A stretch of 64,000 nucleotides of DNA, from NCBI GenBank assembly GCA_000237975.1, contig CP003179.1, forward strand, positions 310,001 through 374,000. The letters run 5' to 3'. The stretch is from Sulfobacillus acidophilus DSM 10332 (lineage in GTDB: Bacteria; Bacillota; Sulfobacillia; Sulfobacillales; Sulfobacillaceae). The notes under the pieces are model-generated. The model was not told the origin of the DNA. It did not search any database and saw only the letters and a program-made list of their open reading frames with translations. The position numbers and the translations under genes were made by a program. Position 1 is the stretch's first letter, and every line of letters begins with the position of its first letter. This document shows, one piece after another, positions 1-64,000 of this stretch.

Positions 1-381
1 TATATTCAGCGGCATCGGTGGATTCTTTTTAGTGTCGTAGACCTGAACGGATACGTGGTGGCTTGTGCCGCGGTCGATAGACCGTCGTTGACGGGCGACC
101 CGGCCGAAGATGACCGAAACCGGTTTAAGCGACTATTACCCCATCCATCTTGGGTGCGAGGGAGTCGTACCGGATTGGGCGACCGGGTTGCGTGGTTGCC
201 GAATCACCTGACGCGGGCGGATTTTTCCGCTCATGGGGTGAGTCTTAAACGGCCTGAGACGCCGGAACGTCCGCTGGTCCAGACGTACATTCGCAACAAC
301 GTGACGGTCATGACGCTCCTCTCTTATCCGGTCCATGTAGAGAATGAGCGCTTCGGGGCCATTATGGTGGCGTGGCATTGA
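1..381 (+). CDS. C-terminal part of a sensory (Cache/PAS-like) protein, 5' truncated by window edge
   Basis: The reading frame is open from the first base and ends at a TGA at 379-381, so this is the last 126 residues of a longer protein. The visible pattern is VDLNGYVVAC, a TGDPAEDDRNRFKR segment, then LVQTYIRNN and a closing VENERFGAIMVAW. This order resembles the ligand-sensing domain found at the C-terminus of some methyl-accepting chemotaxis-type proteins (VDxNGY, TGD, NRTKR, LxQTYxRD, VPIYVxGxxWG). That family assignment is from memory of the pattern and is tentative. The effector part, if any, lies upstream of the window. It is on the same strand as the transporter at 499, about 117 bases away. 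Confidence 0.5.
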   Translation, partial: YIQRHRWILFSVVDLNGYVVACAAVDRPSLTGDPAEDDRNRFKRLLPHPSWVRGSRTGLGDRVAWLPNHLTRADFSAHGVSLKRPETPERPLVQTYIRNNVTVMTLLSYPVHVENERFGAIMVAWH

Positions 382-444
382 AACCGAGCGACCGTTTAAT
401 TAGGGACTGAAAAAAGAGGGGTTTTGCAACGAGGGTACGAATCA

Positions 445-474
445 GATCCAACGGATCGCGAGATCCGAACGGAT
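445..474 (+). promoter_or_regulatory. Imperfect direct repeat with a GNRA-loop hairpin upstream of the transporter
   Basis: GATCCAACGGAT (445-456) recurs as GATCCGAACGGAT (462-474). Between them CGGATC (452-457) pairs with GATCCG (462-467) across a GCGA tetraloop. It lies 25 bases before the start codon at 499, so it could be an operator or a leader-RNA element. No matching regulator is recognised, and the function is inference. Confidence 0.3.
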
Positions 475-498
475 GGGATACCTTAGGGGGGATCGACA

Positions 499-1083
499 AT
501 GAGTTTTCCACAATCGGCATATTTGCCGGTGGCCATTGGATTTTTTGGGTTGGCCACAAATTATTTTGTCTGGGGAGGCCAAGCGTTATTTCAGCATCCC
601 AAAAGTAACCCGGAGTTAAATAAGGCCATCGGCGTATGGGGCATTTGGATGGGCGGATTTATGCAATTTATTACCGGGGTCTATTTGATGGTAGGGCTGA
701 GCTGGTTTCCTGTCTATACCTCTAAAGCGCCACTGTATATGGCTGCGGTGGCATTTACATCGTATGGTGTGCACTGGTTTGCCATTGGATGGCGGCGATA
801 CATTGGCGCACCCGATGGCGTGGAGGGGCTTATGGCCATCGCGTATTCGGCCATTTCGTTGCTCGGAGTGCTCGTGTTTTTCCAAGCCGGAGACGTTCCG
901 GTAGGCATTTTGTTTATTATTCTTTTGTTAATCTATTTAACGGAAATCCCGACACGGCTAGGTCCGTGGGTTCCGGGAGGGCGACTGATTGGATTCTTCC
1001 AGTTTATCGGGGCCATTTGGCTGATTTATTTAACCTATGGAGTCGTATTTAACACCGCTTTAGGCGGTCACTGGTGGGTATGA
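499..1083 (+). CDS. GPR1/FUN34/YaaH (SatP-type) acetate uptake transporter family protein
   Basis: A 194-residue, very hydrophobic protein with about six predicted membrane segments. The signs of the AceTr family are an N-terminal PVAIGFFGLATNYF segment, the GGFMQFITGVY stretch in the second helix and AFTSYGVHWFAIG in the middle. The family moves acetate or succinate with protons across the cytoplasmic membrane and is usually about 190-200 residues, as here. AmiS/UreI urea/amide channels are similar in length and topology and are the main alternative, but the AFTSYG motif fits AceTr better. The ATG is preceded by a good ribosome-binding site (AGGGGGGATC, ending 5 bases upstream). It is monocistronic, followed at once by a strong terminator. 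Confidence 0.7.
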   Translation: MSFPQSAYLPVAIGFFGLATNYFVWGGQALFQHPKSNPELNKAIGVWGIWMGGFMQFITGVYLMVGLSWFPVYTSKAPLYMAAVAFTSYGVHWFAIGWRRYIGAPDGVEGLMAIAYSAISLLGVLVFFQAGDVPVGILFIILLLIYLTEIPTRLGPWVPGGRLIGFFQFIGAIWLIYLTYGVVFNTALGGHWWV

Positions 1084-1093
1084 CGCCCGATTG

Positions 1094-1127
1094 AGCCAGA
1101 CACCCTTATGGGTGTCTGGCTTCTCTT
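1094..1127 (+). terminator. Rho-independent terminator after the AceTr gene
   Basis: AGCCAGACACCC (1094-1105) pairs perfectly with GGGTGTCTGGCT (1110-1121) over a 4-base loop, and is followed by TCTCTT. The 12-bp stem starts 10 bases after the stop codon. Confidence 0.85.
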
Positions 1128-1154
1128 GACAGCTTCGGTAGCTCTTGATACGAT
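1126..1154 (+). promoter_or_regulatory. SigA-type promoter of the rplJ-rplL transcript
   Basis: TTGACA (1126-1131), a 17-base spacer, then TACGAT (1149-1154). The -35 begins in the short T-rich tail of the preceding terminator. Transcription would start near 1161, giving a leader of about 145 bases before rplJ. Confidence 0.8.
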
Positions 1155-1160
1155 ACCCCC

Positions 1161-1268
1161 GAAACCCGAGACGATGGGTGTCGTTTGGTGCGACTTAATA
1201 TCCCATCCAGGTAGAATAGGTGGTCACGGTATGCCTTGGCCTTCTCCCTGCGGGTGGAGGCTTTTTTT
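1161..1268 (+). promoter_or_regulatory. L10 leader with intrinsic attenuator
   Basis: The untranslated leader of rplJ ends in an intrinsic terminator-like hairpin: GCCTTCTCCC (1239-1248) pairs with GGGTGGAGGC (1252-1261) with one mismatch, followed at once by seven T residues (1262-1268). In Firmicutes and other bacteria the L10(L12)4 complex binds such a leader to control its own synthesis. That the upstream part folds into the L10-binding structure is inferred from position and was not modelled. Confidence 0.6.
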
Positions 1269-1304
1269 ATTGGCCTCGGATGTTAGGTACGGGGAGGTGA
1301 ACGG

Positions 1305-1829
1305 ATGGCAACAGCAGAAAAAGCGCAGGTCATCGAAGAAACCCGGCAAGCCCTCGAATCGTCGCAAGCTGCGGTGTTGGCCGATTACCGGGGCTTGACG
1401 GTGCAACAAATGGCTCAGTTGCGAACCCAGCTAGCTAAGGGCGGCGTCACCTTAAAGGTGATCAAAAACACCTTGATTAAGCGGGCGGCCGATGAGGCGG
1501 GCATTAGCGGATTAGAGCCTTATTTGAATGGACCGACCGCGGTCGCGTTCAGTCCGGATGACCCGGTGGTGGCGGCCAAACTTTTGTTTCAGGCCGCTCG
1601 CGAATTACGGAAAATCGAAATTAAAGCGGGCGTGCTCGGAAAATCCGCCATTGGGCCCGACGGGGTGAAAGAACTGGCGGATTTGCCCAGTCGAGAAGTG
1701 CTGCTGGGCAAGGTGGTCGGGACGCTGAACGCGCCAATTCAACAATTCGTGTGGGTTTTGAACGCGCCTTTGGGCAACTTGGCTCGTGCGTTGGATCAAA
1801 TTCGGCAAAAGCGGGAAGCCGAGGGCTAA
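1305..1829 (+). CDS. rplJ: 50S ribosomal protein L10
   Basis: 174 residues, the usual size. L10 forms the base of the ribosomal stalk and carries L7/L12 dimers through its C-terminal helix, helping recruit the GTPase factors. The N-terminus (ATAEKAQVIEETRQALESSQ) and the central ADYRGLTVQQMAQLR and LKVIKNTLIKRA motifs are typical. The ATG follows GGGGAGGTGA with correct spacing. It is first in the rplJ-rplL pair and is probably controlled by the attenuated leader just upstream. Confidence 0.97.
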   Translation: MATAEKAQVIEETRQALESSQAAVLADYRGLTVQQMAQLRTQLAKGGVTLKVIKNTLIKRAADEAGISGLEPYLNGPTAVAFSPDDPVVAAKLLFQAARELRKIEIKAGVLGKSAIGPDGVKELADLPSREVLLGKVVGTLNAPIQQFVWVLNAPLGNLARALDQIRQKREAEG

Positions 1830-1859
1830 AATTTTTTTGGAATTTGAGGAGGTAATTTG

Positions 1860-2246
1860 ATGGCTAAGGTCGAAGAAGTTATAGAGATTGTCAAGGGCAT
1901 GAACGTGCTCGAGTTGTCCCAGTTGGTTAAGGCGTTGGAAGACGAGTTTGGCGTAACGGCGGCGGCTCCGGTGGCCGTGGCGGCGGCGGCGCCGGCGGCG
2001 GCGGGCGGAGCGGCTCCGGCCGAAGAAGTCGAACAGACCGAGTTTGATGTGGTGCTGACCTCGGCGGGAGACAAGAAAGTCCAAGTGATTAAGGTCGTTC
2101 GCGAATTAACGGGCCTGTCATTAACGGAAGCCAAGGCATTAGTTGACGGAGCGCCCAAAGCCGTCAAAGAAAAAATTTCCAAGGCAGACGCGGAGGCGGC
2201 GAAGGCCAAACTTGAAGAAGCTGGAGCTTCGGTCGAGATTAAGTAA
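1860..2246 (+). CDS. rplL: 50S ribosomal protein L7/L12
   Basis: 128 residues with the expected plan: N-terminal dimerisation helices ([24 protein letters not shown]), a long Ala/Pro/Gly-rich hinge (about residues 35-60), and a C-terminal factor-binding domain with [17 protein letters not shown] and the [11 protein letters not shown] segment. It binds L10 in several copies and stimulates the GTPase activity of EF-Tu and EF-G. An in-frame TTG precedes the ATG at 1860. The ATG is preferred because GAGGAGGTAAT ends 5 bases before it. It lies 30 bases after rplJ. Confidence 0.96.
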
Positions 2247-2300
2247 TATCGCGCAATAGCATATCACGAGCCCTCCTCCAAGGGGGTCCGGTTTTCGGAC

Positions 2301-2329
2301 TTGACCTGGGGGTGGGCTTGTGATACTGT
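2301..2329 (+). promoter_or_regulatory. Candidate promoter of rpoBC
   Basis: TTGACC (2301-2306), a 17-base spacer, then TACTGT (2324-2329), in the 174-base gap between rplL and rpoB. The remainder of the gap holds a short weak inverted repeat (CCC at 2272, GGG at 2282) but no convincing terminator, so read-through from rplL is also possible. Confidence 0.55.
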
Positions 2330-2420
2330 TTTACATTGCCATATTTGATAGCCCAATTTATTCCTGCAGTGTCTCTTCTGGAACATGCTGACCGGCGTCA
2401 GACAAAGGAGTTGAACCTGA

Positions 2421-5400
2421 ATGGCCCTTCCCCTCCCGACGGAGAAAGCTCGCGAGCGTGTCAGTTTCGCTAGTATCAACGAAGTGTTGGATATGCCCAA
2501 TTTGATTGAGATCCAACAGAACTCGTACCGGTGGTTTCTTGAAGAGGGCCTCCGGGAGATGTTCCGCGACATTTCTCCGATTCAGGATTTTACCGGCAAC
2601 CTCATTCTCGAGTTTGTGGACTACACGTTGAAACAACCCAAATACTCGGTCGAGGAATGCAAAGCGCGTGACGTGACCTACTCGGCGCCTTTGCATGTGC
2701 GTGTGCGGCTCATTAACAAAGAGACGGGTGAGGTCAAGGAACAAGACGTCTTCATGGGGGATTTTCCCCTCATGACCGACAAGGGGACCTTCATCATTAA
2801 CGGGGCCGAACGGGTGATTGTCAGCCAGTTGGTCCGCTCCCCCGGCGTCTATTTCTCCGAACAGGTGGACGCTTCGGGGAAACGGCTGTTTTTTGCCACC
2901 ATTATCCCCAATCGCGGTGCCTGGCTCGAATTCGAAACAGATACCAATGATGTGTTGTCGGTCCGGGTGGACCGCACCCGTAAACTGCCGACGACCGTGT
3001 TATTGCGCGCCTTAGGGTTTGGGACCGACAGCCAAATCCTGGAGACGATCGGAGACGACGAACGCATTGAGACGACCCTCTCCAAGGATCCTGCCAAAAC
3101 CGAAGAAGATGCCTTGATTGAGATCTATAAGCGTCTTCGGCCCGGTGAGCCGCCGACCGTGGAGAGTGCCCAAAGTTTATTGCAGTCCCTGTTTTTTGAA
3201 CCCAAACGGTACGATTTGGCCGGCGTCGGCCGCTATAAAATCAATAAGAAGCTTGGTCTCCGGCGGCGTGTGGCAGGTACGATCGCTAAAGAAACCGTGG
3301 TTCATCCTGAGACGGGCGAGATTCTAGTCCGCGAAGGGGAGCGAATTGACCGGCAATTGGCCGAGGCGCTGGACCGTGCCAAAGTGTTAAGCATTCGAGT
3401 GGAGCTGGATAACGGGCATGAAGTGCTCGTGGTCTCGAACGGCCAGCCGGACTCCGACGTCAAGATTATCACCAAGCAGGATATTGCGGCGTGCATTAAC
3501 TACATGACCAACCTGTTTGAAGGCGTGGGCAATACCGACGATATCGACCACCTAGGCAATCGGCGTCTACGTTCGGTTGGGGAGCTTTTGCAGAATCAGT
3601 TCCGGATCGGATTAAGCCGGATGGAGCGGGTTGTGCGGGAGCGGATGACGATTCAGGACATGGAATCGATTACCCCGCAAGCGTTGATTAATATTCGGCC
3701 GGTGGTGGCGTCGGTTAAGGAATTTTTCGGTTCGTCCCAACTCTCGCAGTTTATGGACCAAACCAACCCCTTGGCGGAATTGACGCATAAACGGCGTTTG
3801 TCGGCGCTGGGGCCGGGCGGATTGAGCCGAGAGCGGGCGGGATTCGAAGTACGCGACGTCCACCATTCCCACTATGGTCGGATGTGCCCGATTGAAACGC
3901 CGGAAGGTCCCAACATCGGGTTGATTGGTTCGTTGTCGACTTACGCCCGCATCAACGAATACGGATTCATCGAGACGCCGTATCGAAAGGTGGATAAGGA
4001 ACGCGGGGTTGTCACCAACGAGATTGTGTACCTGACGGCGGATGAAGAGGACGACGCCGTCATTGCCCAGGCCAACGAGCCCTTAACCGAGGATGGACAC
4101 TTTAAGGCGGATCGTGTGACGGTCCGGTTCCGGCAGGAGATTCTGGAAGAATCGCCGTCGCGCGTGGACTACATGGACGTTTCGCCGAAACAGGTGGTTT
4201 CCATTGCTACGGCCTTGATTCCGTTTTTGGAGCACGATGATGCGAACCGGGCGCTCATGGGGGCCAACATGCAACGGCAAGCGGTGCCGCTTTTGGTCAC
4301 CGACTCGCCGGTGGTTGGTACCGGTATGGAAGCGAAAGCCGCCCGCGATTCGGGTGTCGTGGTGATCAGCGAGAAAGACGGGATCGTCGACCGGGTGGCG
4401 GCCGACCAAATTGTGGTCAAGAATACCGATCACACGGTCAGCACGTACCGGTTGCTGAAGTTTTCGCGGTCTAACCAAGGCACCTGCATCAATCAAAAGC
4501 CCATTGTCCGCAAAGGGCAAATGGTGCGGGCCGGCCAAATCATCGCAGACGGGCCGTCAACCGATCAAGGGGAGTTGGCGCTCGGCCGCAATGTCGTCGT
4601 CGCCTTTATGCCTTGGGAAGGCTATAACTACGAGGATGCGATTTTGCTCAGTGAAAAGCTGGTCAAAGACGATGTGTTTACCTCGATTCACATTGAAGAG
4701 TATGAGTGTGACGCCCGCGACACGAAGTTAGGGCCCGAGGAAATTACGCGGGACATCCCCAACGTGGGCGAAGACGTATTGCGAGACCTCGACGATCGCG
4801 GCATTATTCGCATCGGCGCCGAGGTCCGACCGGGCGACATCTTGGTCGGTAAAGTGACGCCTAAAGGGGAAACCGAACTGACGGCGGAAGAGCGACTTTT
4901 GCGAGCGATTTTCGGCGAAAAGGCCCGGGAAGTCCGGGATACCTCATTACGCGTTCCGCATGGCGAGTCCGGGATTGTGGTCGACGTCAAGGTGTTCAAT
5001 CGGGAGCAGGGCGACGAGCTTTCGCCCGGCGTCAACCAGCTGGTGCAAGTCTACATCGCCCAAAAACGGAAGATATCCGAAGGGGACAAAATGGCGGGTC
5101 GTCACGGCAACAAAGGGGTCATTTCCCGGATTTTGCCGGAAGAGGATATGCCCTTTTTGCCGGACGGGACGCCGGTGGAAATTGTCCTCAATCCGTTAGG
5201 CGTGCCGAGCCGCATGAATATCGGGCAGGTGCTGGAAACCCACTTGGGCTGGGCGGCGCGCGCACTGGGCATTAAAGTGGCGAGCCCGGTTTTTGACGGC
5301 GCTCACGAAGAGGACATTCAGCGAATGTTTCGTGAAGCCGGATTACCCTCAACGGGCAAAACCGTCCTCTATGACGGGCGAACGGGAGAACCGTTCGATC

Positions 5401-6056
5401 GAGAAGTAACCGTCGGCGTCGTCTATATGCTGAAATTAGCGCACTTGGTCGACGACAAGATTCACGCACGTTCTACCGGACCCTACTCGCTGGTCACGCA
5501 ACAACCGTTGGGCGGAAAAGCCCAGTTTGGCGGACAGCGCTTCGGGGAGATGGAGGTCTGGGCGTTGGAGGCCTATGGGGCCGCCTACACGTTGCAAGAG
5601 CTTTTGACCGTAAAGTCGGACGATGTGGTGGGACGCGTAAAAACGTACGAAGCCATCGTCAAAGGGGAAAACGTACCCGAGCCGGGCGTTCCGGAATCGT
5701 TCAAGGTGTTGATCAAGGAACTTCAAAGCCTCGGGTTGGATGTCAAAGTGCTGAACGAGCTGGACGAGGAAATTGAAATCCGCGAATTGGACGATGAACC
5801 GGCGCGGGAAATCACCGGGCTTGAATTGCTGCCGGAAGGAACGGAAGAAGAAGGGCAAGAATTGCACCGGCTGATGGAGGATGCGGCCGGAGCGCGTCAT
5901 GAATTGTTCCAACCGGGAGGCGGCATGGGCTTTGATCAAGAGGCGGAAAATGCCTATGCGATCCTCCGCAAAGCCAGCGAAGAGTCGTTTGACGAAGATG
6001 AGGACGAGGACGAACCGTTCGAGACCGAAGAGCCCGATGACGATGGGGAGTACTAG
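2421..6056 (+). CDS. rpoB: DNA-directed RNA polymerase subunit beta
   Basis: 1211 residues. The beta subunit forms one side of the catalytic cleft. The rifampicin-pocket region reads [23 protein letters not shown] and matches the sensitive consensus. [29 protein letters not shown] and [24 protein letters not shown] are all intact. The protein ends in an unusually long Asp/Glu tail (last about 30 residues) after a linker of about 100 residues beyond the usual clamp anchor. The ATG follows a modest AAAGGAG site 7 bases upstream. It is followed 20 bases later by rpoC. Confidence 0.98.
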
Positions 6057-6076
6057 GCCGGGAGGAGACAACGCCG

Positions 6077-9000
6077 ATGCTGGATGTGAATAATTTTGAT
6101 TCCATGCGAATTGCGCTGGCTTCGCCGGAGCAAATTCGCGAGTGGTCCAAAGGCGAGGTAAAGAAGCCGGAAACAATCAACTACCGCACATTAAAACCGG
6201 AGCGGGAAGGGCTTTTCTGCGAGAAAATCTTTGGGCCGACCAAAGACTGGGAATGTCATTGCGGTAAATATAAACGCGTCCGCTATAAAGGGGTGGTTTG
6301 TGACCGCTGTGGTGTGGAGGTCACCCGCTCCAAAGTGCGGCGTGAACGGATGGGCCACATCGAATTGGCCGCTCCGGTCTCCCACATTTGGTATTTCAAG
6401 GGCATTCCGTCTCGCATGGGCTTGTTGCTGGACATGTCTCCGCGGGCGTTGGAAAAGGTGCTCTATTTTGCGGCATATGTGGTGATTGAGCCGGGCACCA
6501 CGCCTTTGATGAAGAAGCAGCTTTTGGTCGAATCCGAATACCGTGAGCACCGGGAAAAATACGGTCAGCATTTTCGCGCGATGATGGGCGCCGAGGCGAT
6601 TAAGGAGCTGTTGCTGGAAATCGACCTCGACCAATTGGCGGAGGAACTGCGCGAAGAACTCAACTCCTCAACCGGGCAACGGCGGATTCGCGCCATCCGG
6701 CGGCTGGAAGTGGTCGAAGCGTTCCGCCAATCCGGCAATCGGCCCGAATGGATGATTATTGACGTCATCCCGGTCATCCCCCCCGACTTGCGTCCGATGG
6801 TGCAATTGGACGGGGGACGGTTTGCCACATCGGACTTGAACGATCTCTATCGCCGGGTCATTAACCGGAATAATCGACTCAAGCGGCTATTGGATTTAGG
6901 GGCCCCCGACATTATCGTTCGCAACGAAAAGCGCATGCTCCAAGAAGCCGTCGACGCGTTAATTGACAACGGCCGACGCGGCCGACCGGTGACCGGACCG
7001 GGCAACCGCCCCTTAAAATCCTTGTCGGATATGTTGAAAGGTAAACAAGGCCGGTTCCGTCAAAACTTACTGGGTAAGCGCGTCGACTACTCCGGGCGTT
7101 CCGTGATTGTGGTGGGACCCAAATTGAAAATGCACCAGTGTGGGTTGCCCAAGGAAATGGCGTTGGAGTTGTTCAAGCCCTTTGTGATGAAAAAACTGGT
7201 GAACGAAGGCTATGCCCATAACATTAAGTCGGCGAAACGCATGGTGGAGCGGGTGCGCCCGGAAGTTTGGGACGTGTTGGAAGACGTGATTCGAGAACAT
7301 CCGGTCCTTCTCAACCGGGCACCTACCTTGCACCGGCTCGGCATTCAAGCGTTTGAGCCGGTGTTGGTGGAAGGCCGGGCCATTCAGATTCACCCCTTGG
7401 TCTGTACGGCCTATAACGCCGACTTCGACGGCGACCAAATGGCGGTGCACGTCCCGCTTTCGGCGGAAGCGCAGGCCGAAGCGCGGGTGTTAATGTTGTC
7501 GTCCCAGAACATTTTAAATCCGAAAGACGGGCGACCGGTGGTGACGCCGACACAGGATATGGTGTTGGGGTCCTATTATCTGACGATGGAAATGCCCGGC
7601 GCCAAGGGTGAGGGCATGTTGCTGGCCGACTTAAAGGAAGGCGAAATGGCCTACCAGGAAGGCATCCTGGATTTGCATGCCAAGGTGACGATGCGCTATG
7701 ACGGCATGCGTCGGCAGTCGACGTTAGGGCGGTTTCTCTTTAATGATGCGTTGCCTCCGGCGTTGCGGTTCATTGACAAGGTGGTTGACCGAAAGATTCT
7801 CGGGACTTTGGTGGCGGATTTATTCCGGATGTTCGGCAACCAAGTGACGGCGGAAGTACTTGACCGCATCAAGGCCCTGGGATTTTCCTATGCCACCAAA
7901 GCCGGCATCACCATTTCCGTAGCCGATATCAACATCCCGGAAGAAAAACGGCAGATATTGGACGAGGCGGAAGAGCAAGTGACCTTGGTCGATCGCCAAT
8001 ACCGGCGCGGGTTAATCACGGCGGACGAGCGCTATGAGCGCGTGATTGAAATTTGGACGCGGGCCAAAGAGCGGGTTACTCAAGCGCTCATGGACAACAT
8101 GGATCCCACCAACTCGGTGTATATGATGGCGACATCGGGAGCCCGAGGAAACGTGCAACAAATTAGCCAGCTGGCGGGCATGCGGGGATTGATGGCCGAC
8201 CCGTCCGGCCGCATTATCGAGTTGCCGATTCGCGCGAACTTCCGGGAAGGCCTGACGGTGTTGGAATACTTCACGTCAACCCATGGCGCACGTAAAGGGT
8301 TAGCCGACACGGCGCTCAGAACGGCCGACTCGGGGTATTTGACCCGACGCTTGGTGGATGTCGCGCAAGACGTGATTGTCCGGGAGATCGACTGTGGGAC
8401 CACGGAAGGCACCGTCGTACGGGAAATCAAGGACGGCGGCCAGGTCATCGAGTCGTTCTACGAGCGGCTGGTCGGCCGGGTGGCGGCCGAGACACTGGTC
8501 CACCCGGAAACCGGGGAGGTGCTGGTGGCTCCCAATGAAATGATTACCGAGGAAGTGGCCCAGTCGATTATCGACGCGGGATTGACGGAAGCGACGGTCC
8601 GGAGTGTCCTCACCTGCCAATCGCGTTATGGGGTCTGTGTGGCGTGTTATGGACGGAACTTGGCCACCGGGGACATTGTGGAGGTCGGCGAGGCGGTAGG
8701 GATTATCGCGGCCCAGTCGATTGGTGAACCCGGCACACAGCTGACCATGCGGACCTTTCACATGGGGGGCGTGGCCGGAGACGATATTACCCAAGGGTTA
8801 CCGCGTGTGGAAGAACTGTTTGAGGCCCGGAAACCCAAGGGGCAGGCTATCATCGCCGAAATCTCGGGGACGGTGCATTTAGGGGAAAACAAAGGGCGTC
8901 GGGAAATCACCATCACCGCCGACAACGGGGCCGACGCCCAGGTGTATGTCGTTCCGTTCGGGTCGCGCTTGAAAGTGCACGAAGGCGAAACGGTGCACGA

Positions 9001-9535
9001 AGGGCAGGAACTGACCGAGGGCTCGGTGAATCCGCACGATCTGTTGCGGGTCATGGGACCGCGGGGGGTGCAAGAGTATTTGCTCCACGAAGTGCAGCGC
9101 GTGTACCGGGTCCAAGGTGTGGATATCAACGACAAGCACATTGAGGTGATGGTGCGCCAAATGATGCGGAAGATTAAAGTGGATGAATCGGGCGACACCA
9201 ACCTCTTGCCCGGTGCCCTGGTCGACCGATTCGAGTTTGAAGACGAAAATGCCCGGGTACTGGCCCAAGGCGGGTCGCCGGCGGTGGCCAAACCGGTGGT
9301 GCTCGGGATTACCAAAGCCTCCTTGGCCACCGATTCGTTCCTCTCTGCCGCGTCGTTCCAGGAAACCACGCGGGTACTGACCGAAGCTTCGATCAAAGGG
9401 AAGCGGGATCCGTTGCTCGGATTAAAAGAAAACGTCATTATCGGGAAATTGGTCCCGGCCGGCACCGGAATGTCGCGCTATCGAAATGTGAGTGTCTTGG
9501 CCAACGCCGAACAGGACCAGGAACTCTATCAATAA
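6077..9535 (+). CDS. rpoC: DNA-directed RNA polymerase subunit beta'
   Basis: 1152 residues, a compact Firmicutes-like beta' without large lineage insertions. It has the N-terminal zinc site (CHCGKYKR then VCDRCG), the catalytic [12 protein letters not shown] loop that holds the active-site magnesium, the trigger-loop region, and the second zinc site (CGTTEG, then [14 protein letters not shown]). [22 protein letters not shown] is intact. The start (ATG CTG GAT GTG) follows GGGAGGAGAC. It is co-transcribed with rpoB and followed by a hairpin that overlaps the next promoter. Confidence 0.98.
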
Positions 9536-9546
9536 GCGGGAATAAA

Positions 9547-9571
9547 GGGCGTGTCACGAATTGACACGCCC
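9547..9571 (+). terminator. Hairpin after rpoC (possible terminator without a U-tract)
   Basis: GGGCGTGTCA (9547-9556) pairs perfectly with TGACACGCCC (9562-9571) over a 5-base loop, 11 bases after the rpoC stop. No T-run follows, so termination may be partial or factor-dependent. Its 3' arm contains the -35 of the next promoter. Confidence 0.5.
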
Positions 9572-9589
9572 TGATCCCGGTGATAAAAT
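9561..9589 (+). promoter_or_regulatory. SigA promoter of the str operon
   Basis: TTGACA (9561-9566), a 17-base spacer, then TAAAAT (9584-9589), with a TG at the extended -10 position (9581-9582). This is a near-consensus promoter that should drive the L7Ae-like gene, rpsL, rpsG, fusA and tuf. The -35 box is nested in the 3' arm of the preceding hairpin. Confidence 0.8.
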
Positions 9590-9630
9590 ACCAAAGTGTG
9601 TCTGAACCTGGATGGCCGGAGGAGTACAAT

Positions 9631-9930
9631 GTGGACAGGGCAGCGCTGAAACACACGCACCAACGAGTGGTCGGGCAACGCCAAACCCTCAAGCAGATTC
9701 AGCGTGGAGTAGCCGCTAAGGTTTTTCTCGCCCGTGATGCCGATTCCCGGATGCTTGCCGAAATTGAGCGGCAATGCCGTGCCAACCAAGTGCCGGTGGA
9801 GTATGTCGACACCATGTCGGAGTTGGGTCGCCTGTGCGGAATCGAGGTAGGCGCTGTATGCGCCGCGCTCCTAACTCCCGGCCCCAATGACGTTGTAGGG
9901 AAAGGAGGTCGTGCGCATGCCGACAATTAA
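9631..9930 (+). CDS. L7Ae/L30e family ribosomal-type protein (YbxF/RplGB-like)
   Basis: 99 residues. The family binds kink-turn RNA. In Firmicutes a member lies between rpoC and rpsL, exactly as here. Visible family signs are [24 protein letters not shown], the [26 protein letters not shown] core and its Cys-Gly-Ile-x-Val pattern. A longer in-frame reading starts at 9580, but GGAGGAG at 9618-9624 fits the GTG at 9631. The 3' end overlaps rpsL by 14 bases, which suggests translational coupling. Its exact cellular role is not established for the family in bacteria. Confidence 0.85.
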
Positions 9931-10303
9931 CCAGTTGATCCGTCAAGGACGCAAAAAAGCCAAGAAAAAGTCGTCGGCGCCCGCGTTGCGAGGGAATCCC
10001 CAAAAGCGTGGCGTCTGCATTAGTGTAAAAACCGTAACGCCTAAAAAACCCAATTCGGCTTTGCGTAAGGTGGCCCGAGTCCGCCTGACCAATGGCGAAG
10101 AGGTGACGGCTTACATTCCGGGAATTGGTCACAATCTGCAAGAACACTCGGTAGTGTTGGTTCGAGGTGGCCGGGTGCGGGATTTGCCTGGCGTTCGATA
10201 CCACATCATTCGCGGAACATTGGACGCGGGTGGCGTGCAGAAGCGGATGCAGGGCCGTTCCAAATACGGAGCGAAGAAGAACCAACCCGCCGGAAAGAAA
10301 TAA
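9917..10303 (+). CDS. rpsL: 30S ribosomal protein S12
   Basis: 128 residues. S12 lines the decoding centre and governs accuracy. The sequence has [14 protein letters not shown], the [24 protein letters not shown] stretch with the lysine where streptomycin-resistance changes usually occur (TPKKPNS), and [13 protein letters not shown] with its second lysine position occupied by Arg. The ATG at 9917 is chosen over an in-frame GTG at 9911, because AAAGGAGGTC sits about 7 bases upstream of the ATG. It overlaps the L7Ae-like gene and precedes rpsG. Confidence 0.97.
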
Positions 10304-10315
10304 AGGGGGAAGAGC

Positions 10316-10786
10316 ATGCCAAGGCGTGGACCAGTTGCGCCGCGGGACGTCGAGCCCGATGCCGTGTATCATAGCCCGCTCGTGGCTAAATTCATCAATA
10401 AAGTCATGATGAGTGGTAAAAAGAGTTTGGCCGAGCGTATCGTCTATGAAGCATTCGATATTGTGGCCGAAAAAACCGGTAAAGATGCGCTGGAAGTGTT
10501 TGAAACCGCGGTAAAAAATGCAACGCCTTTATTGGAGGTGCGACCGCGGCGGGTAGGGGGAGCGACCTACCAGGTGCCAATGGAAGTGCGGGCCGATCGC
10601 CGCACATCGTTAGCTTTGCGGTGGCTCGTGCAGTATGCCCGTATGCGCCACGAACGATCGATGCAAGAGCGTTTGGCCAATGAGTTGATCGATGCGTCCC
10701 AAAATGCCGGCGGAGCGGTCAAGAAGCGCGATGAAACCCATCGTATGGCCGAGGCCAACAAGGCATTTGCGCATTATCGCTGGTAA
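10316..10786 (+). CDS. rpsG: 30S ribosomal protein S7
   Basis: 156 residues. S7 nucleates assembly of the 30S head and contacts the exit-site tRNA. It shows the standard start [15 protein letters not shown], the [16 protein letters not shown] helix, the [14 protein letters not shown] beta-hairpin and the C-terminal [21 protein letters not shown]. The ATG is preceded by AAAGGGGGAAGA. It lies 12 bases downstream of rpsL and 37 bases upstream of fusA in the str operon. Confidence 0.97.
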
Positions 10787-10823
10787 GCAGGAGAGCGATT
10801 GAGGAAGGAGTTCGCCGATTCTC

Positions 10824-12899
10824 ATGGCCCGTCAATTTAGTCTCGAACGGACCCGCAACATCGGAATCATGGCCCACATCGACGCCGGTAAAACCACCAC
10901 CACGGAACGTATTTTGTTCTACACGGGGCGGGTGCATAAGCTCGGTGAGGTGCATGAAGGCACTGCCACGATGGACTGGATGGTCCAGGAGCAGGAGCGC
11001 GGGATTACGATCACGTCGGCGGCCACCACGGCGCAATGGCGCGGACACCGTATCAACATTATTGACACGCCCGGCCACGTGGACTTTACGGTTGAGGTAG
11101 AGCGCTCGCTTCGGGTACTTGACGGAGCGATTGCCGTGTTTGATGCCAAAGGTGGTGTCGAGCCTCAGTCGGAAACCGTGTGGCGGCAAGCGGACAAATA
11201 CGGCGTGCCGCGTATTGCCTACATCAATAAGATGGACATCGTCGGCGCGGATTTTGCGATGTGCGTGGACCAAATCCGTACGCGCCTAGGGGCAAACCCG
11301 GTGGCCATCCAATGGCCGGTGGGTGCGGAAGACACGTTTCGCGGAATCGTAGATTTGGTACGCATGGAAGCGTACTTCTATTTAGATGATCTGGGAACGC
11401 GCGGAGAATACGAGCCGATTCCGGAAGAGTTGGTCGATGTGTGCAACGAGCGGCGGCAATTATTGCTGGAAGCGTGTGCGGATGTCGACGATGCGCTGAT
11501 GGAGAAGTACTTGGACGGCGAAGAGCTGACCACCGAAGAAATCCGCCAAGCCCTCCGGAAAGGAACTCTTTCGGGCCAGTTGGTGCCGGTTCTTTGCGGT
11601 TCGTCTTACCGTAACAAAGGGGTTCAACCCCTCTTGGATGCCGTGGTGGACTATTTGCCTTCGCCGTTGGACATCGGGGCAACGCGCGGAACCGACCCGA
11701 ACACGGGTGAGGAGATTTATCGGGAAGTCTCGGATGACGCGCCGTTTTCGGCGTTGGCGTTTAAAATCATGACGGATCCGTTCGTCGGGAAGCTCGCGTT
11801 CTTCCGGGTGTACTCAGGCACTCTGAGTTCCGGTTCTTATGTGTATAACGTGACCAAGGGCCGGCGGGAGCGGATCGGTCGGGTGCTGCAAATGCATGCC
11901 AACCACCGGGAAGAAATCGATACGGTCTACACCGGGGACATAGCCGCCGCGGTCGGCCTGAAAGACACCGGCACCGGTGACACGCTGGCCGACGAAAGCC
12001 ACCCCATTCTGCTCGAATCGATGGTGTTCCCGGAGCCCGTCATTTCGGTCGCGATTGAACCCAAAACCAAAGCGGACCAAGATAAAATGGGGACCGCATT
12101 GGCGAAGTTGGCCGAAGAGGACCCCACGTTTCGGATGTACACCGATCAGGAAACCGGTCAAACCATTATTGCCGGGATGGGCGAGTTGCATCTCGAAATC
12201 ATTGTCGACCGGTTACTGCGCGAATTTAAGGTGCAGGCCAATGTCGGGAAGCCTCAGGTCGCTTACAAAGAAACCATTCGGAAGCAGGTTGAAGCCGAAG
12301 GGAAGTTCATTCGCCAAAGTGGAGGCCGTGGGCAGTACGGGCACGTGTGGTTGCGCCTGGAACCGCTCGAACCGGGGCAGGGCTTCGAGTTTGTCAACAA
12401 AATTGTGGGTGGTGTCGTGCCGAAGGAGTACATTCCGGCGGTCGAAGCGGGAGTCAAGGAAGCGATGCAAAGCGGCGTTTTGGCCGGGTATCCCACGATT
12501 GACGTCCGTGCCACCCTCTTCGACGGGTCCTTCCATGAAGTCGACTCCAGTGAAATGGCGTTCAAAATCGCCGCTTCCATGGGGTTCAAAGAAGGGGCCC
12601 GCAAGGCCGACCCGGTGCTGCTGGAGCCGATTATGGCGGTCGAGGTGGTGGTCCCCGAAGAGTACATGGGGGACATCATCGGCGACCTGAATGCCCGGCG
12701 CGGCCGCATTGAGGGAATGGATCCGCGCCCCGGCGGAGTCCAAGCGATTCGCGGCTTTGTGCCGCTGGCCGAAATGTTCGGCTACGCTACCGATCTGCGT
12801 TCCAAGACGCAGGGCCGGGGCACTTACACGATGCAGTTTTCGCACTATGAAGAGGCACCGCGACACATCACCGAGCAGGTTATCAAAGCCAAGCGGTAA
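10824..12899 (+). CDS. fusA: Elongation factor G
   Basis: 691 residues. The GTPase drives translocation of tRNA and mRNA after peptide transfer. The G motifs are all present: [15 protein letters not shown] (P-loop), RGITITSA (switch I), [12 protein letters not shown] and GSSYRNKG. The protein contains the usual domain II-V segments, including [15 protein letters not shown] and the C-terminal [17 protein letters not shown] loop. The ribosome-binding site is AGGAAGGAG, with rather long spacing (about 13 bases) to the ATG. It precedes tuf by 29 bases. Confidence 0.97.
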
Positions 12900-12928
12900 A
12901 AGCCCATTATTCAGGGAGGTAGAAATCG

Positions 12929-14131
12929 ATGGCGAAGAAGAAATACGAGCGCACCAAGCCTCACGTAAACGTAGGAACCATTGGACACGTTGACCATGGG
13001 AAAACCACCCTTACGGCGGCGATTACCCGTGTGTTGTCGACCCAAGGGAAGGCGGAGTTCACCGCTTACGACCAGATTGACAAGGCGCCGGAAGAGCGTG
13101 AGCGTGGGATTACCATCGCGACGGCCCACGTCGAGTACGAAACCGACAAGCGGCACTATGCTCACGTCGACTGCCCGGGGCACGCGGACTACGTGAAAAA
13201 CATGATTACCGGGGCGGCCCAAATGGACGGTGCCATCTTGGTCGTATCGGCGGCCGACGGCCCGATGCCGCAGACACGGGAGCACATTTTGTTGGCCCGG
13301 CAGGTTGGCGTGCCGAACATCGTCGTGTTCCTGAACAAAGCCGACATGGTGGATGACCCGGAGTTAATGGAACTGGTCGAAATTGAAGTGCGCGACCTCT
13401 TATCCAGCTACGAATTCCCGGGTGACGAAATTCCGGTGGTCGCCGGATCCGCGCTTAAGGCTTTGGAATGCGGATGTGGCCGTCGCGACTGTGAATGGTG
13501 TGGCAAAATCTGGCAATTGATGGACGCGGTGGACGACTACATTCCGACCCCCACGCGGGACACCGACAAACCCTTCTTGATGCCGGTTGAAGACACGCAC
13601 TCGATCACCGGTCGTGGCACCGTGGTGACCGGTCGTGTGGAGCGTGGTCAAATCAAGGTTGGCGAGGAAGTCGAGATCGTCGGGTTGACCGACACCGCCA
13701 AGAAGACGGTGGTAACCGGGGTCGAAATGTTCCGTAAGACCTTGGACGTCGCCGTGGCCGGAGACAACATCGGTTGCTTGCTGCGTGGTGTGGACAAAGA
13801 AGAGGTCGAGCGGGGGCAGGTTTTGGCCAAGCCCGGTTCGATTAAGCCGCACACCAAGTACAGCGCCGAGGTGTACGTGTTAACCAAAGAAGAAGGTGGG
13901 CGGCACACCCCGTTTTTCAACGGTTACCGGCCCCAGTTCTACTTCCGGACCACGGACGTAACCGGCGTGGTGCAGTTACCCGAGGGCGTGGAAATGGTCA
14001 TGCCGGGTGACAACATTCGGATGGACGTGGAATTGATTGCGCCGATCGCCATGGAAGAAGGACTGCGGTTCGCGATTCGTGAAGGTGGGCGGACGGTCGG
14101 TGCCGGCGTTGTGACGGCGATTAAGGAGTAA
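12929..14131 (+). CDS. tuf: Elongation factor Tu with a cysteine-rich insertion
   Basis: 400 residues, a few longer than typical Bacillus EF-Tu. It delivers aminoacyl-tRNA to the ribosome. The G motifs [36 protein letters not shown] and SALKAL are intact. Just after SALKALE lies [12 protein letters not shown] (residues 181-192), which gives four cysteines in a C-x-C-x4-C-x2-C array that could bind zinc. Typical EF-Tu has no cysteines here, although Thermus carries an unrelated insertion at the same place. Domain II ([13 protein letters not shown]) and domain III ([19 protein letters not shown]) are standard. The ATG follows AGGGAGGTAG. Confidence 0.97.
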
Positions 14132-14147
14132 GGTAGGGGGAAGCCAC

Positions 14148-14456
14148 GTGGCCCAACAAAAGATTCGCATACGACTGAAGGCGTACGATCATGAGGTGCT
14201 CGACCAGTCGGCGGTTCGGATCGTGGAGACGGCGAGGCGCAACGGCGCCTCCGTCTCCGGGCCCATACCGTTGCCTACCGAAAAGAGGATCTACACCATT
14301 TTGACCGCGCCGAACGGTGAAAAGGACATTCGGGAGCAATTTGAGCGGCGGGTGCATAAGCGATTGATCGACATCATGGACCCGAGCCAAAAAACCGTCA
14401 ATGCGCTAATGCGCCTGGATCTCCCGGCTGGAGTGGACATCGAGATCAAGCTTTAG
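14148..14456 (+). CDS. rpsJ: 30S ribosomal protein S10
   Basis: 102 residues, the usual size, and first gene of the S10 array. S10 sits in the 30S head and also acts with NusB in antitermination. It has [18 protein letters not shown], the [16 protein letters not shown] loop and the [15 protein letters not shown] segment. The GTG start follows TAGGGGGAAG. The gene is only 16 bases after tuf with no promoter visible between them, so the str and S10 gene sets are probably co-transcribed. Confidence 0.97.
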
Positions 14457-14469
14457 GCAGGGGGACGTT

Positions 14470-15120
14470 ATGAAGGGAATTATGGGGATTAAGCTGGGGA
14501 TGACTCAGGTGTTTGACGAAGAAGGGCGCGCCGTGCCTGTAACCGTCATCCACGCCGAGCCGAACCAGGTGTTGCGCGTCCGTACCCCGGAAAGCGATGG
14601 CTACGAGGCGGTCCAACTGGGCGTCGGCGCCATCAAGGAACGGAAGGTTGCGCACCAGCAGCGGAAGGACTTCGCCCAACGCGGACTCCAACCGGTTCGG
14701 TTTGTACGGGAATTCCGGTTGCCGGGGGCGACGGAGCTGACGCCCGGCAGTTGGCTAAAGGTGGATGAGGCGTTTCAACCCGGCGACGTGGTGGACGTCA
14801 TCGGCACCAGCAAAGGGAAAGGGTTTGCCGGCGCCATTAAACGATGGGGGTTCCATCGCGGACCGATGAGCCACGGGTCGAAATATCACCGGCGGGTTGG
14901 GTCCTTGGGACCTCGGACTTCCGGAGGTGGGGGCCGGGTTCATCCCGGTCGGCGCATGCCGGGTCGGAAAGGGCACGCGCGGGTGACGGTGCTCAACTTG
15001 AAAGTGGTACGCGTAGACGGCGACCGGAATCTTCTACTGGTACGCGGCGCCGTGCCGGGCCCCAAGGGCTCCTTGGTCATGGTGCGGGAAGCCGTCCGCA
15101 GCCGGAAAGGAGCCGTCTGA
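14470..15120 (+). CDS. rplC: 50S ribosomal protein L3
   Basis: 216 residues. L3 is a primary 23S rRNA binder near the peptidyl-transferase centre. It begins KGIMGIKLGMTQVF and contains GTSKGKGFAGAIKRWGFHRGPMSHGSK and the GRRMPGRKGHARVTVLNLKVV extension, which are family hallmarks. The ATG follows CAGGGGGACG. Its TGA stop overlaps the rplD ATG (TGATG), a sign of coupled translation. Confidence 0.97.
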   Translation: MKGIMGIKLGMTQVFDEEGRAVPVTVIHAEPNQVLRVRTPESDGYEAVQLGVGAIKERKVAHQQRKDFAQRGLQPVRFVREFRLPGATELTPGSWLKVDEAFQPGDVVDVIGTSKGKGFAGAIKRWGFHRGPMSHGSKYHRRVGSLGPRTSGGGGRVHPGRRMPGRKGHARVTVLNLKVVRVDGDRNLLLVRGAVPGPKGSLVMVREAVRSRKGAV

Positions 15121-15746
15121 TGCCAAACGTAAACGTCTATAACTTGGCCGGCGAAGTGGTCGGACAAATGGAGTTGTCGGATGCGGTATTCAGCGTGCCG
15201 GCTAATCCTGCGCTACTGCACCAGGTTATCGTGGCGTATGAAGCGAACCGGCGAGCCGGCACCGCGGCGACGAAAACTCGGGCCAATGTCCGCGGGGGTG
15301 GCCGCAAACCGTGGCGGCAAAAAGGCACCGGCCGGGCACGGGCGGGTAGCACACGGGCACCGCACTGGCGGCACGGTGGGGTGGTATTTGGACCGCACCC
15401 CCGCGACTACAGCGTGCGAGTGCCTCAAAAAATGCGGCAAGCCGCTATCCGGCAGGCACTATCCGAAAAGCTGCGCGCCCAGGAGCTCATCGTAGTCGAC
15501 AGTCTCGCCTTGGACCAGGCGAACACCAAACAGTTGGTGGGCGCACTGGATCGCCTGAATCTCGGCCGTAACGTGATGTTTATTACGCGCGAGCCGATCG
15601 AGACCTTGAAGCTGTCGGCCCGTAACATCAAAGACATTCACGCCACCACCACCCAAAGTCTTGATGCCTATAGCCTCTTACGGTATCACCGTGTGGTGCT
15701 GGACAAAAACGCGGTGGAGGCTGTCGAGGGGGTGTTTGGCTCATGA
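15120..15746 (+). CDS. rplD: 50S ribosomal protein L4
   Basis: 208 residues. L4 reaches into the peptide exit tunnel, and in some bacteria represses the S10 operon. The start at 15120 is chosen because [21 protein letters not shown] is the normal N-terminus and the ATG overlaps the rplC stop. An upstream in-frame extension to 14844 is only the other frame of rplC. The tunnel loop ([21 protein letters not shown]) is intact. It ends with an ATGA overlap with rplW. Confidence 0.96.
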
Positions 15747-16027
15747 GTCCTTATGATGTCATCTTGCGCCCGATTATTACCGAAGCGAGTACCGACGCGA
15801 TGGAGTTGAACAAGTATACGTTTGAGGTGGATCGTCGGGCGAACAAAATTCAAATTCGCCGGGCGGTAGAAGAAATCTTTAAGGTACATGTAGTCAAAGT
15901 CAACACCACCTGGGTGCGGGGAAAGACCAAACGACGGGGAATGAATGTCGGCCGCACGCCGGACCGCAAGAAAGCGATTGTGACGCTCGCTCCGGGCGAA
16001 AGCATTGAGTTATTCGAAGGCGTTTAG
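15743..16027 (+). CDS. rplW: 50S ribosomal protein L23
   Basis: 94 residues. L23 lies at the tunnel exit and docks trigger factor and the signal recognition particle. It shows the family start [17 protein letters not shown], then [22 protein letters not shown] and the [10 protein letters not shown] segment. The ATG at 15743 overlaps the rplD stop by 4 bases. Confidence 0.96.
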
Positions 16028-16042
16028 AAAAGGAGGGGGATT

Positions 16043-16870
16043 ATGGGCGTACGTAAACTAAAGCCGACCTCTCCTGGAGTGCGGCACATGACCGTGGCGA
16101 CCTTTGAGGAGATCACCAAGAAGGCTCCGGAAAAGGCGCTTACGGTCGGGTGGCACCGGAAGGCCGGTCGTAACCACCACGGCCACATCACCGTACGGCA
16201 CCGAGGCGGCGGCACCAAGCGCCGATACCGGATTATCGACTTTAAGCGGCGGAAGCAAAATATTCCGGCGGTGGTCGAGGCCATCGAATACGATCCGTTT
16301 CGCACCGCACGGATTGCGCTATTAAAATACGAGGATGGGGAAAAGGCCTACATTCTGGCCCCGCTCGGTCTCAAAGTGGGGGACACGGTCATGGCCGGTC
16401 CGCAGGCGGATATCAAGCCCGGTAATGCGTTGGCGTTGGCGGACATTCCCGTCGGTACCATCGTGCATGCCGTGGAATTATATCCCGGTCGCGGCGCCCA
16501 ATTGGCCCGGTCGGCTGGCACGTCCGCGCAACTGGCGGCCAAAGAAGGCAAGTATGCCTTGCTGCGTCTGCCGTCCGGCGAATTGCGGCGGGTACCGGTG
16601 CAATGCATGGCCACGATAGGACAGGTCGGCAATGTGGAACACGAGAATATCACCATCGGTAAAGCCGGTCGGAGTCGATGGCTCGGTCGGCGGCCCACAG
16701 TGCGTGGGGTGGTAATGAACCCGGTTGATCACCCTCACGGGGGTGGTGAAGGGAAAGCGCCTATCGGGCGCAAGCACCCGGTGACGCCGTGGGGGAAACC
16801 GGCCCTCGGGAAAAAGACGCGTAAGCGCCACAAGCCGTCCGATCGGTTGATCGTGCGACGTAGGAAGTAG
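16043..16870 (+). CDS. rplB: 50S ribosomal protein L2
   Basis: 275 residues. L2 is essential for subunit joining and for shaping the peptidyl-transferase centre. It begins [18 protein letters not shown] and contains [22 protein letters not shown]. The C-terminal [21 protein letters not shown], with the conserved histidine of the family, is intact. The ATG follows AAAAGGAGGGGG. It is followed 10 bases later by rpsS. Confidence 0.97.
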
Positions 16871-16880
16871 GAGGCCAATC

Positions 16881-17165
16881 ATGGGACGTTCGATAAAGAA
16901 AGGTCCGTACGTTGAGGCCAGCCTCTTGAAAAAGATCCAAGAGCAAAATGCCCGCAACGAGAAGCGCGTGGTAAAAACATGGTCTCGCGCCTCAACGATT
17001 GTGCCTGACATGGTGGGACACACCATTGCCGTGCATGACGGACGTCGGCATGTGCCGATTTACATTAGTGAAGAAATGGTAGGCCATAAGCTGGGCGAGT
17101 TTGCCCCCACCCGTACCTTTAAAGGGCACGCGGACAAAAGCGAGCGGTCTACCGGCATGCGATAG
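16881..17165 (+). CDS. rpsS: 30S ribosomal protein S19
   Basis: 94 residues. S19 pairs with S13 in the 30S head and contacts the A-site tRNA and the bridge to the large subunit. It has [19 protein letters not shown], then the [31 protein letters not shown] core and [12 protein letters not shown]. The ribosome-binding site is TAGGAGGCC. It lies 11 bases before rplV. Confidence 0.97.
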
Positions 17166-17176
17166 GGGGGCGCCAC

Positions 17177-17536
17177 ATGGCGATGGAAGAAGTTGCGGAA
17201 GCGCGCGCCCATGTGCGTCACGTGCGCATCGCGCCGCGGAAGGTGCGAATTGTGGTGAATTTGATTCGGGGCAAAGATCTGCGGGATGCACAAGCCATTT
17301 TACGCCATACGCCCAAACGGGCGTCACGCATCGTGGCGAAATTGTTGCAAAGTGCGGCCGCCAACGCCCAACACAATCATGACCTAGACCCGCGGGACTT
17401 GTATGTGCATGCGATTTGGGTTGATGGTGGACCGATTCTGAAGCGGATTCATCCCCGTAGCCGTGGGCAGGCCTTTCCGATTATGAAACGGACGAGTCAT
17501 ATTTCTGTGGTGCTGCGGCCGCGGCATTCACGCTAG
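17177..17536 (+). CDS. rplV: 50S ribosomal protein L22
   Basis: 119 residues. L22 contributes a long hairpin to the exit tunnel, at the site of macrolide-related contacts. It shows [21 protein letters not shown], an [11 protein letters not shown] segment and the C-terminal [16 protein letters not shown] hairpin arm followed by [10 protein letters not shown]. The ATG follows AGGGGGGCGCC. It is the expected neighbour between rpsS and rpsC. Confidence 0.97.
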
Positions 17537-17546
17537 GGGGGACACA

Positions 17547-18215
17547 ATGGGTCAAAAGGTACATCCCAAAGGCCTCCGGCTCGGGATTATTCGGGGCTGG
17601 GACTCGCGCTGGTATAGCGTGCCGAAAGAGACGCCCGGGCTTTTGCAGGAGGATCAAAAAATCCGGCGGTATGTCAAAAAGCGGCATTACAATGCCGGAG
17701 TGTCGCGCGTAGAAATCGAGCGTACCGCCAACAAGTTGAAGGTGACCGTGCATACCGGAAAACCCGGCATGGTGATCGGTAAGGGCGGCGCCGGGGTGGA
17801 GCAGTTGAAAAAAGAGCTGGAAACCCTCACCGGAAAGCCTATCAACCTCAACATCGTCGAAGTGAAAAATCCGGAAGTGGACGCGCAATTAGTCGCGGAG
17901 TCGGTGGCCAGTCAGCTCGAAAAACGGATCGCGTTTAAACGGGCGATGAAGCAAGCGGTGCAACGGGCGATGCGGCAAGGCGCCAAGGGCATCAAAGTGA
18001 TGGTCAGCGGCCGGCTCGGCGGGGCCGAAATTGCTCGCCGGGAGTGGACATGGGAAGGTTCCATTCCGCTTCACACATTGCGGGCGGACATTGACTACGG
18101 CTTTGCCGAGGCACACACCACGTATGGCGTGATTGGGGTCAAAGTGTGGGTTTATAAGGGTCAAATATTGCCTGGGGCGCGGCGGCGCCCGGTTGCGGCA
18201 GAAGGAGGGCGCTAA
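17547..18215 (+). CDS. rpsC: 30S ribosomal protein S3
   Basis: 222 residues. S3 forms part of the mRNA entry channel. The N-terminus [20 protein letters not shown], the KH-domain GxxG loop in [18 protein letters not shown] and the C-terminal [25 protein letters not shown] are all standard. The last residues ([11 protein letters not shown]) form a short basic tail. The ribosome-binding site is TAGGGGGGAC. rplP follows after 2 bases. Confidence 0.97.
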
Positions 18216-18217
18216 CC

Positions 18218-18652
18218 ATGATGCAGCCCAAGCGCACCAAATACCGAAAGCAACACCGGGGACGCCTGAAAGGGCGGGCCCATCGGGGCAACAAGCTGGC
18301 GTTTGGGGAATACGGGCTTCAGGCTTTGGAGCCGGCATGGATTACCGACCGGCAAATTGAGGCGGCCCGTGTGGCGCTAACCCGGTACATCCGGCGAGGC
18401 GGGAAGGTGTGGATCACCATTTTTCCCGACAAGCCGATTACCAAGAAGCCGGCGGAAACCCGTATGGGTTCAGGAAAAGGGAATGTGGAGTTTTGGGTCG
18501 CGGTGGTTAAACCCGATCGGATTTTGTTCGAGCTCGCCGGCGTACCGGAAGAGGTCGCCCGTGAGGCCATGCGGCTGGCCGCTCACAAACTCCCCATCCG
18601 CACGCGCTTTGTAAAGCGGGAAGAGCTAGGAGAGAATGCGCATGAAGCCTAA
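18218..18652 (+). CDS. rplP: 50S ribosomal protein L16
   Basis: 144 residues. L16 helps position tRNA in the A site and organises the peptidyl-transferase region. It starts [16 protein letters not shown], where the first ATG corresponds to the usual Met-Leu-x-Pro start. It has the [26 protein letters not shown] and [21 protein letters not shown] signatures. AGAAGGAGGGCG inside the end of rpsC is its ribosome-binding site. Its 3' end overlaps the start of rpmC by about 11 bases. Confidence 0.97.
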
Positions 18653-18845
18653 AGAACTCAGAGAGTTTAGCGACGATGAATTGAAGGCGCAGCTAAAGAA
18701 CTTAAAAGAACAGCTGTTTCATCTTCGGTTCCAACTCGCGACGGCGCAGTTGGAGAACCCCATGCGCATCCGCCAAGTGAAAAAGGACATCGCGCGAGTT
18801 CACACCATCTTGCGCGAACGGGAATTGAAACAGGGTGCGAGATAG
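18642..18845 (+). CDS. rpmC: 50S ribosomal protein L29
   Basis: 67 residues, two long helices, sitting by L23 at the tunnel exit. [33 protein letters not shown] is typical of the family (split here only for reference). Two in-frame ATGs exist, at 18636 and 18642. The second is chosen because GGAG at 18629-18632 is 9 bases from it but only 3 from the first. The gene overlaps rplP and precedes rpsQ. Confidence 0.93.
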
Positions 18846-18855
18846 GGGGGAAAGC

Positions 18856-19119
18856 ATGGCAGAGGTTCAAAGCAAGCGCAAGGTCCGGGAAGGCGTCGTG
18901 GTGAGCGATAAAATGAACAAAACCGTCGTAGTCGCCGTCGAGTCTTTGGTACCCCACCCGATATACGGGCGTCGGATTCGGCGTACCAAGCGGTACAAAG
19001 CGCATGACGAACAAAATCAATGTCGCGTCGGCGACCGGGTCCGGATTGAAGAGACACGCCCTCTCTCGAAAACCAAGCGCTGGCGTGTGGTCGAAATTCT
19101 CAGCCATCAGGTGGATTAA
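18856..19119 (+). CDS. rpsQ: 30S ribosomal protein S17
   Basis: 87 residues. S17 is an early-assembling OB-fold protein of the 30S body. It shows [41 protein letters not shown] and [18 protein letters not shown]. An upstream in-frame extension to 18835 is rejected, because ATAGGGGGGAAAG directly precedes the ATG at 18856. It is followed by a 39-base gap before rplN. Confidence 0.96.
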
Positions 19120-19158
19120 CCCAGTCGAGCGACAGGGTTTAGAAAGGAGGCGTCAGCT

Positions 19159-19530
19159 ATGATTCAACCGCAAACGCGCCTACAAGTCGCCGACAACACG
19201 GGAGCCAAAGAACTCATGTGCATTCGGGTTTTAGGCGGTTCCTACCGGAAGTACGGAAATATCGGCGATGTCATCGTGGCATCGGTGAAGTCGGCCGCTC
19301 CCGGGGGAATGGTCAAAAAGGGCGATGTGGTGAAAGCGGTAATCGTCCGCACCAAGTCGGGTATGCGGCGGTCGGACGGATCGTATATCCGGTTTGACGA
19401 AAATGCGGCGGTTATTCTTCGCGGCGATGAAAAAGAACCGCGCGGCACCCGTATCTTCGGACCTGTCGCCCGTGAATTGCGTGAGCGCGACTTCATGAAA
19501 ATTATCTCCCTTGCGCCGGAAGTGCTGTAG
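19159..19530 (+). CDS. rplN: 50S ribosomal protein L14
   Basis: 123 residues, the standard length (122-123). L14 forms an inter-subunit bridge and is where the silencing factor RsfS binds. It begins [27 protein letters not shown] and contains [15 protein letters not shown] and [42 protein letters not shown] precedes the ATG. Confidence 0.97.
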
Positions 19531-19559
19531 AGGGAACAACGGAGAAAGGAGGCGCGGCC

Positions 19560-19871
19560 GTGCACGTCAAAAAGGGCGACCTGGTAAAAATCCTCGCCGG
19601 ACGCGATAAAGGCAAGCAAGGACATATTATCCGCGCGATTCCCAAAGAAAATCGGGTCGTCGTGGAGAAAGTCAACCTAGTGAAGCGGCACCAGCGACCC
19701 TCGCCGGCATATCCGGAAGGGGGGATCATCACGAAAGAGGCTCCGATTCATGTGTCAAATGTGATGATCATCTGCTCGTCATGCAAAAAGCCCACCCGGA
19801 TTGCGCATAAATTCTTGGACAACGGCAAAAAGGTGCGTGCGTGTAAGCATTGCGGGGCATCGCTGGATTAA
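19560..19871 (+). CDS. rplX: 50S ribosomal protein L24
   Basis: 103 residues. L24 starts assembly of the large subunit. It has the KOW-type KKGDLVKILAGRDKGKQGHI start, the ENRVVVEKVNLVKRHQRPS loop and EGGIITKEAPIHVSNV. The last third carries CSSCKKPTR and CKHCGASLD, a zinc-ribbon-like pair seen in many Gram-positive L24 proteins. The GTG start is preceded by GAAAGGAGGCGC. Confidence 0.96.
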   Translation: MHVKKGDLVKILAGRDKGKQGHIIRAIPKENRVVVEKVNLVKRHQRPSPAYPEGGIITKEAPIHVSNVMIICSSCKKPTRIAHKFLDNGKKVRACKHCGASLD

Positions 19872-19895
19872 CGGAGGGAAAGGAACAGAGAGACG

Positions 19896-20450
19896 ATGGC
19901 CATTGAGTCGGCGCTAAAGGAGCGGTATGACAAAGATGTTGTGCCTGCCCTGATGGAGCGCTTTCACTACAAGAACCCGCTCGAAGTGCCCAGGTTGGTA
20001 AAGGTCGTAGTGAACATGGGCGTGGGTGACGCGGTCGGCAATCCCAAGGCGTTGGAGGCGGCGGTGGACGATTTGACCCGCATTACCGGACAACGGCCTT
20101 TGGTCACCCGGGCTAAGAAATCGATTGCGTCGTTTAAAATCCGAACGGGAATGCCCATCGGTGCGAAGGTGACCCTGCGCGGTCAACGCATGTACGACTT
20201 TGTCGAAAAGCTATTTTTTATGGCCTTACCGCGGGTGCGTGACTTCCGGGGCGTATCGACCCGGGGATTTGACGGCCGGGGTAACTACACCTTGGGAGTC
20301 AAGGAGCAAATTATTTTTCCGGAAATCGAGTACGACAAGATTGACAAGTTGCGGGGAATGGACATCACGTTAGTGACCAGCGCCAACACCGATGAGGAAG
20401 CGGAAATGTTGCTGCGTCTCTTGGGGATGCCTTTTCAGCAGCACCGGTAG
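19896..20450 (+). CDS. rplE: 50S ribosomal protein L5
   Basis: 184 residues. L5 binds 5S rRNA and contacts the P-site tRNA. It begins with the usual [28 protein letters not shown] and has [41 protein letters not shown] and the [24 protein letters not shown] loop. The ribosome-binding site is GGAGGGAAAGGAAC with long spacing to the ATG. The next gene, rpsN, follows after 21 bases. Confidence 0.97.
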
Positions 20451-20471
20451 GGCAGACCGAGGAGGGTGATT

Positions 20472-20657
20472 ATGGCCAAAAAGTCATTGATAGCCAAGGC
20501 AAAGCGGACACCAAAATATAAGGTGCGAAAGTACCACCGCTGCCAGTTATGCGGGCGGCCCCACGGGTACATCGGGGATTTTGGTTTGTGCCGGCTGTGT
20601 TTCCGGGAACTTGCCCATCGCGGTGAAATCCCAGGCGTGAAAAAGGCTAGCTGGTAA
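20472..20657 (+). CDS. rpsN: 30S ribosomal protein S14, zinc-binding type
   Basis: 61 residues, the short zinc form (often named rpsZ). It has CQLCG and CRLC, spaced as in the C+ paralogue that binds one zinc ion. [24 protein letters not shown] and the C-terminal [18 protein letters not shown] are standard. The ATG at 20472 is used rather than the in-frame GTG at 20466, because GGAGGGTG lies just upstream of it. Confidence 0.96.
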
Positions 20658-20678
20658 CCACAAGGAAGGGGGATAGCT

Positions 20679-21071
20679 GTGACAGATCCGATTGCGGATA
20701 TGCTCACGCGCATCCGAAACGCCAACGTCGTGTACCGGGAAACGGTCGATGTGCCGGCATCCCGGATGAAGCGGGCCATAGCCCAAATATTGAAAGAAGA
20801 GGGCTTTATTCGCGACTACGAGTTGGTCGAGGACGGGAAACAAGGCATTATTCGCCTACACTTAAAGTACGGACCCAATCGCGAGCGGGTCATCAGCGGG
20901 CTGAAACGGATAAGCCGTCCCGGTCTGCGTGTGTACGCGGGATATGAGGAATTGCCGCGTGTCCTAGGAGGATTGGGAATTGCCGTGTTGTCCACCTCCA
21001 AGGGCATTATGACGGAAAAGCGGGCGCGGCAAGAGCATATCGGCGGCGAAGTGCTCTGCTACGTGTGGTAG
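20679..21071 (+). CDS. rpsH: 30S ribosomal protein S8
   Basis: 130 residues, the usual size (about 130-132). S8 binds the central domain of 16S rRNA and in many bacteria represses the spc operon. It begins with a GTG start, [27 protein letters not shown], and ends [26 protein letters not shown], both diagnostic. AAGGAAGGGGG precedes the start. Confidence 0.97.
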
Positions 21072-21095
21072 CCCGGCAAGGGAGGACAATGAAGC

Positions 21096-21635
21096 ATGTC
21101 TCGTATAGGTAAGCAGCCCATCACCGTGCCCGCGGGAGTCGAAGTGCTCATTGACGGACACACGGTTCGGGTAAAAGGGGCCAAGGGCCAGCTCGAGCGG
21201 ACGCTGCGACCTGAGGTGCGACTCGAAATGGAAGGGCCCACCATTCGCGTGGTTCCGGTTGACGAGAGCGGCACCGCCCGTGCGCAGTGGGGTTTATCGC
21301 GTACCCTGGTGGCCAATATGGTCGAAGGGGTCTCCAAGGGTTTCGAAAAGGCTCTCGAATTGACCGGGGTGGGTTACCGGGCCAGCAAACAAGGCTCAAC
21401 TTTAGTGCTTACGGTGGGTTACTCCCATCCGGTACACATTCAACCCCCGCCCGGTGTGGAGTTCGAGGTGCCGAACCCGACCAATATTATTGTGCGGGGT
21501 TATGATAAGGAACGGGTAGGCGCAGTGGCGGCCCAAATCCGTCAGGTGCGTCCGCCGGAACCATACAAAGGCAAAGGCATTCACTACAAAGGCGAGCGAA
21601 TCCGCCGCAAGGTCGGCAAGACCGGAAAGAAGTGA
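21096..21635 (+). CDS. rplF: 50S ribosomal protein L6
   Basis: 179 residues with the family's two related domains. L6 lies near the sarcin-ricin loop and supports factor binding. It begins [17 protein letters not shown] and contains [35 protein letters not shown] and the conserved [28 protein letters not shown] tail. GGGAGGACAATGAAGC precedes the ATG. Confidence 0.97.
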
Positions 21636-21645
21636 GGGACGACCC

Positions 21646-22011
21646 GTGTATAAGCGATTTGACAGGAACGCGGCGCGAAAAAAACGGCACTACCGCATTC
21701 GGGCGAAAATTTCCGGGACGCCGGAGCGTCCGCGCCTTAACGTCTATCGATCCAATCTCAACATTTACGCCCAGATTATTGACGATACCGAAGGGTTGAC
21801 GATCGCTTCGGCATCGACTTTGGAGCCCCAGCTGAAGGCGTTGCCGGGGCGGCTGACCGTCGCCAAAGCGGCGGAGGTTGGCCGATTGGTGGCCCAGCGG
21901 GCATTGGAAAAAGGGATCACCCGGGTGGTCTTCGACCGGGGCGGATATAAGTATCACGGCCGTGTGAAGGCGCTTGCCGATGCAGCGCGTGAGGCCGGAC
22001 TAGAGTTTTAA
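21646..22011 (+). CDS. rplR: 50S ribosomal protein L18
   Basis: 121 residues. L18 attaches 5S rRNA to the large subunit together with L5 and L25. It has [50 protein letters not shown] and [26 protein letters not shown]. The GTG start follows GTGAGGGACGACC, 10 bases after the rplF stop. Confidence 0.97.
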
Positions 22012-22025
22012 GATAGGGGGCTAAC

Positions 22026-22562
22026 ATGGCACGCGGACAACACCCCTCGGCGGACGACAAGCGCGGGGCCGGGGAGTATAAGGAACGAGTGGTGGCCATC
22101 AACCGAGTGGCCAAAGTGGTAAAAGGCGGTCGACGCTTTAGTTTTAGTGCGTTAGTGGTTGTCGGCGACGAAGACGGCAAAGTCGGCGTGGGTCTGGGCA
22201 AGGCGGCCGAGATTCCCGATGCGATTCGTAAGGGGATCGAGGATGCCAAAAAGCACATGATTTCCGTGCCCCGGTTTGGGACCACCGTTCCACACCAAGT
22301 GATCGGCGTATTTGGGGCTGGACGGGTCTTGATTAAACCGGCGGCGCCCGGTACCGGTGTTATTGCCGGCGGGGCCGTGCGAGCCGTATTGGAAGCGGCC
22401 GGCATCCGAGACGTGTTAACCAAATCGCTGGGCACCTCCAATCCGAATAACGTCGTGGCGGCGACCATGCAAGGGTTAAAGCAGTTAAAGTCGGCCGAGC
22501 ACGTCGCCCGGTTGCGGGGGATAACCGTCCGGCAAGTCATTGGAGGGGCGCACAATGGCTAA
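22026..22562 (+). CDS. rpsE: 30S ribosomal protein S5
   Basis: 178 residues. S5 influences decoding fidelity and mRNA unwinding. The double-stranded RNA-binding N-domain has [31 protein letters not shown], with the site of spectinomycin-resistance changes at VKGGRRF intact. Then come [23 protein letters not shown] and the C-domain [38 protein letters not shown] precedes the ATG. It overlaps rpmD by 8 bases. Confidence 0.97.
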
Positions 22563-22752
22563 AATCCGCATAACGCTGGTGAAAAGTCCCATCGGCTATT
22601 CCCAGGATCAACGGGACACCGTGCGCTCGTTAGGGCTGCGCAAAATGTGGCGGAGCGTGGAACGGGAGGATAACCCGTCGGTCCGGGGGATGGTGCATAA
22701 GGTCCGTCATTTAGTTCGGGTGGAAGAAGTCGAGGAAGGCGGAGAGCAATGA
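22555..22752 (+). CDS. rpmD: 50S ribosomal protein L30
   Basis: 65 residues, small single-domain protein of the large subunit found in most bacteria. [31 protein letters not shown] and the C-terminal [17 protein letters not shown] are typical. The ATG at 22555 lies inside rpsE with GGAGGGGC as ribosome-binding site. The 3' end overlaps rplO through ATGA. Confidence 0.95.
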
Positions 22753-23186
22753 GAATCCATGAATTGAAGCCAGCGCCGGGTGCACGCCAAAAAAAGACCC
22801 GTCGGGGTCGAGGATTAGGCTCCGGTCTCGGGAAAACGGCTGGCCGTGGTCATAAAGGGCAAAAAGCTCGCTCCGGCGGTTCCATTCGACCGGGTTTTGA
22901 GGGAGGTCAGATGCCTCTGCAGCGGCGGCTGCCTAAGCGCGGCTTCAAAAACCCGTTTCGTGTGGAATATGAAGTGGTCAACCTGACTGCGTTAAATCAA
23001 TTTGAACCGGATACCGTTGTGACCGTGGAATTGCTGAAAGCCCACCGGTTGGTCCGGCGCGATCTGCCGGTGAAGATTCTTGGGGACGGGGAACTGGATC
23101 GGGCCCTTACGGTTCAGGCCCATGCGTTTTCCAAATCGGCCAAAGAAAAAATCGAGGCCGCCCATGGTCACGCCGAGGTGATTTAA
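22749..23186 (+). CDS. rplO: 50S ribosomal protein L15
   Basis: 145 residues, a late-assembling large-subunit protein. It begins [22 protein letters not shown] and shows the Gly/Arg-rich [21 protein letters not shown] and [22 protein letters not shown] blocks. The ATG overlaps the rpmD stop (ATGA), and the TAA is directly followed by the secY ATG. Confidence 0.97.
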
Positions 23187-24464
23187 ATGGCTCAAAACGC
23201 CATTAGTGCGCTCCAAGCGTCCGCCTTGACGCGGCGCTTAGGGTTCACCCTGTTAATGCTCGTGGTGTTTCGCCTCGGGGCGCACATCCCCATCCCCGGT
23301 GTGAACGCGGGGGTTGTGCAGAGCTTATTCCTGCATGGGGCCTCTATTTTTGCGTTACTCAACTTGTTCTCCGGGGGCGCCACGGCTACCCTCTCGATTT
23401 TTGCTTTGAGTATCGTGCCCTACATTAATGCCAGCATCATCATGCAGTTGATGACCGTGGTCTTGCCGACCGTGGAGGAATGGACCAAAGAAGGGGAAGA
23501 CGGCCAAAAGAAGATGACCCAATGGACCCGGTGGCTGTCTATTGGACTGGGCTTTTTACAAGCCCTAGGCGTTTCCTACTACCTGTACAATTATTCCTCC
23601 AATGGGCAATACGTCTACACGCATCACACGGTGGGCTCCATCTTTTTGACCACGTTAATGTTGTTGACCGGGTCCACCGTGTTGATGTGGGTCGGCGAAC
23701 AAATTTCCGACCGCGGTGTCGGGAACGGGATTTCGTTGCTGGTGTTGTTTGGCATCGTGTCGCGGCTGCCTTATGGAGTGCATGTGTTGGCTCAATATGT
23801 CAGTGCCGGGGTGCTTAGCTGGCCCAAACTGATTATATTCGCCGTCGTCGCCGTGATAATTATTGCGGCGGTGGTGTATGTCAACGAGGGGCTGCGTAAA
23901 ATCCCCGTTCAATATCCCAAGCGGGTGGTTGGGCGCCGCTTGTACCAAGGCACCAATACGCATTTACCCATCCGCGTGAATCAAGCGGGGGTGATTCCGG
24001 TGATTTTTGCCATTTCCCTGCTGATCCTGCCGTATACGGTAGCCCAGTTTTTCCGTGGCTCGTGGGTGACGGTTTTAGAGCGGTACTTCGGCTTTACCTC
24101 GCCCCTTTATATCATCTTGGAGTTTTTGCTGGTTGTCGTCTTTACCTTTTTCTATACCCAAGTGGTATTTAAGGTCGACGATGTGGCGGATAACCTCAAA
24201 AAGGCCGGTGGGCATATTCCCGGGATCCGTCCCGGCAAGCCGACCGCGGAATATCTGGCGAAAGTCAGTGGCCGGTTAACCTGGGCCGGGGCCCTCTTTT
24301 TAGGGGTGGTGGCCATTTTGCCCAGCTTTGTCACGATGGGCCTCGGGGTCAATTTATATTTCGGTGGGACCTCGCTGCTAATTATTGTCGGCGTGGCGCT
24401 TGATACCTTAAAGCAAATGCAAGCCCAGATGGTGATGCAGCAATATCAGGGCTTTATGAAGTAG
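23187..24464 (+). CDS. secY: Protein translocase subunit SecY
   Basis: 425 residues with ten membrane segments. SecY is the channel of the general secretion system with SecE and SecG. Recognisable parts include FRLGAHIPIPGVN, the FSGGATATLSIFALSIVPYINASIIMQL plug and lateral-gate region, GVGNGISLLVLFGIVSRLP, and the cytosolic loop YPKRVVGRRLYQGTNTHLPIRVNQAGVIPVIFA. Its ribosome-binding site (GAGGTGA) lies in the end of rplO. There is no spacer between the two genes. Confidence 0.97.
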   Translation: MAQNAISALQASALTRRLGFTLLMLVVFRLGAHIPIPGVNAGVVQSLFLHGASIFALLNLFSGGATATLSIFALSIVPYINASIIMQLMTVVLPTVEEWTKEGEDGQKKMTQWTRWLSIGLGFLQALGVSYYLYNYSSNGQYVYTHHTVGSIFLTTLMLLTGSTVLMWVGEQISDRGVGNGISLLVLFGIVSRLPYGVHVLAQYVSAGVLSWPKLIIFAVVAVIIIAAVVYVNEGLRKIPVQYPKRVVGRRLYQGTNTHLPIRVNQAGVIPVIFAISLLILPYTVAQFFRGSWVTVLERYFGFTSPLYIILEFLLVVVFTFFYTQVVFKVDDVADNLKKAGGHIPGIRPGKPTAEYLAKVSGRLTWAGALFLGVVAILPSFVTMGLGVNLYFGGTSLLIIVGVALDTLKQMQAQMVMQQYQGFMK

Positions 24465-24478
24465 AGAGGCGAAACACG

Positions 24479-25135
24479 GTGCAGCTCGTATTTTTGGGCC
24501 CTCCGGGGTCCGGTAAAGGAACGCAGGCCAAATTTATCGCCGAGCATTTTCAGGTACCCCATATTTCGACCGGGGATATTTTTCGGCGCCACCTTAGTGA
24601 GGGAACCCCGCTCGGGCAATTGGCCCGGCAGTATATGGACCAGGGGGCATTGGTGCCCGACGATGTGACCGAGTCCATGGTGGCCGATCGGATTGACCAA
24701 CCGGACGCCCTGGACGGGTTCGTGCTGGACGGCTTTCCGCGCAACCGGGCGCAAGCGGAGGACTTTGACGGCATGTTGCGGGAACGCCACCGTCGGCTGA
24801 CGCGCGTCCTGTATTTTCAAGTGCCGGAACCGGTGTTGATCCAACGACTGACCGGGAGACGCGTTTGCCGGCAATGTGGGGCCACGTACCATGTGATATT
24901 TCAACCGCCGCGGATCCCCGGAGTCTGTGACGTGTGTGGCGGTGAGCTTATCCAACGGCGTGACGACCAGGAGGACACCGTGGTCAAACGGCTAGACGTT
25001 TATCGCGACGAGACGGCACCTTTGGTCGAATATTATGAGGAGCGGGGACTTCTGGCTCCCATTAATGCCGATCAATCGGTCGAGGCGGTGACAGGAGCCA
25101 TCTTGGCGGCGATTGGGGGTCAGGTCGGTGGTTGA
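24479..25135 (+). CDS. adk: Adenylate kinase (zinc-binding LID type)
   Basis: 218 residues. It interconverts ATP, AMP and ADP in the cytoplasm. It has the P-loop FLGPPGSGKGTQA, the AMP-binding ISTGDIFR and VLDGFPRNRAQAE motifs. The long LID carries CRQCGATYHV and GVCDVCGGEL, the four-cysteine zinc site typical of Gram-positive and thermophilic enzymes. GTG start with a weak GAGAGGCG site 8 bases upstream. Its 3' end overlaps map by 8 bases. Confidence 0.97.
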   Translation: MQLVFLGPPGSGKGTQAKFIAEHFQVPHISTGDIFRRHLSEGTPLGQLARQYMDQGALVPDDVTESMVADRIDQPDALDGFVLDGFPRNRAQAEDFDGMLRERHRRLTRVLYFQVPEPVLIQRLTGRRVCRQCGATYHVIFQPPRIPGVCDVCGGELIQRRDDQEDTVVKRLDVYRDETAPLVEYYEERGLLAPINADQSVEAVTGAILAAIGGQVGG

Positions 25136-25880
25136 GCTGAAAAGCGTGCGCGACCGGGAGAAAATGCGCCGGGCTGGCCGTGTGGTGGCAGAGGTTTTGC
25201 AACTACTACGCGATGCGGTCCGTCCCGGTCTCACGACGCGAGAGCTTGACGTGATCGCCGACCGCGAGATTCGTCGTCGAGGAGGGATCCCCGTATTTAA
25301 GGGCTATCACGGCTATCCGGCCAGTGTCTGTGTGTCGGTTAACGAAGAGGTGGTCCACGGCATCCCGGGAAGCCGGGTGATTCGAAACGGGGATCTGGTG
25401 AGCATTGATCTCGGCGCCACGGTAGACGGGTTTGTCGGGGATGCCGCGCTAAGCGTCTTCGCGGGCCATCCGCCCGACGAACGGGCGGTCGAGTTATTGC
25501 GGGTCACCGAAGAAGCCTTATACCGCGGGATCGACGCCGCGAAGCCGGGCAATCGGCTCGGGGATATCGGGTATGCCGTCCAACAGCACGTGGAATCCCA
25601 TGGCTTTTCCGTTGTGCGGGACTTCGTCGGCCACGGCATTGGGCGCCAAATGCACGAAGATCCGCAAGTGCCCAATTACGGTCACCCCGGGCGAGGCATG
25701 TTGTTAAAGCCAGGCCTCGCTATCGCCATCGAACCGATGGTGAATATGGGGCATTGGGCGGTGGAGGTACTGGAGGACGGATGGACGGCTGTCACCCGGG
25801 ATAAGAGCCTTTCGGCCCATTTCGAGCATACCATCTTTATTGGGGAAGACGGTCCGGAAATCCTTACTGCAATTTCTTGA
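25128..25880 (+). CDS. map: Methionine aminopeptidase, type I
   Basis: 250 residues. It removes the initiator methionine from nascent proteins with a di-metal site. Metal ligands are visible in SIDLGATVDGFVGDAALSV (two Asp), FVGHGIGRQMHEDPQVPN (His), AIEPMV (Glu) and the final FEHTIFI (Glu). The start is placed at the GTG at 25128 (VVELKSVRDREKMRRAG), which matches the family, rather than the TTG at 25113. This overlaps the adk stop, with GGGGGTCAGG upstream. Confidence 0.95.
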   Translation: MVELKSVRDREKMRRAGRVVAEVLQLLRDAVRPGLTTRELDVIADREIRRRGGIPVFKGYHGYPASVCVSVNEEVVHGIPGSRVIRNGDLVSIDLGATVDGFVGDAALSVFAGHPPDERAVELLRVTEEALYRGIDAAKPGNRLGDIGYAVQQHVESHGFSVVRDFVGHGIGRQMHEDPQVPNYGHPGRGMLLKPGLAIAIEPMVNMGHWAVEVLEDGWTAVTRDKSLSAHFEHTIFIGEDGPEILTAIS

Positions 25881-25978
25881 GAAATCGGGTAAAATGGATC
25901 GGATACCGCTGAGGGATAACCCAGGAATTTTTTGGGGATGATGAGATATGCAGGAAATGGCGCCGAAGGGGGGAGATT

Positions 25979-26197
25979 ATGGCCAAAGAAGATGCAATCG
26001 AAGTGGAAGGCACCGTCATCGAGCCGTTGCCGAATGCGATGTTCCGGGTGGAATTATCCAACGGTCATAAAGTGTTGGCGCACGTGTCAGGAAAGATTCG
26101 CATGCATTTTATTAAAATCTTGCCTGGAGACCGGGTGACGGTGCAACTGTCTCCGTACGACTTGATGCGCGGTCGCATCACCTACCGCTACAAGTAA
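25979..26197 (+). CDS. infA: Translation initiation factor IF-1
   Basis: 72 residues, the exact usual length. IF-1 is an OB-fold factor that blocks the A site during initiation. It shows [41 protein letters not shown] and the [24 protein letters not shown] end. GGGGGGAGATT precedes the ATG. The KOW-domain gene often found between map and infA in Firmicutes is absent; the 98-base gap here holds no recognisable gene. Confidence 0.97.
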
Positions 26198-26222
26198 GAC
26201 CGGATAGAGAGGAGGAGGCCGC

Positions 26223-26336
26223 ATGAAGGTACGGGCGTCCGTGAAGCCGATCTGCGAGAAGTGCAAGGTGATAAAACGCCACGGACGGGTCATGGTGATT
26301 TGCGAAAACCCGAAACACAAGCAGGCACAAGGTTAA
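26223..26336 (+). CDS. rpmJ: 50S ribosomal protein L36
   Basis: A 37-residue protein read directly from the sequence (ATG at 26223, TAA at 26334). It reads [20 protein letters not shown], then [16 protein letters not shown]. The three cysteines and a histidine (CEKC, C, H) form the zinc site of the C+ form of L36. GAGGAGGCCGC precedes the start. It sits in its conserved place between infA and rpsM. Confidence 0.95.
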
Positions 26337-26351
26337 GGAGGAGAAGGATTC

Positions 26352-26723
26352 GTGGCCCGTATTGCAGGGATTGACTTACCGCGGGACAAGCGCATCGAAG
26401 CCGCCCTGCCGTACATTTACGGCATTGGTTGGTCTGCGTCCCGTAAAATCCTGGCCGAGAGTCAGGTTGACCCCGATATTCGCGTGCGCGATTTGACGGA
26501 AGAACAGATTAGCCGGATTCGGGAGATTATCGACCGCAATTGGCGGGTCGAGGGGGATTTGCGCCGTGAGGTGCAAATGAACATCAAGCGTCTGATGGAC
26601 ATCGGGTCGTACCGAGGAATCCGGCATCGCCGAGGATTACCGGTGCGCGGTCAACGGACCAAGACGAATGCCCGCACACGGAAAGGCCCGCGCCGGACCG
26701 TCGGGGCGAAAAAGAAAAAATAA
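26352..26723 (+). CDS. rpsM: 30S ribosomal protein S13
   Basis: 123 residues. S13 forms the head bridge and contacts the P-site tRNA with its C-terminal tail. It has [41 protein letters not shown] and the basic [32 protein letters not shown] segment. The GTG start follows TAAGGAGGAGAAGG. Confidence 0.97.
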
Positions 26724-26761
26724 CCGTTAAGGCTGGAATACTGGGGAGGAGTTTACGCTAG

Positions 26762-27157
26762 ATGCCAACAGCGCGTCGCACTACGCGAGCCAAGCGCCGC
26801 GACCGTCGTCATGTCGACCGGGGCACGGCTCACATTCGGTCTACGTTTAACAATACGATTGTGACCATTACGGATCCTCAAGGCAACACGTTATCCTGGG
26901 CATCGGCGGGGCAAGTCGGCTTTAAGGGGTCCCGTAAAAGCACGCCCTTTGCGGCCCAATTGGCGGCCGAAACGGCTGCTAAAGCCGCTATGGAGTACGG
27001 CCTGAAGGAAGTTGAAGTGTTGGTGAAAGGCCCGGGCGCCGGGCGGGAGGCCGCCATTCGTTCATTGCAGGCGGCGGGCTTGGAGGTCAGCCTGATTAAA
27101 GACGTGACCCCCATTCCGCATAACGGCTGTCGGCCGCCGAAACGGCGACGGGTATAA
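26762..27157 (+). CDS. rpsK: 30S ribosomal protein S11
   Basis: 131 residues. S11 lies in the platform near the E-site mRNA. The core [46 protein letters not shown] and the C-terminal [18 protein letters not shown] are highly typical. The ATG follows GGGGAGGAGTT. Standard alpha-operon position between rpsM and rpsD. Confidence 0.97.
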
Positions 27158-27184
27158 TTTGACAGAAAGGAAGGAGGCGCACAC

Positions 27185-27808
27185 ATGGCACGTTACACAG
27201 GACCGGTCTGTAAATTATGCCGGCGTGAGGGAGTCAAGCTGTATCTAAAAGGAGAAAAGTGCTTTACCGAAAAGTGTCCGGTAACTCGGCGGGCCTATCC
27301 GCCCGGTCAACATGGACAGGGGCGCCGTAAACTTTCTGAGTACGGGGTACAATTGCGTGAGAAACAGAAGGCACGCAGGACCTACGGGGTTATGGAAGGT
27401 CAGTTTGCCCGGTACTTCCAGAAAGCCGAAAAGAAAAAAGGCGTCACCGGTGAATTGTTGTTGCAATTGCTCGAGCGCCGATTGGACAACGTGGTGTACC
27501 GCATGGGATTGGCGTCCTCGCGGGCGGAAGCACGGCAATTAGTCCGGCACAATCATTTCCAAGTGAATGGACGTCGGGTCAACATTCCCTCTTTTTCGGT
27601 AAAACCGGGGGACGTGATTGAGGTCCGCGAAAACAGCCGACAGAAGCCGCGCTTTAAGATGATGGCGGAATCGCCGTCGCGGTTGGTGCCGGCGTGGCTT
27701 GAAGTAAACCCGGAGGCCTTGCGTGGCACGGTATTACGTATGCCCACCCGAGAAGAAATTGATGCGCCGGTGCAAGAGCAGTTGATTGTTGAGTACTACT
27801 CGCGTTAA
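27185..27808 (+). CDS. rpsD: 30S ribosomal protein S4
   Basis: 207 residues. S4 starts 30S assembly, supports the mRNA entry channel, and often represses the alpha operon. It begins [31 protein letters not shown]; these N-terminal cysteines match the C+ zinc-binding form. It then has the S4 RNA-binding fold [54 protein letters not shown] precedes the ATG. Confidence 0.97.
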
Positions 27809-27853
27809 TGCGACGTGGGAGTCCTGGTAGAGCGGAAAGGGGGCCGAGCCCAG

Positions 27854-28816
27854 GTGCGGGCTGGTGGAGTGACCGAAATCGAAAAGCCGGAAATTCGGCG
27901 GGTTGACGATGGCAGTCAGCCCAATTACGGGCAATTTGTGGTGGAACCTCTTGAGCGAGGTTATGGCATCACACTTGGCAATTCGTTGAGGAGGATTCTT
28001 CTCTCATCGCTTCCCGGTACGGCCGTGACATCCGTCCGGATTGACGGTGTGCTGCATGAATTTTCGGTCATTCCGGGTGTCCTGGAAGATACCGCGGACA
28101 TTATCCTCAACTTGAAACGCCTGAAGTTGAAGCTGTGGTCGGATGAACCGAAAACGGTCCGGATCGATAAGCAAGGTCCGGGAGAAGTGACCGCCGGCGA
28201 CATCCTGGCGGATGCCGATGTCGATATCTTGGATCCCTCGCAACACATTGCGTTCGTGGACGAGGGCGGGCGCCTGACTATGGAAATGACGGTCGAACGC
28301 GGCAAAGGCTATGTGCCGGCCGACAAGAACAAACGGGCGGATCAAGCCATTGGGGTGATTCCCGTAGACTCTATCTTCAGCCCGGTCGAGAAAGCGAACT
28401 GGCGGGTCGAGGATACCCGGGTAGGCCAAATTACCGACTATGACCGACTTACGCTGGAGGTCTGGACCGACGGGTCTTTGACACCCGAAGAGGCGGTGTC
28501 CATGGGATCCAAAATTTTAACCGATCACCTACGGCTCTTTATGGGGTTGACCGACGGGGTGGCCGGTGCGGAAGTCGGGCTCGAGCGGGACGAAGACAAG
28601 CGGGATCGCTTGTTGGATATGCCCATTGAGGAACTGGACCTGTCGGTGCGGTCGTTCAACTGTTTGAAACGCGCGGGCATTAACACGGTGGGGGAGTTAA
28701 CCTCCAAAACCGATGAAGACATGATGAAGGTTCGTAACTTGGGCAAAAAGTCCTTGGAAGAAGTCAAAGAGAAGCTGGCCAGTTTAGGCTTGTCGTTGAA
28801 GCCGTCAGAAGAATAA
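27854..28816 (+). CDS. rpoA: DNA-directed RNA polymerase subunit alpha
   Basis: About 320 residues. The N-terminal domain dimerises and assembles beta and beta' ([36 protein letters not shown]). The C-terminal domain contacts promoter UP elements and activators ([44 protein letters not shown]). The frame is open from a GTG at 27815. The GTG at 27854 is preferred because AAAGGGGG ends 10 bases before it; the GTG at 27869 is another possible start. rplQ follows after 27 bases. Confidence 0.95.
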
Positions 28817-28843
28817 TTTAGCGCGAAATCGGGGGAAAGAAAC

Positions 28844-29188
28844 ATGCCTGGACATCATCGCACACTGGGCCGTAACGGCGGTCATCGGCGCGCCATGATG
28901 CGGAATTTGGTCACCTCCTTATTGCGGGAGGAGCGGATTGAAACGACCGTGACCCGGGCGCGCGAAGTCAATCGCGTAGCGGAACACATGATTACCTTGG
29001 GGAAACGGGGCGATCTCGCCGCACGGCGCCTGGCCTTGGCCTATATTTTGGACGAGGACGTGGTGACGAAGCTGTTTACCACCATTGCGCCGAAGTACCA
29101 AGACCGTAACGGGGGTTACACCCGGATCATGCGCACGGGATTTCGGCGGGGCGACGCCGCTCCCATGGCGATCATCGAATTGGTGTAG
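28844..29188 (+). CDS. rplQ: 50S ribosomal protein L17
   Basis: 114 residues, the usual bacterial short form. It begins [35 protein letters not shown] and ends with the [25 protein letters not shown] signature. GGGGGAAAGAAAC precedes the ATG. It is the last gene of the S10-spc-alpha array and is followed by a strong terminator. Confidence 0.97.
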
Positions 29189-29209
29189 GAGCCACACGAT
29201 TACTTGGAT

Positions 29210-29239
29210 GCGGCACCGGGAGTCTCCGGTGCCGCTTTT
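29210..29239 (+). terminator. Rho-independent terminator closing the ribosomal superoperon
   Basis: GCGGCACCGG (29210-29219) pairs perfectly with CCGGTGCCGC (29226-29235) over a 6-base loop, followed by TTTTGTT. It lies between rplQ and truA, only 15 bases before the truA start, so truA expression must depend on read-through or a promoter not seen here. Confidence 0.85.
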
Positions 29240-29253
29240 GTTGGGTGGGGACC

Positions 29254-30012
29254 ATGAATCAAGTCTTGTTCGTTGTCGCGTATGATGGGACCGACTATCA
29301 TGGATTTGAGCGGCAAGTCGGCTTACCGACGATTCAAGGGATATTGGAGCAGACGTTGACCCGTCTATTGGGTCCGGGGGTCGTCGTCGGGGCCAGCCGC
29401 ACGGATGCGGGCGTCCACGCCGAGGGACAAGTAGCCGTATGGCGGGGCGCATGTCCTATTCCGTTAAACCGCTGGGCCGATGTGGTAAACCGGCAATTAC
29501 CGCCGGATATTCGGGTGCGCGATCCGCGGTGGGTGCCGGACGGCTGGGACCCCCGGCGTCAAGCCCGGGCGAAGCAATATGGTTATCGCATTTGGCGGGG
29601 GCCAGGCCCGGCACCGCTGGCGTGGCGGCGGTGGGTCGTCGAATGGCCCGAACCCGTCGACTGGCGCGTGTTACAGGAGGCAGCGCGGGTGGCGGAAGGT
29701 GTGCACGATTTTCGGGCGTTTCGCAATGAAGGCTCATCGGCGGTGACCACGGTGCGGCACATCTATGTCAGTCGGTGGGACGCCGAAGCGAACGGGAATA
29801 TTTGGCGGTACCGCGTGACGGGTAACGGGTTTCTCTATCGCATGGTCCGGCATTTAGTCGGACAGATGTGGGCCGCGGCCCGACAAGGAGACTTGGAGAC
29901 GATGCGGGCGGCATTGGACCGAGCCGTTAAGGTGACGGAGGTGGCGCCGGCGAAAGGACTCGTGTTGGAGACAATATGGTTTGATGAGTTTTCATCGGCA
30001 AGGGGGTACTAA
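29254..30012 (+). CDS. truA: tRNA pseudouridine(38-40) synthase TruA
   Basis: 252 residues. It makes pseudouridine at positions 38-40 of tRNA anticodon arms. The catalytic aspartate is in GASRTDAGVHAEGQVAVW. Other marks are VAYDGTDYHGFERQ, QARAKQYGYRI, HDFRAF and the C-terminal FLYRMVRHLVGQMWAA. The ATG at 29254 has GGGTGGGG upstream. An in-frame GTG at 29245 lies within that site. truA commonly follows rplQ in Firmicutes. Confidence 0.95.
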   Translation: MNQVLFVVAYDGTDYHGFERQVGLPTIQGILEQTLTRLLGPGVVVGASRTDAGVHAEGQVAVWRGACPIPLNRWADVVNRQLPPDIRVRDPRWVPDGWDPRRQARAKQYGYRIWRGPGPAPLAWRRWVVEWPEPVDWRVLQEAARVAEGVHDFRAFRNEGSSAVTTVRHIYVSRWDAEANGNIWRYRVTGNGFLYRMVRHLVGQMWAAARQGDLETMRAALDRAVKVTEVAPAKGLVLETIWFDEFSSARGY

Positions 30013-30013
30013 C

Positions 30014-30928
30014 ATGTTTCGGGAGGTTGTCATCGGACTCGGTAACAATCCCTTGGTGGAAAATGTGGTCAAACGGTATGGTATGCAAATGGGCGCCAGC
30101 CGATTTGTGGCCGGTCGGACGTTACCGGATGCCGTCCGGGTGATTCAAGACATCAACCGCCAAGGCGTCATGGTGACGCTGGATCATTTGGGCGAATCGG
30201 TGAAAAACCGGACGGAAGCGGTCCAGGCCAAAGAGAGTTATTTGGCGATGCTTGATGTGATTAAGCAAAAAGAGTTAAACGCCAATGTGTCGTTGAAATT
30301 GACGATGATGGGTTTGGCGCTGGATGAAGATCTCGCCCGCCGCCATCTGGCGGAAATCGTGCAAAAAGCGGCGGAGACGGATAACTTTGTGCGCATTGAC
30401 ATGGAAGACAGCCCCTATACCGAAGTGACCCTACGATTATACGAAGAAATGTGGGACGCGTATGCGCCGCACGTGGGGGTGGTCTTGCAAGCCTATTTAT
30501 ATCGTACGTTGGATGATTTAAAGCGGCTCTCCACCCCCCCACGCAATTTCCGGATCGTCAAAGGCGCTTATATGGAGCCGGTGGCTGTGGCATTCCCGAA
30601 TAAGGCGGATGTCGACGAAAATTACTATCGCCTGGTTACGACCTCGTTAGAGTTAGGCAATTACACTGCTATCGCGACCCATGACGAGGCTCTTATCGGC
30701 CGGATTCTCCAATTTATCCACAATGCGGCCATTCCGCGGGATCAGTTCGAGTTCCAAATGCTCTACGGCGTGAAATTTTCCGTATTAAAAAGTCTAGCGC
30801 GGGAAGGCTATCGGACTCGGGTTTATGTTCCCTATGGGGAAGACTGGTACGCCTATTATGTGCGCCGCATTGCCGAACGGCCGGCGAACTTATTGTTTTT
30901 TATGCGGGCTTTGGCCGATCGCCGCTAA
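30014..30928 (+). CDS. Proline dehydrogenase (monofunctional)
   Basis: 304 residues, typical of the single-function FAD enzymes that oxidise proline to pyrroline-5-carboxylate and pass electrons to the quinone pool. The beta-alpha barrel motifs are visible: VTLDHLGESV, VSLKLTMMGLALD, FVRIDMEDSPYTE, VLQAYLYRT, RIVKGAYMEP, IATHDEALIG and FQMLYGV, then the C-terminal RVYVPYGEDWYAYYVRRIAERPAN. The ATG follows AAGGGGGTACTAAC. The partner P5C dehydrogenase is not in the window. It starts right after truA and may share its transcript. Confidence 0.93.
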   Translation: MFREVVIGLGNNPLVENVVKRYGMQMGASRFVAGRTLPDAVRVIQDINRQGVMVTLDHLGESVKNRTEAVQAKESYLAMLDVIKQKELNANVSLKLTMMGLALDEDLARRHLAEIVQKAAETDNFVRIDMEDSPYTEVTLRLYEEMWDAYAPHVGVVLQAYLYRTLDDLKRLSTPPRNFRIVKGAYMEPVAVAFPNKADVDENYYRLVTTSLELGNYTAIATHDEALIGRILQFIHNAAIPRDQFEFQMLYGVKFSVLKSLAREGYRTRVYVPYGEDWYAYYVRRIAERPANLLFFMRALADRR

Positions 30929-30930
30929 AA

Positions 30931-30964
30931 GCTCTTGCATCCTAACAGTTAGTTGTATAAACTA
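30931..30964 (+). promoter_or_regulatory. Candidate promoter region and inverted repeat ahead of the MarR gene
   Basis: TTGCAT (30935-30940) and TATAAA (30956-30961) are spaced 15 bases apart, a somewhat short promoter. Over the -10 lies TAGTT (30950-30954), five bases, then AACTA (30960-30964), an inverted repeat of the size bound by MarR dimers. Autoregulation by the next gene is a likely reading, but is inferred. Confidence 0.45.
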
Positions 30965-30981
30965 TTATCGAGGTGAAGCTC

Positions 30982-31428
30982 ATGGCCGGGCGGGACGAGT
31001 TAATCGACCGATTGGATTCCATCTTTTCGCGCATTGGGCGCTTGGCTCGACGCAAAATGCCCGATGATACCCTAACCTTTGGCCAGTTTGCGGTGTTACA
31101 GCTCCTGTTTCAGCGCGGACGGTTGGCGATGGGGACGATTGCCGAGCATTTGGGGATATCGTTGGCTGGTGCGACCGGTATCATCGACCGATTGGTACAT
31201 GCAGGCGTTGTGGAGCGGACACGGTCACAGGAGGATCGGCGCGTTGTTTGGGTTCAGCTAAGCGCCCAAGGATTGGAGCGGATGCAGCGTATGCAACAAG
31301 AACGCCATCACTCCATGTTGTCCTTGTTGGAACCCTTAAGCGAAGAGCAATTGGAAACGTTGGTCAATCTACTCGAAACCATCGCCCGAGGCCAAGAACG
31401 CCAAATGAACACGGAGGATTCTCGGTGA
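30982..31428 (+). CDS. MarR family transcriptional regulator
   Basis: 148 residues. It has the winged-helix layout: TFGQFAVLQLLFQRGRLAMGTIAEHLGISLAGATGIIDRLVHAGVVERTRSQEDRRVVWVQLSAQG, with the DRR wing signature. MarR proteins usually repress neighbouring efflux genes and let go when they bind aromatic or toxic compounds. The ATG at 30982 is chosen over a GTG at 30973 because CGAGGTGAAG is its ribosome-binding site. The genes downstream encode a multidrug-type exporter, the probable target. Its stop overlaps the next ATG (TGATG). Confidence 0.9.
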   Translation: MAGRDELIDRLDSIFSRIGRLARRKMPDDTLTFGQFAVLQLLFQRGRLAMGTIAEHLGISLAGATGIIDRLVHAGVVERTRSQEDRRVVWVQLSAQGLERMQRMQQERHHSMLSLLEPLSEEQLETLVNLLETIARGQERQMNTEDSR

Positions 31429-32156
31429 TGTTTTGGCTTATCGGCTTACTCGAGGCGGTTGCGGCCGGCACTCTTGCCGCCGTCATCTGGCAGGCCGGAG
31501 GCGGTAATGATCAACCGATGGCGCTGGGGATGGCGCTCGTTGGGATGATTGCGTTGGTCGCAACGGTCGTCCTGGGTCGTTCCTCGTCTGCGGCGCCGGA
31601 TTCTCCGTCCGAGACCGTACCGGCCGTCACCGACGAGCCGACGGATGCGGTGGTCGAACGGGTGGTTCCGCTCGCACCGACCGAGGCCGTATCCCATTAT
31701 TTGCCGGATGCGGTCCGAGCAATGCATCGTGAGGTCGAACGGGCCCGTTGGCAATATAAATTGCAAGACGTCAACGCCAAGTTGGCCTTATTGGAGCAAG
31801 CCATGCGGGACGACGATCGACGTCACCAGCGACGGCGGTTTGAACTCTTGCTTTTGCGAGAAGGGCTGACGGCCTGGTTGGACGGCAAGCCCGCCCGGTG
31901 GCACGATTTCACGGCCGTCGAGGCCGGTGATACCGCGGAATTGCAGGATCGGCTGCATGATTTGGCCGATCAGGAAGCGTGGCTCTTAAACGAAGTCAAA
32001 CAATGGACCGAAACCGCGGCATCGAATACGCCGTCCCTCGCGGACAGCTTAAGTGAGCGGGTCCGTTATCAGCGGCTCACGGAGTTGGAGGACCAACTGG
32101 AAGATTTAGAGCTCTTAAAGTTGGGCTATCGCGCGGTCCTGGGCGGGCAGGACTAA
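31428..32156 (+). CDS. Membrane-anchored coiled-coil protein of unknown function
   Basis: 242 residues, not recognised. Two hydrophobic segments at residues 2-21 and about 32-50 suggest a membrane hairpin. Next is a Pro/Ser/Glu-rich linker (about 52-85) and a long charged alpha-helical part (about 90-235) with heptad-like leucines and a RRRFELLLLREGLTAWLDG segment. It starts on the last base of the MarR stop codon, with GGAGGATT upstream, so it is translationally coupled to the regulator. It may be an accessory to the efflux system or a membrane-stress protein. There is no direct evidence of function. Confidence 0.7.
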   Translation: MFWLIGLLEAVAAGTLAAVIWQAGGGNDQPMALGMALVGMIALVATVVLGRSSSAAPDSPSETVPAVTDEPTDAVVERVVPLAPTEAVSHYLPDAVRAMHREVERARWQYKLQDVNAKLALLEQAMRDDDRRHQRRRFELLLLREGLTAWLDGKPARWHDFTAVEAGDTAELQDRLHDLADQEAWLLNEVKQWTETAASNTPSLADSLSERVRYQRLTELEDQLEDLELLKLGYRAVLGGQD

Positions 32157-32242
32157 AACCCAATCCGAACGGGGGATTTTTTTGCCCAAATGATTCACAT
32201 ATCGAAGTGTTTTGGTGACGGAATATTAGGAGGCGAAACGTT

Positions 32243-32866
32243 GTGCCGCGCTGGCTTTTTCCCTTGGTGGTGATCTTGGGACTGATATCCGTGGGGGGAA
32301 CCTTCGGGTGGTATACGGTGAACAACATGCGGTATGTAACCACCACCTACGCCAGTGTCACGGCGCCGACACGGTGGGTCACGGCGCCCGAGGCCGGACA
32401 AATTACCGCCGACGATGTGACGGTCGGCCAATCGGTGAGTACGGGTGAAACCCTGTTAACCGAAACGTTGGCCAATGGGACGACGTTGACCGTAACCGCC
32501 CCGGCGAACGGGGTGGTTGCCACGTTGAATGCGCCCCAGGGTCAATGGGTGGCGTCCGGCACCCCTCTGTTGGCCGTCGTCAATCCCTCGCAATATCAGG
32601 TGACCGCGAACATTCCCGAAACGCAAATGGCCAATGTCTGGGTCGGACAAACGGCGGTGATTCGGTTATCGGCGTATCCCGGCACCAGTTTTAGCGGGCA
32701 GGTCGTGCGCATCGGCACGGAAACGTTGAGTGTCAATCCGGCCGTTTTGAGTGCGAGCACGACATTTTCCAAACAGGTGCAATGGGTGCCGGTGACGCTC
32801 ACGATTAATGCCCCGAACACGGCCCTCTGGCCGGGAGAAAATGCCACCGTGAAAATCCGCCGTTGA
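32243..32866 (+). CDS. HlyD/EmrA-type membrane fusion protein (short form), first copy
   Basis: 207 residues. A signal-anchor helix (about residues 4-23) is followed by a biotinyl-lipoyl-like barrel: VTAPTRWVTAPEAGQITADDVTVGQSVSTGETL, then TAPANGVVATLNAPQGQWVASGTPLLAVV, and the beta-barrel VTANIPETQMANVWVGQTAVIRLSAYPGTSFSGQVVRIG. It has no long coiled-coil hairpin, as expected where there is no outer-membrane partner. The GTG start follows TAGGAGGCGAAACG. It precedes an EmrB-type permease and resembles the second fusion protein at 34478. Confidence 0.85.
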   Translation: MPRWLFPLVVILGLISVGGTFGWYTVNNMRYVTTTYASVTAPTRWVTAPEAGQITADDVTVGQSVSTGETLLTETLANGTTLTVTAPANGVVATLNAPQGQWVASGTPLLAVVNPSQYQVTANIPETQMANVWVGQTAVIRLSAYPGTSFSGQVVRIGTETLSVNPAVLSASTTFSKQVQWVPVTLTINAPNTALWPGENATVKIRR

Positions 32867-32890
32867 CGATTCAAAGAAAGGAGGGCGACT

Positions 32891-34447
32891 ATGGCCACCA
32901 ATCCAGGTCAACCCCGGGTTGCTTGGGGGATCACCTTATTTGTGTTGATTGTCGGGGCATTTATGTCGATCTTGGATACCTCGATTGTCAACATCGCCAT
33001 TCCCAAATTGGAAAGTGTTTTTTCGGTGACAACCGACCAAGTGCAGTGGGTTGTGACCATTTATCTCCTCGCCCTGGGGGTGGTCGTTCCCGCCTCCAGC
33101 TATTTGGGAGACCGCTTCGGGTACCACCGTATTTACATCTTTTCTCTGGTGTTGTTCACGATCGGGTCGGCATTGTCCGGCTTGTCGTGGAACTTGACCG
33201 CGCTGATCGTCTTCCGGGTCATTCAGGCGATCGGCGGGGGTTTGATCATGCCGGTGACGATGGCCATGATTTACCGCATCGTGCCCCGCGATCGCATTGG
33301 AACGGCGATGGGTTTTTGGGGCTTGGCGTTGATTGTGGCCCCCGCTATCGGGCCGACATTAGGCGGCTATTTAGTGGAATATGTCAATTGGCGCTACATT
33401 TTTTACGTCAACGTGCCGATTGGCATTATCGGAGTGCTTTTGGCGTTGCGGTATGTTCCGCCCTTTCCGGTTATTCACCGGGGGGACTTCGACTTGCCCG
33501 GCTTTTTGATGGTGGCCGCCGGATTATTCGGGTTATTGCTGGTGTTTTCGGAAGGGCAAAGTTGGGGATGGACCTCGGAAGCCAGCATCTTGGTGTTGAT
33601 GGCGTCGTTGTGGGCCTTGGTTTGGTTCGTGGTATGGGAGCTCGGCCGAGCCCATCCTTTGCTGGATTTACGGGTGTTTAAATATGACTCGTTTACGGTG
33701 GCCAATTTATTGACGGTCATCATTACCATCGGCATGTACTCCGGGATTTTTTACGTGCCCTTGTTTCTCCAGACGGTGGCCGGTTTCGGGGCTTTGAAGA
33801 CCGGGCTCATTATGATGCCGGCCGCGTTGGCCTCGGCGTTTATGATGCCGATTTCGGGCCGCCTGTATGACCGGATTGGGGCCCGTCCTCTGGCCTTGGT
33901 GGGGTTGAGCCTCTTGGCGATTACGACCTATTTGTTACACAACCTCACGATTAATACGCCGATTCCGACCATCATTTTATGGCTCGTGTTGCGCGGCTTC
34001 GGCATGGGAATGTCCATGATGCCCATTACGACGGGCGGCATGTCGGCGGTTCCCGGTCATGAAGTCGGATCGGCCTCGGCCGTGAACAATATTTTGCAAC
34101 GCGTGGGCGGGTCTTTTGGGCTGGCCGTCATGACGGCCTTATTAACCAATCGGCAAGCCGTCCATGCGCAGGCCATGGCGGCCACTATTACCCCGACAGC
34201 CAATGGGTATGCGGTGTGGAATCAGGTCCACGCCCTATTTGCCCAGCTTGGTTTTGGCGTCGTGCCGACGACTCAACTGACCACCACCGAATTATATGGG
34301 TTGGTGCAAGAGCAAAGTTTTGTCCTGGCCATGGGGGACATTTTTGTTGTCGCCGCCTTGGTGACAGCGGTCGGGGTGTTTGTCGCCCTGTTTTTGAAAA
34401 CCTATCGAACCCATAACGGCGAGCGGGCCATGAGTATGGGCGATTAG
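32891..34447 (+). CDS. DHA2 (EmrB/QacA-type) major facilitator drug exporter, 14 membrane segments
   Basis: 518 residues. It should export hydrophobic compounds using the proton gradient. Family motifs: FMSILDTSIVNIAIPKLE (motif D1 in helix 1), SYLGDRFGYHRIYIFSLVLFTIGSALSGLS (motif A), RVIQAIGGGLIMPVTMAMIYRIVP (motif B) and GPTLGGYLVEYVNWRYIFYVNVPIG (motif C). The ATG follows GAAAGGAGGGCGACT. It is flanked on both sides by short membrane fusion proteins, forming a three-gene exporter likely under the MarR protein upstream. Confidence 0.93.
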   Translation: MATNPGQPRVAWGITLFVLIVGAFMSILDTSIVNIAIPKLESVFSVTTDQVQWVVTIYLLALGVVVPASSYLGDRFGYHRIYIFSLVLFTIGSALSGLSWNLTALIVFRVIQAIGGGLIMPVTMAMIYRIVPRDRIGTAMGFWGLALIVAPAIGPTLGGYLVEYVNWRYIFYVNVPIGIIGVLLALRYVPPFPVIHRGDFDLPGFLMVAAGLFGLLLVFSEGQSWGWTSEASILVLMASLWALVWFVVWELGRAHPLLDLRVFKYDSFTVANLLTVIITIGMYSGIFYVPLFLQTVAGFGALKTGLIMMPAALASAFMMPISGRLYDRIGARPLALVGLSLLAITTYLLHNLTINTPIPTIILWLVLRGFGMGMSMMPITTGGMSAVPGHEVGSASAVNNILQRVGGSFGLAVMTALLTNRQAVHAQAMAATITPTANGYAVWNQVHALFAQLGFGVVPTTQLTTTELYGLVQEQSFVLAMGDIFVVAALVTAVGVFVALFLKTYRTHNGERAMSMGD

Positions 34448-34477
34448 CGAGAACAAGAAATAAGGAGCGATGGCTAA

Positions 34478-35164
34478 GTGAAACAGGGACGGCTGATTTT
34501 GGTCAATATCTTGATTATCTTAGCGTTGGTGATTATTGGGGGTATCGTCTGGTATACGTGGAATCAAAACTATACGTATGTGTCCACCAATGACGCCCAA
34601 ATTACGGCGCCGTCGGTACCGATTGTGGCGTTAGCGCCCGGAACCTTGAGTAATTTGTCGGTCAATGTGGGTCAGCACGTCAATCAGGGGCAGGTCATCG
34701 GCCAAGAAACCGTCGCCGGTGGGGCGACCGTTCCGACCAAAGGGAGCAAAACCGCGTCGACCGGCAGTACGACCGTCAACATTGTGGCTCCGGTGAGTGG
34801 CCGGATTGCGACCATCAATACCCAGGTCGGGTCGGTGATGGCCACCGGTACCCCGATTGTCACGGAAGTGAACTTAGGCCAAATTTCGGTGGTCGCCAAC
34901 ATCCCGGAAACCAAAATCCGAAACGTGCAAATCGGCCAAACGGCGACGATTACGGTCGATGCCCATCCGGGCGTCAGCTTTACGGGGACGGTGCAGGAAA
35001 TTCAGCCCACGACCCAATCGTTCTTTTCGTTGATACCGACCACGGCAACGGCGGGAACGTTTACCAAGGTCACCCAGCGTATCCCGGTCATATTGTCGAT
35101 TGATAACGCGGGATATACGTTACTGCCGGGCGAAAGCGCGGAGGTGCGCATTACGGTCCACTGA
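34478..35164 (+). CDS. HlyD/EmrA-type membrane fusion protein (short form), second copy
   Basis: 228 residues with one N-terminal membrane helix (about residues 6-27). The lipoyl-like halves appear as TNDAQITAPSVPIVALAPGTLSNLSVNVGQHVNQGQVIGQE and VNIVAPVSGRIATINTQVGSVMATGTPIVTEV. The barrel reads VVANIPETKIRNVQIGQTATITVDAHPGVSFTGTV, which parallels the first copy. The GTG start has TAAGGAGCGATGG upstream, 30 bases after the permease stop. Two non-identical fusion proteins may form a hetero-oligomer or serve alternative partners. Confidence 0.85.
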   Translation: MKQGRLILVNILIILALVIIGGIVWYTWNQNYTYVSTNDAQITAPSVPIVALAPGTLSNLSVNVGQHVNQGQVIGQETVAGGATVPTKGSKTASTGSTTVNIVAPVSGRIATINTQVGSVMATGTPIVTEVNLGQISVVANIPETKIRNVQIGQTATITVDAHPGVSFTGTVQEIQPTTQSFFSLIPTTATAGTFTKVTQRIPVILSIDNAGYTLLPGESAEVRITVH

Positions 35165-35207
35165 TCCCTATATAATGGGAGAATGGGAGAAAAACGGGGG
35201 AATCCGA

Positions 35208-36065
35208 ATGCGGGTGCTCATTTTAGGGGGCACAGGATATGTGGGGGCGGCCATTCGGGCCGCCTATGCCCAGAAGGGTCATCAAGTGACGGTTGTGGCC
35301 CGTCACCCGGCCCGCGAGATATCCGGGGTGACAGTAGTCTCCCTGGACGTACTCACCGGCAATTTGACGGGGATCCTCTCCGGAATGGATGTCGTCGTCA
35401 ACGCGATTGGCATTATTCGGGAACAACCCCAAGCCGGGATAACGTTCGAGGCGATGCATGTCACCCTGGTTGAACGGTTGCTGGAGGCCATAGCGGCTGT
35501 CGGGGTCAGCCGCCTCCTGCATATTTCCGCCCTCGGGACCCGGCCCGGGGCGGTCTCCCGCTATCACCAAACCAAATGGCGTGCCGAAGAACGTATCCGC
35601 CAGGCGAATGCCCGGTGGACGATTTTTCGGCCGTCTCTGGTATTTGGCGGCCGTGCCCCCTTTTTCGAGCTCTTGGCGCAGCTGACACGGCTGCCGATTG
35701 CACCCCTGCCGGGCAGTGGCCAAACGCTTTTTCAACCGGTTTATCGCCACGATATCGCCCGCTTTTTGGTGAGCGTGACAGAGGACGATACGACGGTGGG
35801 GCAAACCTATGAGTTGGGGGGACCGAAGCGATATACGCTCACAGAACTCTATGATGCGGTGGCACGAAAAGCCCGCCGTCATCCGACGGCCAAATTCTCG
35901 ATCCCGTTATCCGTAATGGGGGTCGTCGCATCGCTCAGTCGGTGGATCCCGGTGCCGATTACGCCCGATCAGCTGACGATGCTGATGGAGCCCAATATTA
36001 CGGACGACCGCCGTTGGGAAAAATGGGTCGGGCCGTTGACCCCGTTTGAAGCCGATTGGGACTAG
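35208..36065 (+). CDS. NAD(P)-binding SDR-type protein (NDUFA9/atypical SDR-like)
   Basis: 285 residues. The N-terminal Rossmann motif is MRVLILGGTGYVGAAIRAAYAQKGHQVTVVAR. It continues with DVVVNAIGIIRE, LLHISALGTRPGAVSRYHQTKWRAEE (a YxxTK active-site-like motif) and TIFRPSLVFG. These match atypical SDRs that include the complex I assembly subunit NDUFA9 and bacterial sugar-nucleotide or quinone-related proteins; the substrate is unknown. The ATG at 35208 follows CGGGGGAATCC. Its stop interlocks with that of the convergent methyltransferase (CTAG at 36062-36065). Confidence 0.8.
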   Translation: MRVLILGGTGYVGAAIRAAYAQKGHQVTVVARHPAREISGVTVVSLDVLTGNLTGILSGMDVVVNAIGIIREQPQAGITFEAMHVTLVERLLEAIAAVGVSRLLHISALGTRPGAVSRYHQTKWRAEERIRQANARWTIFRPSLVFGGRAPFFELLAQLTRLPIAPLPGSGQTLFQPVYRHDIARFLVSVTEDDTTVGQTYELGGPKRYTLTELYDAVARKARRHPTAKFSIPLSVMGVVASLSRWIPVPITPDQLTMLMEPNITDDRRWEKWVGPLTPFEADWD

Positions 36066-36892
36066 GTCCGAAAGAGAATCCGTACCGTGGAGACCGAAAT
36101 GAACGTGTCATGGGGCAGGGAAGCCAAGTAGGCATCGACTCCCCGTTGAAAGTCTTCAGGGGCTAAAAGGCCTTGGCTCACCATGGTGGGCAATGCTTGA
36201 CGGATTCGTAATATATCAAACTGCACGGTCGTATCCTCCGGCTGTAACGGTCCGGAATAGACGTTGGGCGCGATGTCGAGGGTTATCACCGTGAGACCGG
36301 CGGCTTTGCCCCAGACGGCTAACTTGCGTCCAATCAAGCGGTCCCCACCCGGCCCGGCTTGATATTGGCGGAAGGCGTCGACAATTCGTTGCCAAGCCGC
36401 TGGAGGTTCCGGGTATTCGACGATGAAGCCATCGTCAATGTCTTCGATCGCCAAATAACTCCCTTTCTCGAGTTGGCGAGCCCAAAGACCGAGGAGGCCT
36501 TTCGGATCCGGAACGTATTGCAGGACGAATCGGGAAAAACCTCCCGTTAACTTCTCTACGAACGGCGGATGAAGCACATCGCCTGGAATGAACCGGGGAG
36601 ACGGGTGAATCGGCAAGTCGGCGACAAGGCGCCGAGCGCGTCGAAGCGCCGTTTCGTCTTGATCCAGCCCGATGACCTGACACCCTTTGAGGGCGGCCAA
36701 CTCCCAAGCCACGATCCCGGATCCGCAGCCAAAGTCCATCACCCGGTCCCGCGACGTCCACGGTAAACCGCCCAACCATTGACGCCGGGTGTCACGCGTC
36801 ACCAGTGTTTGGAGCAGAAGCCAATCCTCGGCGGTTTCAAACGCCTGCAGTTCTTTCACTAACCATTGGTCGAGTTGTTCAAAAGATATCAC
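36062..36892 (-). CDS. Class I SAM-dependent methyltransferase
   Basis: 276 residues. The SAM-binding core is VMDFGCGSGIVAWELAALKGCQVIGLDQDETALRRARRL (motif I and the acidic end of strand 2), then FIPGDVLHPPF and a FSRFVLQYVPDPKGLLGLWARQLEKGSYLAIEDID segment typical of Methyltransf_11/25 families. The substrate cannot be told. The GTG start at 36892 has GGCCTCTGG upstream, a weak site. The gene stands alone on the minus strand, divergent from 37063 and convergent with the SDR gene. Confidence 0.8.
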   Translation of the reverse strand: MISFEQLDQWLVKELQAFETAEDWLLLQTLVTRDTRRQWLGGLPWTSRDRVMDFGCGSGIVAWELAALKGCQVIGLDQDETALRRARRLVADLPIHPSPRFIPGDVLHPPFVEKLTGGFSRFVLQYVPDPKGLLGLWARQLEKGSYLAIEDIDDGFIVEYPEPPAAWQRIVDAFRQYQAGPGGDRLIGRKLAVWGKAAGLTVITLDIAPNVYSGPLQPEDTTVQFDILRIRQALPTMVSQGLLAPEDFQRGVDAYLASLPHDTFISVSTVRILFRT

Positions 36893-36913
36893 CCAGAGGC
36901 CCCCCGTACCTCG

Positions 36914-36966
36914 ATCATACCATAGGCCGGCGATCCTCTTTACAAATGGTGATCGGGGTATAAAAT
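36914..36966. promoter_or_regulatory. Divergent promoter region between the methyltransferase and the 37063 gene
   Basis: On the plus strand TTTACA (36939-36944), 16 bases, then TAAAAT (36961-36966). On the minus strand a -10 like TATGAT is read from 36919 to 36914 with only a weak -35. The plus-strand promoter is the more convincing of the two. Confidence 0.45.
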
Positions 36967-37062
36967 AGGTTCACAATCGGATGCGGCCCTCGGGAGGGGC
37001 CAAGTGGAGGTTTGTTGCATAGCCTGGTATGGCCACTCGCGTCTTGGGAAAGGAGAGACACG

Positions 37063-37479
37063 ATGCGTAGCCAACTTATCACCTATTACCTCAGAAAATT
37101 CGTAAACCAAGTAGTGGACTCCACCCTGGTCAGCCCCAGCTTGGCTGAATTGGTTCAGCATCATTTGTGGGTTGAATGGGTGCGCCAGCACCGACCGCCA
37201 TACCAAGCCATCTACCAAGTGTTTGACGATCAGGAGACCTTCCTGGAGTTGGTCGTGACCGATGCGGTCGGATACCAGGACGAAGTGTTCCAACGCGGAT
37301 TGGCCCTCCTCCGGATAGGGGTCAACGGGGCCTTGGTGTCGCCGGAGGATGAGGATTATGCACGTAAAACCTTTCAGGGGCGCCCATTTCGCACGTGTCC
37401 GCAGTGCGGCCGCCAATTTCACGGGTGGCTCGACTATTACGGGCACGTCAAAATAGACCATTGGGGTCTGGCGTCGTAA
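37063..37479 (+). CDS. Small protein of unknown function with a C-terminal C2H2 zinc-finger-like motif
   Basis: 138 residues, not recognised. The first 100 residues are mostly helical with many aromatic and acidic residues (LAELVQHHLWVEWVRQH, YQVFDDQETFLELVV). The end reads FRTCPQCGRQFHGWLDYYGHVKIDH, a C-x2-C-x12-H-x4-H spacing like a classical zinc finger. The ATG at 37063 follows AAAGGAGAGACACG; the longer reading to 37012 has no such site. It ends directly against the convergent Rrf2 gene, with no intergenic base. It could be a DNA- or RNA-binding protein. This is inferred only from the motif. Confidence 0.65.
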   Translation: MRSQLITYYLRKFVNQVVDSTLVSPSLAELVQHHLWVEWVRQHRPPYQAIYQVFDDQETFLELVVTDAVGYQDEVFQRGLALLRIGVNGALVSPEDEDYARKTFQGRPFRTCPQCGRQFHGWLDYYGHVKIDHWGLAS

Positions 37480-37935
37480 CTAGATTCCTAGGCCGCCCTG
37501 AACCCAAGGCCCTTCGACCACTGTCGGGGCGAGCCGTCGTGGCTTAACCGTCGGATGGATGACATCGGCCAACGTCACCGAGGCCAAGGCCTCATCAATA
37601 CACGTCTCTAACTCCTGCCAGAATTCCGGGTTGACGCATTCGTGGCACTTCTGGTTGCCGCAGTCGCAGAAAACAAAGGCGCCTTGCAGGACGGCGACAA
37701 TTTCGTGCAGCCGGATTTGCTTGGCCGGTCGGGCCAGCGCATAGCCCCCGTGCGCACCGCGAATAGAGCGGACAATGCGGGCACGGCGTAACGGCAGCAA
37801 CAGTTGTTCCAAATATTTATCCGACTGCTGCAACGTCTCGGCGAGAAACCGGACCGTGACCGGCTCCCCATCGGCCAGGGCCAATTGCTTTAAAATTTGC
37901 AGGCCGACTTTTAATGAGGTTTTGAGACCGTTCAT
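37480..37935 (-). CDS. Rrf2 family transcriptional regulator with a four-cysteine cluster
   Basis: 151 residues. The winged-helix domain has the Rrf2 pattern: LKVGLQILKQLALADGEPVTVRFLAETLQQSDKYLEQLLLPLRRARIVRSIRGAHGGYALARP. Residues C90, C92, C97 and C100 form C-x-C-x4-C-x2-C in the loop where IscR/NsrR-type members bind an iron-sulfur cluster. CymR, the cysteine regulator of Bacillus, lacks such a cluster. The start overlaps the cysK stop by 4 bases, so the regulator is translated after the enzyme. In Bacillus, CymR works together with CysK, so a cysteine- or redox-sensing role is likely but inferred. Confidence 0.85.
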   Translation of the reverse strand: MNGLKTSLKVGLQILKQLALADGEPVTVRFLAETLQQSDKYLEQLLLPLRRARIVRSIRGAHGGYALARPAKQIRLHEIVAVLQGAFVFCDCGNQKCHECVNPEFWQELETCIDEALASVTLADVIHPTVKPRRLAPTVVEGPWVQGGLGI

Positions 37936-38858
37936 CGGGATCCCTCCCTAAATAGTGCCGTGGATAGATAACGCTCCGCGTAGTCGGGCAAAATCACCAC
38001 CGCCATCCCTGTCGAACCGATTTGGGGCAGTGCGTGTTCGGCCGCCCACACCGCCGCTCCGCCGGAAATGCCGATCGGCAGCGCCTCTTGGCGCATAACG
38101 TCCTGAGCACGTGCAATCGCGGCGCTATCGGGTACCGGTACCACCCGGTCAATCAGTTGTCGGTTCAACACGCGCGGGACAAAACCGGCGCCGATGCCTT
38201 GAATGCGATGTGGGCCGGGTTGACCTCCGGAAAGAATCGCCGATTCCGCCGGCTCGACCCCGATGAGGCGGAGAGCAGGGTTCTTTTCTTTCAGAAATTG
38301 ACCGGCTCCGGTGATGGTGCCCCCGGTACCGATGCCGGCCACGAGTGCCGTGACTTGACCATCGGTATCCTGCCAAATCTCCGGACCGGTGGTATGATAA
38401 TGGACCTCCGGATTAGCCGGATTTTCGAATTGCTGCAACATGATAGCCCCGGGGATTTCGGCTACGAGGGCCTCTGCCTGACGGATGGCCCCGGACATGC
38501 CCTCCGAGCCGGGGGTTAACACCAATTCCGCGCCAAAGCCGGCCATCATGGATCGTCTTTCCAGACTAGCGGTCTCCGGCATCGTCAAAATGCAGCGATA
38601 GCCGCGAGCGGCCGCCACCATCGCTAAGCCGATCCCGGTGTTGCCCGATGTCGGTTCCACAATCGTACCGCCGGGAGCTAAACGCCCTTTGGCTTCCGCA
38701 GCCCGGATCATGGCCCAGGCGATACGATCTTTCACGCTGCCCCCGGGGTTTTTAGCTTCCCACTTGCCGTAGACTTGCCAGCCGGTCCGTTCGGAGGCCT
38801 GCTGCAACCGGATCAAGGGGGTTTGGCCAATTAACTCTAAAATATTATCCACCCGCAT
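37932..38858 (-). CDS. cysK: Cysteine synthase (O-acetylserine sulfhydrylase)
   Basis: 308 residues. A PLP enzyme that makes cysteine from O-acetylserine and sulfide. It has ILELIGQTPLIRLQ, the lysine in NPGGSVKDRIAWAMI, the EPTSGNTGIGLAMVAAARGY substrate loop, VAGIGTGGTITGAGQFLKE and the C-terminal GISGGAAVWAA. The ATG at 38858 is preferred, with AAGGAG about 11 bases upstream; a GTG 12 bases earlier sits too close to that site. It heads a two-gene operon with the Rrf2 regulator. Confidence 0.94.
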   Translation of the reverse strand: MRVDNILELIGQTPLIRLQQASERTGWQVYGKWEAKNPGGSVKDRIAWAMIRAAEAKGRLAPGGTIVEPTSGNTGIGLAMVAAARGYRCILTMPETASLERRSMMAGFGAELVLTPGSEGMSGAIRQAEALVAEIPGAIMLQQFENPANPEVHYHTTGPEIWQDTDGQVTALVAGIGTGGTITGAGQFLKEKNPALRLIGVEPAESAILSGGQPGPHRIQGIGAGFVPRVLNRQLIDRVVPVPDSAAIARAQDVMRQEALPIGISGGAAVWAAEHALPQIGSTGMAVVILPDYAERYLSTALFREGSR

Positions 38859-38896
38859 GGATGGCACCACTCCTTCGCAGAATGCGCGACAAATTT

Positions 38897-38925
38897 ATAG
38901 TATTTCAATAGGAATTATATGTCTA
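38897..38925 (-). promoter_or_regulatory. cysK promoter with embedded inverted repeat (candidate Rrf2 operator)
   Basis: Reading the minus strand, TAGACA (38925-38920), a 17-base spacer and TACTAT (38902-38897) form a good promoter 40-70 bases before cysK. The spacer holds ATTCC-TATT-GAAAT (38915-38902), a near-perfect inverted repeat (one mismatch). Binding here would block polymerase, consistent with autoregulation by the Rrf2 protein of the operon. Confidence 0.55.
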
Positions 38926-39366
38926 TAATGATTGATCGGCAAGCGGAGGGCAATAGAGCCAAAGAACTAGACGCCGATTATACCGGACAAGCACAAAATT
39001 CTCCATGGTTTAAACTCGGTAAAATTGAATTGAAAAATAGTAATCCTGAATTACTCCTCGCCAACCAGGACCTAACGACTAGCCAAATCTTGATATCAGT
39101 GGCGAATCCGTGTTGTTTGGTGATGATCGGCCTCGTTGGGAGGGGGTATAAGATAGCCCGAAGGGGGTGGTCGGATTTTGCCATCACTTAACTACCAGGC
39201 ATCTCGCCATTAAGTATTGATTCGAAAGTTCAGGGGCGATATACTCATCGTAAATTCAATTAAGTACTCACCCAGTGGTTTATTAAATATTACAGCGTTT
39301 TCGGTTTATTGCATCATCTGACCGGCCATAACCGGGTCGGTCGACATTAAACATGAGGTGATCGGA
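38926..39366. other. Non-coding gap between cysK and the oxidase operon
   Basis: This 440-base stretch is richer in A and T than its surroundings. An open frame at 38919-39191 has no ribosome-binding site and no protein-like composition, so it is not called. Near 39320-39344 lies GACCGG, then CCATAA, then CCGGGTCGGTC, a short GC-rich inverted repeat that could be an operator for the oxidase genes. No clear SigA promoter was found. Confidence 0.4.
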
Positions 39367-40245
39367 ATGGCGCCTAGGATGCGTCCGCGAAGATCCTATC
39401 GATGGCTTGGGCTCATGGCGTTACTGCCGCTGGTGTTGTCTGGTTGCGGCCAACAATACGTCGTGTTTCACCCGGCCGGGCCCGTTGCGGCCAGTGAATT
39501 GCACTTATTAGTTCTCGCATCCATTGCGATGGGCATCGTCATAACCGTCGTGTTGATTTTGGCGGCCATTGCGCTGATTCGGTTCCATGACCGGCCTGCC
39601 CATCCCGGCATTAAAAATCCCCGTTGGCTCCATGCCCGATGGCTGGAAGTGGTCTTGTTCGGCGTGCCGATGATTATTGTGGCCATTATTGCCGTGCCGA
39701 CGGTGAAAACCACGTACGCGTTAGATCAATTGCCGCCGGGGAAGCAACCGGTGGTGGTTGATGTAACGTCGCTCGATTGGAAATGGGTGTTCGAGTATCC
39801 TGCTCAACGAATCGCGACGGTCAACTACCTTAAGATTCCCACCGGTACGCCGGTTTTATTCGAGTTGACCGCGGACTCTCCCATGAATACCTTCTGGGTA
39901 CCGCAGCTCGGAGGAATGGAATACACCATGCCGGGCGAAGTCTTGCCGCTGTGGTTGCAAGCCGACCATCCCGGTGTCTATGCCGGCCGTAGCGCGCAAT
40001 TTAGCGGTCCCGGTTTTGTCCACATGACCTTTAATGTGGATGCGGTCTCGCCATCGGCTTTCCAAGCGTGGGTGAATAGCGTGAAAACCAGTGCGCCGCC
40101 CATGACCATGGCGACCTATACGACTCTGACGAAATTTGGGACGGTGGGCCCGGAGACGTTTTCATCCTATCCGGTAAAAGGAACCTTCCCGCAAGTGACC
40201 CATGGGTTTACCTTAAACGGCACCATGCCGATGCCCATGCCCTAG
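39367..40245 (+). CDS. Quinol oxidase subunit II (CyoA/QoxA-like lipoprotein, no CuA site)
   Basis: 292 residues. A lipoprotein signal ends in LVLSGCG (Cys27 as lipid anchor). Two membrane helices follow, then a cupredoxin domain outside the membrane. The region that would carry the CuA copper ligands in cytochrome c oxidases reads RSAQFSGPGFVHMTF with no cysteines, and matches the SGPGF segment of quinol oxidases such as CyoA. DWKWVFEYP and MPGEVLPLWLQADHPG are also typical. The enzyme should therefore take electrons from quinol. The ATG follows GAGGTGATCGGA. First gene of the oxidase operon. Confidence 0.88.
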   Translation: MAPRMRPRRSYRWLGLMALLPLVLSGCGQQYVVFHPAGPVAASELHLLVLASIAMGIVITVVLILAAIALIRFHDRPAHPGIKNPRWLHARWLEVVLFGVPMIIVAIIAVPTVKTTYALDQLPPGKQPVVVDVTSLDWKWVFEYPAQRIATVNYLKIPTGTPVLFELTADSPMNTFWVPQLGGMEYTMPGEVLPLWLQADHPGVYAGRSAQFSGPGFVHMTFNVDAVSPSAFQAWVNSVKTSAPPMTMATYTTLTKFGTVGPETFSSYPVKGTFPQVTHGFTLNGTMPMPMP

Positions 40246-40260
40246 AGAAAGGTGGTCGTT

Positions 40261-42237
40261 ATGGTTTCTATCCATCATCTTTTAGCGCGCTTGTTCCCGC
40301 CGCAGACGCAATATCCCGACATCAAAGTGATTGAGGCCGGGATGATTTTAGCGACGGTCTATATTGTCTACCATCTCACCAAGACCAAAAAATGGGGATG
40401 GTTATGGCGCGAATGGTTAACGTCGGTTGACCATAAGAAAATTGGCATTATGTATCTGGTAGCGGCCCTTTTGATGTTGTTCCGGGGTGGCGTGGACGCC
40501 CTGATGATGCGGACGCAACTGGCGCTTCCGGGCGGTCACTTCATGCCGCCTGAACAGTACGACGAAGTCTTTACCACGCACGGAACCATTATGATTTTCT
40601 TCATGGCCATGCCGTTTATTTTCGCCTTGTGGAACATGGTGGTGCCCCTCATGATTGGGGCGCGTGACGTGGCGTATCCGCGGGTGAACGCGCTGAGTTT
40701 TTGGTTGTTCGCGGTCGGAGCGGCCCTCCTCAACATCTCGTTTGTGGTGGGAGGATCACCCAACGCCGGTTGGACGGCCTATCCGCCCTTAACCGAACTC
40801 CGTTTCAACCCGGGAGTCGGCATCAATTACTACTTAATGTCGTTATTAATCGCCGGTATCGGGACGACCATGACCGGGATTAACTTTATGGTCACCGTCC
40901 TTCGTATGCGAGCGCCGGGAATGACCTTAATGAAGATGCCGATGTTTGCCTGGACGACGGTCGTCACCGGCGCTTTGATTATCTTCGCCTTCCCTCCCCT
41001 GACGGTGGGATTGGCCTTGACACTGCTGGACCGTTTGTTCGGATCCCATTTCTTTACGTTGGGTCATGGCGGAATGCCCATGCAGTTCGTCAACCTGTTC
41101 TGGTTGTTTGGCCATCCGGAAGTGTACATCGTAGTCCTGCCGGCCTTCGGAATTTTTTCGGAGGTGGTACCGGTCTTTTCCGGTAAGGCACTCTACGGCT
41201 ATTCCCTAATGGTGGCGTCGGTGCTGGCGATTACCATCTTGAGTTACGGCGTGTGGGTGCACCACTTCTTTACCATGGGCGCCGGTCCGGGCGTGAACGC
41301 GTTCTTTGGGGTGTCCACGATGCTGATTGCGATCCCGACCGGTGTCAAGATCTTCAACTGGGTGCTCACCATGTGGGGTGGGCGGATTCGGTTGACCGTC
41401 GCCATGCTCTGGCAACTGGCCTTTATCCCGGCCTTTATGATTGCCGGAGCGACCGGGGTGTTGTTGGCCACTGTACCCGTCGACTACCAGACCCACAACA
41501 GTTATTTCTTAATCGCTCACTTCCACTTCGCGCTCATTGGAGGGACCGTCTTCGGCGTCTTGTCCGGAATGTACTACTGGTGGCCGAAGGCCTTCGGATA
41601 CATTTTGGACGAAAAGCAGGGGAAAGTGGCCTTTTGGCTCTTTGTGATCGGGTTTTTCGTCACCTTCGTGCCGCAGTTCTTCCTCGGCTTCGAGGGCATG
41701 ACCCGGCGGATGTACACCTATCCGGCAGGACTCGGGTGGACCTCCTTAAATATGATTTCCACGGTTGGCGCGTACCTCCAGGGCGCCGGGTTCTTGGCGA
41801 TGGTCTACAACATCGTCTGGAGTATGAAGCATGGCGAACGCGACGTCACCGGCGACCCTTGGGACGGACGCACCTTGGAATGGTCCTTACCCTCGCCGGC
41901 TCCGGAGTATAACTTTGCCGTCATTCCGCAAGTCAATGAGCGGGATGCCTGGTGGGCTATGAAAGCGGCCGGCAAGGCGGACGCCTTTAAAGCCAAAGCG
42001 GCTCAAATTCAGCCGGTGCATATGCCGAAGCGATCCGCGGTTCCGTTCTTAATGGCGGTCTCGTTCTTCATCGGCGGTTTTGGAATGGTCTTCTCGTGGT
42101 GGGTTATTGTGGCCATCGGAGGGCTCGGAATCGTGGCATCGTTAATTTACAGCGCCTTTGACTATGACGACTCCGAGATGCTGGATCCGGAGACGATTCG
42201 CCGGACAGAAGCTAAATTAGGGAGGTTACAAGCATGA
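40261..42237 (+). CDS. Haem-copper quinol oxidase subunit I
   Basis: 658 residues, the length of CyoB/QoxB proteins. The catalytic subunit holds haem a/b, the high-spin haem and CuB, and pumps protons. It shows WLTSVDHKKIGIMYL, the haem-ligand region FTTHGTIMIFFMAMPF, FWLFGHPEVYIVVLPAFG (His and cross-linked Tyr of the A-type site), VWVHHFFTMG (CuB histidines) and THNSYFLIAHFHFALIGG (haem ligands). The ATG at 40261 follows AGAAAGGTGGTC. It overlaps the next gene through ATGA. Confidence 0.95.
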   Translation: MVSIHHLLARLFPPQTQYPDIKVIEAGMILATVYIVYHLTKTKKWGWLWREWLTSVDHKKIGIMYLVAALLMLFRGGVDALMMRTQLALPGGHFMPPEQYDEVFTTHGTIMIFFMAMPFIFALWNMVVPLMIGARDVAYPRVNALSFWLFAVGAALLNISFVVGGSPNAGWTAYPPLTELRFNPGVGINYYLMSLLIAGIGTTMTGINFMVTVLRMRAPGMTLMKMPMFAWTTVVTGALIIFAFPPLTVGLALTLLDRLFGSHFFTLGHGGMPMQFVNLFWLFGHPEVYIVVLPAFGIFSEVVPVFSGKALYGYSLMVASVLAITILSYGVWVHHFFTMGAGPGVNAFFGVSTMLIAIPTGVKIFNWVLTMWGGRIRLTVAMLWQLAFIPAFMIAGATGVLLATVPVDYQTHNSYFLIAHFHFALIGGTVFGVLSGMYYWWPKAFGYILDEKQGKVAFWLFVIGFFVTFVPQFFLGFEGMTRRMYTYPAGLGWTSLNMISTVGAYLQGAGFLAMVYNIVWSMKHGERDVTGDPWDGRTLEWSLPSPAPEYNFAVIPQVNERDAWWAMKAAGKADAFKAKAAQIQPVHMPKRSAVPFLMAVSFFIGGFGMVFSWWVIVAIGGLGIVASLIYSAFDYDDSEMLDPETIRRTEAKLGRLQA

Positions 42238-42878
42238 GTCAGGCGGTTCAATCGGTCCACGACTCTCAGCGGATGCCCATTGAGTTTGCGGACTACCATG
42301 AGAGTCTGAAAATCACCGGCTTTTGGTTCTTCCTGACGACCGACATGTTGCTGTTTGCCAGCCTATTTGCCACGTTCGCGGTCATGCGCTTTGATTTCGC
42401 GCATGGCCCGACGCCGGCCCAGGTGTTTCACTATGGTCCGGTGATTCTGGAAACCATCTTGCTCTTGACCAGCAGCTTCACCATCGGTCTCTCCATCTTT
42501 GAAATGCGTCGCAATCGGTTGAAGAGCTCGGTCGCCTGGTTGGTGTTGACCATTTTGCTCGGAGCCGGGTTTGTCAGTACCGAGATCCACGAGTTCGTGT
42601 CCAACATCGTGAAGGGGGCCGGATGGCACGCGAGCGGATTTCTGTCGGCGTTTTATGCCTTGGTGGGGACGCACGGGGCCCACGTCACGTTCGGGATCTT
42701 CTGGGCGGTGACCTTGATTGTCCAGTTGTTACGGCGGGGCTTTACACCGCGAACAAGTCGGAAATTATATACCTTCGCGCTGTATTGGCACTTCTTGGAC
42801 ATCGTGTGGGTGTTTATCTTTACCGTGGTGTATTTGAGCAGTTTCGCCAGTATTCCGCTGTACAGCGGGCTTCATTAA
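42234..42878 (+). CDS. Haem-copper quinol oxidase subunit III
   Basis: 214 residues with five membrane helices, as in CyoC/QoxC. It supports proton uptake and stability of subunit I. Signs are FADYHESLKITGFWFFLTTDMLLFASLFATF, GPVILETILLLTSSFTIGLSIFEMRR, then GAHVTFGIFWAVTLIVQLLRRGFTPRTSRKLYTFALYWHFLDIVWVFIFTVVYL. The start overlaps the subunit I stop (ATGA), with GGGAGGTTACA upstream. Confidence 0.93.
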   Translation: MSQAVQSVHDSQRMPIEFADYHESLKITGFWFFLTTDMLLFASLFATFAVMRFDFAHGPTPAQVFHYGPVILETILLLTSSFTIGLSIFEMRRNRLKSSVAWLVLTILLGAGFVSTEIHEFVSNIVKGAGWHASGFLSAFYALVGTHGAHVTFGIFWAVTLIVQLLRRGFTPRTSRKLYTFALYWHFLDIVWVFIFTVVYLSSFASIPLYSGLH

Positions 42879-42896
42879 CCCAGGAGGTGAACGCGG

Positions 42897-43286
42897 ATGG
42901 CAGACATGTCGCACGGGACCTCGGCCCTTCATGGCCACCCGGAAGAATTACATGAAGACAGTATTGAGCTGGCGTCCTTAAATCCCCATTTTGAAGCGCA
43001 TGCGTTTCCTTGGAAACAGGTGTTCGGTTTCTTGGCGTCGCTCGTCTTAACCGCCATTTCCTTTTGGCTGGTGATGGATCATGTGTTGCCGGTGCAATCC
43101 GTTATTGCGGTGATTTTGGCCTTGGCCGTGGTGCAAGCCTTGTTGCAACTCGGGGTTTTCATGCACATGCGGGAAAGCCGTGGCGCCGCTTGGCAGATTC
43201 TAGTGTTGGGGTTGGGGTTGCTAATGGCGTTTGGGCTGGTGGCGGCGTCGATTTGGATTATGATGTTCAAGTCGGGCGTGTCCTAA
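42897..43286 (+). CDS. Quinol oxidase subunit IV (CyoD/QoxD-like)
   Basis: 129 residues. A histidine-rich soluble start (about residues 1-40) is followed by three membrane helices, including VIAVILALAVVQALLQLGVFMHM, which is the typical CyoD/QoxD motif. It helps assemble the CuB site in the better-known enzymes. CAGGAGGTGAACGCGG precedes the ATG. It is the last gene of the operon and is followed by a terminator. No haem farnesyltransferase or haem A synthase gene is adjacent. Confidence 0.88.
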   Translation: MADMSHGTSALHGHPEELHEDSIELASLNPHFEAHAFPWKQVFGFLASLVLTAISFWLVMDHVLPVQSVIAVILALAVVQALLQLGVFMHMRESRGAAWQILVLGLGLLMAFGLVAASIWIMMFKSGVS

Positions 43287-43312
43287 CCCCAATCGACAGG
43301 GAAAAGGGACGG

Positions 43313-43347
43313 GGGCCTCGGCCGAGGACGGCGAGGCCCTTCTTTTC
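43313..43347 (+). terminator. Terminator of the oxidase operon
   Basis: GGGCCTCG (43313-43320) pairs with CGAGGCCC (43332-43339), with a small inner stem in the loop, followed by TTCTTTTC. It lies 27 bases after the subunit IV stop. Confidence 0.75.
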
Positions 43348-43365
43348 TGAAACCCTTGTGATACC

Positions 43366-43394
43366 TTGACAGATTGAAGTTCGGTCGTTAGAAT
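43366..43394 (+). promoter_or_regulatory. SigA promoter of rplM-rpsI
   Basis: TTGACA (43366-43371), a 17-base spacer, then TAGAAT (43389-43394). This gives a leader of about 78 bases before rplM. Confidence 0.8.
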
Positions 43395-43400
43395 GTTGAT

Positions 43401-43478
43401 GTTTGGTTGCCGGTCGGGGATCGGGAACTAAGATTGTTTTTTGCCGATCGGTAAACTGGTACAGGAGGAATTGACGGA
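43401..43478 (+). promoter_or_regulatory. Candidate L13 leader (structured 5' untranslated region)
   Basis: TTGCCGGTCGG (43407-43417) recurs as TTGCCGATCGG (43441-43451), the second copy shortly before the AGGAGG site at 43463. Firmicutes rplM genes often carry an L13 leader RNA that responds to the protein. The call rests on position and these repeats; the fold was not modelled. Confidence 0.4.
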
Positions 43479-43913
43479 ATGTCCACGTACATGGCTCGTC
43501 CTGCCGAGGTCACGCGCAAGTGGTACGTTATTGACGCTGCGGGCCAGCCGCTTGGGCGGGTTGCCACCGCCGCTGCGTCGATTTTGCGCGGAAAACACAA
43601 ACCCACCTATACCCCGCATATTGACACCGGGGATTTTGTGATTGTCATCAATGCCGATCAGGTGGTGTTGACCGGGCGTAAATTAGACCAAAAGATTTAT
43701 TACCATCATTCCGGATATGAAGGCGGATTGAAAAAGACGATTTACCGCCATTTACTCCAAAAGAAACCGGAATTCGTCATGGAAAAGGCTATTCGAGGGA
43801 TGCTGCCGAAGAATCGCCTAGGGCGGGCGATGTTTCGGAAACTCAAGGTGTATAAGGGCTCTGAGCATCCGCATCAGGCCCAACAGCCCGAAGTATGGGA
43901 GGTTAGTCGGTAA
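43479..43913 (+). CDS. rplM: 50S ribosomal protein L13
   Basis: 144 residues. L13 is among the first proteins to join the large subunit. It begins [54 protein letters not shown] and contains [14 protein letters not shown] and the [33 protein letters not shown] signature. The ATG follows CAGGAGGAATTGACGG. Its TAA overlaps the rpsI ATG by one base. Confidence 0.97.
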
Positions 43914-44305
43914 TGGCGCTGGCGCAATTTTGGGGAACCGGACGCCGTAAAAATGCGGTGGCTCGGGTCCGTTTAGTCCCCGGCACGGGTCGGGTGTTAA
44001 TTAACGGGCGACCGCTGGAAGAGTATTTTCCGGTATTAACCGTTCGGTCGACAATTTTGGCGCCACTCAAGGTGGCGGATGTTGAAGGGCGTTTTGACGT
44101 GTTGGTGCGGGTCGAAGGGGGCGGCTTGACGGGACAAGCGGGCGCCGTACGACATGGCATTGCACGTGCGTTATTAAATGTGGACCCCAATTTCCGGCAT
44201 CCTTTGAAGCAGCGCGGCTTTCTTCGGCGGGATCCGCGGGTGAAAGAGCGTCGGAAGTACGGACTGAAAAAAGCTCGAAAGGCCCCGCAGTTCTCCAAAC
44301 GGTAA
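43913..44305 (+). CDS. rpsI: 30S ribosomal protein S9
   Basis: 130 residues. The C-terminal tail of S9 touches the P-site tRNA. It begins [21 protein letters not shown] and ends [26 protein letters not shown], with the conserved KKAR-x3-FSKR tail intact. The start shares one base with the rplM stop, which indicates coupled translation. It is followed by a bidirectional terminator. Confidence 0.97.
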
Positions 44306-44312
44306 ACCTCGG

Positions 44313-44343
44313 AAAAAAGCCCCCCATATCGAGGGGCTTTTTT
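44313..44343. terminator. Bidirectional terminator between rpsI and the XRE-TPR gene
   Basis: AAAAAAGCCCC (44313-44323) pairs with GGGGCTTTTTT (44333-44343). Both flanks provide a U-tract, so it can stop transcripts from either side. Its right edge includes the first two bases of the minus-strand stop codon (44342-44344). Confidence 0.85.
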
Positions 44344-45664
44344 ACTGGGCGATGGCTTGGGGTAAGGTTTGAAGCCGCCAGGGACGAATGATGAGGGGAT
44401 GGTCCAGCGAGGGCATCTCATGCTCTCGCATGAGTGTCCAGATGTGCTCCGGCGCATCCGCTTGTCCCGCCCGCCAGGCGGTCAGCCAATATTCGAGTTG
44501 CAATTGCAACCGTTCCGCTGGATCGGCCAACCGTAAAGCCTCTTCAAAGTAGGTTAAGGCTTGGGAGGGATTCTCCTCGGCCGTGACCAACCCGAGAAAC
44601 CGTAATCCCTGGACTTTCACTTGGTTCCATGGCCAGTTCGACGGTAAGCTTTTGGCGTGATCATGATACTGTAACAAAAGAGGAAGATCTTTCGTCTTCC
44701 ACGCGAGCCATAGGCGGGTTTCCCACGCCGCCGCCTCGGCTTCCGGATTTTTATCACGGGAAAAATGCCCAATCGCGTAATGTAGCAGGTCCTGCGCGGG
44801 GGCGTATTGCAGCGTAGTGGCATAGGCTCGGGCCATGGCAATTTGGGCCAAAGCCAAGCCTTCCGGGTCATGAATGGCGGCAATATCCGCTTCGGCTAAG
44901 CTGACGGTGTGTTGCGCCTCTTCCCGGCGCTCGGCTTGCCATAAGGCGCAGGCTAAACTGGCGTGCAGTTCGGCGCGACGGGCGGGCGGCAGACGGTGCT
45001 GGCTTTTTAATGCCGCTTGATAGAGTTCAATCGCAGACAGCCAATGGCCCTGGCCATAGCAAAAGTCGCCGTAGCACGACAACGCTTGCGACCGGATTTC
45101 GGCTTCCTCATCCGGAAGCTTTAACGCATAATCGAGCGCATACTGAAACGCTTGCACCGCCTTGTGATACAAGCCCAGACGACCGGCGGCAATTCCGAGT
45201 GTGGTGGCGGTTTGGACCCATTGCACGGGATAGTCGGCACCGTGAACCAGGCTTAACGCGGTTTCCAGATGATGTTCGGCCTTTTGCCAGTTGCCGCGCA
45301 CCAACTCGAGTTGCCCCATGATGGTTCGAATCCGGGCTAACACGTCCTCTCGGCCTGTTCGTTCGGCTAAATGGAGCGCCTCGTTGAGTCCGTTGACGCC
45401 TTCATCCAAACGGCCTGTGCTCCATAGGGCTTGGGAAGCTTTGAGCAGCACGTCAATCGTTCGGAGGTCATCCGTGTTTTCCAGAAAGTAGCCCAAGGGT
45501 TTACCCAGGCGGCGTGCCATGATGCGAAGCGCTTTTTCCGACGGATGAATGCGTCCCAACTCGACTTGGCTGACATAGCTTTTGGTCAATTCGTTGCCCG
45601 CTAATTGTTCTTGGGTTAAGCCAAGTTTTTTTCGCAGGTCTCTAATCTTGGCGCCAACCACCAC
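44342..45664 (-). CDS. XRE-family transcriptional regulator with TPR repeats
   Basis: 440 residues. The N-terminal helix-turn-helix is IRDLRKKLGLTQEQLAGNELTKSYVSQVELGRIHPSEKALRIMARRLG. About 350 residues of helical tetratricopeptide-like repeats follow, in the manner of Rgg/PlcR/Rap-related or streptomycete-type sensors that bind peptides or proteins. No cognate peptide gene is visible next to it. The GTG start at 45664 follows GGAGGGATGT. It is divergent from the CCA-adding enzyme gene, and a palindrome lies between them. Confidence 0.85.
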   Translation of the reverse strand: MVVGAKIRDLRKKLGLTQEQLAGNELTKSYVSQVELGRIHPSEKALRIMARRLGKPLGYFLENTDDLRTIDVLLKASQALWSTGRLDEGVNGLNEALHLAERTGREDVLARIRTIMGQLELVRGNWQKAEHHLETALSLVHGADYPVQWVQTATTLGIAAGRLGLYHKAVQAFQYALDYALKLPDEEAEIRSQALSCYGDFCYGQGHWLSAIELYQAALKSQHRLPPARRAELHASLACALWQAERREEAQHTVSLAEADIAAIHDPEGLALAQIAMARAYATTLQYAPAQDLLHYAIGHFSRDKNPEAEAAAWETRLWLAWKTKDLPLLLQYHDHAKSLPSNWPWNQVKVQGLRFLGLVTAEENPSQALTYFEEALRLADPAERLQLQLEYWLTAWRAGQADAPEHIWTLMREHEMPSLDHPLIIRPWRLQTLPQAIAQ

Positions 45665-45687
45665 ACATCCCTCCTATAAAAAATGTA

Positions 45688-45709
45688 TCATAGTAAAGTG
45701 CACTTGACA
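45688..45709. promoter_or_regulatory. Divergent regulatory region with a perfect 10-base palindrome
   Basis: AAGTGCACTT (45696-45705) is a perfect palindrome between the XRE-TPR gene and the CCA-adding enzyme gene. A minus-strand -10 (TATGAT, 45693-45688) lies next to it, and on the plus strand TTGACA (45704-45709) overlaps it. It is a plausible autoregulatory operator for the XRE protein. Confidence 0.45.
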
Positions 45710-45732
45710 CACAAAATTCAAAGGAAATATCT

Positions 45733-46899
45733 ATGAAAGACCTAGTGCGCGTTAAACATGAAATCTTAACTCAAATTAACCGCATTCAAATTCCCCCGCA
45801 TGTTCAAGCGGTGCTTGACCGTGTTCGAGACGCCGGCGGGGCCGCGTTTGTGGTGGGAGGCGCCATTCGCAATGCGGTGTGGGGCTATCCGGTGACAGAA
45901 TGGGATATCGTGACGAATCTCTCGTTCGACACCTTAACCCGGTGGTATGGCGCCCGCCATCCCGGCGCGCGCTTTGGCACGGTTCGGGCATCGGCGGACG
46001 TCGAAATTACCGTGATGCGGAAAGAAGACGGGTACCGGGATCACCGGCACCCCGACGTTGTTCGGGTGGTCGCCGATATCGAACAGGATCTGCGGCGACG
46101 GGACTTTACGGTAAATGCGGTGGCCTTCGATGGGGTACGGGTGGTTGCGGTACCGGATTCATGGACGGATTTCGATCAACGCCGGTTGCGGACGGTGGGC
46201 GAGCCGACCACGCGTTTTCGGGAGGACCCGCTTCGGTTGTTGCGCCTCGCCCGTTTTCGGGCGCACTACGGATTGACGGTGGAGACGGCAACCTGGCAAG
46301 CCGCGACCCGGTTGGCGGCGGAAACCCGGTGGGTAAGCCGGGAACGCCGACTGTCGGAATGGCTGAAATTTTTGCAGGCACCGCCTGATCGTTGGTCCAT
46401 GTGGGTCGAACAGGGGCTTTGTAGAGCCCTTGAATGGTCGTGCGAGATGTTTGACAAAGGATTTTGGCAAGACGCTCCCGAGACCGAGGCGGCCCGCATC
46501 GTGGCATTTGCCCAGACGGTGGGCGTAGAGCCGGCGGCCCTCGCCGCCTGGGCCGAGCGGTGGCCTTTGAAGCGGGGGTGGCGCGCTGTTCTTTATCGCG
46601 CGCTTCAGGCGCGCTGGCCCGGAGATCCCGCCGAGTGGGTGACGTGGGCGCGCCGAAGCGATCCCCGGATGGCGCGCTTTTGGTGTGATTTGGCCCGGGC
46701 CGCGGGCCAGGTCGTCACCGATTGTCATCCGCTGAGGCTTGCCGTCGACGGCAACTGGGTGGCTTTACACATTGGGGATACCGGCTCGCGGGTCGGTGCC
46801 GCCCTTCGCTATCTCCAAGATCAAATTGCCGAGCATCCGGATTGGAATCAGCCGACGCGTCTCGAGGCACTCTTAGAGGAGTGGCAAGCCCGGGAATAG
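45733..46899 (+). CDS. CCA tRNA nucleotidyltransferase / poly(A) polymerase family
   Basis: 388 residues, class II nucleotidyltransferase head with RNA-binding body. It adds or repairs the CCA end of tRNAs. The head reads FVVGGAIRNAVWGYPVTEWDIVT, then VRVVADIEQDLRRRDFTVNAVAFDG and TRFREDPLRLLRLARFRAHYGLTVE, the usual order. The usual G-x-VRD is IRN here, and the first catalytic aspartate of D-x-D is Glu56 (E-W-D58), both unusual. The start ATG has AAGGAAAT close by. Poly(A) polymerase activity is an alternative. Confidence 0.85.
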   Translation: MKDLVRVKHEILTQINRIQIPPHVQAVLDRVRDAGGAAFVVGGAIRNAVWGYPVTEWDIVTNLSFDTLTRWYGARHPGARFGTVRASADVEITVMRKEDGYRDHRHPDVVRVVADIEQDLRRRDFTVNAVAFDGVRVVAVPDSWTDFDQRRLRTVGEPTTRFREDPLRLLRLARFRAHYGLTVETATWQAATRLAAETRWVSRERRLSEWLKFLQAPPDRWSMWVEQGLCRALEWSCEMFDKGFWQDAPETEAARIVAFAQTVGVEPAALAAWAERWPLKRGWRAVLYRALQARWPGDPAEWVTWARRSDPRMARFWCDLARAAGQVVTDCHPLRLAVDGNWVALHIGDTGSRVGAALRYLQDQIAEHPDWNQPTRLEALLEEWQARE

Positions 46900-46979
46900 G
46901 GGGTCTTCGACGAGGCTTGCCCGAATACTTCTAGGACAGGGAGCGTAAACGCCCGGGACGAAAGGGGTCAGGGCCGTTG

Positions 46980-47711
46980 ATGGCAATGCGGTGGATTACT
47001 GTGTGGATGTTGATTCTTTTTACGGGGGCGTTGGTTTTAGCGGGGCAACCCTTGATCGATGCCGGTGCCGCCACGCCGCCTCCTCCGCTGGCGGGAGATT
47101 TGTTGCGCGGACGTACGATCATTATCGACCCGGGCCATGGGGGATATGATCCGGGCAGTCGGGGCCGCCAAGCAATTGAGGCCGAGGTCAATCTGGCGAT
47201 TGCCCTCAAACTGAAAACCTGGTTTCAAATGGCGGGTGCGCATGTGCTCATGACCTGGTCGAAACCGTCGGATATCCCGTCTCACCGGAAATATCGCGTG
47301 CAATCGCGATTAGAATGGATTAACCGCCAACCGGCGGACGTGTTGATTGATATTCATTGCAATTCCGGTGCGTCCAGCTATAAAGGTCCGCAAACCTTTT
47401 ATTGGGACGGGGCGGCGAGCTATCATCTTGCGACCGCCGTACAAGAAGAACTGCAGTATTTTACCGGCACGGTGCGGGGGGTCAAACGCATCGACCAATA
47501 TGTGCTGCGCTACGCCAAAATGCCGGCGATCAACGTGGAAGTCGGGTTTATCACCAATCCTCGGGAAGAGCAACGGTTATTAAATCCGACCTATCAAGAA
47601 GACCTTACGTGGTATATTTTCATCGGCACCGAGCGCTGGATGGTGCGTGGTCGCTGGCCCGAATCCCTCTTGAAATCCCCTCCGCCGGTGGATTTATTAC
47701 GCCGGGACTAA
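46980..47711 (+). CDS. N-acetylmuramoyl-L-alanine amidase (Amidase_3, CwlD-like)
   Basis: 243 residues. A signal peptide or anchor (about residues 4-22, WITVWMLILFTGALVLAG) leads to the zinc amidase domain: TIIIDPGHGGYDPGSRG (His ligand), EAEVNLAIALKLK (Glu ligand), ADVLIDIHCNSGAS (His ligand) and INVEVGFITNPREEQRLL (catalytic Glu). The enzyme cuts the bond between peptide and muramic acid in peptidoglycan. CwlD does this in spore cortex, and the CwlD-like length supports that, without proving sporulation. ATG at 46980 with AAAGGGGTCAGGG upstream. Confidence 0.9.
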   Translation: MAMRWITVWMLILFTGALVLAGQPLIDAGAATPPPPLAGDLLRGRTIIIDPGHGGYDPGSRGRQAIEAEVNLAIALKLKTWFQMAGAHVLMTWSKPSDIPSHRKYRVQSRLEWINRQPADVLIDIHCNSGASSYKGPQTFYWDGAASYHLATAVQEELQYFTGTVRGVKRIDQYVLRYAKMPAINVEVGFITNPREEQRLLNPTYQEDLTWYIFIGTERWMVRGRWPESLLKSPPPVDLLRRD

Positions 47712-47751
47712 GGGGAAGTCAGGTATAATGAAGAAGACGCAGGAGGGAATC

Positions 47752-48651
47752 ATGACAACTAAACATATACGCATTATCGGGGTTCCGATCGACTACGGCG
47801 CCGACCGTCGTGGCGTGGATATGGGGCCTAGCGCCATTCGCTACGCCGGTTTACACGAAAAATTACGGCAGGCCGGCCATCAGGTATTGGACAGCGGCAA
47901 TTTGAAAGTACCGGTGCCGGAAAGTCGTCAAATGAAGCACCCGAAGTTGAAGTTTCTGGATGAAATTGTGCAGGTCAATCAGGTATTGGCGCGGGTCGTG
48001 GCCAAGTCTGTCCATGATGGGGAATTTCCCGTGGTACTCGGGGGCGACCATAGTATCGCGATGGGCACCATTGCCGGCCTCTTACGGGTGAGACCGCGGC
48101 TCGGGATGATTTGGTTTGATGCCCACGGGGACTTCAATACCGAAGAGACGACCCCATCCGGTAATGTGCATGGGATGCCCGTCGCGGTAGCGGCCGGGCT
48201 CAGTCAGAGTGCGTTGGCCTTACCGTTTCGCGATCATTTTCTGGATCCGGCCAAAATTGTCTACGTGGGGGTCCGTACCTTGGATCCCGATGAAGCGGAG
48301 GCCCTTCGGCAAAGTCAGGCGACCGTGTTTTCCATGCATGAAGTCGACCGTTATGGTATGCGGGAAGTGATGGCACGGGCGATGGATATTGTCACTCAGG
48401 GCACCGACGGGGTGCATTTAAGTTTCGATATTGATGCGCTGGACCCGCTATTTGCCCCGGGATCGGGGACGCCCTACAGTGGCGGACTCACCGATCGGGA
48501 AGCGCATTTGGCGTTGGAATTGTTGGCGGAGGCCGATATCTTGACCTCGATGGAAATGGTCGAAGTCAATCCCATTTTGGATGAACATAATCGAACGGGG
48601 GAGTTGGCCGCCAACCTTATTGCGTCGGCCCTCGGCCATCGCATTATTTAA
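47752..48651 (+). CDS. rocF: Arginase
   Basis: 299 residues, typical of the Bacillus-type enzyme. It splits arginine into ornithine and urea with a di-manganese site. Ligands are visible in VVLGGDHSIAMGT, MIWFDAHGDFNTEET and HLSFDIDALDPLFAPG. PSGNVHGMPVAVAAG and LTDREAHLALELL are also typical. The ATG at 47752 follows GCAGGAGGGAATC; an upstream ATG at 47728 lacks a site. The neighbouring M20 amidohydrolase suggests a small amino-acid breakdown cluster. No urease genes are present here. Confidence 0.94.
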   Translation: MTTKHIRIIGVPIDYGADRRGVDMGPSAIRYAGLHEKLRQAGHQVLDSGNLKVPVPESRQMKHPKLKFLDEIVQVNQVLARVVAKSVHDGEFPVVLGGDHSIAMGTIAGLLRVRPRLGMIWFDAHGDFNTEETTPSGNVHGMPVAVAAGLSQSALALPFRDHFLDPAKIVYVGVRTLDPDEAEALRQSQATVFSMHEVDRYGMREVMARAMDIVTQGTDGVHLSFDIDALDPLFAPGSGTPYSGGLTDREAHLALELLAEADILTSMEMVEVNPILDEHNRTGELAANLIASALGHRII

Positions 48652-48665
48652 GAGAGGAGTGCGAG

Positions 48666-49769
48666 ATGGCGTCCATTATCGAATTTCGTCGGGCATTGCA
48701 CCAAATTCCCGAATTGGCGTTTCACGAAACCCAAACCCAAGCGTATGTCCTGCAAACCTTGCGGAATATGGGGTGGGACCCTCGGCCGATTGCGGGCACC
48801 GGCGTGGTTGTCGATATCGACAGCGGACGACCCGGCCCGACCGTCATGTTTCGCGCCGATATGGACGGATTGCCTCTCACGGAAGAAACCGGTCTCGCCT
48901 TTGCCTCGCGGCACCCGGGGGTGATGCACGCCTGTGGGCATGACGGCCACATGGCGATCCTTCTGGGATTGGCCGAACGCTTAGCCGAGGGAGCCCCCTT
49001 TCAGGGGCGGGTGCGATTGGCCTTTCAGCCGGCGGAAGAACGGCCGCCCGGGGGAGCCCTCCAGATGATTGAAGCCGGCGTGCTGGACGGGGTGGACGAA
49101 GTCTACGGTCTTCATTTATGGGCGGGCTTTCCGGTGGGCACCATAGGCTTGCGGCCGGGACCGATGATGGCGAACGCCGACGAATTTCGGATTGTCGTGA
49201 CCGGTCGGGGAGGACACGGGTCGCAACCGGAGGCGACCGCTGATGCGGTCCTGTTGGCGTCGCAAATCGTCGTGAATTTGCAAACGATTGTTTCTCGCCG
49301 GGTTCCCGCGTTGGAGCCGGCCGTGGTCACCTGTGGGACGATTCAGGGGGGCCATACGTTTAATATTATTGCCGAACGCGCCGAAATTACCGGCACCGTA
49401 CGGACCTTTTCGGCCGAAACCCAAGCCTTGGTCCGACAAGAAATGGCCCATATCGCTCGTACAACGGCTCTGTTATACGGTGCCGACGCGGAACTCGTCT
49501 ATAACCCGGGCTATCCCGCCCTCATCAACGCGGAAGAACCTACCCGGCGGTGGCAAGCCCGTTTGCGCGAATGGGCGACGGTGGTGGAGCCGGAACCGTC
49601 CATGGGGGGCGAGGACTTTGCGTATTATCTCCATCATCGACCCGGAGCGTTTCTCTTTCTCGGCGCACGCCCGGACGTCGAATATCCGCATCATTCACCC
49701 CATTTCCAAATCAATGAAGACGCGTTGGCGCTCGGGGTCGAGGCGTTTTGGAATGTCATCCGGGCCTAA
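48666..49769 (+). CDS. M20D-family amidohydrolase (N-acyl-amino-acid or hippurate hydrolase-like)
   Basis: 367 residues. It begins RRALHQIPELAFHETQTQAYV and carries the metal-site motifs FRADMDGLPLTEE, VMHACGHDGHMAILLG, FQPAEERPPGGALQMIEAGVLDG and MGGEDFAYYL. GRGGHGSQPEATADAVLLASQIVVNLQTIVSR marks the dimerisation domain. The family removes acyl groups from amino acids or auxin conjugates; the substrate here is unknown. The ATG follows AGAGAGGAGTGCGAG, 14 bases after the arginase stop, so the two genes are probably co-transcribed. Confidence 0.9.
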   Translation: MASIIEFRRALHQIPELAFHETQTQAYVLQTLRNMGWDPRPIAGTGVVVDIDSGRPGPTVMFRADMDGLPLTEETGLAFASRHPGVMHACGHDGHMAILLGLAERLAEGAPFQGRVRLAFQPAEERPPGGALQMIEAGVLDGVDEVYGLHLWAGFPVGTIGLRPGPMMANADEFRIVVTGRGGHGSQPEATADAVLLASQIVVNLQTIVSRRVPALEPAVVTCGTIQGGHTFNIIAERAEITGTVRTFSAETQALVRQEMAHIARTTALLYGADAELVYNPGYPALINAEEPTRRWQARLREWATVVEPEPSMGGEDFAYYLHHRPGAFLFLGARPDVEYPHHSPHFQINEDALALGVEAFWNVIRA

Positions 49770-49822
49770 ATCCCAGGGCTTCGGGGCGAAGCGAGGCTAT
49801 CTTTGATTTAAGGTGGTTAGGT

Positions 49823-50278
49823 ATGCCGCAATTATCTTCGGTCTACCGCAAATTAGAAGAAGGGGCCAAGCGGCTGACGCCTCAACGGGAATTAATCATC
49901 AAAATTTTTTTGAATCATCCCGGAGAGCATTTGTCGGCTGAAGAAGTGCATCGTTTGGTACGGCAGGAATTTCAGGATATCGGATTGGCCACGGTATACC
50001 GCACCTTGGAACTATTGACCGGGTTGGAAATTTTGGAACGCATCAACTTTAACGACGGCCGGGCACGCTATGAAATGAAAGTGCGGGAAGAAACCCATCG
50101 GCATCATCATTTAGTCTGTTTACGGTGTGGTCGCGTCGAAGAATTTCAAGAAGACTTGTTAGATCCGTTGGAAGATCGGTTGTTGCAGGAACGGGGATTT
50201 CGTGTGATGGATCATGAGTTGAAGTTTTACGGGATTTGCGCCCATTGTCGTCGACAAGGTAAAAAGGAGTGGGAATGA
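49823..50278 (+). CDS. Fur family transcriptional regulator
   Basis: 151 residues. The winged helix reads RLTPQRELIIKIFLNHPGEHLSAEEVHRLVRQEFQDIGLATVYRTLELLTGLEILERI. The dimerisation domain has HRHHHLVCLRCGRVEEF and the second pair CAHC, which form the structural zinc site. The HHH stretch and HELKFYG look more like Fur or PerR than Zur, but the metal cannot be assigned. The ATG follows TTAAGGTGGTTAGGT. The last bases overlap the start of the ArsC/Spx-like gene, so the two are translationally coupled. Confidence 0.9.
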   Translation: MPQLSSVYRKLEEGAKRLTPQRELIIKIFLNHPGEHLSAEEVHRLVRQEFQDIGLATVYRTLELLTGLEILERINFNDGRARYEMKVREETHRHHHLVCLRCGRVEEFQEDLLDPLEDRLLQERGFRVMDHELKFYGICAHCRRQGKKEWE

Positions 50279-50616
50279 TGATCTTTCATGGCTACGTGCG
50301 GTGAACCACGTCGAAAAAAGCTCGAGCGTGGCTTGAGCAGCACCAGATTCCGATTACCCGGGAACATGATTTGGTTTTGCACCCTCTCGCTCCGGAAGAA
50401 TTAGCTCGATTGGCCGCGAAGGCCGGCGGTATGGAGGCCTTGTTGTCGCGTAAGAGTCCCAAATATAAAGAATACGCGGGGCGTGTGACGGCGCCGGGCG
50501 ATTGGTTGGCCTTGATGGCGGAAGAACCCCGCCTTATTCGCCGTCCCATTTTGGAACGGGACACGGACGTGCTAATCGGCTTTGATCCGGACGAGTGGCA
50601 ACGCCGGTTACTTTAG
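50278..50616 (+). CDS. ArsC/Spx-family protein with in-frame UGA at the catalytic cysteine (candidate selenoprotein, or a broken gene)
   Basis: From the ATG at 50278 (or 50275), with AAAAGGAGTGGG upstream, the frame reads MIFHGYVR, then UGA (50302-50304), then TTSKKARAWLEQHQIP and on to a TAG at 50614. The 103 codons after the UGA are uninterrupted, and end with ArsC-family marks (LLSRKSPKYKEY, EEPRLIRRPILE, VLIGFDPDEW). In the family this position is the redox cysteine (GYPxC-T-x-x-K-K-A). The UGA thus replaces exactly that residue, as in selenoproteins. A recent nonsense mutation or a sequencing error is the alternative. The product would be 112 residues. It is coupled to the Fur gene and interlocks with moeA. 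Confidence 0.6.
50306..50331 (+). promoter_or_regulatory. Stem-loop directly after the UGA (candidate bacterial SECIS)
   Basis: CCACG (50306-50310) pairs with CGTGG (50327-50331) and TCGA (50311-50314) with TCGA (50322-50325), with one bulged G (50326) and a seven-base loop, AAAAAGC. The loop G at 50320 lies 16 bases past the UGA, within the distance expected of bacterial selenocysteine elements. The bases also encode a conserved protein stretch, so the fold may be chance. Confidence 0.35.
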
Positions 50617-51812
50617 GGGCCGGTAGGCAAAAGCCAGCCGGACAGGCGAGTGCCGGCCGGTTGGGGCGGCGCGCCATGAGGAATCACGGCCAGACCGTCC
50701 GCTTCCCGAAAGGACCGGATGGCATCCGAGGATTGGTCCTCTAGGGGCGTCATCGCGTAGAAGCCCTGGTCCGTCGGCAACAGACGGACTTTGAGAAAGC
50801 GGGTTTCTCGTGTGGGCTTGGGATAGGGTGTGGTCAGTACCCCTTCGACGGCGGTTAAGGGGAAGGGGCGGCCCAGGAGCTGCGCCAAAGCCGGTAGCAC
50901 CAGGAGGTAGAACCCGATGAGGGCCGCTCCGGGATTGCCGGATAAGGCGATGGCCACCGTGGTCCCGATTTGGGCGGCCGCCACCGCTTTGCCCGGATGC
51001 ATATCCAGCCGCCAAAACAGCCGTTCGAAATCGCGGGCAAAAATTTGGGGAATAAAGTCATAATCTCCCACGGAGGCACCGCCTGTGGTTAAGACCAGGG
51101 AATAGTGTTGGAGCTTCGGATCATGGAAAAACTGGGCGACCTGGTCCGAATCGTCGGGAATGACGGCCCGATCGACCATGGCCCCCCAATGGGTGAGCAA
51201 TGCCTCGAATAAGGGCCCATTGGTATCATATACCTGCCCCGGACCTAACGGAGCTCCCGGCGCAACCAATTCGTCGCCGGACGTGGCGACCAAAATCCGC
51301 GGGCGTTGCCGCACCGAGACGGTGGCGACTCCCACGGCCGCCAACTGCCCGATGGATAAGGCGTCCAGATGGTGTCCGGCCTCGAAAAGCGGTTGCCCTT
51401 GACGATATTCATGCCCTTTCTCCATAATATTCCATCCTGGTCGGATGGCCCGTTCAATCTGGACGGTGTTGTCCTGCCGGATGACGCGTTCTTGCTCCAC
51501 CACCGCGGTGGCTCCGACGGGGACTGGGGCTCCGGTCAGGATGCGGACGGCTTGACCTTTTTCTAGGGGGGTCGGCCAAACGGTACCGGCCCGCACTTGC
51601 CCCACCACCGTAAAGGTGCCGGGGCACTCGTCGGCCCTCACGGCATAGCCGTCCATGGCGGCTCGCGCAAACGGCGGGACGTCGGTGCCGGCCAAAACCG
51701 GCGCGGCTAACGTGCGGCCTAGTGCCTGCCGAAGGGGAATCGCTTCCGCCGGTAAGGTAAATACTCGGCTTTGGAGCAGGGTCTGAGCGTCGGAAACGGA
51801 AAGATAGGACAC
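50613..51812 (-). CDS. moeA: Molybdopterin molybdenumtransferase MoeA
   Basis: 399 residues. It inserts molybdate into adenylylated molybdopterin. It shows LAAPVLAGTDVPPFARAAMDGYAV, ILTGAPVPVGATAVV, the VLTTGGASVGDYDFIP loop (Ala where Val is usual), and MHPGKAVAAAQIG, VAIALSGNPGAALIGFYLLVLPAL. An in-frame GTG lies at 51821. The GTG at 51812 is preferred because GAGGTG lies 5 bases upstream of it. Third gene in the mobA-mobB-moeA operon. Its stop interlocks with the convergent ArsC/Spx-like gene (TTAG). Confidence 0.93.
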   Translation of the reverse strand: MSYLSVSDAQTLLQSRVFTLPAEAIPLRQALGRTLAAPVLAGTDVPPFARAAMDGYAVRADECPGTFTVVGQVRAGTVWPTPLEKGQAVRILTGAPVPVGATAVVEQERVIRQDNTVQIERAIRPGWNIMEKGHEYRQGQPLFEAGHHLDALSIGQLAAVGVATVSVRQRPRILVATSGDELVAPGAPLGPGQVYDTNGPLFEALLTHWGAMVDRAVIPDDSDQVAQFFHDPKLQHYSLVLTTGGASVGDYDFIPQIFARDFERLFWRLDMHPGKAVAAAQIGTTVAIALSGNPGAALIGFYLLVLPALAQLLGRPFPLTAVEGVLTTPYPKPTRETRFLKVRLLPTDQGFYAMTPLEDQSSDAIRSFREADGLAVIPHGAPPQPAGTRLSGWLLPTGP

Positions 51813-51825
51813 GAACGACACCTCG

Positions 51826-52308
51826 TTATTCTAGAATGTGGCATAGGCGGGACCAATGGTCCCCGATCTGTTGACGAAGGGCTTCGATTTGGGTATCGGA
51901 GAGCGGCAATTCGGCCGCAATCCAGGGAATCGCCGGATCCTCCGGGGGCATGGGAGAAATCCAGAGGGCCACTTGAATAGACGGTATCCATTCCGGACTG
52001 ATGACGATTTTAGGCCAGGGGGCCCCCTTATCCCCTTCGACGATCAAAAGGGACGTGAGGGGTGCCAACAGACGATAGATTGCAAGCCGATCATAGGGCC
52101 CGCGCCAAATGATCCCGTCGGACGCCGCGAACAGGATCGGTCCCGTGCTCAACGATCCCCATTCGGCGGTATCGGAGCCCGGTTTGTCGGGCGGTAACCG
52201 ATGATGGCTCCATTTCAGCACGAGAGCCGACGGCAAAACGGGGATGAGGGCCGTAATGAGTCGCGTCTTACCCACCTGCGACGGTCCGGCAATATGCAAA
52301 ATATGCAT
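51826..52308 (-). CDS. mobB: Molybdopterin-guanine dinucleotide biosynthesis protein MobB-like
   Basis: 160 residues. A P-loop GTP-binding protein that aids MobA. It begins MHILHIAGPSQVGKTRLITALIPVL (Walker A is GPSQVGKTRL), followed by ALVLKWSHHRLPPDKPGSDTAEW, the usual KHxxH-like segment in altered form. Further on, LLIVEGDKGAPWPKIVI matches the VEGFK-like MobB segment. The ATG at 52308 follows GAGGAAGGCC; the extension to 52356 runs into mobA. It lies between mobA and moeA, which supports the assignment. Confidence 0.85.
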   Translation of the reverse strand: MHILHIAGPSQVGKTRLITALIPVLPSALVLKWSHHRLPPDKPGSDTAEWGSLSTGPILFAASDGIIWRGPYDRLAIYRLLAPLTSLLIVEGDKGAPWPKIVISPEWIPSIQVALWISPMPPEDPAIPWIAAELPLSDTQIEALRQQIGDHWSRLCHILE

Positions 52309-52316
52309 GGCCTTCC

Positions 52317-52901
52317 TCAAGACGGGGCGGCCGAATCGGCCAAAAAGCGTTCCCATTCGGCGGGGGTATTGACATTGACGAGCCAGCTGCCGGGAACCGG
52401 AACCATCACCGTCCGGAGTTGGGCCAACACATCAATAATCCGTACCCGACGGGGACCGGCACATACGTCGGTCAATAGCTGCAAGGTATCGTGGTGCCAA
52501 AGAGCCGCCAAAGGCTGAATCCGGTGGGGCGTGCCGGGATAGACCACGTCGATTTGCCGACCCGTGTGTTGTTGAAGCATCGCATAGAGTTGGGGCGGAA
52601 TCCCCGGCAAGTCGACGGCCAAGACCGCCAAATAAGGATGCGGGGTCCGTTCCAACCCGCGCCGAATGCCCTCTAGTGGGCCGGCGTCCGGGGATTCGTC
52701 GACCAAAACGTCCGGTGCCGCAGGGGTGCCATAAGGACGGGATACCCAAATGGTGCCGGCCAAAGCGGTTTTCAACACCGTTTCGGCATGCGTTAACAGC
52801 GACCCGTCTTGACCGGGAAAGGGCAGGGTTTCTTTTGGGTGTCCCATCCGGCGGGATTGGCCCCCAGCTAAAACAACCCCATCGTAGGGTAAGCGGTCCA
52901 T
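52317..52901 (-). CDS. mobA: Molybdenum cofactor guanylyltransferase MobA-like
   Basis: 194 residues. It transfers GMP to molybdopterin. The nucleotide-binding signature is VVLAGGQSRRMGHPKETLPF. Then come VDESPDAGPLEGIRRGLE and LAVLAVDLPGIPPQLYAML, with NVNTPAEWERF near the end, as in MobA proteins. MocA/IspD-like transferases share the first motif, but the mobB and moeA neighbours favour MobA. The ATG has GGAGGGAATCACA upstream. It is first of a three-gene operon, suggesting that the cell makes molybdoenzymes. Confidence 0.9.
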   Translation of the reverse strand: MDRLPYDGVVLAGGQSRRMGHPKETLPFPGQDGSLLTHAETVLKTALAGTIWVSRPYGTPAAPDVLVDESPDAGPLEGIRRGLERTPHPYLAVLAVDLPGIPPQLYAMLQQHTGRQIDVVYPGTPHRIQPLAALWHHDTLQLLTDVCAGPRRVRIIDVLAQLRTVMVPVPGSWLVNVNTPAEWERFLADSAAPS

Positions 52902-53070
52902 TGTGATTCCCTCCGGCCTGTTGAAGTCATGTACTGTTCTTATTGTACTCTGCCGCGTCGATTTTTGCTTGTCGCGTTCCTCGGGTATGATAAGGAGGAT
53001 GGGAACAACGGGATGATCTCCGCGGCAATCGGAGTCGGGTGGAACGGCCGAAAAGGAGGAACCGGTCAGG

Positions 53071-53784
53071 ATGTGGCAAGCGGTCGGATTGGATTTGGAT
53101 GATACCCTCTTGGAGTTGGACGGCGACTTTCTGTCCCGCTACTTAACCGCTTTCGAATCGTCGTTGCAATCGGCCTTGGCCGTCAGAGACCCTTTGCATC
53201 CGATTTGGGGCGATATCATGAAGACCATTTTAGCGCAGCCGAACCGGGCGGATTTTCTCTATAACCAGGTCATGACCTACCTGTTGACCCGACTTCATAC
53301 GAACCGGGATGCCTTAGACCGCGCCTTGACGCGTTTTTATCAGGAAGAGTTTTCGCGACTTCGACAATGGACGCGTCCCCGTTACGGAATGAACGGTCTT
53401 TTGGCGGCGATCCGGGGGCGGGGGGTTCGGGTGGCTTTAGTCACCAGCCCCTGGTTTCCGCGGCGGGCGATCGAAGAACGGCTCGAGTGGGCCGGGCTTG
53501 AGGGGTTTCCCTTTGACCTGGTGACCGCCATGGAAGAGATGCACGCAACGAAACCGGAGCCCCAATATTATCGGGAGGTGGCGGATAAAGTGGGGATTCG
53601 GCCGGAACAGTGGATTATGGTGGGCAATGACGTGGATGAAGATATCCTGCCCGCCTTGTCGGTGGGGATGAAAGCCTTTTGGATTACAAACGGTCAGACA
53701 GATCCGCGGGTTCCCTCGGCAGTTCCCCGTGGCACTATCTATGATGCCGGTCGCTATTTGCTCTCCGCGGGGGAGCCAAAATGA
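53071..53784 (+). CDS. HAD superfamily hydrolase
   Basis: 237 residues. The nucleophile motif is VGLDLDDTLLELDGDF (two Asp), with motif II VALVTSP, the lysine in HATKPEPQYY and motif IV MVGNDVDEDILPALSVGMKAFWI. A helical cap lies at about residues 20-95. It should be a small-molecule phosphatase; the substrate is unknown. The ATG follows AAAAGGAGGAACCGGTCAGG. Its 3' end overlaps the convergent EamA gene by 50 bases, an unusually long antisense overlap. Confidence 0.85.
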   Translation: MWQAVGLDLDDTLLELDGDFLSRYLTAFESSLQSALAVRDPLHPIWGDIMKTILAQPNRADFLYNQVMTYLLTRLHTNRDALDRALTRFYQEEFSRLRQWTRPRYGMNGLLAAIRGRGVRVALVTSPWFPRRAIEERLEWAGLEGFPFDLVTAMEEMHATKPEPQYYREVADKVGIRPEQWIMVGNDVDEDILPALSVGMKAFWITNGQTDPRVPSAVPRGTIYDAGRYLLSAGEPK

Positions 53785-54664
53785 CGATTAATCCTAACCC
53801 CACCAACACAATCGTGACCAGTTGGCCGAAGGTCGGCAGTTGACCCAGTACGAGCCAGGCTAAAAGTCCGCTGCCGGCAATTTCGCCGACTAACGCGAGG
53901 GAGATGGTGGTGGCCGGCACGTAGCGGAGGAGCCAGTTAAAGAGCGTATGACCGCCCAATGTGGGAATGAGGGCGATGAGCGCGTAAAGCATCCATAAAC
54001 GGGGGCTATGCGGCCATAGCGGTTGATGGTCGAAAAGGCTCACCCCGGCTAAGACGATCATGGCCCCAAGATAGACGACGGGAGCATAGATGACCGTATC
54101 CAGAGATTGTCGCACGTTATGGCCCGCTAAAATGTAAAGCCCGCCAAAGAACGCTCCTCCGAGAGCCCATAGGATGCCCGGCAGCGATAACCGGGCGGAA
54201 GACATGAGGCCCGAGCCGAATAACCAGAGAACCCCGCTCATCACGAATCCCATTCCGAGAAGTACAGATCGAGAAAACGCTTGGCGGTTCCGGATGCGAT
54301 CGACCCCCGCCACCAGCAAGGGATGGGTGGAGACGAGCGCGGTCGAGACCGCGACCGGCAGCAATGTAAGCGATTGAATCCAGAACATAAAGTGCAGGGC
54401 GAGGGCAACTCCTGCAGCCCCCATCAAACCCCAGTGCCGCGCGTCTAACGGCCGGTGGGGACGAGCCCGCATGGCGGCCGGGCCTAAGACGAGGGTGGCC
54501 AGTCCCAATCGCCAAAAGGCAATTTGGGCAGGGGGCGCGGTGGCCAGACGGATCAGGACGGCGGCGCTCGACACAGACAAAACCCCTATCGCCACGGCCC
54601 CTTGCAGGATGACGGGCGATGGGGCTTGCCGAGAAGTGGGGAGGAGGGAATCAGACTTTGACAT
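53735..54664 (-). CDS. EamA/RhaT-family (DMT) transporter
   Basis: 309 residues with about ten membrane helices in two related halves. Typical pieces are SSAAVLIRLATAPPAQIAFWRLGLATLVLGP, HFMFWIQSLTLLPVAVSTALVSTHPLLVA and, in the second half, TLGGHTLFNWLLRYVPATTISLALVGEIAGSGLLAWLVLGQLPTFGQ. Members export amino acids or metabolites; the substrate is not predictable. The ATG lies inside the end of the SirB1-like gene (14-base overlap), which implies translational coupling. Confidence 0.88.
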   Translation of the reverse strand: MSKSDSLLPTSRQAPSPVILQGAVAIGVLSVSSAAVLIRLATAPPAQIAFWRLGLATLVLGPAAMRARPHRPLDARHWGLMGAAGVALALHFMFWIQSLTLLPVAVSTALVSTHPLLVAGVDRIRNRQAFSRSVLLGMGFVMSGVLWLFGSGLMSSARLSLPGILWALGGAFFGGLYILAGHNVRQSLDTVIYAPVVYLGAMIVLAGVSLFDHQPLWPHSPRLWMLYALIALIPTLGGHTLFNWLLRYVPATTISLALVGEIAGSGLLAWLVLGQLPTFGQLVTIVLVGLGLIVILAPPRRANSDRHHR

Positions 54665-55505
54665 AGGATTGGGTTAACATATCCCGAAAAGCCGTCAACG
54701 AATCCGCCCGTTCCGGATCCTGGTTTGTGTAGATTTGAATGAGGTTGGTCAGCATCCGGACTAACATAAACCGTGTCGGGGTCGGACTGAGATAGGCGGG
54801 ATGAAACCCAAACCCGTTGTTCATCAGAAATTGCACACATTCGCCCCGGTTGAGTAGGCGGCCTTTGTGAAAGGGATCGATAAACAAGCTGTCGTTATAT
54901 TGCAGCAAGAAGTGCCCAGGCATGCCAATCCCCACGACGGGAATGCGCAGGCGACGAGCAATCAAAAGGTAGACGGCCGACAAACTGATCGGAATGCCCA
55001 GTCGGCGGTCCAACACTTGGTTGATATAGCTGTTGTCGGGGTCGTAATAGTTATCCCGGTTTCCGGCAAACCCCAGATCTTCAAAAAAGTACTGGTTGAA
55101 CGCTTCAATCAATTCGCGTCCTTTGGTTAAGCCTTGATGATCCATGCGGTGCCGGAATTCGCGTGCCATATCGTCCAGCATATCCCGGTAATGGGTCCGG
55201 TTCAGGCTGGGATAGCCGCTTTCGGCAATGAGGAATACGCCTTCTTCGAGGTCAATCCACGCAGAGGGGGTTTCGCAGAACCGCTGAAAGCGTTGGCCGA
55301 GCTCATCGAGGCGAATTCGTTCCAATATGCTGTATACCCGCGTGCGAACATGCGGATCGGGGGAGTTGCGGGCTTCTTCTAAAAAAGGTTCCGCGTCGTG
55401 GCGGGCCTCAATTAAGGTTTTCCGCGCCACCTGGGCCGTTTTGATGTCGTCGTCACCTAAAAGGTGAATCAAGGCGCGAATTTCGCGTTCCGTGAGGCTT
55501 TTCAT
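54651..55505 (-). CDS. SirB1/transglutaminase-like family protein
   Basis: 284 residues. The hallmark is a central segment of the family: YYDPDNSYINQVLDRRLGIPISLSAVYLLIARRLRIPVVGIGMPGHFLLQY followed by LFIDPFHKGRLLNRGEC. The family is a transglutaminase-like fold of unknown function (SirB1, DUF1347-type). The N-terminal 90 residues are helical, with HEAT-like LIHLLGDDDIKTAQVARKTLIEA. The ATG at 55505 follows GAAAGGAGCGGACGGCC. It leads a two-gene operon with the EamA transporter. Confidence 0.82.
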   Translation of the reverse strand: MKSLTEREIRALIHLLGDDDIKTAQVARKTLIEARHDAEPFLEEARNSPDPHVRTRVYSILERIRLDELGQRFQRFCETPSAWIDLEEGVFLIAESGYPSLNRTHYRDMLDDMAREFRHRMDHQGLTKGRELIEAFNQYFFEDLGFAGNRDNYYDPDNSYINQVLDRRLGIPISLSAVYLLIARRLRIPVVGIGMPGHFLLQYNDSLFIDPFHKGRLLNRGECVQFLMNNGFGFHPAYLSPTPTRFMLVRMLTNLIQIYTNQDPERADSLTAFRDMLTQSYVKV

Positions 55506-56003
55506 GGCCGTCCGCTCCTTTCCCAGCGTCGTCAGTTACGGCTCGGGCAGCGGTGTTTACCCCCAGTATATGGAACAACCACCAATGATGTGAGGATAGT
55601 TGTCAGCCGTATCATATAATTCGCTCTTCATCTCGTTTTTCCTGCTTGCAAAAGCCGAAATGCCGTCCTGGAACCCCCAATAGCAATCGGAATTTGTAAT
55701 AAGGAACACCAGAAATCGTCTGCCGGTGATGACTCGCCTGGCGTGCGGTCGGTAAGACCCCGACGCCGATGGCGTGTTACTACCATTATGCCCACAAATT
55801 TTTCGATCAGCACCAATAAATGGTAGGCACGAAAATTTTTTCCTGCCCGGCGCGTGCGATCGGATGGTCCCCCTGCCATCGTATCATCAAATGAGACACT
55901 TCGTCGGACGATTACGAAATTCTGTTGCGTCCCCTAGGAACCTTATACCACGTAGCGTATAATCAGGGAATATGAAAGCCGGGAAAGGGCAAGGCGGTGA
56001 CGT
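55506..56003. other. Non-coding gap upstream of the encapsulin region
   Basis: A 498-base stretch with no supported gene. A minus-strand open frame at 55628-55879 has no ribosome-binding site or known family pattern. An AT-rich imperfect inverted repeat lies at 55796-55838 (AAATTTTTCG and CGAAAATTT, one bulge). A good -10 (TATAAT, 55958-55963), without a recognisable -35, is 40 bases before the next gene. The stretch may include the remains of a lost mobile element, but nothing proves it. Confidence 0.4.
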
Positions 56004-56570
56004 ATGCGGGAACAAGTGGAGCGGTTGCTCATTTATTTAGGGCGCACCACCATGCATTTGTCGTGGCTGCAGCTCATCATCGGATATTTACTGTCGGATC
56101 CGGGGCGGGTACGGTTTGTCCCATCGCTCGACGGGACACCGGAATTGGCGATGATGATTTCCGCCCATCGGCGGATTGAAGTACCGGGACCTCCGTGGCA
56201 AGGGTATGTTCGAGGGGTGCCGGTGCCGGATCCGTTAACCTGGATTCAAGTGGCGAAGAGCATGACGGTTCCCATCGACGTGCGGCTATCCAGCGATGAT
56301 CCGATTTTGTTGCAGATGCTGACGCCGTTGGTGGCGCCGGTGGCCCGGCAGCACGAACGGTTGGAAGTGGAAGAACGGATGCAAAGTTTGCGGACGGAAT
56401 TGGATCGCGCGCTCGATCTCTATAATGAGGTACGCCATATTATGGAGGTCGACCACGAACGTCATCAAGAGCTGGAAAAGTTTTTGGGGTTAGCTGAGGC
56501 GGAGATGCAAAAAATGGGGCAGGAGTTGAAGCGGCTGAAGTCGCGCATGGATGAGGAAACATCCGGATAA
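56004..56570 (+). CDS. Coiled-coil protein of unknown function preceding the encapsulin operon
   Basis: 188 residues, not recognised with confidence. Residues 1-110 are globular, beginning VERLLIYLGRTTMHLSWLQLIIGYLLSD, which has a faint likeness to the UPF0302/YpiB N-terminal domain. Residues about 112-185 are a long charged helix with heptads (LRTELDRALDLYNEVRHIMEVDHERHQELEKFLGLAEAEMQ). The ATG follows AAGGCGGTGACG. It ends 57 bases before the encapsulin cargo gene, on the same strand and with no terminator between, so it could be co-transcribed. A role with the nanocompartment is only inferred from this position. Confidence 0.6.
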   Translation: MREQVERLLIYLGRTTMHLSWLQLIIGYLLSDPGRVRFVPSLDGTPELAMMISAHRRIEVPGPPWQGYVRGVPVPDPLTWIQVAKSMTVPIDVRLSSDDPILLQMLTPLVAPVARQHERLEVEERMQSLRTELDRALDLYNEVRHIMEVDHERHQELEKFLGLAEAEMQKMGQELKRLKSRMDEETSG

Positions 56571-56627
56571 AAGCCGGCGGCGGGGCCATACTAGGGATAT
56601 TCCGGTATAAGGGGGATATTCCGGGTC

Positions 56628-57446
56628 GTGGTCGAAAACACCGTTGTCGCACTGCTCAATGAGGATTTCAGAGGCGAGCACGCCGCGATTGTCCACTATC
56701 TGACCCACGCGTGGACGGTGGCGGCGCTTTATGGTCCCGCCATCGAGGCAATAGCCCGCGATGAAATGCGCCATATGAAATGGCTAGGACACAGTATCGT
56801 CGCCCTCGGGGGCGTCCCCGATTTGACCGTTCCCGAATTGCCGGCCGCCGTACCGTTGGAAGACGCCTTACGGGCCGACATTGAGGCGGAACAAGAAGCC
56901 ATTCGCCAATATGAGGACCACCGGGCGCGTATTGCCGATGCCGGGGTCAAATCCCTACTGACCCGCATTATGGTCGACGAGCAAGACCATCTGCGGCAAT
57001 TTGAGGCGTTTTATGCGGTATCGGCTCCCTCGGCGGGGGAGGACCCGACTGAGTCCCCGAGGTCCGAAGCCGTCCAGCGGTTGGAGCAGCTGGTGGCCAT
57101 CGAATATCGGGAGATTCTTCGATATCTTTTTCAGTCGTTTATCACCAGTCACGCCGCCATTGTGGGGTTAACGGCCGAAGACCATGCCGTTGAAGAAATG
57201 CGCCACCTCGATTGGGTAGCCTCCGCGTTAGTCCAAACGGGCGGGACGATTGATTGGTCGCGTCCTGTCACGGATCGGGAGTCCGCGGTCTACGAATCAC
57301 TTCGGGCCCGGTTGGACGGGGATCCGACCTGGGCAGCGGTTTTCCGTCGCATTCACGAGCGGGAACGCCTTCAAACCGAGGCGGCCGATGTTCCCCAGTG
57401 GACCGTCGGCTCTCTGCGAGGGGAGGATACGCGATGGACATCTTAG
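56628..57446 (+). CDS. Encapsulin cargo: ferritin-like protein with one and a half ferritin domains
   Basis: 272 residues. Helices 1-4 (about 12-130) give a complete ferritin-like di-iron site: Glu17, Glu46 with His49 (DEMRH), Glu88, and Glu118 with His121 (DEQDH). Residues about 148-206 repeat the first helix pair: a Glu at 159, then EEMRH (Glu190, His193), with EMRHLDWV and TGG echoing EMRHMKWL and GG. Near the C-terminus TVGSLRG (259-265) matches the targeting motif that docks cargo into encapsulin shells. The likely role is iron oxidation or storage inside the shell. The GTG start follows AAGGGGGAT. It overlaps the shell gene by 13 bases. Confidence 0.88.
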   Translation: MVENTVVALLNEDFRGEHAAIVHYLTHAWTVAALYGPAIEAIARDEMRHMKWLGHSIVALGGVPDLTVPELPAAVPLEDALRADIEAEQEAIRQYEDHRARIADAGVKSLLTRIMVDEQDHLRQFEAFYAVSAPSAGEDPTESPRSEAVQRLEQLVAIEYREILRYLFQSFITSHAAIVGLTAEDHAVEEMRHLDWVASALVQTGGTIDWSRPVTDRESAVYESLRARLDGDPTWAAVFRRIHERERLQTEAADVPQWTVGSLRGEDTRWTS

Positions 57447-58279
57447 GACGTGCCGAGTCTCCCTTGACGGAGGAGGAATGGCTCGCGCTGACCGCCGGGG
57501 TCCAGGCGGTGGCTAAACGCCATCTGGTCGGGCGTCGATTTCTTCCGCTCTTCGGGCCGCTCGGCGCGGGGGTACAGATTGTGCAAACCGACCGCATGCC
57601 GGGATGGGATTTGGCTCAAGTGTCGATGGTCGGACAAACGGCCGATGTGGCCCCGATCGAGCGAATCTATCAACCGGTGCCGCTTCTGTTTCATGATTTC
57701 GTGATCGATTGGCGGGATCTCGAACAAGTCCGTCATCAGGGCGGCCTATGGGATTGGACACGGGCCGAAGCGGCAGCCAGTTATGTCGCGATAGCGGAGG
57801 ACCGGTTAATTCTGGAGGGGCAACGGGAGCAACAATTGGACGGGCTTTTGACCGTCAGGGGTCGCCATGTACTGGAGGCCGAAGGGTGGGACGCACCGGG
57901 CGACGGGTTTCATAATGTGGCGCGGGCGATTCAGCACGCCACCGGCGCGGGCTTTCCGGGGCCCTATGCGGTATTGGTCGGGGTGTCAACGTATGCCCAG
58001 TGGCATCGGCTATGGGGCCGGACGGACGTATTGGAAGTCACGCAAATCGAGCATTTAGCCGGCGCGGGGGTCTATCGTTCGCCGTTAATGCCGGAAGATG
58101 TGATTTTGCTGATGGCGACCGGTTCGGAAAATTTGGATCTGGCCGTAGGATTGGACTGGAACGTCGCGTTTATGGAAGCCACCCGGATGAATTATATTTT
58201 TCGGGTGCTGGAAACGGTCAGTCTGCGCATTAAACGGCCCGGGGCGATTGTCGAAATTCGGCGTACGCTGCCGGAGTAA
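57434..58279 (+). CDS. Encapsulin shell protein (family 1, linocin/HK97 fold)
   Basis: 281 residues, within the normal range of about 265-285. It begins MDILGRAESPLTEEEWLALTAGVQAVAKRHLVGRRFLPLFGPLGAGVQIV, the diagnostic N-terminal arm. It continues with the DWRDLEQVRHQG segment, ARAIQHATGAGFPGPYAVLVG and the DVILLMATGSENLDLAVGLDWNVAF region. Such proteins assemble into 60- or 180-subunit cages that enclose a cargo enzyme. The ATG lies within the last codons of the cargo gene, with GGGGAGGATAC as ribosome-binding site. A longer in-frame reading from 57254 is only the other frame of the cargo gene. Confidence 0.93.
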   Translation: MDILGRAESPLTEEEWLALTAGVQAVAKRHLVGRRFLPLFGPLGAGVQIVQTDRMPGWDLAQVSMVGQTADVAPIERIYQPVPLLFHDFVIDWRDLEQVRHQGGLWDWTRAEAAASYVAIAEDRLILEGQREQQLDGLLTVRGRHVLEAEGWDAPGDGFHNVARAIQHATGAGFPGPYAVLVGVSTYAQWHRLWGRTDVLEVTQIEHLAGAGVYRSPLMPEDVILLMATGSENLDLAVGLDWNVAFMEATRMNYIFRVLETVSLRIKRPGAIVEIRRTLPE

Positions 58280-58391
58280 AGGTAAACGTCCGGAACGGAT
58301 CGGTCTTTCGAGGGCGGGGGAGATTGGTTATGCTGAAAATGCACAGTCCATTCCCGGGGAGGCGATCCGAACGGACGAGACGAATGACTTT

Positions 58392-58931
58392 GTGCAATGG
58401 CGGCATGCCCCACCTGAACAATGGCGTTATTGTCCCTTGTGCGCTCACCGATTGGAAAACCGTGAATGGGACGGGAAGTTCCGGCGGTATTGTACCCAAT
58501 GCGGGTTTGTCTATTGGGAACGTCCGTTGCCGGCCGTCGCCACCATCATTTTAGACCAGACTCGGCAACGGCTGGTATTGGTCCGTCGGCGCTATCCGCC
58601 CCAAGTCGGGAGCTGGACGTTTCCCGGGGGCGGGGTTGAGTTTGGCGAATCCATTATCGAAACCGCCATAAGGGAGGCCCAAGAAGAAACCGGGCTCACG
58701 ATCGGATTGGAGAGCCAGCTGGGGACCTGGTCCACTCCGACGCATGAAACCCTCATTACGTTCTATATTGCGCATGTCGTGGGGGGCGTCCTGCAGGCGG
58801 GAAGTGATGCGGAGGATGCGCAATGGTTTCCCTGGGATCACATCCCCCCCATCGGGTTTAGCGTTCATCAAACCGCCTATCGGTTATTTGTCGCTTTACG
58901 CGAACAAATTGCTCCCTCGCCCGGTCCTTAA
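58392..58931 (+). CDS. NUDIX hydrolase with N-terminal zinc ribbon
   Basis: About 179 residues from the GTG at 58392. The frame is open up to a TTG at 58248, inside the encapsulin gene, and the true start is uncertain because no strong ribosome-binding site precedes either. The zinc ribbon has CPLC and CTQCG. The Nudix box is GGGVEFGESIIETAIREAQEETGL, with all key Glu residues of the REx2EE core. Members cleave nucleoside diphosphates linked to another group, for example NADH or ADP-ribose. It could be co-transcribed with the encapsulin genes. The stop interlocks with the convergent DUF948 gene (TTAA). Confidence 0.82.
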   Translation: MQWRHAPPEQWRYCPLCAHRLENREWDGKFRRYCTQCGFVYWERPLPAVATIILDQTRQRLVLVRRRYPPQVGSWTFPGGGVEFGESIIETAIREAQEETGLTIGLESQLGTWSTPTHETLITFYIAHVVGGVLQAGSDAEDAQWFPWDHIPPIGFSVHQTAYRLFVALREQIAPSPGP

Positions 58932-59335
58932 GAGGGGATAGACGACGTCGGCGGGCGACGGGGGGGTTTTTGACGTCGGTTTTGCCAAAAACGCCAGCCC
59001 CAAAGGAGTCCGGTTAGCCACCAGGGGGTTTGGGGGGCCAATCGGGCAGGTGGATTTTTTTGTCGGCGCGAGGCCGACCACGACCACAACACGCCGACGA
59101 TTCCACCCACCCGGCGTGCCACCTGGTGAACGTCTTTGACGGTTTGGGAGACCGTACGGCTTGTCTCCCGCAGTTGTTGCAGGACGTCGTGCACCTCGTT
59201 CAATTGCTGGGCTAACCGTTGTTGAAACGTCATCAGTTGGATCACTAGGCGAATGACCACGATGATGGCGACGATACCCATAAGGGCGAGGATGGCCGAC
59301 GAAATCGCGATAACGGGAAGGGCCCAGGAGTTCAC
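58928..59335 (-). CDS. DUF948-family membrane protein
   Basis: 135 residues. One N-terminal membrane helix (about 5-30, IAISSAILALMGIVAIIVVIRLVI) is followed by a coiled coil: LAQQLNEVHDVLQQLRETSRTVSQTVKDVHQVARRVGG. The order matches DUF948 (general stress, YtxG-like) proteins. The end is rich in Trp, Arg and Pro (RRQKPPRRPPTSSIPS). The GTG start follows AAAGGAGAAATCCG. It lies downstream of the YtxH-like gene on the same strand, a pairing common in Firmicutes stress operons. Confidence 0.8.
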   Translation of the reverse strand: MNSWALPVIAISSAILALMGIVAIIVVIRLVIQLMTFQQRLAQQLNEVHDVLQQLRETSRTVSQTVKDVHQVARRVGGIVGVLWSWSASRRQKNPPARLAPQTPWWLTGLLWGWRFWQNRRQKPPRRPPTSSIPS

Positions 59336-59360
59336 CGGATTTCTCCTTTAACTTGTTGCG

Positions 59361-59645
59361 TTAAACGGGTTGGGGGTCGTCGGCAGGCGCGTCGTCGATG
59401 AGGGTTTCTTCGCTGACCGGAATTTCGGTTATCCCCCGGCGCCAAAGTTCCTGCCCTTTTTTGGTTAAATTGTCGCGAATATCGCGCACACTTTCCGACA
59501 CTTGGTCGATCGTGCCCTGCGTTTTCTTCTTAATCACGTCGCGCGTATCGGTTCCTTTTGAGGGAGCCAGCAAAATTCCGGCGATAAATCCGGCAGCCGC
59601 TCCAATTAAAAGCCCGCTCACGCGATCCCATGTTTTATCGTTCAT
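59361..59645 (-). CDS. YtxH-domain small membrane protein
   Basis: 94 residues. The N-terminal VSGLLIGAAAGFIAGILLAPSKGTDTRD is the YtxH glycine-zipper membrane motif with the LLAP-x-x-G-x-x-x-R end. A helical tail (VSESVRDIRDNLTKKGQELWRRG) and an acidic C-terminus follow. The family is linked to general stress in Bacillus; its function is not known. The ATG at 59645 follows AAAGGAGGGCACC. A longer reading to 59696 lacks support. It is followed 25 bases later by the DUF948 gene. Confidence 0.85.
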   Translation of the reverse strand: MNDKTWDRVSGLLIGAAAGFIAGILLAPSKGTDTRDVIKKKTQGTIDQVSESVRDIRDNLTKKGQELWRRGITEIPVSEETLIDDAPADDPQPV

Positions 59646-59741
59646 CGAGGTGCCCTCCTTTTTAACCACTTGTCTATCGCATTTATTGTGACACAATGCA
59701 GGCGATCCGAAAAGGGCAGCCGGAAACCGCCCTCCGCATCT

Positions 59742-59770
59742 TTAGCACATCCCGGGAAACATGCTATACT
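59742..59770 (+). promoter_or_regulatory. Candidate promoter of the glycosyltransferase operon
   Basis: TTAGCA (59742-59747), a 17-base spacer, then TATACT (59765-59770). The start codon at 59843 lies about 66 bases past the expected transcription start. Confidence 0.55.
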
Positions 59771-59842
59771 AGCTTGGTTCTCCAAGCGCCGGTAGAATGG
59801 CATTGAGGCAGGTTGATCAATGCGGGATAGGGTTTGAAACGT

Positions 59843-60970
59843 ATGCGAATCGTGTTTGTGACTGAAACCTGGCATCCGTCGACGGACGGAGTGGTCACCC
59901 GAATTACGGCGACCTTGCGTGAGTTGAAACGGATGGGCCATGAGCTGTTGGTGGTGGCACCCCGTGGAGGCGCACCCGAATTTGAAGGCATCCCGGTACG
60001 GGATGTGCCCAATATCAGCGTGGGGTTCATTTACGGCGGCAAGCCTTGGGGATTACCGATGCCCCGGGTTGCCCATTATATCCGTCAATTCAATCCGGAC
60101 GTTGTGCATGTGGTCAATCCGTTTGTGATTGGCTGGGCGGGGGTGTTGGCCGCGGTGGCGCAACGCCGGCCACTGGTCGCGTCCTATCATACCAACATTG
60201 CCCAATATGCCGACTTTTACCATTTGGGCTTTACGAAACCCGCCATTTGGGCTCTATTACGTGCGTTGCACAATCGTGCCGATCTCAATTTGGCGACCTC
60301 GGAAGCTGTCCGGCAGGAATTAATTCAACAGCAAATTAAAAATGTCCGCGTATGGCAGCGAGGGGTTGACCTTTCGCTGTTTCATCCGTCCCGGCGTTCG
60401 GCCGCGATGCGCCAACGCCTAACCGGAGGGCAGGGTGACCGCCCGATTGCTCTTTACGTCGGCCGGCTGGCCCTCGAAAAGGGCTTGGAGCGCCTGCGCG
60501 TATTGTTTTCGGTCAATCCCGACCTGCACTTGGCCTTTGTGGGCGACGGGCCGGCCCGTCCCGACTTGGAACGGCTTTTTGCCGAGACGCCGACCACGTT
60601 TGTCGGGACGTTACACGGGGAACAACTGGCTGAGGCTTACGCGTCGGCCGACGTCTTTGTATTTCCCTCGACGACGGATACGTTGGGCTTGGTGTTATTG
60701 GAGGCGATGGCGTCCGGACTTCCCATTGTGGCTGCCGAAAGTCGCCCGACGCACGAATTGGTTGATCAAAGCGGCGCCGGCCTATTATTTGACCCGGATC
60801 ACCCGGAAACGATGGGGGATATTTTAAAGACGCTCATGGATAGTGCCACGCGCGAGGAGTTGTCCCGTCGGGCTCGGCAAGAAGCGGAGCGATGGGGTTG
60901 GCGGGTGCCGACCTTGCAATTGGTGGAGTGGTATTACGAAATTATGGGACTCCAGCGGGGGACCGCATGA
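59843..60970 (+). CDS. GT4-family glycosyltransferase
   Basis: 375 residues. A GT-B fold enzyme: N-terminal MRIVFVTETWHPSTDGVVTRI, then PDVVHVVNPFVIGWAG, SYHTNIAQYADFYHLG, and the C-terminal donor site with VWQRGVDLSLFHPSRR, ALYVGRLALEKGLERL and FVFPSTTDTLGLVLLEAMASGLPIVAAE (the EX7E motif). The pattern resembles mannosyl- and sulfoquinovosyl-type lipid glycosyltransferases; sugar and acceptor are unknown. The ATG at 59843 is preferred to a TTG at 59834. It overlaps the GtrA gene by 4 bases, so they probably act in one glycolipid or wall pathway. Confidence 0.88.
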   Translation: MRIVFVTETWHPSTDGVVTRITATLRELKRMGHELLVVAPRGGAPEFEGIPVRDVPNISVGFIYGGKPWGLPMPRVAHYIRQFNPDVVHVVNPFVIGWAGVLAAVAQRRPLVASYHTNIAQYADFYHLGFTKPAIWALLRALHNRADLNLATSEAVRQELIQQQIKNVRVWQRGVDLSLFHPSRRSAAMRQRLTGGQGDRPIALYVGRLALEKGLERLRVLFSVNPDLHLAFVGDGPARPDLERLFAETPTTFVGTLHGEQLAEAYASADVFVFPSTTDTLGLVLLEAMASGLPIVAAESRPTHELVDQSGAGLLFDPDHPETMGDILKTLMDSATREELSRRARQEAERWGWRVPTLQLVEWYYEIMGLQRGTA

Positions 60971-61392
60971 GACGGATATGGCAGTTTTTTCAGTTTGTGT
61001 TTGTCGGACTGGGAAACTCCATTATTGATTTAGGCGTCTTCAACGGACTTTATCTCTTATGGCCGACGCGGAACGTGAAACAATTGGTGTTTTACAATAC
61101 AATAGCCGTCGGGGCCGCCATTTTAAACAGCTATATTTGGAATAGCCGATGGACCTTTCGTCAAAAGCGTCGCACACGTGGTCCGGGAGCAACCCGCCAA
61201 CGCCTCTTGTTTTTGATGCAATCTTTGATCAATATCGTGGTGAATGATGTGATCTTAGGGTTGATCGCGCCCTGGATCGCGGCCACCCATGCCATCCCTC
61301 ACGTATTGGCCAACAACATCGCAAAACTGATGGCCATGTTTTTAGCCTCTCTTACCAGTTTCTTGATGATGAAGCTGGTCGTGTTTATCTAG
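60967..61392 (+). CDS. GtrA-like family membrane protein
   Basis: 141 residues with four membrane helices. It begins RRIWQFFQFVFVGLGNSIIDLGVFNGLYLL and shows NTIAVGAAILNSYIWNSRWTF, the diagnostic GtrA pattern (N-x-x-WTF). GtrA proteins are thought to carry lipid-linked sugars across the membrane for glycosylation. The start ATG overlaps the glycosyltransferase stop (ATGA). Reading further upstream, to 60892, is not supported. Confidence 0.88.
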   Translation: MRRIWQFFQFVFVGLGNSIIDLGVFNGLYLLWPTRNVKQLVFYNTIAVGAAILNSYIWNSRWTFRQKRRTRGPGATRQRLLFLMQSLINIVVNDVILGLIAPWIAATHAIPHVLANNIAKLMAMFLASLTSFLMMKLVVFI

Positions 61393-61448
61393 CCGGCAGG
61401 AAATTCTTGGGTATCCGGAGAATCATCCGGTTAAAGGGGGGATTCCTG

Positions 61449-61772
61449 ATGTCATCCGACGGGTTTTACGACTTTTGGATGGAATATCTTAACGGTCATC
61501 AGTTATTAGCGACGCGGCTCTGGCATTTTGCCGGAACGGCCATTGCCGTGATGACGGCGGTTTTAGCCATTATTGCGTGGAATCCGATCTATCTGGTGGG
61601 GGCGTTTCTCTTGGGGTATGGCAGCTCGTGGGTGGCTCATACCTTTCTCGAGCATAATCATCCGTTGTCCTGGAAACATCCCCTGTGGGCCCTATGGGCC
61701 GATATCACTTTGGTACGGTTAATGTTGGTGCGCGGATTGACGGAGGACGTGGGGAAATTCAAATGGCTTTAG
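61449..61772 (+). CDS. DUF962 (Mpo1-like) family membrane protein
   Basis: 107 residues with two or three membrane helices. FYDFWMEYLNGHQLLATRLWHFAGT and the later SSWVAHTFLEHNHPLSWKHPLWALWADI match the DUF962/Mpo1 pattern of conserved His and Asn residues. Yeast Mpo1 is an iron-dependent dioxygenase acting on 2-hydroxy fatty acids; whether the bacterial protein does the same is unknown. The ATG at 61449 follows AAAGGGGGGATTCCTG. It stands downstream of gtrA and may share its transcript. Confidence 0.78.
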   Translation: MSSDGFYDFWMEYLNGHQLLATRLWHFAGTAIAVMTAVLAIIAWNPIYLVGAFLLGYGSSWVAHTFLEHNHPLSWKHPLWALWADITLVRLMLVRGLTEDVGKFKWL

Positions 61773-61822
61773 ACGCATAGGGAAGCAGGCAACCCCGTAT
61801 AGATGAACGGGGATGATCGACC

Positions 61823-62323
61823 ATGCGTCGAAAAATCGGATGGCTCTTTTTAACGGGAGTGTTAGCCTGGGGATTGGCCGGATGCGGCAACGATCCACAG
61901 GTGATTGCCAATATGCCCGGTCCGGTGCAACAGGTACTCGATACCAGTACCTTATCCGGCAACAATATCGGGACCAATATGTTGGAGGTCACCGGAAACC
62001 AGTCGTTTGTGGGGACCGGGCGCATGCCGGGGTATTATAATTACGGACCGGCGGAAGACGCCGGCAGCAATACGTTCTACGTCAACTTTGAAGTGCCGGT
62101 CAATTTTCAGGGGATTGCCCGGCAATTGGGTTATCCGCCTCAACCGGTCGCTTCGACCAGTGTTCCTACCGAAGACTATATTACCTTGAATCCGTTACCC
62201 AATCAGGCGGGGGATCGTCTGTATTATGATCCGAACACGCGGATGGCCCCTTTTTCGTTTAAGCTACTCCCCAATGGGGCGGTCATTGATGAATCCTGGG
62301 ATGCGGTCAGTGTGAATAGCTGA
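61823..62323 (+). CDS. Lipoprotein of unknown function
   Basis: 166 residues. The signal peptide WLFLTGVLAWGLAGCG has a lipobox (LAGC, Cys21), so the protein should be lipid-anchored on the outer face of the membrane. The mature part is polar, rich in Asn, Gly, Pro and Tyr (GYYNYGPAEDAGSNTFYVNFEVPVNF, LYYDPNTRMAPFSFKL), and probably mostly beta-structured. No family is recognised. The ATG is preceded by GAACGGGGATGATCGACC. A perfect inverted repeat (TGGTTA at 62352, TAACCA at 62366) follows in the gap before the next gene. Confidence 0.7.
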   Translation: MRRKIGWLFLTGVLAWGLAGCGNDPQVIANMPGPVQQVLDTSTLSGNNIGTNMLEVTGNQSFVGTGRMPGYYNYGPAEDAGSNTFYVNFEVPVNFQGIARQLGYPPQPVASTSVPTEDYITLNPLPNQAGDRLYYDPNTRMAPFSFKLLPNGAVIDESWDAVSVNS

Positions 62324-62387
62324 TTGACGGCTTTCTTTTTCTTCCACTCCCTGGTTAAATGAAAATAACCACGGAAGGGGGAGAACC

Positions 62388-63575
62388 ATGACGCATCCCA
62401 CCAACTTGACCGGATTTAATACGCGAGCCATTCACGTGGGGCAGTCCCCCGACCCGACCACCGGAGCGACCATCCCTCCGATATATGTGTCCAGCACCTA
62501 TACCCAAGACGGATTGGGGCAACATCGCGGCTACGAATATGGGCGAGGGGATAATCCGACGCGTGAGGCGTTGGAAGCGGCACTGGCGTCTTTGGAAGAC
62601 GGTGACTTTGCCGTTACGTTTGCCTCCGGGATGGCGGCCGGCGACAGTATTTTGCGGATGTTGAAGCCGGGCGACGAAGTCGTGGCCGGTCTGGATCTCT
62701 ATGGCGGCGTCTACCGATTACTGGAGACCGTCTACCGTCCGCACCATCACACGCAGGTACGGTATATCGATTTGACGCGGATCGACGCGGTACCGGCCAG
62801 CTTAAGCGAAAAAACCCGGATTTTATGGGTGGAGACCCCGTCCAATCCTCTTTTACAGGTGGCCGATATCCAGGCGTTAGCGACCGTCGCTCATGAGTCG
62901 GGTGCGCTTCTGGTGGTGGATAACACGTTTGCTTCGCCCTACTTACAAAATCCGCTCCATTGGGGAGCGGATTTGGTTGTGCATTCGATGACCAAATATA
63001 TTGCGGGCCATTCCGATGCCATCGGCGGGGCGGTATTGGGACGGGATCCCTCCCTGGGCGAGCATTTGCGCTTTATCCGGAATGCGGCCGGAGCGACGTT
63101 GGGTCCGTTTGAAGCGTGGCTCATCCTGCGGGGACTCAAAACCTTAGGGGTGCGAATGGATCGGCATGTTGCCAATGCCGAACGTGTGGCCGACTTTTTG
63201 GCCCACCATCCGGCGGTCGCACGAGTCTATTACCCGGGACACTGGACGGAAGAGGCCGGTCGGATCGTGGCGCGCCAAATGCGTGCACCGGGTGGAATGG
63301 TGAGTTTTGAGGTCCACTCGGCTTTGGCACCGGATTTGGCCGCGATGGGGCGGCTTTTTACCCGGTTTCGGGTCTTCTCCTTGGCCGAAAGTCTGGGCGG
63401 GGTGGAATCGTTGGTGGGGCATCCGGCGACGATGACGCATGCGGCGTTGCCGGCTTTTGTGCGCTCCGAACGGGGGATTCGAGACCAGCTGATTCGCCTA
63501 TCGGTGGGGATTGAAGATTACGCCGATCTCGAGGCCGATCTCCGGTTGGCCCTCGATGCGCTGTTGGAGGCCTGA
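62388..63575 (+). CDS. Cystathionine gamma-synthase/lyase-type PLP enzyme
   Basis: 395 residues, Cys/Met metabolism PLP family. It has NTRAIHVGQSPDPTTGATIPPIYVSSTY, YEYGRGDNPTREALEAALASLE, ASGMAAGDSILRMLKPGDEVVAGLDLYGG, VDNTFASPYLQNPL and the PLP-binding lysine in SMTKYIAGHSDAIGGAV. SLGGVESLVGHPATMTHA closes it. Members either make cystathionine (MetB) or split it (MccB/MetC); the sequence alone does not settle which. GGAAGGGGGAGAACC precedes the ATG. With cysK in this window it implies transsulfuration. Confidence 0.9.
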   Translation: MTHPTNLTGFNTRAIHVGQSPDPTTGATIPPIYVSSTYTQDGLGQHRGYEYGRGDNPTREALEAALASLEDGDFAVTFASGMAAGDSILRMLKPGDEVVAGLDLYGGVYRLLETVYRPHHHTQVRYIDLTRIDAVPASLSEKTRILWVETPSNPLLQVADIQALATVAHESGALLVVDNTFASPYLQNPLHWGADLVVHSMTKYIAGHSDAIGGAVLGRDPSLGEHLRFIRNAAGATLGPFEAWLILRGLKTLGVRMDRHVANAERVADFLAHHPAVARVYYPGHWTEEAGRIVARQMRAPGGMVSFEVHSALAPDLAAMGRLFTRFRVFSLAESLGGVESLVGHPATMTHAALPAFVRSERGIRDQLIRLSVGIEDYADLEADLRLALDALLEA

Positions 63576-63576
63576 C

Positions 63577-63975
63577 ATGGCCACTCTACGCGATCCCTGG
63601 ACGATTCTCGGATTGGCTCCCGGTACCCCTTGGGATGCGGTACGTACGCGCTATGTGCAACTGATCCGTCAGCACCACCCGGATCGCTATGCCGATAATC
63701 CGGACGAGCAGCGGCGGCAAGAAGAGCTCACCAAAGACATTATCTGGGCCTATCACGAACTGGAGAAGCGACAGCTGAAATTCTCGGCCAGGCCGAGGCC
63801 GGCGGCCCGCCCGTCACCGCCGGCATGGACGCCGACGCGGATGACTTGTGCCCGTCATGGGCGTTGGGCGGTGATTTTTTGTACGGTGTGCGGGGAGCCG
63901 TTATGTACTCGATGTGACAGTGCGTTGACGGGATTTTGCCCCCGGCATCGATCCCAAAGACGAGGGGTTCATTAA
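63577..63975 (+). CDS. J-domain protein with a C-terminal cysteine-rich zinc motif
   Basis: 132 residues. Residues about 5-65 form a J domain: DPWTILGLAPGTPWDAVRTRYVQLIRQHHPDRYADNPDEQ with the HPD motif that stimulates DnaK ATPase. A Pro/Arg-rich linker (about 70-87) leads to CTVCGEPLCTRCDSALTGFCPRH, a B-box-like zinc site. It lacks the G/F and client-binding domains of DnaJ, so it is a specialised co-chaperone. It starts one base after the stop of the PLP enzyme, with TTGGAGGCCTG as ribosome-binding site. Confidence 0.8.
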   Translation: MATLRDPWTILGLAPGTPWDAVRTRYVQLIRQHHPDRYADNPDEQRRQEELTKDIIWAYHELEKRQLKFSARPRPAARPSPPAWTPTRMTCARHGRWAVIFCTVCGEPLCTRCDSALTGFCPRHRSQRRGVH

Positions 63976-64000
63976 GGCCGGGATGGCCGAAGGGGAAAAG

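Follow-up and report, generated by a model that had tools for sequence, protein, structure and literature searches.

An in-frame UGA at the active-site position of an ArsC/Spx-family gene, conserved across Sulfobacillus and its relatives, very probably specifies selenocysteine

A gene of the ArsC/Spx family in Sulfobacillus acidophilus DSM 10332 very probably encodes a selenoprotein, in which an in-frame UGA specifies the active-site nucleophile. Insertion of selenocysteine (Sec) in the cell is what the sequence comparisons set out below lead us to expect. The gene lies in a stretch of 64,000 nucleotides, called the window throughout, which spans positions 310001–374000 of a 3.47-Mb contig; the genome is 3.56 Mb in two contigs. 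The relevant features of the window are as follows.

49823–50278, forward strand: Fur-family regulator gene, the conserved partner, directly upstream of the Sec-ArsC gene and overlapping it.
50264–50269, forward strand: AAGGAG, similar to a ribosome-binding site, 5' of the ATG at 50275/50278 (from the sequence).
50278–50616, forward strand: gene predicted to encode a selenoprotein of the ArsC/Spx family, 112 residues long and with Sec as residue 9; start at ATG 50275 or 50278.
50302–50304, forward strand: putative Sec codon, UGA, placed where the family has its nucleophilic Cys, which in Spx is the first Cys of CxxC (from translation and alignments).

On the forward strand, 50278–50616 translates to MIFHGYVR*TTSKKARAWL..., with a single in-frame TGA at 50302–50304 and a TAG stop at 50614–50616. 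Two in-frame ATG codons, at 50275 and 50278, lie a few bases 3' of AAGGAG, and either may be the true start. The Fur-family reading frame ends at 50278. The initial annotation had described a frame that was intact to a normal end apart from the UGA, followed a ribosome-binding site, overlapped an upstream Fur gene and carried its UGA at the catalytic Cys of the ArsC/Spx family. The coordinates bear out the first three statements. The fourth agrees with a PDB sequence search, where the UGA residue aligned with the first Cys of the CxxC motif in solved Spx structures. We take this Cys to be Cys10. The corresponding motif of the window protein is UxxS, with Ser as the second active-site residue.

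When the UGA is translated as an amino acid, the product of 112 residues matched the Pfam ArsC domain (PF03960) at 50.4 bits, compared with a gathering cut-off of 24. It was the sole ArsC-domain match found in its genome. The closest curated NCBIfam model was TIGR01617 (Spx/MgsR), for which the score of 74.3 bits was slightly below the cut-off of 75.05. Scores for the other models were 52.7 bits (cut-off 123) for Spx, 43.8 bits (cut-off 121) for the YffB-type ArsC family reductase NF008107, 28.4 bits (cut-off 85) for the ArsC family (seleno)protein NF041106 and 26.4 bits (cut-off 106) for the arsenate reductase (glutaredoxin) TIGR00014. The last two scores rule out assignment to NF041106 or TIGR00014. 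A search of an anti-phage defence library gave no match. TALE repeat proteins also appeared in the PDB sequence search, over a stretch of 22 to 24 residues, and were taken as chance matches.

The genus-level set consists of the window's own genome alone; the comparison was made across 34 genomes of the same family, with a threshold of E ≤ 0.001 for homologues. A homologue was found in 29 genomes, counting the window's own gene, and the family homologues share 37–60% protein identity with the window protein. Exactly one TGA falls inside the match in all 29. These TGA codons occupy one alignment column, in which UGC or UGU never occurs, and the frames are intact 3' of the TGA. Such retention of UGA in related species (29/29, in 34 genomes) is a mark of bacterial selenoproteins.

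All 29 gene-bearing genomes encode SelA or SelD above the cut-off and 26 encode both; the exceptions are G002 and G033, with no SelA above the cut-off, and G009, with no SelD. The gene is absent from G003 and G004, which are 96–97% complete, and from G014, G023 and G032, which are 59–63% complete. In G003 and G004 there was no SelA or SelD above the cut-off, no close copy of the partner Fur (best match 31–32% identity) and no tRNA-Sec match among the 90 candidates scored per genome, a search whose zeros, in 10 of the 34 genomes, are no proof of absence. G014 and G023 have both SelA and SelD; G032 has neither.

We searched the complete genome of the window for selA, selB, selD and a Sec tRNA, and all four were present, as expected for a bacterial selenoprotein. 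Neither of the findings that the initial annotation had named as refuting its reading came up: the Sec machinery is there, and sister species have no Cys codon at the UGA. The tRNA-Sec has anticodon UCA and scored 73 bits. SelB scored 339 bits (cut-off 242), SelA 551 bits (cut-off 268) and SelD 357 bits (cut-off 125). The SelD gene has one in-frame TGA of its own, which makes it another Sec-UGA gene in this genome.

G000:C1:1401608–1402540 (locus L171, outside the window), forward strand: SelD with an in-frame UGA.

An in-frame UGA is present in all 30 SelDs of the family that scored above the cut-off. Published work also reports use of Sec in these bacteria. According to PMC4378227, every Sulfobacillus genome studied there has putative selenocysteine formate dehydrogenases, and PMC7409299 reports up-regulation of the Sec-containing peroxiredoxin PrxU in S. 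thermotolerans.

The tRNA-Sec model had a second match in the window's genome, at 56 bits and above the cut-off. This tRNA combines a long variable arm with the Cys anticodon GCA and resembles the selC* tRNA-Cys described in PMC7609411. Similar GCA tRNAs were called in five relatives (L213, L216, L217, L218 and L219).

G000:C1:1007566–1007656 (locus L010, outside the window), reverse strand: tRNA-Sec-like tRNA with anticodon GCA, found with the tRNA-Sec model.

Downstream of the UGA is a hairpin resembling a bacterial SECIS (bSECIS) element.

50320–50338, forward strand: SECIS-like hairpin GCUCGAGC-GUG-GCUUGAGC, with the loop GUG at 50328–50330, 23 nt after the UGA.

The bSECIS model, as outlined in PMC13188914, has a loop of 3–9 nt with G in its first two positions, an upper stem of 4–16 bp, a distance of 16–37 nt from the UGA and a free energy of −7.5 or lower; the apex is mostly N1-G-[G/U]-N-N2, with N1 and N2 paired. 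The window hairpin fits this model, having an 8 bp stem, the loop GUG, a spacing of 23 and an energy of −12.2 kcal/mol over the hairpin stretch. Its apex, C-G-U-G-G, conforms to the pattern. A search of the window with Rfam gave no match at gathering scores.

The hairpin is shared by the family. The sequence GCGUGGC, which contains the GUG loop, is invariant in the 29 family genes, 23 nt after the UGA. As a control we used 100 sets in which synonymous codons were randomised and the protein was kept. At the exact spacing, 28 of the 29 genes form a stem with 4 pairs or more, whereas no codon-randomised set had more than 11 of 29 that did so; in the exception, L039, the run of contiguous pairs at the fixed apex is shorter than 4. 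The mean fold energy of nt 13–45 was −11.5 kcal/mol, compared with −8.6 kcal/mol for randomised codons. When six pairs of the hairpin were tested, 91.4% of 174 cells were standard pairs, and one stem pair occurs as GC, CG, AU, GU and UA. The covariation score was matched by none of 500 shuffles, which do not allow for relatedness. One of five covariation measures was not striking: two-sided pair changes were as high in 100 of the 500 shuffles. The lower stem is not kept by all sequences, and each of the two outer pairs is broken in 7 of 29. Codon usage in the stem is biased. GCG encodes the second Ala in all 29 genes, compared with 85 of 225 Ala codons elsewhere in the genes, and CGA encodes the Arg in 25 of 28, compared with 23 of 225 elsewhere. 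The case for constraint on synonymous codon choice inside the stem is strong. As a positive control, 20 SelD genes of the family were folded, and a hairpin was found after the UGA in the same zone.

More distant relatives were collected by a scan of GTDB contigs, from which 80 of 163 related loci were kept, and by a phylum search, from which 30 were kept. The 29 best GTDB loci, including L139, all have UGA, and several of the closest relatives bear Sulfobacillus names. The other 51 comprise 19 UGA and 32 Cys forms. The 30 loci kept from the phylum search, which include the window's genome and one further member of the family, divide into 14 UGA and 16 Cys forms. Over all 110 kept loci the nucleophile column thus holds UGA in 62 and Cys in 48, an alignment of UGA with the functional Cys of homologues that is again typical of bacterial selenoproteins. 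Chloroflexota, Thermodesulfobacteriota and other Bacillota are represented among the UGA forms. A tree built by a quick method from 109 of the 110 rows (one identical row dropped), with the Sec/Cys column masked, requires 6 Sec/Cys changes, of which 2 are forced by well-supported branches. Its columns are few and many of its forks are weak, and the number of switches should be taken as provisional.

We also scored further homologues against NCBIfam: nine besides the S. thermotolerans locus L072 described below, eight of them UGA forms. None of the nine reached the NF041106 cut-off; the scores reported for seven of the UGA forms were 32.8–39.5. TIGR01617 was passed by L131, L133, L144, L150 and the Cys form L110. 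L144, L150 and other UGA loci of the phylum search are Spx/MgsR-type proteins of Bacillota with a UGA; they pass TIGR01617 and fail NF041106. The UGA-containing Spx/MgsR-type proteins of other Bacillota are possibly a wider, unmodelled group of selenoproteins.

With the window's Fur as the query (tblastn, 1e-6), 27 of the 29 best loci showed a Fur homologue directly upstream and on the same strand, the exceptions being L066 and L071; none of the 51 other kept loci did. MoeA, often with MobA/MobB, is next on the opposite strand in many of the 29. In the window the order across 45733–52901 is a CCA-like gene, arginase, M20 peptidase, Fur and Sec-ArsC, then MoeA, MobB and MobA on the opposite strand. 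This order is partly retained in relatives.

An AlphaFold2 model of the window protein, with Cys in place of Sec, had a mean pLDDT of 95.5. The predicted fold was equally close to Spx (1z3e) and YffB (1rw1), with a TMq of 0.86 for both, and less close to E. coli ArsC (1i9d; TMq 0.77); the closest folds include a transcription regulator, Spx. The 29 family members divide into 17 with Cys, 8 with Ser and 4 with Ala as the second active-site residue, and the nucleophile position is assigned to Sec in every case. The Spx-type CxxC redox pair has no full counterpart in the window protein (UxxS), and UxxC is found in 17 of 29. Retention of the selenol together with loss of the resolving thiol in 12 of 29 favours, we infer, an enzyme that uses an outside thiol or substrate over a CxxC switch.

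A redox enzyme is probably the role of the protein, if it is indeed a selenoprotein; this role is suggested by the family and the pattern of residues. In the scheme that we propose, SelB would bring selenocysteinyl-tRNA-Sec to the UGA at 50302–50304, guided by the downstream hairpin, and translation would continue to the TAG at 50614. This would yield a member of the ArsC/YffB/Spx group with 112 residues and a thioredoxin fold, in which Sec would be the N-terminal active-site nucleophile. The selenolate may attack a disulfide or an oxidised substrate; an external thiol would then regenerate it, or the second Cys in those members that have one. The protein would be made together with the Fur-family regulator and may act within the handling of iron or oxidative stress.

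Other roles are less likely. The selenoprotein could bind RNA polymerase alpha as a transcription regulator of the Spx/MgsR type, with Sec as a redox sensor beside Fur. By E-value TIGR01617 is the best-matching model for each of the 29 members, the top fold match is Spx in complex with alpha-CTD, the Fur neighbour is conserved and no other ArsC-domain protein was found in the genome. Conversely, the window protein falls short of the cut-offs for TIGR01617 and, by a long way, for Spx (52.7 against 123); YffB fits the fold equally well; and the partner Cys of a CxxC switch is absent in 12 of 29. We consider a regulatory role unlikely. Slightly less likely still is the full form of the idea, in which acid- and metal-loving bacteria would pair a Fur-family regulator with an Spx-type regulator that has a selenol in place of the redox-sensing thiol. 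If this were true, a Sec-based regulator would join iron and redox sensing via selenium, and would be lost with the whole selenium trait.

A selenium-dependent arsenate reductase is about as doubtful as that full form. The protein would then be the arsC that annotators did not find in S. thermotolerans; PMC7409299 reports arsR in strain Kr1 and no identified arsC. The Kr1 chromosome does have the UGA gene, which ordinary gene callers would be expected to miss, and the window gene provides the only ArsC-domain match found in its genome.

L072, CP019454.1, 3989–4342: UGA-containing ArsC-family gene of S. thermotolerans Kr1.

Against an arsenate reductase, TIGR00014 scores of 26.4 bits for the window protein and 33.7 bits for L072 are far below the cut-off of 106, the gene sits with fur and moeA, and the match to the ArsC fold is weaker than those to Spx and YffB.

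That a change of code or suppression makes the UGA specify a standard amino acid, such as Trp or Cys, is highly improbable. The tRNA-Sec-like tRNA with a Cys anticodon indicates that unusual tRNAs exist in this genome; its anticodon is GCA and not UCA, and decoding of the UGA by this tRNA is rejected. UGA retains its function as a stop codon: the window's own Fur gene terminates in TGA. Moreover, 4 of the 29 homologues read through the first UGA yet terminate at a second in-frame TGA, and general reassignment of UGA is rejected on that basis. Neither route would need a SECIS-type hairpin. A single-base change from TGC or TGT to TGA, the rival named by the initial annotation, would be a sequencing error or fresh mutation in an ordinary gene or a new pseudogene, and is hardly tenable: TGA is one base from either codon and more distant groups have Cys homologues (48 of 110 kept loci), but the 29 of 29 sister UGAs with intact frames reject it, and the conserved hairpin and the loss of the gene in two near-complete genomes without SelA and SelD also stand against it.

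The reading that we prefer, a selenoprotein with Sec at the active site, has precedents. 'ArsC-like' and 'distant ArsC homolog' selenoproteins are in print (PMC1794560), ArsC selenoproteins of UxxS and UxxC type were described in the GOS survey (PMC2398784), and ArsC-family selenoproteins are covered in reviews (PMC9312934, PMC13188914). UxxS forms are placed in pfam03960/COG1393 'Arsenate reductase', and in TIGR00014 in the 2026 review (PMC2398784, PMC9312934, PMC13188914). The window protein resembles them in its ArsC domain, its putative Sec at the first position and its Ser three residues on. It differs in falling far under the TIGR00014 cut-off (26 of 106 bits), and its family differs in being 17/29 UxxC and 4/29 UxxA, in its Sulfobacillus lineage and in its fur neighbour. 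With the ArsC-like UxxC selenoproteins (cd03032 in GOS; NF041106, ArsC_rel_Se_1) it shares an ArsC-related sequence and a Sec/Cys nucleophile, whereas its NF041106 score is well short of the cut-off. The Spx/MgsR regulators (TIGR01617; PDB 1z3e, 7f75) give the closest model and the top fold match, and the first Cys of the Spx CxxC aligns with the UGA. Unlike them, the window protein would have Sec for Cys, has Ser for the second Cys and, at 112 residues, is some 20 shorter than Spx. It is similar to the YffB-type reductase (NF008107; PDB 1rw1) in fold and in length (114), and differs in its predicted Sec nucleophile and its low NF008107 score.

A search of the open-access literature by title and abstract gave no report of this gene in Sulfobacillus. 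The window gene is a lineage-wide addition to the known ArsC-family selenoproteins and is outside both curated models tied to them, TIGR00014 and NF041106. It would be a family-wide selenoprotein of Sulfobacillus and its relatives, encoded by a gene that ordinary gene callers would truncate or overlook, and it offers a concrete candidate for the arsC reported as missing in S. thermotolerans (PMC7409299). It also points to UGA-containing ArsC/Spx-type genes at many other loci in Bacillota, Chloroflexota and Thermodesulfobacteriota, of which those scanned fall below TIGR00014 and NF041106. Finally, the change from UxxC to UxxS or UxxA within one family provides a route for testing the role of the selenol without a resolving thiol.
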